Shown here piece after piece: positions 1 through 25,134 of a stretch of DNA of 25,134 nt. Below the pieces are notes generated by a model, which searched no databases, was not told the origin of the DNA, and saw only the letters and a program-made list of their open reading frames with translations. Position 1 is the first letter of the stretch. Every line of letters begins with the position of its first letter. The DNA is from a virus: the IMG/VR virus record IMGVR_UViG_3300003409_000275, positions 1 to 25,134 of that record; one strand, given 5' to 3'. A program made the position numbers and the translations under genes.

Positions 1-11
1 TATGAAGAAAA

Positions 12-275
12 ATGGATGATATAAATTTTGATTTTGGTTTTACTGCAGTCGATGAAGATGAACTGGAAACGGTTCAGGTTCTCGCACAGAAATCCCAAGA
101 GACTTCCCAAACTGCACAGCAGATGGAAGATAAGTTAAACAAACTATACAATGCAGTACTTCCACTGCTCTCAAATCTGAAGAAGAATCCAGAGAAAGAT
201 TACATCTACTGGCCTCATCGTACAGAAAAAATTGAGCAGTTTGAAGAAGTGATTTTCAGGATAGTTAATGAGTGA
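12..275 (+). CDS. small protein at the gp16 position, upstream of the large terminase
   Basis: This 87-residue protein has an acidic N-terminus (residues 1-20), a predicted helical, Gln/Lys/Glu-rich middle (about 22-60) and a C-terminal segment with the motif KDYIYWPHR (63-71). In T4 the small terminase subunit gp16 immediately precedes gp17, so position suggests a packaging role. However, it is much shorter than T4 gp16 (about 164 aa), and I see no residue-level signature of that family. I recall similar small proteins carrying a DYIYWP motif in front of gp17 in marine T4-like phages, where they are usually left hypothetical. The stop overlaps the gp17 start by 8 bp, consistent with translational coupling. 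The 11 bases before the ATG are too few to judge its promoter. Confidence 0.75.
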   Translation: MDDINFDFGFTAVDEDELETVQVLAQKSQETSQTAQQMEDKLNKLYNAVLPLLSNLKKNPEKDYIYWPHRTEKIEQFEEVIFRIVNE

Positions 276-1905
276 TGATGTCGTTCTTGGTAAGGGTGAG
301 AATTATCTAGGTAACCCTAACCTAAAAAGATCAAACGTAGAACTTGGATTTACACAAGAGCAACTTGAAGAATATGTCAAGTGTGCTAATGATCCACTAT
401 ACTTCATTGAAAGTTATGTAAAGATTGTCAATCTGGATGATGGTTTCGTACCATTTAAGATGTACGACTTCCAGAAGAAGATGATTGAAACCTTTCATGA
501 TAACCGTTTCTCTATATGTAAAGTACCTCGACAGTCTGGTAAGACCACATCGGTTGGTGCTTACATTCTATGGTACGTTCTCTTTAATGACAATCAGAAC
601 GTAGCAATCCTTGCAAACAAAGGTGGTCTTGCTCGTGACATTTTGAGTAAGATTCAACTTGCGTTTGAAGCACTTCCTAAGTGGATGCAACAGGGTGTAA
701 AGATTTGGAACAAGGGTAACATCGAACTAGAGAATGGTTCTAAGATTGTAGCATCGTCTACATCTGGTACAGCAGTTCGTGGTGGATCGTACAACCTTGT
801 ATTCCTCGATGAGTTTGCATTCGTACCTTTTAACGTAGCAGAAGACTTCTTCCGTTCTGTATATCCTACCATTACATCTGGTAAGAGTACAAAAGTATTC
901 ATCGTTTCTACTCCAAACGGTATGAACCACTTCTACAAGATGTGGACAGAAGCGGAAGAGAAACGATCATCTTACGTTCCAATCGAAGTTAACTGGTACG
1001 ATATCCCAGGCAGGGATGAGAATTTTAAAGAAGAGACAATCAAAAACACCTCACAAGAACAGTGGGAACAGGAATTTGAATGTCAGTTCTTAGGTTCGTC
1101 TAATACACTGATCAACGTTAACACTCTACGAAATCTAGCACATAAACAACCAATCCACGCTAAAGATGGATTGCGCATGTATGTTCAACCTGAAGAAAAT
1201 AGAGATTACTTCATGACAGTGGATACCTCTCGTGGGGTAGGTATTGACTATTCTGCATTTACTGTCATTGATATCACAGAGGTTCCGTATCGAGTTGTTT
1301 GTACTTACAGGAACAATGAGATATCACCACTATTATATCCAAACATCATTAACAAAGTTGGTAGAATTTACAACGAAGCATATGTGATGGTTGAGGTTAA
1401 TGATATTGGTGCGCAAATCGCTGATATCCTAAATAGTGAACTAGAGTATGAGAATCTATTATCATCTACTTGGAAAGGACGTTCAGGTCAGGTGATTGGG
1501 GGTGGTTTCTCAAAACAAGCACAACTTGGTATTCGTACTACCAAGCAGGTTAAGCGTCAAGGGTGTGCTACTCTAAAAGATTTAATTGAACAAAGAAAAT
1601 TGATCGTTGAGGATTTTGAGATCATCAACGAATTATCCACATTTGTATCGAAGAACGCTTCTTATGAAGCAGAAGATGGGGGTCATGATGACCTTGCAAT
1701 GTGTCTAGTAATGTTTTCTTGGGTAACAGGACAACCGTATTTCCAAGAGATTACAGACGTAAATATACGTCAAAGACTACATGCAGACAAGATGCAAATG
1801 ATTGAGGATGAATTGACACCATTTGGATTTATCAGTACTGGTGGAGAGGTTGTAGAATCTTTTGTAGATGAAACAGGTGATCGTTGGTTTGGTGCTGATT
1901 GGTAA
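268..1905 (+). CDS. 17: terminase large subunit gp17 (packaging ATPase-nuclease)
   Basis: Motor and headful nuclease that drives DNA into the prohead through the portal. The 545 residues show both halves of the family. The N-terminal ATPase has Walker A PRQSGKTT (87-94), Walker B LVFLDE (177-182) and a coupling motif STPNG (214-218). The C-terminal RNase H-like nuclease has acidic residues D319 (in MTVDTSRG), E376 (in VEVND) and D474/D475 (in HDDLAM), matching the T4 D401/E458/D542 pattern. Length is a little under T4 gp17 (610 aa). The ATG overlaps the previous stop by 8 bp. It would act with the gp16 equivalent and the gp20 portal. The gene is intact and the call is secure. Confidence 0.97.
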   Translation: MSDDVVLGKGENYLGNPNLKRSNVELGFTQEQLEEYVKCANDPLYFIESYVKIVNLDDGFVPFKMYDFQKKMIETFHDNRFSICKVPRQSGKTTSVGAYILWYVLFNDNQNVAILANKGGLARDILSKIQLAFEALPKWMQQGVKIWNKGNIELENGSKIVASSTSGTAVRGGSYNLVFLDEFAFVPFNVAEDFFRSVYPTITSGKSTKVFIVSTPNGMNHFYKMWTEAEEKRSSYVPIEVNWYDIPGRDENFKEETIKNTSQEQWEQEFECQFLGSSNTLINVNTLRNLAHKQPIHAKDGLRMYVQPEENRDYFMTVDTSRGVGIDYSAFTVIDITEVPYRVVCTYRNNEISPLLYPNIINKVGRIYNEAYVMVEVNDIGAQIADILNSELEYENLLSSTWKGRSGQVIGGGFSKQAQLGIRTTKQVKRQGCATLKDLIEQRKLIVEDFEIINELSTFVSKNASYEAEDGGHDDLAMCLVMFSWVTGQPYFQEITDVNIRQRLHADKMQMIEDELTPFGFISTGGEVVESFVDETGDRWFGADW

Positions 1906-1917
1906 AGATGGCGATTT

Positions 1918-1925
1918 TATAAATA
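1918..1925 (+). promoter_or_regulatory. T4-type late promoter upstream of gp18
   Basis: Perfect TATAAATA octamer 13 bases after the gp17 stop. In T4 this element is the -10 site recognised by gp55-directed RNA polymerase, and gp55 is encoded in this window. It gives a leader of roughly 55 bases before gp18. Confidence 0.85.
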
Positions 1926-1956
1926 TCATAAGAGCAATCTAAAATATTTGAATTTT

Positions 1957-1968
1957 ACACTATAGTGT
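1957..1968. repeat. 12-bp perfect palindrome in the gp18 leader
   Basis: ACACTATAGTGT is its own reverse complement and sits between the late promoter and the ribosome binding site (GAAGGAG, about 1974-1980). It has no loop, so a DNA site or a weak RNA structure is possible; no function is known to me. Confidence 0.4.
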
Positions 1969-1987
1969 TAATCGAAGGAGCAAAACG

Positions 1988-3886
1988 ATGGCATTTCAAC
2001 TATCACCTGGCGTGCAAGTACAAGAAGTCGATCTGACTAATGTTGTACCTGCCGTTGCAACAACTGCAGGTGCTACTGCAGGTTTGTTCAAATGGGGTCC
2101 TGTTGGAGAAGTTGTTACGGTTTCAACCGAAGGTGAACTTGCGAGAGTTTTCGGTGAACCTGATGACGACACTTATCAGTACTTCTTTACTGCGGCGAAC
2201 TTCCTCGCTTACGGTAATAATCTTCAGGTAGTTCGTGTATCTGCATCTGCAGACATTAACGCGACTACAGGTACAGCAGGTGTTCTTGTAAAGAATACTT
2301 CACACTACGAAACTCTTGCGGCATCAACCTTCTCATCTGTTAGTGCAGAGTTTGTTGCTAAGTATGCTGGCGCACTTGGAAACTCTTTGACAGTTTCACT
2401 TTGTCAATCAGCAGATGCATTCTCAAAAGCGAATGTTGCAACTGTTGTAACCTCAAATGCTATCGGTGCAACTACTGTTGTTCTTGAAACTGGAGGTCCT
2501 GATATTGCTGTTGGTGATATCGTTACCTTTGAAGGTCAAACAACTGAATACACAGTAACCGCAAAACCAGACGCAGGTTCAGTGACTATCTCTCCTGCTC
2601 TAGTAGCGGCAGTTGATGGTACTACCACTCCAGTAAATGTCTCTGTTGAATGGGCATATGCTACTGAGTTTGACGCGGCGCCAGGCACTTCTGCTCACGC
2701 AACACGTTTCGGTGGTTCTAATGATGAAATGCACATTATCGTAATTGATCGCACTGGTGCAATCTCTGGTACACCTAACACAGTTCTTGAGAAGTTTGCT
2801 AACGTTTCTGTTGCTAACAATGCTAAGAACTCTGACGGTACTACTAACTACTATGTCAACGTTGTTAATAACTCTTCAAACTACATTTGGTTTGGTGATC
2901 ATTACGCACAGTTGGATGGTGATGTTGACGCAACAGGTTCAGCGGCAACAGTAAATAACGCATGGTCACACACTTCACGTTTACCATTCTACGATGATTT
3001 TGCATTCGGTGTTGATGCTACAACTGCTAGTGACGCTGATCTGCAAAATGCATATGCATTGTTCGCAAACGATGAGTTGTTTGACATCTCTATCATTCCA
3101 GTCGGTCCTGCAGGATCAACAACTGCAAAGTGGGTTGTCGATAATGTCGCAGAAGTTCGTAAAGACTGTATGGTATTCTTGTCACCAGAACTTTCTGATG
3201 ATGAAGCATCAAAGGTTACAGCATTCCGTGATACAGCAAATATCAACTCTTCTTACGCAGTAATGGATTCTGGTTGGAAATACCAGTATGACCGTTACAA
3301 TGACGTATACCGTTGGGTTCCATTGAATGGTGACGTTGCAGGTTGTGCGGTTCGCACTGACTTGGTTGCTGATGCATGGTTCTCACCTGCAGGTTACAAC
3401 CGTGGACAGATCAAGAACGCAGTTAAACTTCTGGTTAACCCAGACAAGACTGATCGTGACAATCTGTACAAGAAGCAGGTTAACCCAGTTGTATCATTCC
3501 CTGGGCAGGGAATCGTTTTATTCGGTGATAAGACAATGTTGACTTCTGCATCTGCATTTGATCGAATCAATGTACGCAGACTGTTCATCGTTCTTGAAAA
3601 AGCGATTGCAACTGCCGCTAAGTTCCAGTTGTTTGAATTCAACGATACATTCACACGCGCTAACTTCCGCAACTTGGTTGAACCATTCTTGCGTGACGTA
3701 CAAGGTCGCCGTGGTATCACTGATTTCAAAGTAGTCTGTGACGAAACTAATAACACCTCACAGGTTATTGACAGCAATGAGTTTGTTGCAGATATCTACA
3801 TCAAACCTGCTCGTTCAATCAACTTCATCACTCTGAAATTCGTTGCTACTCGCACTGGAATTTCGTTTGAAGAAACTGGTGTTTAA
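1988..3886 (+). CDS. 18: contractile tail sheath protein gp18
   Basis: Forms the contractile sheath around the tail tube. The 632-residue length is close to T4 gp18 (659). The N-terminus, beginning MAFQLSPGVQVQEVDLT, has the typical sheath opening, followed by a G-rich stretch leading to FKWGPVGE. The conserved C-terminal sheath domain is recognisable in GDKTML, INVRRLFIVLEKAI and the segment near 565-590 (FEFNDTFTRANFRNLVEPFL). The middle third (about residues 95-260) is Thr/Val/Ala-rich and is probably the variable surface-exposed domain. A strong ribosome binding site (GAAGGAG) lies 7 bases before the ATG, and a late promoter lies further upstream. The tail tube gene follows 37 bases downstream. 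Confidence 0.95.
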   Translation: MAFQLSPGVQVQEVDLTNVVPAVATTAGATAGLFKWGPVGEVVTVSTEGELARVFGEPDDDTYQYFFTAANFLAYGNNLQVVRVSASADINATTGTAGVLVKNTSHYETLAASTFSSVSAEFVAKYAGALGNSLTVSLCQSADAFSKANVATVVTSNAIGATTVVLETGGPDIAVGDIVTFEGQTTEYTVTAKPDAGSVTISPALVAAVDGTTTPVNVSVEWAYATEFDAAPGTSAHATRFGGSNDEMHIIVIDRTGAISGTPNTVLEKFANVSVANNAKNSDGTTNYYVNVVNNSSNYIWFGDHYAQLDGDVDATGSAATVNNAWSHTSRLPFYDDFAFGVDATTASDADLQNAYALFANDELFDISIIPVGPAGSTTAKWVVDNVAEVRKDCMVFLSPELSDDEASKVTAFRDTANINSSYAVMDSGWKYQYDRYNDVYRWVPLNGDVAGCAVRTDLVADAWFSPAGYNRGQIKNAVKLLVNPDKTDRDNLYKKQVNPVVSFPGQGIVLFGDKTMLTSASAFDRINVRRLFIVLEKAIATAAKFQLFEFNDTFTRANFRNLVEPFLRDVQGRRGITDFKVVCDETNNTSQVIDSNEFVADIYIKPARSINFITLKFVATRTGISFEETGV

Positions 3887-3888
3887 GA

Positions 3889-3896
3889 GATAAATA
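3889..3896 (+). promoter_or_regulatory. probable late promoter upstream of gp19
   Basis: GATAAATA differs by one base from the late octamer TATAAATA and lies just after the gp18 stop, 27 bases before the gp19 ATG. Its position matches the other late promoters of the window; the mismatch suggests a weaker element. Confidence 0.55.
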
Positions 3897-3923
3897 GATA
3901 AAAGGAATCAGGAGAAAAATACA

Positions 3924-4493
3924 ATGGCATCAATTTCGGATTTTAAATCGAGACTGATCGGTGGTGGTGTAAGAGCAAACCAATTTAGGGTTACTCTTTC
4001 ATTCCCTACTTATGTCAGTGGTGCTGTTGCTGGCGTTGCAGGAAGAGATGCGGAGTTCTTATGTAAGGGCGCCGCACTCCCTGGCAGTGTTATCAACAAT
4101 ACACCAGTTAACTACCGTGGTCGGATAGTCAACTTTGCAGGGGAGCGTACATTTAACCCTTGGACAATCACAGTTTATGCTGATACTAACTTTGCTATTC
4201 GCGATGCGATGGAAATTTGGCAGAATGGTATCAACAATAATGAATCAAACCGTGGTCTTCCAAACCCATCTGCATACATGGTTGACTTGACAGTTGAGCA
4301 ATTAGATCGTAACGAATCAGTCATCAAAACTTATGTTTTGAAAGATGCTTTCCCAACCAATATTGGTGAGATGGCACTTGACTTTGGTACTAACGATGCG
4401 ATTGCTGAATTCACCGTAGAGTTCACTTACCAATACTTTGAGTCACTTGGTGGTGCTTTAGGTGGAAACACAACTACAGACACTACTCTATAA
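3924..4493 (+). CDS. 19: tail tube protein gp19
   Basis: Subunit of the inner tail tube that stacks inside the gp18 sheath. The 189 residues (T4 gp19 is 163) begin with MASISDFKSRLIGGGVRANQ, typical of the family. They continue with the tube-fold blocks FLCKGAALPGSVINNTPVNY, GRIVNFAGERTFNPWTITVY and a final EFTVEFTYQYFE beta segment. A ribosome binding site (CAGGAG) lies about 10 bases before the ATG. The gene sits between sheath and portal genes as in T4. Its C-terminal tail after the last beta strand (GGALGGNTTTDTTL) is Gly/Thr-rich and probably disordered. Confidence 0.95.
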   Translation: MASISDFKSRLIGGGVRANQFRVTLSFPTYVSGAVAGVAGRDAEFLCKGAALPGSVINNTPVNYRGRIVNFAGERTFNPWTITVYADTNFAIRDAMEIWQNGINNNESNRGLPNPSAYMVDLTVEQLDRNESVIKTYVLKDAFPTNIGEMALDFGTNDAIAEFTVEFTYQYFESLGGALGGNTTTDTTL

Positions 4494-4527
4494 ACCGTAC
4501 TAAATAGTACAAAGAACAGTTTATAGA
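4487..4527 (+). repeat. nested inverted repeat spanning the gp19 stop and gp20 leader
   Basis: An outer 9-bp perfect stem (TCTATAAAC at 4487-4495 pairing with GTTTATAGA at 4519-4527) encloses an inner 5-bp stem (GTACT at 4497-4501, AGTAC at 4506-4510) with loop AAAT. It covers the gp19 TAA and ends directly before the gp20 ribosome binding site. There is no T-tract after it, so it is not a standard terminator. It could be an mRNA processing or translation-control structure. Confidence 0.55.
4499..4506 (+). promoter_or_regulatory. possible weak late promoter upstream of gp20
   Basis: ACTAAATA keeps the TAAATA core of the late octamer but has two mismatches. It is placed 33 bases before the gp20 ATG. 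It lies within the inner hairpin of the inverted repeat, so its conservation may have another reason. Confidence 0.3.
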
Positions 4528-4539
4528 CAGGAACATATA

Positions 4540-6048
4540 ATGGCAGTGAATATTTTAGGTTTCACCATTGGGAAAGAAGAGAAGGCGGATAAGAACGATT
4601 TTATCCTGCCTTCCCCTGATGATGGACAAATTACTACCGCAGGTTCTGGACACTTTGGTACATACGTTGATATCGCGAACACTGGTACTTCCGAATTGGA
4701 ACATATCCAGAAATATCGCGAGGTATCTTTGTTTCCAGAATGTGATGCGGCAATTGATGATATTGTTAATGAAGCAATTGTTTCTGATGAGGATGCGAGA
4801 TCAGTATCACTAGTTTTAGATGATACTGGTCTTTCCCCTAATATCAAGAAAAAGATTAGAGAAGAATATGACAACATTCTACGTCTTCTCGACTTCAATA
4901 AAAAAGGACACGATCTCTTCCGTAGATGGTATGTAGATGGGCGTCTTTATTTCCATAAAGTAGTCGATACTTCAAATCCAAAAGAAGGTATCAAAAAACT
5001 CCGTATGATTGATCCACGAAGCATCAAGTATGTTCGTGAGGTAAATAAAGAACAGAATAAGTCTACTGGAGTTGACTATATTAAAGATATTCAAGAGTAC
5101 TTCCTGTACTCAGAGAATAACGTACTTTACAATCCAGTGACAAATAAGTCGTCAACAGATATGATCAAACTGACCAAAGATTCTGTTGCATATGTTCCAT
5201 CTGGTATCACAGATTTGAACACAAACAAAGTCATTGGATACTTGCACAAAGCAATCAAACCTGTTAACCAACTCCGTATGATGGAAGATGCTGTTGTCAT
5301 CTACCGCATTGCTCGCGCACCAGAGCGCAGAGTATTCTACGTTGACGTTGGTAACCTACCTAAGCAGAAAGCAGAACAATACCTCAAGGGTATTATGAAC
5401 CAGTTCCGAAATAAACTCGTTTATAACGGTGACACTGGTGAGATTCAAGATGACAAGAAACACATGTCAATGCTTGAAGATTTCTGGATGCCTCGTAGAG
5501 AAGGTGGTCGTGGTACTGAGATCAGCACACTTGGTGGTGGTCAGAATCTAGGTGAGATCGAAGACATTGAGTACTTCAAGCGTAAGTTGTTCCTTGCACT
5601 GAACGTACCACAGTCTCGTATGCAACCAGAGTCTGGATTCCAACTTGGTCGTGCAACTGAGATCAACCGTGACGAAGTTAAATTCAATAAGTTTGTTGGT
5701 CGTTTGCGTAAGCGTTTCAACGAACTGTTCCAAGATTTGTTAAAGACTCAATTGATCCTCAAAGGTATTATCACTGAGGATGATTGGATTCAACTCAAAG
5801 AACAAATCAGATACGACTATCTGCGAGACAATGCATTCGCAGAATTAAAGAACGCGGAGATCATCCGTGAGCGTCTGAGTCTGTTGCGCGATATGGATGA
5901 ATATGTCGGTAAGTACTATTCAGTCGAATGGGTTCGTAAGAACGTACTCAAGCAGACTGATGATGACATCGAATACATAGACAAACAGATCAATGATGAA
6001 AAAGACAAATATCCTGATGAAGAAGAAGATGAAGAAGGTGGATTCTAA
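4540..6048 (+). CDS. 20: portal vertex protein gp20
   Basis: Dodecameric portal through which DNA enters the head, and the nucleation point of prohead assembly. The 502 residues (T4 gp20 is 524) carry the conserved central region: GYLHKAIKPVNQLRMMEDA, YRIARAPERRVFYVDVGNLP and a DFWMPRREGGRGTEISTLGG block. The helical segment NVPQSRMQPESGFQLGRATE follows. These are hallmark gp20 sequences, widely used as marine myovirus markers. The C-terminus is strongly acidic (DEEEDEEGGF). The stop and the gp67 start overlap by one base (TAATG). A ribosome binding site (AGGA, 4529-4532) precedes the ATG. Confidence 0.97.
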   Translation: MAVNILGFTIGKEEKADKNDFILPSPDDGQITTAGSGHFGTYVDIANTGTSELEHIQKYREVSLFPECDAAIDDIVNEAIVSDEDARSVSLVLDDTGLSPNIKKKIREEYDNILRLLDFNKKGHDLFRRWYVDGRLYFHKVVDTSNPKEGIKKLRMIDPRSIKYVREVNKEQNKSTGVDYIKDIQEYFLYSENNVLYNPVTNKSSTDMIKLTKDSVAYVPSGITDLNTNKVIGYLHKAIKPVNQLRMMEDAVVIYRIARAPERRVFYVDVGNLPKQKAEQYLKGIMNQFRNKLVYNGDTGEIQDDKKHMSMLEDFWMPRREGGRGTEISTLGGGQNLGEIEDIEYFKRKLFLALNVPQSRMQPESGFQLGRATEINRDEVKFNKFVGRLRKRFNELFQDLLKTQLILKGIITEDDWIQLKEQIRYDYLRDNAFAELKNAEIIRERLSLLRDMDEYVGKYYSVEWVRKNVLKQTDDDIEYIDKQINDEKDKYPDEEEDEEGGF

Positions 6049-6224
6049 TGAGTGAACTAGTAAGACGTTTGATTGATGATGTTGATGGTAACGACTTGGT
6101 TGCCGCAGAAAAAACATTTACAGATGTGATGGCAGACAAAGTAAGTACTGCTCTCGCAGACAAAAAGATTGAAGTAGCAAAAAACTTTATTGCTACTCCA
6201 CAAGCACCTGCAGAAGAGGAATAA
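6048..6224 (+). CDS. 67: prohead core protein gp67-like (58 aa)
   Basis: A short ORF of 58 codons starting on the last base of the gp20 stop (TAATG). The protein has the gp67-type pattern seen in marine T4-like phages: LVRRLIDDVDGNDLVAAEKTF, then MADKVSTALADKKIEVAKNF, then a short acidic tail APAEEE. T4 gp67 (80 aa) is a minor internal scaffold protein processed by gp21 and needed for correct prohead shape. Position directly after gp20 is identical to T4. It is shorter than T4 gp67 and easily missed by gene callers. The identification rests on position plus overall pattern. Confidence 0.8.
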   Translation: MSELVRRLIDDVDGNDLVAAEKTFTDVMADKVSTALADKKIEVAKNFIATPQAPAEEE

Positions 6225-6227
6225 GAG

Positions 6228-6653
6228 ATGTCAACTACATTTAGCGAAATGAGAAAATCACTCCGTGAAGGTGTAGTTGAATCTTCCAAAGGGGAACTCC
6301 TTGAAAATGCAGATGAACTTGAGATGATGAAAGGTCAAGTTAAATCAATGCGTCATTTTCTAGATGGTATTGATGAGCATCTTTCTATGATCCAAGATTC
6401 TGAAGAATGGTTTCAGAATAAGTTAACAAAAGCGCACACCCAATTGCAAACGATGTACAGTTATGCAAAAGGTAAAGATATCAATGAGCGTGAGTTAACT
6501 AGTGCGGAGAAAAAAGAAGTGGAAAAGGTTGCTAAAGAATTACCAGACGATGATTTTAAAAAGCGTTACGGTGACAAATGGTTGTCCGTAAAGATTGCAA
6601 CTGCTACGAACATCGTCAAAAATAAGAAAAAAGATTCTGAAAAGAATAAATAA
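6228..6653 (+). CDS. 68: gp68-like prohead core protein
   Basis: A 141-residue, highly charged, mostly helical protein, the same length as T4 gp68 (141 aa) and in the T4 gp68 position between gp67 and gp21. It contains EMMKGQVKSMRHFLDGIDEH (about 33-52), a helical middle, and a C-terminal segment FKKRYGDKWLSVKIATATNI before a lysine-rich tail. Similar C-terminal KRYG...ATAT segments occur in proteins I recall at this locus of marine T4-like phages. T4 gp68 is an internal core protein processed by gp21. Identification is by position and composition rather than a decisive motif. It starts 3 bases after the gp67 stop. Confidence 0.65.
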   Translation: MSTTFSEMRKSLREGVVESSKGELLENADELEMMKGQVKSMRHFLDGIDEHLSMIQDSEEWFQNKLTKAHTQLQTMYSYAKGKDINERELTSAEKKEVEKVAKELPDDDFKKRYGDKWLSVKIATATNIVKNKKKDSEKNK

Positions 6654-6661
6654 TATAAATA
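6654..6661 (+). promoter_or_regulatory. T4-type late promoter before the 117-aa gene
   Basis: Perfect TATAAATA beginning on the base after the gp68-like stop, 19 bases before the ATG at 6681. It would drive the 117-aa gene and gp21 with a very short leader. Confidence 0.8.
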
Positions 6662-6680
6662 GTCCACAGGTTATTAAATA

Positions 6681-7034
6681 ATGGCAACTAAGAGTTTATT
6701 GAGAGCGACAAACACTGAAGCAGTAATTCAGATTACTGGTGCGGGTGTACAGGAAGATGTGATCATTAGTCTTGCTACTGATATTCTAGCAACTGGTGAT
6801 ACAGTCACAACTCCTTCAGTGTCAATCTCAACGATTCAGCATTCTGTTTCGACAGGTGCATTAGTTGCTAGGGTTACAGCACCAAACATTACACCAATCG
6901 TTACGGTGACTGGTAGTGGTGTTTTGACTAACACTGGTCAGTTCAACTTTAGTGGTGAACCGACTAAAGATTTGTTAGTAAGAATTGAACAGGGTACGGT
7001 TACCCTCACATTACGAAAAGAGTCTGGGTACTAA
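6681..7034 (+). CDS. unrecognised beta-rich protein between gp68 and gp21
   Basis: I do not recognise this 117-residue protein. It is rich in Thr, Val, Ile and Ser, with alternating hydrophobic residues (VIQITGAGVQEDVIISLATD, then VARVTAPNITPIVTVTGSG), which suggests an all-beta, perhaps Ig-like or jelly-roll, domain. It has no signal peptide, membrane segment or cysteine. T4 has no gene between 68 and 21. It has its own perfect late promoter and is followed after one base by gp21, so a virion or head-assembly role is likely from context. A capsid decoration or head accessory protein is one possibility. Only a weak ribosome binding site (CAGG, spacing about 10) is visible. Confidence 0.8.
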   Translation: MATKSLLRATNTEAVIQITGAGVQEDVIISLATDILATGDTVTTPSVSISTIQHSVSTGALVARVTAPNITPIVTVTGSGVLTNTGQFNFSGEPTKDLLVRIEQGTVTLTLRKESGY

Positions 7035-7035
7035 T

Positions 7036-7680
7036 ATGAAACTTATTAAAGAAGAAATTACTAACGTAGAATTTCTTACCGAAGAAAAGAATGGTAAGAA
7101 AGACTACTTTATTGAAGGCATCTTCATGCAGTCGGAACTAAAGAACCGTAATGGTCGTAAGTATCCGAAGGCAGTTATGGAGAAAGAAGTCAAGCGTTAT
7201 AATGACGAAATTGTTAGTAAGAAAAGAGCGTTTGGTGAACTAGGACATCCCGATGGTCCTACGATCAATCTTGAGCGTGTATCACACCTTATCACATCAC
7301 TAGAAATGGACGGTAATAACGTCATGGGTCGTGCTAAGATATTAGATACTCCTTATGGTAAGATTGTGAAAAATTTGATGGACGAAGGCGCTACTCTTGG
7401 GGTTTCCTCGCGAGGGATGGGTTCTATTGCATCCAAAGCAGGAGTTCAAGAGGTGCAAGGTGATTTTTATCTTGCAACTGCGGCAGATATCGTTGCTGAT
7501 CCTTCAGCACCAGATGCTTTTGTATCTGGTATCATGGAAGGTAAGGAATGGGTCTGGGATAACGGCATCATCAAAGAAGTCGAGATCGAACAGTACAAAC
7601 AAGAAATTGAGCGTACTAAAAGAAAAGCACTCGCAGAAGCGCAAGCGAGAGTGTTTACAGATTTCTTGAAAAAACTTTAA
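7036..7680 (+). CDS. 21: prohead core protease gp21
   Basis: Serine protease that matures the prohead by cutting scaffold and capsid proteins. I chose the ATG at 7036 (214 aa), one base after the previous stop, because homologs start MKLIKEE-like. An upstream in-frame TTG at 6985 would extend it into the preceding gene. The catalytic region is clear: KNRNGRKYP (36-44), GELGHPDGPTINLERVSH with H71, LGVSSRGMGS with S124/S125, and AADIVADPSAPDA holding candidate aspartates D151/D155. This fits the His-Ser-Asp arrangement of the T4-type prohead protease family (herpesvirus assemblin fold). T4 gp21 is 212 aa. The C-terminal 30 residues are charged and helical. Confidence 0.95.
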   Translation: MKLIKEEITNVEFLTEEKNGKKDYFIEGIFMQSELKNRNGRKYPKAVMEKEVKRYNDEIVSKKRAFGELGHPDGPTINLERVSHLITSLEMDGNNVMGRAKILDTPYGKIVKNLMDEGATLGVSSRGMGSIASKAGVQEVQGDFYLATAADIVADPSAPDAFVSGIMEGKEWVWDNGIIKEVEIEQYKQEIERTKRKALAEAQARVFTDFLKKL

Positions 7681-7681
7681 T

Positions 7682-7689
7682 TATAAATA
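7682..7689 (+). promoter_or_regulatory. T4-type late promoter upstream of gp22
   Basis: Perfect TATAAATA starting 2 bases after the gp21 stop and 29 bases before the gp22 ATG. A good ribosome binding site (AAGGAG) follows at about 7705-7710. Confidence 0.85.
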
Positions 7690-7717
7690 ATTAACTAATA
7701 AGGTAAGGAGCATCCTA

Positions 7718-8809
7718 ATGTCTGTAGAACAGAAGATCAAGGAACTTCTAGAGTCAGTTGAAGCGAAGCAAGAAGAAGTTGTTGCTGAAGAAGTTGAAAC
7801 TGCTGAAGAAGTAATTGCAGAAGACGTTTCTGAAGAAGAAGTTGTCGCTGAAGAAGTCGAAGAGATTGAAGAAGCGAAGGCGAAGAAAGACGTTAAAGAA
7901 GAAGAAGACGAAGACGAAGAGTCTGAAGATGATTCTGAAGAAGACGAAGAAGAAATGTCTGAAGCGAAGTCTGTCAAAGAAGAAGAAGATGAAGATGAAG
8001 ACGAAGATGAGTCTGACGATTCTGACGATGACGATGACGATGACGAAGAAGAAATGGAAGAAGGTAAAGGCAAGAAGAAGATGGGATACAAGAAGGAAGA
8101 TATCGATCTTTCTGCAGACGTATCTGCATTAGTCGAAGGTGCTGAACTTTCTGAAGAATTCCAAGAGAAAGCGAAAACTATCTTTGAAGCGGCAGTATTG
8201 ACTCGCATCGAAGAAGCAGTTGCTGATCTTGAAGAAAAGTTTGACGCTAAACTTGCAGAAGAAGTTGAAGTCGCTAAAACTGATCTCGTAGAAAAAGTTG
8301 ACTCATACTTGGGTTACATCGTAGAGCAGTGGGTTGCAGACAACGAACTCGCAGTTGAGCGTGGATTGAAGACTGAAATCGCTGAAGATTTCATCACTTC
8401 ACTCAAGCAAGTATTCGTGGAACATTATATTGACGTTCCTGAAGAAAAATACGATGTTCTTGGTGAACAAGCATCTAAGATTGATTCTCTTGAAGAGAAA
8501 CTCAATGAGCAGATGGAAAAGAACATCGAATTAGTAAAACAGTATGGAGATTTGGTGAAAGAGCAAACAGTTGCCCAGTTTGCTTCTGATCTTGCAGAGA
8601 CTGATGCTGAGAAGTTCAAGTCACTTGCAGAAAATATTCAGTTTGAAACACATGATAAGTTTATGGAAGACCTCCAGACTATCAAAGAATCTTACTTCAA
8701 GAAAGTATCTGATTCTGCAGTAGAGGAAGTCGTTTTGGAAGAAAGTGTCCAAACTGAAGCAGTGTCTAGCGTCATGTCACAATATGCGAAAGCATTGGCA
8801 AAACGTTAA
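7718..8809 (+). CDS. 22: major prohead scaffold protein gp22
   Basis: Internal scaffold of the prohead, lying between gp21 and gp23 as in T4. The 363 residues are longer than T4 gp22 (269). The N-terminal third is extremely acidic: residues about 15-120 are mostly Glu/Asp in runs such as EEEDEDEESEDDSEEDEEE and SDDDDDDDEEEMEEG, ending in a short basic patch (GKGKKK). The remaining two thirds are helical, likely coiled coil, with segments such as LSEEFQEKAKTIFEAAVLTR, VEQWVADNELAVERGLKTEI and SKIDSLEEKLNEQMEKN, which are typical of gp22 of marine T4-like phages. The acidic tract is built from repeated GAA/GAC/GAT codons and explains the length excess. The reverse-strand Ser-rich frame over it is a shadow. 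Confidence 0.93.
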   Translation: MSVEQKIKELLESVEAKQEEVVAEEVETAEEVIAEDVSEEEVVAEEVEEIEEAKAKKDVKEEEDEDEESEDDSEEDEEEMSEAKSVKEEEDEDEDEDESDDSDDDDDDDEEEMEEGKGKKKMGYKKEDIDLSADVSALVEGAELSEEFQEKAKTIFEAAVLTRIEEAVADLEEKFDAKLAEEVEVAKTDLVEKVDSYLGYIVEQWVADNELAVERGLKTEIAEDFITSLKQVFVEHYIDVPEEKYDVLGEQASKIDSLEEKLNEQMEKNIELVKQYGDLVKEQTVAQFASDLAETDAEKFKSLAENIQFETHDKFMEDLQTIKESYFKKVSDSAVEEVVLEESVQTEAVSSVMSQYAKALAKR

Positions 8810-8812
8810 GAT

Positions 8813-8820
8813 TATAAATA
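8813..8820 (+). promoter_or_regulatory. T4-type late promoter upstream of gp23
   Basis: Perfect TATAAATA 4 bases after the gp22 stop and 36 bases before the gp23 ATG, followed by AAGGAG as the ribosome binding site. This matches strong late expression of the capsid gene. Confidence 0.87.
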
Positions 8821-8856
8821 TTACAGTTAATTTAAACCACTAAGGAGACATAAACA

Positions 8857-10113
8857 ATGTTTATGACTGAAGAACTTCAGAAGAAGTGGGCGCCAGTTCT
8901 CGAACACGCCGATCTTCCTGAGATCAAAGATAACTACAAGAAAGCAGTAACTACTGTTCTTCTTGAGAACCAAGAAAAAGCACTCCGTGAAGAGCGTAAT
9001 ACTCTTTTTGAAGCGGCACCAGTTAACTCTACTGGTTCTGACGTTGCAGGTTTTGACCCAGTATTGATTTCACTGGTTCGCCGTTCTGCACCTAACATGA
9101 TCGCATACGATGTATGTGGTGTTCAACCAATGTCAGCACCTACTGGTCTGATCTTTGCAATGAAGTCACGCTACAGCGCACAAGACGGCACTGAAGCACT
9201 CTTCAACGAAGCAGACACTGACTTCTCTGGTGTTGGTACTCACGCAGGTTCTAACCCTGTTGATGGTTCTTACACAACTGGTACTGGTGCGGCAACTGCT
9301 GACGGTGAAGCATTGGGTGACGGTGCGGTATCTATGGGTGACTCTGGTCACTTCAACCAGATGGCATTCTCAATCGAGAAGACCACTGTTACTGCAAAGA
9401 CACGCGCTTTGAAAGCAGAGTACACTACTGAACTCGCGCAAGATTTGAAAGCAGTTCATGGTTTGGACGCAGAGACTGAACTCTCTAACATCCTTTCTAC
9501 TGAAATCCTTTCAGAAATCAACCGTGAAGTTATCCGTACTATCTTCACTTCTGCTTCTGCAGGTGCGCAGTCTGGTACAGCAACAGCAGGTACTTTTGAC
9601 CTTGACGTTGACTCAAATGGTCGTTGGTCTGTAGAACGCTTCAAGGGACTCTTGTTCCAAATTGAGCGTGATGCAAACTCAATTGCTTTGTCTACTCGCC
9701 GTGGTAAGGGTAACTTCATCATCACTTCTTCAGACGTTGCTTCTGCATTGGCAATGGCGGGTGTACTTGACTACACTCCTGCTCTGCAGACTAACCTGAA
9801 CGTTGATGACGCAGGTAACACTTTCGCAGGTACTATCAATGGTCGTATCAAAGTATACGTTGATCCATACAGTGCAAACGGTTCTGCTAACCAGTTCTAC
9901 ACTGTTGGTTACAAGGGTACTTCTGCATATGACGCAGGTATCTTCTACTGCCCATACGTTCCACTGCAAATGGTTAAAGCAGTTGGCGAGAACACTTTCC
10001 AACCTAAGATTGGATTCAAGACTCGTTACGGTATGGTTGCTAACCCATTCACTTCATTGAGTGCGGGTCAGAACACTTACTACCGTAAGACTAAGGTCAC
10101 TAACTTGACCTAA
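8857..10113 (+). CDS. 23: major capsid protein gp23 precursor
   Basis: Main head shell protein (HK97 fold). The 418 residues are shorter than T4 gp23 (521). Conserved blocks include DPVLISLVRRSAPNMIAYDV (about 67-86), the capsid-family segment VQPMSAPTGLIFAMKSRY, FSIEKTTVTAKTRALKAEYT, ELAQDLKAVHGLDAE, and the C-terminal PYVPLQMVKAVGENTFQPKI and KTRYGMVANPF. The gp21 consensus (I/L)-x-E is met at L50-F51-E52 before A53. Cleavage there would remove a 52-residue helical propeptide, comparable to E65 in T4 gp23. A second ATG two codons in (8863) is possible, but the spacing from AAGGAG favours 8857. Codon use is highly biased (CGT, GGT, AAC), as expected for an abundant protein. Confidence 0.97.
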   Translation: MFMTEELQKKWAPVLEHADLPEIKDNYKKAVTTVLLENQEKALREERNTLFEAAPVNSTGSDVAGFDPVLISLVRRSAPNMIAYDVCGVQPMSAPTGLIFAMKSRYSAQDGTEALFNEADTDFSGVGTHAGSNPVDGSYTTGTGAATADGEALGDGAVSMGDSGHFNQMAFSIEKTTVTAKTRALKAEYTTELAQDLKAVHGLDAETELSNILSTEILSEINREVIRTIFTSASAGAQSGTATAGTFDLDVDSNGRWSVERFKGLLFQIERDANSIALSTRRGKGNFIITSSDVASALAMAGVLDYTPALQTNLNVDDAGNTFAGTINGRIKVYVDPYSANGSANQFYTVGYKGTSAYDAGIFYCPYVPLQMVKAVGENTFQPKIGFKTRYGMVANPFTSLSAGQNTYYRKTKVTNLT

Positions 10114-10137
10114 GTTTTACTCTAAGTAAGACGAAGA

Positions 10138-10161
10138 GGGGTGCGAAAGCACCCCTTTTTT
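10138..10161 (+). terminator. intrinsic terminator after gp23
   Basis: A 7-bp perfect stem GGGGTGC (10138-10144) and GCACCCC (10149-10155) with a GAAA tetraloop is followed by six T (10156-10161). This is a textbook Rho-independent terminator, 24 bases after the gp23 stop. Confidence 0.95.
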
Positions 10162-10165
10162 GTTA

Positions 10166-10173
10166 TATAAATA
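10166..10173 (+). promoter_or_regulatory. T4-type late promoter after the gp23 terminator
   Basis: Perfect TATAAATA only 4 bases after the terminator T-tract. It restarts late transcription for the 47-aa gene and the gp3-like gene; GAAGGAG at about 10186-10192 is the ribosome binding site. Confidence 0.85.
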
Positions 10174-10198
10174 CTAATGTGATTTGAAGGAGATAACT

Positions 10199-10342
10199 AT
10201 GGCAAAATCATCTACAAATATTGCGTGGAAACCTGATGGGGTCAAGAAAGGAACCTCTATTGGTCGTGGAACTATTAAAATGCAAACCATGAACAAAGGT
10301 AAAAAACGATCTTTCAAAAAGTATCGTGGACAGGGTAAGTAA
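10199..10342 (+). CDS. 47-aa basic protein between gp23 and gp3
   Basis: A 47-codon ORF with a strong ribosome binding site (GAAGGAG, about 7 bases before the ATG) and its own late promoter. The protein is very basic: WKPDGVKKGTSIGRGTIKM in the middle, then KGKKRSFKKYRGQGK at the end. It has no acidic cluster or hydrophobic segment, so it may bind nucleic acid or the inside of the capsid. I recall small basic ORFs of this kind at the same position in marine T4-like phages, of unknown function. Its stop TAA directly abuts the ATG of the next gene. Confidence 0.8.
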   Translation: MAKSSTNIAWKPDGVKKGTSIGRGTIKMQTMNKGKKRSFKKYRGQGK

Positions 10343-10942
10343 ATGAGTATCGATCCATCAGACATCAATATCAATATCCAAGCGAGTAATTGGACAAACC
10401 AGACTACGCAAAATACTAATTATATTGCACCGTCTCAGTTCATCTTCACGATGAGTACTGCTAAAAACGTATCGTTCTTTTGTCAGACTGCTAACATTCC
10501 TGCAGTGAATCTTGGTCAAGCACCAATGACTACTCGTGTGAATGATATTGCGATGCCTGGCGATAAGGTAACATTCGGTGATCTCATAATCTCATTCCTT
10601 GTAGATGAAGATATGACCAACTACAAAGAAATCTTCAACTGGATGAAGAAGATTGGTACTGCAGAAAATGAAGAAGACTATGTTCGTTTCTTGAGAGAGC
10701 AAGCATACAAGCATCCAAACTCTGCTACAACCAAACCACTTCCAGTAGCACCAACTATGACAGATGCGACATTGAGTATCCTGTCTAGTTCAAACAATGT
10801 GACTAATGAGATCAAGTTTTACAACCTATTCCCTGTATCATTGGAAGGGTTACAATTTGATACCACAGATACGGCATATACATATTTAACTGCAAGTGCT
10901 AGTTTCCACTTCTCACATTACGAAATAGTGGAGAGAACTTAA
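10343..10942 (+). CDS. 3: gp3-like tail completion protein (tail tube/gp54-like fold)
   Basis: A 199-residue protein with features of the tail tube superfamily: NYIAPSQFIFTMSTAKNVSF (about 27-46), then FFCQTANIPAVNLGQAP, a MPGDKVTFGDLIISFLVDE segment and a final beta segment YTYLTASASFHFSHYEIV. In marine T4-like phages the gene between gp23 and uvsY is normally annotated as gp3, the tail terminator or sheath stabiliser that caps the tube. Position and length (T4 gp3 is 176) fit. The sequence alone would equally suit a gp19/gp54-type tube or baseplate-tube junction protein, so the gp3 name is an inference from synteny. It starts on the base after the preceding stop. Confidence 0.7.
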   Translation: MSIDPSDININIQASNWTNQTTQNTNYIAPSQFIFTMSTAKNVSFFCQTANIPAVNLGQAPMTTRVNDIAMPGDKVTFGDLIISFLVDEDMTNYKEIFNWMKKIGTAENEEDYVRFLREQAYKHPNSATTKPLPVAPTMTDATLSILSSSNNVTNEIKFYNLFPVSLEGLQFDTTDTAYTYLTASASFHFSHYEIVERT

Positions 10943-10963
10943 CATTATAAAGGTGATTATATA

Positions 10964-11407
10964 ATGGTCGATTTAGACAAACTGAAAGATATGTGGGCGC
11001 GAGATGCTCAGACTGATGAAACAGAACTTGGTCAAGAAGCACTCCGCGTACCAAATCTACACGCTAAATGGTTAGCGATTTATAGTGATGCTAAACTGGT
11101 GTTGAGAAAGCACCAGAGTGATCTATACAAACTCCGTAAAGTAAAATACAAATACTACCGTGGTGAGATGACTCAGCAAGAGTTGGAAGTCATGGGGTGG
11201 GAACAGTATCTTGGATCAAAACCACTCAAGAATGAGATGGATGAAATCCTAAAGACCGATACTGATATCATTAATAAAGAAGATCGTATTTTTTACCAAC
11301 AGACTGTGGTTGATTTCCTAGAGCAAGTCATTCGCTCAATCAACTCGCGTGGGTGGGATATCAAGAATGCGATTGAGTGGAATAAATTTACGCAAGGTAC
11401 AATATAA
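10964..11407 (+). CDS. uvsY: recombination mediator UvsY
   Basis: Helps load the UvsX recombinase on gp32-coated single-stranded DNA. The 147 residues (T4 UvsY is 137) start with LDKLKDMWARDAQTDETELG, typical of the family. They contain PNLHAKWLAIYSD, LYKLRKVKYKYYRGEMTQQE and a GWEQYLGSKPLKNEMDEIL block, followed by a helical C-terminus that would mediate hexamer formation. A spaced ribosome binding site (AAAGGTGAT) precedes the ATG. The gene is followed by the rubredoxin gene with a one-base overlap (TAATG) and lies in the usual uvsY-uvsW neighbourhood. UvsX itself is not in the window. Confidence 0.93.
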   Translation: MVDLDKLKDMWARDAQTDETELGQEALRVPNLHAKWLAIYSDAKLVLRKHQSDLYKLRKVKYKYYRGEMTQQELEVMGWEQYLGSKPLKNEMDEILKTDTDIINKEDRIFYQQTVVDFLEQVIRSINSRGWDIKNAIEWNKFTQGTI

Positions 11408-11571
11408 TGTCTGCTTATGTTTGTCCAATTTGTGGACATGTTCATGATGAGGAAACTGGTGATATTGAACATGGTATCATGCCAGGCACTAAGTGGGAAG
11501 ATGTTCCCGATTCATTTTTATGTCCAAGTTGTGATGCACCAAAAAGTGTGTATATTGAGTTAGATGGATAA
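11407..11571 (+). CDS. rubredoxin (54 aa)
   Basis: A complete 54-residue rubredoxin, the usual size for a single-domain member. The four iron-binding cysteines are in the two canonical knuckles, CPIC (C6, C9) and CPSC (C39, C42). The intervening signature ETGDIEHGIMPGTKWEDVPD matches the family consensus for the loop and PGT-x-(F/W)-E-D-(L/V)-P-D motif, including the aromatic W30. It would be a cytoplasmic one-electron carrier. Its partner is unknown; no rubredoxin reductase is seen. It starts within the uvsY stop (TAATG) and overlaps the uvsW start by 8 bp, so it is co-transcribed with core recombination genes. It is too short for many gene-finding cut-offs. Confidence 0.95.
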   Translation: MSAYVCPICGHVHDEETGDIEHGIMPGTKWEDVPDSFLCPSCDAPKSVYIELDG

Positions 11572-13018
11572 ATTATCGATTGAAAAAGTCGATGAAGTGT
11601 ATATGAAGGTTTATTGCGAACCTAGTACTGCACAGGAACTATCAGACTTTTTTACATTCAAGGTGCCAGGATGCGAGTTCGTACCCTCATATCGTAATAA
11701 GATGTGGGATGGTAAGATTCGTCTGTACAACATGTGGAACAAGACTCTCTATATTGGATTGCTTCATTATGTGGAAGCATTCTGTGAGTCTCGTGGATAT
11801 ATGTTGGAGAATACAATCCGTGAAAGACCAGAGATTGATGTCAAAGAATTGGTTGGATTCTTAAAGCACTTGAAGTTACCATTTGAACCTAGAGACTACC
11901 AAGTCGATGCTATCCTAAATGGTATCAACAAAAAACGTATGTTGCTACTATCACCCACAGGTTCAGGTAAGTCGTTTATCATCTATGGGTTGATTAGATA
12001 TATACTTGCAACCAGACCAGATAGTCGTGTATTGCTTGTTGTTCCAACCACATCGTTGGTTGCTCAGATGAAGAGTGACTTCAAGGAGTATGGAATCAAT
12101 GAGAACTGGATATCGATGATCTATCAGGGGATGGATAAAAACGTTGATAACAAAATCATCATTTCAACTTGGCAGTCTATATATAAGGAAAAGAAATCGT
12201 TCTTTTCAAAGTTTACAACTGTCATCGGTGATGAAGCGCACAACTTTAAAGCGAAGTCACTCACATCCATTCTAGAAAAAGCAACAGACGCAGAGTTTCG
12301 TTTTGGTACAACAGGTACACTTGACGGCACTAAGACACATAAGTTAGTATTAGAGGGTTTATTTGGTCAGGTGGAAAGATTCACCACAACCAAAAAACTC
12401 ATGAAGGAAAAGTCTCTCGCTAAACTGAACATCACATGTTTACAGTTAGAGTACCCAGAAGAGGTTCGTAAAGAGACTAAGAAATTAAAGTATGCTGAAG
12501 AGATTGACTTCTTGATCAGCAACGAAAAGCGAAATAAGTTTATCCGTAACTTGGTGGTTAAACAGAAGGGGAATACCCTCGTATTATTTCAAATGGTAGA
12601 GAAACACGGTGCAGTACTGTATAAGTTGATTTCTGATGCGGTAGATACCAACCGAAAGGTTTTCTTTGTTCATGGTGGAGTACAGACCGATACAAGGGAA
12701 CAAATTCGTGCTATCACAGAACAAGAAAACGATGCAATTATCATCGCATCTTACGGTACGTTTAGTACCGGCATTAATATTAAAAATCTTCTTAACATCG
12801 TGTTCGCTTCACCAAGTAAGTCAAGGATTAGAAACCTGCAGTCTATCGGTAGAGGACTTAGACTTAAAGAAGGAAAAACCGAAGCAAATCTCTACGACCT
12901 TGGGGATAACTTGTCCTATAAATCTCATAGGAACTTCACACTAGATCATATGGTAGAACGTATTAAAATTTACAATGAAGAGAAATTTGATTACAAAATA
13001 ATAAAGGTACAACTATGA
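11564..13018 (+). CDS. uvsW: RNA-DNA/DNA helicase UvsW
   Basis: Superfamily 2 helicase that unwinds R-loops and branched DNA, shutting down origin-dependent replication and promoting recombination-dependent replication in T4. The 484 residues (T4 UvsW is 503) begin with the UvsW-specific N-terminal domain, including PGCEFVPSYRNKMWDGKIRL (35-54). Then come Walker A SPTGSGKS (130-137), DEAH box (223-226) after TTVIG, motif III TTGTLDGT, and motif VI IGRGLRLKEGK near the C-terminal third. The ATG lies within the end of the rubredoxin gene. The stop overlaps the next start by 4 bp (ATGA). Confidence 0.96.
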   Translation: MDKLSIEKVDEVYMKVYCEPSTAQELSDFFTFKVPGCEFVPSYRNKMWDGKIRLYNMWNKTLYIGLLHYVEAFCESRGYMLENTIRERPEIDVKELVGFLKHLKLPFEPRDYQVDAILNGINKKRMLLLSPTGSGKSFIIYGLIRYILATRPDSRVLLVVPTTSLVAQMKSDFKEYGINENWISMIYQGMDKNVDNKIIISTWQSIYKEKKSFFSKFTTVIGDEAHNFKAKSLTSILEKATDAEFRFGTTGTLDGTKTHKLVLEGLFGQVERFTTTKKLMKEKSLAKLNITCLQLEYPEEVRKETKKLKYAEEIDFLISNEKRNKFIRNLVVKQKGNTLVLFQMVEKHGAVLYKLISDAVDTNRKVFFVHGGVQTDTREQIRAITEQENDAIIIASYGTFSTGINIKNLLNIVFASPSKSRIRNLQSIGRGLRLKEGKTEANLYDLGDNLSYKSHRNFTLDHMVERIKIYNEEKFDYKIIKVQL

Positions 13019-13401
13019 TTAAGATGATCCAACTTAATACAGGTGAATATCTCATTGGTGATCTGAAGGGGTATGAGGATGAATCTCTAGATATGATCGC
13101 AATGATTAAACCTGCTAAGGTGGTGGAGATGTCTGTTGCTGATGATAAAGATGATATCAACTTCACTTATGGTATTACTCGTTATGCACCATTTGCTAAA
13201 GATGATCTATACATGGTGCGTAAGAGTGCTATATGCGTCATTTGTGAACCAACAGAAGGTATCAAAGCGTACTACCTAAATACTGTTAGAGATGTAGAAG
13301 AAGATATTGTTGAAAGGTTTGAGAAACTGCACAAAGAAGAAGAGCAGGAAACAGACCTTGATTGGGATGATGATGACTATGATTCAGGAACAATACATTA
13401 G
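13015..13401 (+). CDS. small Sm-like (LSM-fold candidate) protein
   Basis: A 128-residue protein. Its N-terminus, IKMIQLNTGEYLIGDLKGYE, looks like the first strands of an Sm-like beta barrel, as in many short phage proteins beginning with 'G-E-x-(L/I)-I-G'. The middle has beta-type segments (YMVRKSAICVICEPTEGIKA), and the C-terminal 35 residues are charged and acidic (EEEQETDLDWDDDDYDS). Proteins of this look are common in marine T4-like phages and are usually hypothetical. RNA binding would be an inference from the fold only. It overlaps the uvsW stop by 4 bp and ends the recombination operon before the gp55 promoter region. Confidence 0.8.
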   Translation: MIKMIQLNTGEYLIGDLKGYEDESLDMIAMIKPAKVVEMSVADDKDDINFTYGITRYAPFAKDDLYMVRKSAICVICEPTEGIKAYYLNTVRDVEEDIVERFEKLHKEEEQETDLDWDDDDYDSGTIH

Positions 13402-13589
13402 ATATAGATGTATCTTCAACCGAGGACATCGCGAATACTACACCTCTGTCAACCCTTTGTCAACAACTTTCTTTCATTTACAACACATTATTGCCTTAAT
13501 GGCAGTATTGCCTTCTTTTCACTTGACAACTGTTTAATATTACGCTATTATGGGTAATACAACTACTAGAATATGGGAAAAACTAAACT
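13402..13589. other. 188-bp intergenic control region before gp55
   Basis: The longest gene-free stretch in the window. It holds two TGTCAAC direct repeats (13447-13453, 13458-13464; 11 bases start to start), an inverted copy of TTGTCAA overlapping the -35 box at 13523, and a near-consensus sigma70 promoter. A 53-codon ORF (13379-13537) runs through it, but it resembles nothing I know and covers the promoter, so I do not call it. Confidence 0.6.
13523..13551 (+). promoter_or_regulatory. sigma70-type promoter upstream of gp55
   Basis: Perfect -35 TTGACA (13523-13528), a 17-base spacer and -10 TATTAT (13546-13551; 5 of 6 consensus). Predicted start is near 13558, giving a leader of about 30 bases before the gp55 ATG. 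A host-polymerase promoter is what one expects for the late sigma factor gene, which must be made before late transcription. Confidence 0.85.
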
Positions 13590-14162
13590 ATGGCAAAAGA
13601 CCCAAGACATTATGTCGATAACAAGGAGTTCTTGGAAGCATTCAAACAATACAAGCAAGAGATAGCAGAAGCGCAAGAAAAGGGAGAACAAATCCCTCGT
13701 GTTCCAGACTATATCGGTGAATGTTTCTTAAAGATCGCACAGCACCTTTCTTACAGACCTAACTTTATCAACTACACATATAAGCACGATATGATCTCTG
13801 ATGGTGTAGAGAACTGTTTGATGTACTGTAAGAACTTTGATCCAGAGAAATCTTCTAATCCATTTGCATACTTTACTCAGATCATCTACTATGCATTCCT
13901 GAGACGCATTCAGCGTGAGAAGAAGCAGACAGAATTAAAAATGAGATATGTCAACTCATTACAAATCGATGAGGAGATGTTCATCAATGAGTTCGATGAT
14001 CTTGATCCATCATACAAGAATACCTACGTTGAGTATTTGCGCAGTGGTAATCTAGTTGGTGATACTTTCCTAAAAGAACAAAATCAAGATAAAGAAACTC
14101 AGAAAGAAGAAATTCAACAAGAAGTTATTGGGTTGGAAAACTTTATGGATGATAAAGAATGA
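13590..14162 (+). CDS. 55: late-transcription sigma factor gp55
   Basis: Phage sigma factor that directs host RNA polymerase to TATAAATA promoters. The 190 residues (T4 gp55 is 185) show the characteristic region: LKIAQHLSYRPNFINYTYKH, DMISDGVENCLMYCKNFDPE and FAYFTQIIYYAFLRRIQREK, which correspond to the region 2 core-binding and -10 recognition segment. The C-terminus ends GLENFMDDKE; the hydrophobic-acidic pattern resembles the sliding-clamp-binding tail of T4 gp55, an inference. The perfect late octamers in this window are its likely targets. It overlaps the halogenase start by 4 bp (ATGA). Confidence 0.95.
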   Translation: MAKDPRHYVDNKEFLEAFKQYKQEIAEAQEKGEQIPRVPDYIGECFLKIAQHLSYRPNFINYTYKHDMISDGVENCLMYCKNFDPEKSSNPFAYFTQIIYYAFLRRIQREKKQTELKMRYVNSLQIDEEMFINEFDDLDPSYKNTYVEYLRSGNLVGDTFLKEQNQDKETQKEEIQQEVIGLENFMDDKE

Positions 14163-15622
14163 ATATCGTGATTTTAGGAACAGGAACCGCAGGATTAACA
14201 ACTGCTCTAATACTGAAGTCAATTAATAGTGCTATCAGTGTTGAAGTTATTGGTTCCCCAAATATTGGAATTGTGGGTGTTGGTGAATCTTCAACTGAAC
14301 ATTTCGATAATTTGAGATCGTTACTAGGATTGACACTTACTGACATTATTAAAGGTTGTCATGCAACTTATAAATTTGGGGTTTATTTTGAGGGATGGTC
14401 TGAAAAGGGTGATTATATCCATGCACTAGCAAGCAAACTAAGAGATAGAAACCCAATGTCAGAATCATTAGAAACAAACATCATGCTTGAGGGTTTGATG
14501 TCAACTGAAGCGCACCCACTTGAAATGGTTGATAGAACTACAATTGAACCTAATATTCGGTGTAGTCTATTAGAACAACCATCACAGTTTCATTTTGATA
14601 CGTTTAAACTAAATGAATTTTTAATAAATCTTTGTGAAAAAAGAGGAATTACAATTCATGAAGATGATGTGACTCCAGTTTTTGATTCAGATGGTAATTG
14701 TTCTGGTTTGGTTGGTAAATCTGAAAATGTATATCTTGGAGACTTATATGTTGATGCTTCTGGATTTCAAAGAGCAATTGTTGGTCAGATGCCTGAATAT
14801 AAGTGGGAGAAAGATGAACATCTATTCTTAGATTCTGCAATCGCATTCCAATGCGAGCATCCAGAACAATACAGGTGTTATACCACAGCGAAAAGAATGA
14901 AATGTGGTTGGATGTGGAGAATTCCAACATATACCCGCATGGGTAATGGTTATGCCTATAATAGTAAATTTACCAATGAAGAACAAGCATTGGATGAGAT
15001 CGAAGAATATTTAGGTTTTAGACCAGAAGTTGGTAGAAGATTTAAGTTTGAAGCGGGTAGATTAAACACGTTCTGGGAAAATAATGTTGTTGCAGTAGGA
15101 TTATCATCGCATTTCTATGAACCACTTGAAGCAACTGCTATTGGTGTTGGTATACAACAAGCAGTATTATTGTCTAAACTAATTCACAATAATGATAAGG
15201 TAAATCGTACTTACTATAATGAGATGAATACTAGTATGTTAGATCAAGTCTCATTATATCTACAATGTCATTATGTTAACGTTCCTCCTGATACTGAATT
15301 CTGGAAATATGTTAAGAATAAAGTAGAAAGTTCGCCATCAAAAGAACTTGACAAGTTAGTAAAAATATGTAATAGTAGGTTCCCAACTCAAGAAGATGTT
15401 GGGGGTAATACCAGAATTAATTTATTTGGTAACCTTAATTTTGCGCAAGTTTTGTATGGGTTGGGTGTTTTGAAATCTGAAGTGGTTCGGAGACAATTCA
15501 TTCTGAAGAATGTTAATGAGTTATTTGAGTATTCTCTTTCTCAAGCGAAGGAGAAAGAAACCAGTAATGAAAATAACCCATCACACAAAGAACTTATCAA
15601 CATGATTAATGAGAGTGAATAA
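14159..15622 (+). CDS. flavin-dependent halogenase (tryptophan-halogenase family)
   Basis: A 487-residue member of the FAD-dependent halogenase family, which uses reduced flavin, oxygen and halide to halogenate aromatic substrates. Visible hallmarks are the nucleotide-binding GTGTAG (8-12 region), VGVGESS (40-46), the catalytic lysine K72 in ATYKFGVYFEGW (aligned with K79 of PrnA, with W80 also kept), GWMWRIP at 250-256 (the WxWxIP motif) and YEPLEATAIG with E324 (aligned with PrnA E346). Tryptophan halogenases are about 500-540 aa, so length is near normal. A cyanophage homolog, VirX1 of Syn10, is established as an iodinating halogenase; substrate and halide here are unknown. No flavin reductase is seen nearby. 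Arginine codons are mostly AGA/AGG (about 16 of 20), unlike the gp47 neighbour (2 of 13), suggesting later acquisition. Its starts and stops overlap both neighbours. Confidence 0.93.
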   Translation: MNIVILGTGTAGLTTALILKSINSAISVEVIGSPNIGIVGVGESSTEHFDNLRSLLGLTLTDIIKGCHATYKFGVYFEGWSEKGDYIHALASKLRDRNPMSESLETNIMLEGLMSTEAHPLEMVDRTTIEPNIRCSLLEQPSQFHFDTFKLNEFLINLCEKRGITIHEDDVTPVFDSDGNCSGLVGKSENVYLGDLYVDASGFQRAIVGQMPEYKWEKDEHLFLDSAIAFQCEHPEQYRCYTTAKRMKCGWMWRIPTYTRMGNGYAYNSKFTNEEQALDEIEEYLGFRPEVGRRFKFEAGRLNTFWENNVVAVGLSSHFYEPLEATAIGVGIQQAVLLSKLIHNNDKVNRTYYNEMNTSMLDQVSLYLQCHYVNVPPDTEFWKYVKNKVESSPSKELDKLVKICNSRFPTQEDVGGNTRINLFGNLNFAQVLYGLGVLKSEVVRRQFILKNVNELFEYSLSQAKEKETSNENNPSHKELINMINESE

Positions 15623-16698
15623 TGAAAATTGCACTGATTAATGATACGCACTTTGGTGCGCGTAATGACAGTGAAGCGTTTGATAACTTCTTCTACAAGT
15701 TCTACGATAATGTGTTCTTTCCGACACTTAAAGAGCGTGGAATCAAAACAATGATCCATTTGGGTGACATTACAGATAGACGTAAGTTTATCAACTATCG
15801 CATCTTGGATCGTTTCCGTAGAGAGTTTATGTGGAAACTTGGTGATATGGGTGTAGATACTCATATCATTATTGGTAACCACGACACATACTTCAAAAAT
15901 ACAAACAAGGTGAACTCTATGGATGCCTTGTTTACATCTTATGATGGTCAGAATGAACCGTGGATTTACAGCGAAGCGCAGACGGTTGACTTTGATGGTT
16001 GTAAGATTCTAATGATGCCTTGGATTAATCCAGAGAACCATGACTATGCTATGAAGCAGATTGAAGAGACAGATGCGCAAGTCTGTTTTGGTCATTTGGA
16101 GATTCAAGGTTTCATGATGTATAAAGGACATGTAAACCACGATCACGGTGTAACTGCTGAAACTTTTAATAAGTTTGACCTTGTGTGCAGTGGACACTTT
16201 CATCATAAGTCATCACAAGGAAACATACATTATTTGGGCAACCCATACCAGATCACATGGTCTGATTATGATGATATTCGTGGTTTTCATATTTTCGATA
16301 CTGAGACTCGTGAACTTGAGTTCGTAGCAAACCCATACACCATCTTTGAGAAGATTTTATATGATGATCGCACAGAAGATTATCTAGATTTTGACTACAA
16401 GCAGTATGAAGGTAAGTTTGTAAAACTCGTGGTAGTCAATAAGATCAATCAGCAAGTATTTGATCGTGTGGTAGACAATCTATCGAGTATTGATTTGGAA
16501 GAGTTGAAGATCATTGAAGATTTCTCTGATTTTGATACTGCATATATCGATGATGAGAAGTTGCAGTTGGATGATACCCTATCACTACTAAATACATACA
16601 TTGAAAATATTGAAACTGATGCGGATAAGAATCGCATCTCAGATATGATGAAAACACTTTATGTGGAAGCGTCAAACGCTAATGTGACAGGTGCTTAA
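15622..16698 (+). CDS. 47: recombination endonuclease subunit gp47 (Mre11/SbcD type)
   Basis: Metallophosphoesterase subunit of the gp46/gp47 complex, which resects DNA ends for recombination-dependent replication and host DNA degradation. The 358 residues (T4 gp47 is 339) show the phosphodiesterase motifs in order: DTH (8-10), GDITDRR (48-54), GNHD (85-88), then GHLEIQG and SGHFHH providing later metal ligands. The start overlaps the halogenase stop by one base (TAATG), and its own stop overlaps the gp46 ATG by one base, typical of the coupled pair. Arginine is almost entirely CGT/CGC. Confidence 0.96.
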   Translation: MKIALINDTHFGARNDSEAFDNFFYKFYDNVFFPTLKERGIKTMIHLGDITDRRKFINYRILDRFRREFMWKLGDMGVDTHIIIGNHDTYFKNTNKVNSMDALFTSYDGQNEPWIYSEAQTVDFDGCKILMMPWINPENHDYAMKQIEETDAQVCFGHLEIQGFMMYKGHVNHDHGVTAETFNKFDLVCSGHFHHKSSQGNIHYLGNPYQITWSDYDDIRGFHIFDTETRELEFVANPYTIFEKILYDDRTEDYLDFDYKQYEGKFVKLVVVNKINQQVFDRVVDNLSSIDLEELKIIEDFSDFDTAYIDDEKLQLDDTLSLLNTYIENIETDADKNRISDMMKTLYVEASNANVTGA

Positions 16699-18416
16699 TG
16701 ATTAAGTTTGAAGTTGTTCGATATAAGAATATCCTTTCCACTGGTAATGCATTTACTGAAGTTAGTCTAGATAAACATCCATCTACACTAATCGTTGGTA
16801 CAAACGGTGCAGGAAAATCGACTATGATCGATGCTCTGTGCTTTGCATTATTTGGTAAACCCTACCGTAACATCAACAAACCGCAGTTGATAAACTCAAT
16901 CAACCAAAAAGACATGGTTGTAGAGGTTGAGTTCTCAATCGGTAAGTCGAAGTATAAGGTTGTCAGAGGTATCAAACCAAATAAGTTTGAAATCTGGCAG
17001 AACGGTACGATGCTGAACCAAGACGCATCTGCAAGAGATTATCAATCACTTCTTGAGAAGCAGATTCTCAAGTTGAACTATAAGTCGTTCACACAGATTG
17101 TAGTTCTTGGTTCAGCGTCATTTACTCCTTTCATGCAATTGTCGGCAAAAGATCGAAAAGAGATCATCGAAGACTTGCTTGATATTCAAATTTTCACTGT
17201 AATGAATGATATTCTAAAAGGTGAACAACAGGGTTTGATTCAGAAATCAAATGTGGTAAAATCTGATTTGGATGTGACTAAACAAAAGGTTGCACTCCAA
17301 GAGCAGTACATCAAAAAGATCGAAGAAGCGAGGAAGCAAGGTGTTCAAGATATTCAAGAAAAAATTCAATCCAGTACTACCAAGATCGGAGAGTACAGTA
17401 CCTCTATTGACTCGCTCAGAAAGGGAATTGAAGAAAAAGAACAAACGATTGCCGATCTTGATGCGATAAGCAAGAAGTTATCTAAACTATCTAAACTACA
17501 AACTCAAATTGAAAATAATGTCACTAAATTTCAGAAAGAAATCAAATTCTACAGCGAGACAGAAACCTGTCATACTTGTAAGCAAGACATCGATGATGAC
17601 TTCAAAGGAACAATCATCACCGAAAGAGAAAGTAAACTTTCAGAAAATACCAATGCTCTGCAAGAGTTGGAAGCACAGATCGCAGTAATCAATAGTCGTA
17701 TTGCTGAGATCAATGTGGTGCAAACTGAGATTAGCAATCTACAGCATGAAGTCAGTAAGTACCAAGCGATGATCTCTACAGAGAATGATCACATCGACAA
17801 ACTCAATGTGGAACTTGCAAAGGTGCAGGAAGCGTCTACAGATGATACCTCTGACGATAAAAAAGCACTACGCGAACTTGCAAAACAAGCGATGCAGTTG
17901 ACTGAAGAAAAGTCGAAACTAAACGAAGATAAATACTACTATGAGATTGCCGCTAATCTACTGAAGGATAGTGGTGTTAAAACAAAGATTATTAGTCAGT
18001 ATCTACCTGTCATTAATCATTATGTGAACAGTTTCCTGAAGTCGATGGACTTCTTTGTTCAGTTTGAGTTGGATGAGAACTTTAAAGAAACCATCCGATC
18101 CAGACACCGTGATGCATTTAGTTATGCGTCATTCAGTGAAGGTGAGAAAATGCGTATCGATTTGTCACTACTATTTACTTGGAGACAAATTGCGAAGATG
18201 AAGAATTCAACAAACACAAATCTATTAATCATGGATGAGGTGTTTGATAGTTCACTAGACAATACAGGAACAGATGAATTCTTGAAGATTCTAAACACTC
18301 TAGATAAGGGTGCTAACGCATTCATCATTTCACATAAAGGTGATACTTTGTTTGACAAATTTACTAACATCATTCGATTTGAGAAGCATCAAAATTACTC
18401 ACGAATGGTAAGTTGA
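16698..18416 (+). CDS. 46: recombination endonuclease subunit gp46 (Rad50/SbcC type)
   Basis: SMC-like ATPase partner of gp47. The 572 residues (T4 gp46 is 560) carry Walker A GTNGAGKST (34-42), two long coiled-coil arms (about 180-285 and 310-420) separated by a zinc hook CHTC (C291, C294), the ABC signature FSEGEK (479-484) and Walker B LLIMDE ending at E514. The C-terminal switch histidine is plausibly in FIISHKGD. All elements needed for an active Rad50-like ATPase are present. The next gene follows in the same frame after a single TGA. Confidence 0.96.
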   Translation: MIKFEVVRYKNILSTGNAFTEVSLDKHPSTLIVGTNGAGKSTMIDALCFALFGKPYRNINKPQLINSINQKDMVVEVEFSIGKSKYKVVRGIKPNKFEIWQNGTMLNQDASARDYQSLLEKQILKLNYKSFTQIVVLGSASFTPFMQLSAKDRKEIIEDLLDIQIFTVMNDILKGEQQGLIQKSNVVKSDLDVTKQKVALQEQYIKKIEEARKQGVQDIQEKIQSSTTKIGEYSTSIDSLRKGIEEKEQTIADLDAISKKLSKLSKLQTQIENNVTKFQKEIKFYSETETCHTCKQDIDDDFKGTIITERESKLSENTNALQELEAQIAVINSRIAEINVVQTEISNLQHEVSKYQAMISTENDHIDKLNVELAKVQEASTDDTSDDKKALRELAKQAMQLTEEKSKLNEDKYYYEIAANLLKDSGVKTKIISQYLPVINHYVNSFLKSMDFFVQFELDENFKETIRSRHRDAFSYASFSEGEKMRIDLSLLFTWRQIAKMKNSTNTNLLIMDEVFDSSLDNTGTDEFLKILNTLDKGANAFIISHKGDTLFDKFTNIIRFEKHQNYSRMVS

Positions 18417-18437
18417 AAATTGAAAGAAGATGTAAAC

Positions 18438-19577
18438 GTGAAGAAACCTTGGCAAAAGGGGTATGAGTTAGAGTTCCTCAAAGGTATTGAAAAACTCTAT
18501 GAAGATTGGAACAGTTACACACTAGGACCTTTCGCTCAGTATAAAAAGAATAATATAGCAGAAGACATGCACAATCTATCCTTAATGTTTCAGACTGATA
18601 AGGATGGTTCTTTTAAGATGATGTGCAGTCGAAAAGAAGTTCGTAGTAATGGATTCATCAAGAATGGTGATCTTCCATTGATGATGAAAGTGAAAGGTGA
18701 TTATGTATTTTCCCACTTTACTTCCCCAGAAGCAGTATCTCTCACGCAACAGTATCGTGATAAGAACTGTCATGCGCTTTGTTTCTCAGAAGATAAAGCG
18801 ATGCGTAACGCACTTGATCAAGAGGGATTCCGCTTCATAGGTGGTAAGGTAACCTCATTCGGAGAAATCTACTCAATCTATTTCCGTGATGCTAGTAATT
18901 CACTAGAAAGGCGCGATGGGTGTGGATATCTGTTCCATGAAACTCTTGCCTTAGAAAAGTGCAAATATGAGTTTGACATTGACAGTCAGATGATCTATAA
19001 TGAGATGTTAAGTATTTGGAATGAGTGGGAAGACCACTACTCCAATTACAACAAGAAACATACTTGGTCTGCATTCGCTGTTCGTGGATATTCGGAAGAC
19101 CCACTTTATATTGCTAAACCATCTGAGTTGAGTAAGAAGTGGAAAGAAGAGAATCCACAATGGGAAAATATGGTCATCACAGACACACCAATTAGGTCAC
19201 AATTTGTATACCTAAATGAACTGCTCAAGAATTTTGAGGAGTTGGGTGAGTTGCATCGAGTTCGTTTCATGAAACTATCACCTAATGGTGGTGAGTTGGA
19301 ACGACACACTGACCTTGTAGATAAAGATTCTGGTGTAGATGATGGGAAAATAATTCGCCTACATATACCAGTAAAGACAAATCCAAAAGTAGAATTTACT
19401 GCTTGGAATTGGGATGGTGAACCGAAAACGGTTCATATGAAAGAGAATGAACTTTGGTATCTGGATACCCGCAAACCACACCGCGCAATTAATGGTGGTG
19501 ATGAGGAACGTATCCACTTAGTAATTGATTTGGAAGCGAATGTACACAGCAGAAGATTACTTGGAATTGGTGAGTGA
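18438..19577 (+). CDS. two-part protein with C-terminal AspH-like 2OG oxygenase domain
   Basis: About 379 residues from the GTG at 18438, which has an AAGAAGA stretch 7 bases upstream. An in-frame TTG at 18420 would add 6 residues, and no ATG start is available near the front. Numbering from the TTG, the C-terminal part (about 250-375) has the aspartyl/asparaginyl beta-hydroxylase pattern: H296-T-D298 in ELERHTD, RLHIPVKTNP (R313), then WYLDTRKPHRAING with H354 and ERIHLVIDL with R364 (likely 2OG-binding). The N-terminal part (about 8-160) is not clearly recognised; the segment ALDQEGFRFIGGK (131-143) is reminiscent of GNAT acetyltransferases, a weak resemblance. Substrate is unknown. It lies directly downstream of gp46 and overlaps the PLP-enzyme start by 38 bp. 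Confidence 0.8.
   Translation: MKKPWQKGYELEFLKGIEKLYEDWNSYTLGPFAQYKKNNIAEDMHNLSLMFQTDKDGSFKMMCSRKEVRSNGFIKNGDLPLMMKVKGDYVFSHFTSPEAVSLTQQYRDKNCHALCFSEDKAMRNALDQEGFRFIGGKVTSFGEIYSIYFRDASNSLERRDGCGYLFHETLALEKCKYEFDIDSQMIYNEMLSIWNEWEDHYSNYNKKHTWSAFAVRGYSEDPLYIAKPSELSKKWKEENPQWENMVITDTPIRSQFVYLNELLKNFEELGELHRVRFMKLSPNGGELERHTDLVDKDSGVDDGKIIRLHIPVKTNPKVEFTAWNWDGEPKTVHMKENELWYLDTRKPHRAINGGDEERIHLVIDLEANVHSRRLLGIGE
18973..19001 (+). promoter_or_regulatory. perfect-consensus sigma70 promoter sequence inside the AspH-like gene
   Basis: TTGACA (18973-18978), exactly 17 bases, then TATAAT (18996-19001). This is the full Escherichia coli sigma70 consensus with ideal spacing, within codons for residues about 185-195. 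It could drive the downstream PLP enzyme and oxygenase genes, or an internally initiated C-terminal domain. Confidence 0.6.
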
Positions 19578-20307
19578 TTGGGAAGACCCTAATCCTGCAC
19601 CTGTCGTAGAACTTATTGAAGGGGTTCATGTTGTTCGTGACGATCTTCTTCCTGCAGGTTCTAAACAACGATTCATCGATAAACTAATCCGCGACACCGA
19701 CTGCGAAGAGTGGGTGTTTGGTGGATCAAACAAGGTTGGGTGGGGTCCTATCTCACTCGCCTACGTCTGTCAGAGATATGGTAAGAAATCTACCTGTTTC
19801 TGGGCAGAGCGTAAAGAACCCACTTGGCATCAACAAAAGTACATGGAGTATGGTGGTGCTATTGAATGGGTAAAAATGGGTATGCTTTCTGTAACCCTTT
19901 CTCGTGCAGAGAAGTATCGTAGAGAGAGTCCTAGTACACGCACAACCCTTCCCCTCGGACTTGAACATGACACTGTACTTGGTTCTATCATCAAGGTAGC
20001 AAGAAACTTACCAGTTGTTCCTGACGTAATATGGACAGTAGGATCATCTGGTACTTTGTCGAGAGGGTTACAGTTAGCATTTCCCGATGCAGAAGTACAC
20101 GTTGTACAAACTGGTCACAAGATGGATGAACGTCAACTTGGTCGTGCAATCCTTCATGAAGCGCCATACAAGTACGACAAACCAGTAAAAGTAAAAGATG
20201 CACCTCCATTCCCATCTGCACCAGAATATGATGCGAAGGGGTGGAAACCAATGCTTGAAAATATGGATAGAAGTAAAGTTAACTTATTTTGGAATGTTGC
20301 GGCATGA
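19540..20307 (+). CDS. PLP-dependent fold-type-II enzyme (D-cysteine desulfhydrase/ACC deaminase-like)
   Basis: A 255-residue protein resembling the tryptophan-synthase-beta fold of PLP enzymes. From the ATG at 19540, the segment VVRDDLLPAGSKQRFIDKLI (31-50) matches the 'RDDL..GGNK..KLE' block of ACC deaminase/D-cysteine desulfhydrase, placing K42 as the Schiff-base lysine. EWVFGGSNKVGWGPISLA follows like the QSNH substrate-binding block, and GSSGT (168-172) resembles the PLP phosphate-binding loop. It is shorter than usual (about 320-340 aa) and ends soon after this loop, so the C-terminal part is reduced. An in-frame TTG at 19525 is less likely than the ATG, which has GGAAG upstream. Reaction and substrate are unknown. 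It overlaps its upstream neighbour by 38 bp and the next start by 4. Confidence 0.72.
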   Translation: MYTAEDYLELVSDWEDPNPAPVVELIEGVHVVRDDLLPAGSKQRFIDKLIRDTDCEEWVFGGSNKVGWGPISLAYVCQRYGKKSTCFWAERKEPTWHQQKYMEYGGAIEWVKMGMLSVTLSRAEKYRRESPSTRTTLPLGLEHDTVLGSIIKVARNLPVVPDVIWTVGSSGTLSRGLQLAFPDAEVHVVQTGHKMDERQLGRAILHEAPYKYDKPVKVKDAPPFPSAPEYDAKGWKPMLENMDRSKVNLFWNVAA

Positions 20308-20927
20308 GTCTAACTCTACCTCTAGTCAATGTCAAAAAAATTCATTTCGGAGATTTAGTTCAGGAAAGAATTCATCATGTTTTTTCTGGTGAATATTCAT
20401 ATCACTTTTTAAACAAATACTCACCTCAAGAATATGATGTTGATGGAACTATACTTAAAGATGAACTTGAACTCGCTTCATGGTCTGGAGATACTAAAAG
20501 AGATGGAACTAGACTGTGGAATGATGAATTAACTAGATTAATCTGGATTTCATGTTGTGAAGAATTTGGAATTAATCCATTTTCATTTGTTGAGCGTTGT
20601 TATTTAAATGCACAAACTAAAGGTCAAGTATCTTACTGGCATCCAGATTCTGGATTTGAAAATACTCCAAAATTTACAATATTATATTATCCATCTATTA
20701 ATAATAGACAGGAACATAGAGGAACTGAGTTTTTAGTTGATGGTAAAGTTGAATATATTCCTTATCATACTGGTTCTGCGGTAATGTTTAGAACTGATTT
20801 ATGGCATAGAGGTTTAGATACCGACAGCACACTAAGTCCAAGGAATACATTAGTATTTCACACTATAGATTTGACTAAAACTGGAAGAAAACTATTTGAG
20901 GGAACATTAGGATACAATTATGATTGA
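20304..20927 (+). CDS. 2OG-Fe(II) oxygenase
   Basis: I use the ATG at 20304 (207 aa), which overlaps the previous stop as ATGA; an in-frame TTG at 20289 lies in the preceding gene. The double-stranded beta-helix signature is present: H113-P-D115 in SYWHPDSG, GTEFLVDGKVEYIP strands, H168 in DLWHRG, and R180 in SPRNTLVF as the 2OG-binding arginine. This resembles prolyl-4-hydroxylase-type phage oxygenases, which are abundant in marine T4-like phages with mostly unknown substrates. Arginine codons are almost all AGA/AGG (10 of 11), unlike the PLP gene upstream, suggesting a separate origin. Confidence 0.85.
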   Translation: MSLTLPLVNVKKIHFGDLVQERIHHVFSGEYSYHFLNKYSPQEYDVDGTILKDELELASWSGDTKRDGTRLWNDELTRLIWISCCEEFGINPFSFVERCYLNAQTKGQVSYWHPDSGFENTPKFTILYYPSINNRQEHRGTEFLVDGKVEYIPYHTGSAVMFRTDLWHRGLDTDSTLSPRNTLVFHTIDLTKTGRKLFEGTLGYNYD

Positions 20928-21396
20928 ACAAACTGATTTAAAATTTCCATTTACACTAAATCAATGGTGTAAAGTAAAGTACAAAACATATGCATTTTTT
21001 CAACCCAATCTGGGGTCTATGTATGCTACAGAAATGCAAACTAGATTATACCAAAAGTCATATCCACTAAATAAATGTCCTATTACTAGGGGGTTATTTA
21101 GAATCGCTTTCAAAAGTTTTGAAGAAAAGAAAGGTATTCTTAATCTCGATGAATTTTTGTTAGTGTCTCATAATGCACTAGTTCCAGAAAGAATTGAATT
21201 TAAGCGAGTATCAACCCGATATATTATATGTTTATCTGAGTGCGATTCTGAAATTGCATTTGATACTCAAGTAGAAAAGTGTGGATATTTGAGAGTTTTT
21301 AAAGTTCCTGCGGGAGTAAACATTCTATTAAGAGAACACTCAGATATTCAAGATACTGGAGTATATTTAATAGGAGCGGCAAGTGACTATTCGTAA
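20920..21396 (+). CDS. unrecognised protein between two 2OG oxygenases
   Basis: A 158-residue protein I do not recognise. It begins MIEQTDLKFPFTLNQWCK and seems beta-rich in its second half (RVSTRYIICLSECDSEIAFD, then YLRVFKVPAGVNILLREH). No catalytic motif, signal peptide or membrane segment is evident; the cysteines (C17, C53, C104, C108, C120) are not paired like a zinc site. It overlaps the upstream oxygenase by 8 bp and the downstream one by 14 bp, which argues for tight co-expression. The AT-rich, AGA-biased codon use matches the upstream oxygenase, so the two may have arrived together. Confidence 0.75.
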   Translation: MIEQTDLKFPFTLNQWCKVKYKTYAFFQPNLGSMYATEMQTRLYQKSYPLNKCPITRGLFRIAFKSFEEKKGILNLDEFLLVSHNALVPERIEFKRVSTRYIICLSECDSEIAFDTQVEKCGYLRVFKVPAGVNILLREHSDIQDTGVYLIGAASDYS

Positions 21397-22036
21397 AAAA
21401 GAAACTCCAATTATTGATACTGATGAGATTTTTCCTATGATTGACATAAACACAAAGACAGACCGCGCTTATGTGCAAATTATCGACAACTCTTTCCCAT
21501 CAGAAGTTGTAGAAGAAATTGATGAATATATTAAATCACATTACATGTTCCAGTATGGACATAGTGGTAAAGGTAAGCAGAGTGGTGACGCTTTATTTTA
21601 TGTTGCTGATATGTACCAAATAAATGGAATCAATTACAAAATCCAAGAAGACCCCATTGTATCATTTATTCGCGAGAGTGGATTTGCTATGTTCGGTATC
21701 AGAGTTAAAGAATATGAAAGGGAATATGTAAATCTTCAGACATATAAGCATGATGGTGGATGGCACACTGATATTGGAAATCTAGGAGATAATGAATTTG
21801 GTGATCATAGTCCTGATTTGTACACTATGCTTTACATGCCTAACTATAATGTAAATGGTACTAGTGGACAATTTGAATTGCGGTTACCTGATGGTGAAGA
21901 GATTAAAGTTGATTATGTTCCAGGCAGACTCTTGTTGTTTAGATCAGAACTATGGCATCGTGGAATGTCTTCAACCCAATTGGGTGCGGTTAGAACAACA
22001 TTAGCATTTAAATGTGTGAGGATACATCTTGACTAA
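21383..22036 (+). CDS. 2OG-Fe(II) oxygenase with GTG start
   Basis: A 217-residue protein starting at GTG 21383, supported by a strong ribosome binding site AGGAG (21372-21376) with 6-base spacing. Oxygenase hallmarks: H128-T-D130 in GGWHTDIGN, a GQFELRLPDGEEIKVDYVP beta segment, H192 in ELWHRG, and R204 in AVRTTLAF. The ELWHRGM element is close to the DLWHRGL element of the oxygenase at 20304, so the two may be diverged relatives. Their N-terminal halves share little by eye. The substrate is unknown. The stop overlaps the next start by 8 bp. Confidence 0.87.
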   Translation: MTIRKKETPIIDTDEIFPMIDINTKTDRAYVQIIDNSFPSEVVEEIDEYIKSHYMFQYGHSGKGKQSGDALFYVADMYQINGINYKIQEDPIVSFIRESGFAMFGIRVKEYEREYVNLQTYKHDGGWHTDIGNLGDNEFGDHSPDLYTMLYMPNYNVNGTSGQFELRLPDGEEIKVDYVPGRLLLFRSELWHRGMSSTQLGAVRTTLAFKCVRIHLD

Positions 22037-22457
22037 ATTTCATTATGCTCACATGCGCACCGCATTTGAATATGCTAAACTGAGTACTGCAGTTCGCAGA
22101 CTAGTTGGTTGTATTATCGTTAAAGATAATCGGATCATTTCAATTGGGTATAATGGTATGCCTTCTGGTTGGACAAACACTTGTGAGATTACGGTTGATG
22201 GTGTACTCAAAACAAAACCTGAAGTGCTACATGCAGAAACTAATGCAATTGCTAAACTCGCAAGATCACCTGAGAGTGGTGAGGGAGCATCTCTGTTCGT
22301 TACCGATTCACCTTGTCTAGATTGTGCGAAACTAATCTATCAGGCAGGAATCACAGAATTATACTATTCTCGTGAATATCATTGCCTTAAAGGGGTTGAC
22401 TTTCTCCGTGAAGCAGGTATAATAGTGTCCAATATACCTGAAACTGACCTAAAGTAG
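22029..22457 (+). CDS. dCMP deaminase family protein
   Basis: A zinc-dependent cytidine/deoxycytidylate deaminase, probably converting dCMP to dUMP for thymidylate synthesis. In 142 residues it shows H68-A-E70 (zinc ligand and proton shuttle) and PCLDC with C96 and C99 (zinc ligands), plus ISIGYNGMPSGW (37-48), typical of the dCMP deaminase group. The TTG start at 22029 is supported by GAGG (22018-22021) with 7-base spacing and by homologs that have residues before the first internal Met (M9). It is shorter than T4 Cd (193 aa), lacking the insertion. Its last third contains a sigma70-like promoter for the next gene. Confidence 0.92.
   Translation: MTKFHYAHMRTAFEYAKLSTAVRRLVGCIIVKDNRIISIGYNGMPSGWTNTCEITVDGVLKTKPEVLHAETNAIAKLARSPESGEGASLFVTDSPCLDCAKLIYQAGITELYYSREYHCLKGVDFLREAGIIVSNIPETDLK
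22396..22423 (+). promoter_or_regulatory. sigma70-type promoter upstream of the DNA methyltransferase
   Basis: TTGACT (5 of 6; 22396-22401), a 16-base spacer and a perfect TATAAT (22418-22423), inside the end of the deaminase gene. Predicted start near 22430 leaves about 36 bases before the methyltransferase ATG. Confidence 0.65.
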
Positions 22458-22465
22458 ATCATATA

Positions 22466-24052
22466 ATGTCCAATAATTTTTATGAGCGAAATGACTACGT
22501 TCTAAACCACGATATCAATAAGTACTTTGAAGAAGTGCTATGGATGACTGACGATGAGTTTGAGCAGTGGGTTCGTGACTTTCGCAGAGTGATTGCAGAG
22601 GTATGGGATACACATGGTAACCCCCCTCGCGTTGGATGGATGGAAGATGAGATTGTAGAACAGTTCAATAAACTATCTGCGTTTCCATCACATAAACTTC
22701 TGTTCACAGATGAATATACTGGTGAAGAGAATATCATTCGTCCTACTTCCAATCTTGGTAATGCCGCTAACCAGTGGTTCCCTACCATGATGAAAACCAA
22801 GATCGTGTACAATAAGATCGAATCAGCAGTATCCATCTACGATCATTTTGTTCGTGAAGATTTGTTCGATAAGGTTCACTTGTATGCGAAGCGACACTTC
22901 AAACGTGACTCATTCTACAATCACGGTTTACCAGTTCGCGTAAACAATAAAGTAGAAGTGAACGGTCAAGTACATTTAACTACAACTGGAACTGAGTTCA
23001 TCAAGTGGTTTGAGAATAATATTCGTGACTATGATACTCATGACTACTGGTTGAAACCAGATAAAGACGTAGACTACTCTGGATACCGCACAGATATTCA
23101 AGAAGAGAAGGTGGATTGGATTCGTTTGTCTCGCGAAGAGATTGCTGACCTAAATATACCAGATAAATGTAAAGTGAACATGGTGGATGATTACGATATC
23201 TACCAAGTCATACTGTTTAAGAAGAAGCAGAAAGTTTTCCCTGCAGGGTTCAAAGCGTTTCGTGTTTCATGGTGTCAGTATGCGGTGAACTTTCCACCAC
23301 TTGTAGCGAAATTTTTATATGAAAGATACACAAACCACATTAAAGACCAAGATCGAATCAACATTTTCGATCCTTCTAGCGGTTGGGGTGGTAGGATTCT
23401 CGGTGCTATGTCTGTTCGCGATGATCGGAACATTCATTATATTGGGACTGATCCTAACACCGATCATAATTGTCTCGATTCTGATGGACACAGAACTACG
23501 AAATATGAAGAGTTGGCGAAGTTCTTTAACACAAAAACATACAGAGCATATGGGTTAGAACCCCACACTAATACTTACGATGTATATCAACTAGGTTCAG
23601 AAGTTATTGGAGATGACCCCGAATTCAAGAAGAAATATGAGAAAGACCTTGACCTCGTGTTCACCTCGCCTCCTTATTTTGCGAAAGAGGCGTACTCGGA
23701 AGATGAAACCCAAAGTTACAAAAAGTTCGGAGAGTACATGGTTTGGGTGGAGGGATTCCTAAGACCAACCCTTGAGACTGCAGTTAAGAATTTAAAGAGT
23801 GACAGATATCTTCTATGGAACATTGCTGATGCGAAGTTCGGTAGTGATATGCTACCACTAGAGGAAGACAGTCGTAAGATTTTAGAAGAATTGGGTATGG
23901 AGTATGTCGAGACAATGAAACTCGCTCTCGCTCAGATGCCTGGCGGTAATCGAATCGACAAAGAGACAGGATTACCAAACGTTAAGAACTTCTGCAAGGT
24001 TAATAACTTGTGGTTGAAGTACGAACCAATATTTGTTTACAGGAAACCATAA
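22466..24052 (+). CDS. DNA methyltransferase (amino-methyltransferase type)
   Basis: A 528-residue protein with a C-terminal SAM-dependent DNA methylase domain. The SAM-binding motif DPSSGWGGRILGA (302-314) comes first, with GTDPN (327-331), and the catalytic motif TSPPYF (400-405) follows about 100 residues later. SPPY is typical of N4-cytosine or N6-adenine enzymes. The roughly 290 residues before motif I are unusual and could contain target recognition or a separate function. No restriction partner is present, so protection from host nucleases or regulation is more likely than a restriction-modification system. The ATG follows the deaminase stop by 8 bases; a promoter lies in the upstream gene. 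Confidence 0.85.
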   Translation: MSNNFYERNDYVLNHDINKYFEEVLWMTDDEFEQWVRDFRRVIAEVWDTHGNPPRVGWMEDEIVEQFNKLSAFPSHKLLFTDEYTGEENIIRPTSNLGNAANQWFPTMMKTKIVYNKIESAVSIYDHFVREDLFDKVHLYAKRHFKRDSFYNHGLPVRVNNKVEVNGQVHLTTTGTEFIKWFENNIRDYDTHDYWLKPDKDVDYSGYRTDIQEEKVDWIRLSREEIADLNIPDKCKVNMVDDYDIYQVILFKKKQKVFPAGFKAFRVSWCQYAVNFPPLVAKFLYERYTNHIKDQDRINIFDPSSGWGGRILGAMSVRDDRNIHYIGTDPNTDHNCLDSDGHRTTKYEELAKFFNTKTYRAYGLEPHTNTYDVYQLGSEVIGDDPEFKKKYEKDLDLVFTSPPYFAKEAYSEDETQSYKKFGEYMVWVEGFLRPTLETAVKNLKSDRYLLWNIADAKFGSDMLPLEEDSRKILEELGMEYVETMKLALAQMPGGNRIDKETGLPNVKNFCKVNNLWLKYEPIFVYRKP

Positions 24053-24753
24053 TGGATAGGTTTGCAGAATTTAAACGAAACGATCATATCAAGTTTGGAA
24101 ACTACGGACTTGCTATCGATGACTTTTGGAAAAATAGTTCATTCGATTTAACTGATCCTCAGAGGTTCGGTTATCAAACTTATCGACACTCTCTGCTACC
24201 ATATTCAGGAAGAACTGATGCATCAACTAGTAATGGATTGAAACTTGCTGATGTGAATTGCGGGAAGGGTTGGGGATTGAAATATCTTCAAGAAGAGTTT
24301 TTCTTCTCTGAAATTCATGGGTATCAACCAGACGTAGAATTGCACTCTCTCGCTACACAGAACGCCCCTGAAGCGATTATCTTTAATTCTAGTATAACTC
24401 AGTCGAACCTAAATGATCATTATGATATTGTCATCTCAGTCAACTCTATTATGAACGAAACGTATCCAGTTGAAATGTTCAAAGAGATTTATAAAAGATT
24501 AAAGAGTGGCGGTCTTTTCATCATGGTAGATAAGGTAAAGAAATCTCATGACGATGAGTATCGTGATTGGATTCGGAACATGACAAATGTTATTGGATTT
24601 AAACATGAGACTAATGAGAATGTGACCACACTGTCTAAAAATGCTTCAAACATTGTTGCTTCTGATTATCGTTGTAATAATCTTTTCGGTGATGTTTCTT
24701 GGGAACTTGGCAGAGGAAACACTACAATTTATAGGGATTATTTTCGTAAATGA
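24052..24753 (+). CDS. class I SAM-dependent methyltransferase
   Basis: I use the ATG at 24052 (233 aa), which overlaps the previous stop by one base (TAATG). An in-frame GTG at 24010 would lie deep in the DNA methyltransferase gene. Motif I is LADVNCGKGWG (65-75), followed by YQPDVELHSL, the acidic YDIVISVNSIMNE block and LKSGGLFIMVD, the usual post-motif III strand. There is no PPY motif, so it is probably not a DNA amino-methylase; small-molecule, protein or glycan methylation is possible. The motif I glycines are slightly unusual (DVNCGKG rather than DxGxGxG). Its stop overlaps the next start by 3 bases (ATGA). Confidence 0.8.
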   Translation: MDRFAEFKRNDHIKFGNYGLAIDDFWKNSSFDLTDPQRFGYQTYRHSLLPYSGRTDASTSNGLKLADVNCGKGWGLKYLQEEFFFSEIHGYQPDVELHSLATQNAPEAIIFNSSITQSNLNDHYDIVISVNSIMNETYPVEMFKEIYKRLKSGGLFIMVDKVKKSHDDEYRDWIRNMTNVIGFKHETNENVTTLSKNASNIVASDYRCNNLFGDVSWELGRGNTTIYRDYFRK

Positions 24754-25134
24754 GACAAATGATTTTTGATTCGACAATACCAGTGATGACTAGTATTGCA
24801 ACTACAGTATTACCTAGATATGAACTACACGCACAGTTAATGCGCGATGCTTTCAATTATTGTTCAGAACATGGATACATGAACGATGCTCATTCAAATG
24901 TACAATCGGTGCATACCCCATATAGAACTCACAAATTTTATCCACAATTAGAAGAGTTCAATAAGTTAGTAAAAAGATCACTTGAGCAATACTTCACTGA
25001 TGTTCTAGGATTCCCACATCCAGTTCCAATGAGTTGTGAAGAATCTTGGATTATTTCATATGAATCTAGTGAAATGACCAAAAAGCACAATCACTACCCT
25101 AATATGATGTCTGCAACTTACTATTTTGATGTTG
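24750..25134 (+). CDS. 2OG-Fe(II) oxygenase-like protein (3' end beyond window)
   Basis: The first 128 codons of a gene cut by the window edge, starting at ATG 24750 within the previous stop (ATGA). The segment ESWIISYESSEMTKKHNHYP (98-117) followed by MMSATYYFDV resembles the putative 2OG-Fe(II) oxygenase family with 'W-x-N-x-Y...H-x-H-P...SG-x-YY'. H113 and H115 sit at the expected iron-binding position. The rest of the active site (distal His, Arg) would lie beyond the window, so the call is provisional. Confidence 0.65.
   Translation, partial: MRQMIFDSTIPVMTSIATTVLPRYELHAQLMRDAFNYCSEHGYMNDAHSNVQSVHTPYRTHKFYPQLEEFNKLVKRSLEQYFTDVLGFPHPVPMSCEESWIISYESSEMTKKHNHYPNMMSATYYFDV

Follow-up and report, generated by a model that had tools for sequence, protein, structure and literature searches.

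The window analysed here is the entire IMG/VR record IMGVR_UViG_3300003409_000275 (25,134 bases), and records in that collection may be fragments. Its co-directional genes are those of a marine myovirus of the T4-like kind. Terminase, sheath, tube, portal, protease, scaffold and capsid genes were recognised, some of them named from their position and by comparison with phages Melnitz and HTVC008M. The structural block is followed on its 3′ side by uvsY, uvsW, gp55, a halogenase gene, gp47 and gp46, and then by metabolic genes (Table 1). For the capsid protein, identity is highest with Methylophilales phage Melnitz (72%), followed by Pelagibacter phage HTVC008M (67%) and cyanophages (65%); gp46 has 50.5% identity with its Melnitz counterpart. 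Because the capsid is closer to Melnitz and HTVC008M than to the cyanophages, the host may be a heterotroph and the phage is not necessarily a cyanophage.

Table 1. Annotated features from the gp55 promoter to the second 2OG-Fe(II) oxygenase-like gene (feature, position, strand, basis)
sigma70-like promoter, TTGACA-17-TATTAT, 11/12	13523..13551	+	consensus match only
gp55, T4-type late sigma factor	13590..14162	+	phrog_234, 206.8 bits
flavin-dependent halogenase (FDH), 487 aa	14159..15622	+	PF04820, phrog_2928
gp47, SbcD-like recombination nuclease subunit	15622..16698	+	phrog_100, 374.9 bits
gp46, SbcC-like subunit	16698..18416	+	phrog_77, 591.2 bits
Asp/Asn beta-hydroxylase-like oxygenase, 3′ of gp46	18420..19577	+	PF05118, 45.4 bits
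PALP/threonine dehydratase-like ORF	19525..20307		phrog_7093, 121 bits
2OG-Fe(II) oxygenase-like gene	20289..20927	+	phrog_274, home-made 2OG HMM set
second 2OG-Fe(II) oxygenase-like gene	21383..22036	+	phrog_274, phrog_81 '2OG-Fe(II) oxygenase', 2OG HMM set

The first of the two 2OG-like genes had no match in the Pfam scan, and the second reached only E 0.22 against PF13759. Their family phrog_274 is labelled 'DNA endonuclease V', probably wrongly, as the family seems to consist of 2OG-Fe(II) oxygenases; its members in the window and in phage S-H38 (L084:4320-4952, 7362-7853) match the home-made 2OG HMMs with E down to 5e-15. The PALP-like ORF adjoins the hydroxylase-like and 2OG genes, and a small amino-acid modification cluster is possible there.

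We confirmed that the gene between gp55 and gp47 is a real, full-length phage gene of the FDH family. Its reading frame is open over 487 codons and matches the PF04820 Trp_halogenase profile with 281.7 bits (E 1.4e-83; residues 2-440 against profile positions 1-447 of 458), the curated cut-off being 21 bits, and phrog_2928, 'tryptophan halogenase', with 312.6 bits. Direct reading of the junctions showed the gp55 stop TGA overlapping the halogenase ATG as ATGA (14159-14162) and the halogenase stop TAA sharing base 15622 with the gp47 ATG as TAATG, as the initial annotation had stated in giving the gene start and stop bases in common with both neighbours. Its description of these neighbours as two core replication genes was right for the gp47/gp46 flank but not for gp55, which is a late sigma factor.

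Three signature motifs, GxGxxG, WxWxIP and Fx.Px.Sx.G, are described for FDHs (PMC7336383, PMC12645471). By direct count the FAD motif GxGxxG is present as GTGTAG from residue 7 and GWxWxIP as GWMWRIP from residue 250, and both align with RebH and PyrH. The catalytic lysine and glutamate of PrnA (K79 and E346) correspond to K72 and E324, which align with the same two enzymes; in PrnA, K79A abolishes the reaction and E346Q makes it two orders of magnitude slower (PMC5727139). Across 51 viral homologues, tandem paralogues included, K72, E324 and W251 do not vary. The PF04820 match and the RebH/PyrH alignment thus bear out the identification of an FDH with FAD motif, K72, E324 and WxWxIP. An AlphaFold2 model built from 51 window and viral sequences (pLDDT 92.5, pTM 0.92) has the FDH fold, and its best 50 PDB fold matches are all FDH-family proteins, among them Xcc4156 (TM 0.85) and PyrH (TM 0.84). 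Structure prediction, one of the checks proposed at the outset, did not refute the family assignment.

The same was true of the phylogeny. In a 44-row tree, the window halogenase groups with P-SSM2 and S-H38 in a clade (support 100/99) made up of 35 rows from viruses and one from a metagenome-assembled bacterial contig. The bacterial contig, a gammaproteobacterial MAG contig (L165) with its halogenase inside the viral clade, may really be viral and have been placed in a bacterial bin. The suggestion that halogenases are rare outside secondary metabolism did not hold for phages: the gene has matches in 70 records of the annotated phage collection, and cyanophage prnA is an old finding, discussed in PMC2984593 and PMC3037559 and counted in 20 of 153 cyanophage genomes in PMC10452541. 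Six contigs (L010, L023, L032, L044, L069 and L070) carry three to four halogenase-family genes in or near tandem. The window gene is a further phage member of the FDH family, in a clade separate from that of the cyanophage enzyme VirX1.

To place the gene in its setting we compared loci fetched by two gp47 searches, a sample chosen by gp47 similarity and not a census. Of 98 non-identical loci in which both genes occur, 84 have gp47 next to gp55 with nothing between. The slot holds an AAA ATPase in nine loci, a 2OG-Fe(II) oxygenase (PF13640) in two, a halogenase in one (L134), and a Dam-type adenine methylase and an endonuclease VII-type protein in one each (L256:3495-4004, L260:3410-3973). 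The ATPases are about 340 aa long (contigs L148-L157 and L160), and the endonuclease VII-type occupant could serve as a means of insertion. The gp55-gp47 junction is thus a cargo slot, a new observation, with a second halogenase there. The gp47 gene of L134 is 94% identical in DNA to that of L137, the nearest empty-site contig, and the L134 halogenase comes after TATATT, which is also found after gp55 in L137; these two facts make the halogenase a fairly recent gain or loss at this site. The L134 and window halogenases have 33% identity and stand apart in the tree, a single clade not being rejected (AU test, p = 0.22), so that one shared insertion and two separate ones would both fit. When more relatives of the L134 gene were sought, only the gene itself was returned. 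Since this independent contig also has a halogenase at the gp55-gp47 junction, mis-assembly at the junction in the window is unlikely.

The sigma70-like promoter lies 38 bases 5′ of gp55 and is predicted to serve a gp55-halogenase-gp47-gp46 operon. Five T4-type late promoter cores, TATAAATA, occur in the window (1918, 6654, 7682, 8813 and 10166), against a chance expectation of 1.5. All are on the + strand within the structural block, at positions below 10,200, and four lie fewer than 75 bases 5′ of genes of that block; the window scan placed none near the halogenase or in its operon. A strong terminator-like hairpin follows gp23 on its 3′ side (10133-10160). Another sigma70-like promoter, a perfect 12/12 match (TTGACA-17-TATAAT), stands at 18973 inside the Asp/Asn hydroxylase-like ORF. 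With a sigma70-like promoter 5′ of gp55 and late promoters absent from the operon, these consensus matches suggest early or middle expression of the halogenase together with gp55 and gp47/46, and the position of the gene in the operon supports the co-expression that the initial annotation had proposed.

A reduced flavin supply was sought in two flavin reductase families, PF01613 and PF03358. Ten phage records with halogenases, four from isolate phages, contained neither family; PF03358 had no match in the window and PF01613 none among those window proteins that went through the Pfam scan, whereas search controls matched in 13 of 14 genomes. The earlier remark that no flavin reductase is visible therefore stands, and we rejected a phage-encoded enzyme within those two families. 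That FADH2 comes from the host is the simplest assumption.

We also examined the genes around phage halogenases in 40 non-redundant loci using home-made HMMs, with control genes drawn from those same loci. 2OG oxygenases made up 55 of 152 genes within two of a halogenase, compared to 26 of 341 genes at least five away. Pfam scans of samples agreed, both for PF13640 (30/144 near genes vs 6/132 far genes) and for PF13759 (17 near vs 6 far). When only halogenases less than 50% identical were kept (20 loci), the counts were 31/72 near and 19/163 far (Wilcoxon p = 0.0009); below 42% identity, the six loci left gave p = 0.125, too few for the test to have power. Marine phages are described as rich in 2OG oxygenases in general in passages of PMC3037559 and PMC9964418, and these passages draw no link to halogenases. 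2OG oxygenases are thus enriched beside phage halogenases, which is a new observation.

Taken together, these results make it reasonably probable that the gene encodes an FAD-dependent two-component halogenase of a phage-specific PF04820 clade, carried as cargo in the gp55-gp47-gp46 operon. Host enzymes would provide FADH2, with which the phage enzyme and O2 would form C4a-hydroperoxy-FAD; this would oxidise halide to HOX, and HOX would travel through an internal tunnel to K72 and E324, where an electron-rich aromatic would be halogenated. Its probable substrates are an indole, a phenol or, in an open pocket, a residue of a larger molecule, and expression would probably fall early or in mid-infection, along with gp55 and gp47/46. 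The grouping of phage halogenases with 2OG-Fe(II) oxygenases, often beside such genes, would fit an O2-dependent tailoring function. Besides the changed halide strap described below, three points weigh against this reading: the branch of the halogenase in the tree is long (1.97 changes per column), the 2OG genes of the window are at least four genes from it and not adjacent, and the supply of reduced flavin by the host is an assumption.

The main alternative concerns the third signature motif. F319 and P322 are kept, but at the aligned positions the serine is replaced by A325 and the glycine by A327, so that the halide strap reads E324-A325-T326-A327 (E-A-T-A) instead of E-S-T-G; the claim of intact catalytic residues is correct for K72 and E324 and fails for these two. 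The conserved serine is Ser359 of Thal, whose Lys79, Glu358 and Ser359 occupy the same position in PyrH and PrnA (PMC7948982). Because the strap is changed, the protein could be a flavin-dependent oxygenase on the FDH scaffold that kept Lys and Glu and lost halogenation, hydroxylating its substrate or working without halide. A viral alignment of 43 sequences shows A325 in every row, and a wider one in almost all. Alanine also occupies the serine position in SfH (2pyx, EASA) and in 84 of 99 bacterial homologues whose function is unreported, a count that is biased because the scan pattern itself required EPLEA. Our literature search found no reported activity for any enzyme with an E-A-T-A or EASA strap and no assayed precedent for alanine at the serine position, and the window protein weakly resembles the QhpG and LodB families. 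Against a non-halogenating enzyme, halide is bound by backbone NH and the glycine varies among described halogenases, being Ser in BrvH and two Xanthomonas enzymes and Asn in Xcc4156 (PMC7336383), so that its loss is compatible with halogenation. K72 and E324, which have roles in halogen transfer, are invariant, and GWxWxIP, proposed to block monooxygenation (PMC8407142), is intact. The broken strap motif therefore lowered our confidence in halogenation and not in homology, the glycine being absent from BrvH and Xcc4156 as well. It is because of the strap, and of the missing tryptophan motif described below, that we regard halogenation as no better than reasonably probable and the non-halogenating oxygenase as rather unlikely.

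The initial annotation had taken VirX1 (cyanophage Syn10 CPUG_00131, PDB 6qgm) as the known and relevant precedent, a choice undone by the many phage prnA genes and by the position of VirX1 outside the window clade. That the window enzyme is a broad-range iodinase or brominase like VirX1 is accordingly improbable. According to papers that cite its primary description, VirX1 is also a phage FDH of the PF04820 family with the catalytic lysine and without a tryptophan lid, and it is described in PMC7948982 as resembling Thal at the FAD site. However, VirX1 (L086:5424-7013) groups with classical FDHs, outside the supported clade of the window gene, by which orthology was rejected; its structure is only 20th among 30 PDB sequence matches, and its strap is E-S-T-G, not E-A-T-A. 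The gene for VirX1, which the Syn10 record labels 'hypothetical protein', is the second of an adjacent pair of PF04820 genes (L086:3911-7016).

Still less probable is a free-tryptophan halogenase as in pyrrolnitrin synthesis, whose antibiotic product would shield the infected host, a published speculation on cyanophage prnA. The family name and the suggestion in PMC2984593 and PMC9964418 favour this reading. The Trp4 motif, YYxxF(E/D)..EF(R/K)NFW or (Y/H)YHG(L/F)(P/E)PYS, which marks tryptophan halogenases of groups A and B (PMC8269204), is absent from the window halogenase, where the aligned stretch is GGNTRINLFGNLNF; the Trp2 region is HALAS and not H(L/P/S)F, and no pyrrolnitrin-type partner gene occurs among the scanned window proteins. 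Assayed halogenases lacking Trp4 acted on indole and not on tryptophan (PMC8269204). With this tryptophan-lid motif missing, free tryptophan is an unlikely substrate, and we rejected it on the negative motif test. The labels 'prnA' and 'tryptophan halogenase' in phage genomes are then family names only, and the published guess of antibiotic protection through chlorotryptophan is a poor fit for the window gene.

A decaying or accidental insertion without a role, or an assembly chimera, is scarcely credible: the long branch and the empty junction of most relatives would allow it, but the gene is full-length with tight ATGA and TAATG junctions, a second, divergent halogenase occupies the slot in L134, and decay was rejected since departures from the clade-conserved columns number only two.

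The 2OG enrichment, the shared slot and a clade with an unusual strap offer a testable alternative to the published guess on why so many ocean phages have halogenases, namely early O2-dependent tailoring of a larger substrate. In its widest form, which we put forward tentatively and think unlikely at present, phage halogenases and 2OG-Fe(II) oxygenases would be one O2-dependent modification system of marine phages, alternating or cooperating in shared slots (here gp55-gp47), whose target early in infection would be a phage or host macromolecule, such as a protein or a nucleic acid, and not a secondary metabolite.

Compared to known systems, the window halogenase is nearest in kind to the prnA products of P-SSM2 (PSSM2_217, T4-GC 212) and S-H38, none of which we found characterised in the literature. 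They have the PF04820 domain, the supported virus clade and the conserved Lys and Glu in common with it, and their strap, E-A-T-S, is close to its own; they differ in having 32-36% identity with the window protein and in lying elsewhere in the genome, not between gp55 and gp47. Like PyrH, RebH and PrnA it has the FDH fold, GxGxxG, the lysine, GWxWxIP and the glutamate, but it lacks Trp4, has altered Trp1 and Trp2 and a strap without Ser and Gly, and is shorter (487 aa vs 511-538). The Group C FDHs (BrvH, Xcc4156 and MibH) also lack the Trp4 lid; BrvH and the Xcc enzymes have, as here, a residue other than Gly at the second halide position, and Xcc4156 is the best fold match of the model by TM-score at 25% identity. 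The change of the strap serine to alanine sets the window protein apart from this group, for which the literature found reports none. In Melnitz, gp55 and gp47 overlap with nothing between them. HTVC008M PrnA (AGE60413.1) is likewise a PF04820 gene set between core genes, again in a T4-like marine phage, and adjoins a 2OG-type dioxygenase, but there dioxygenase and halogenase are inserted between the terminase subunits, and the HTVC008M protein, with 30.9% identity to the window halogenase, falls outside its clade.
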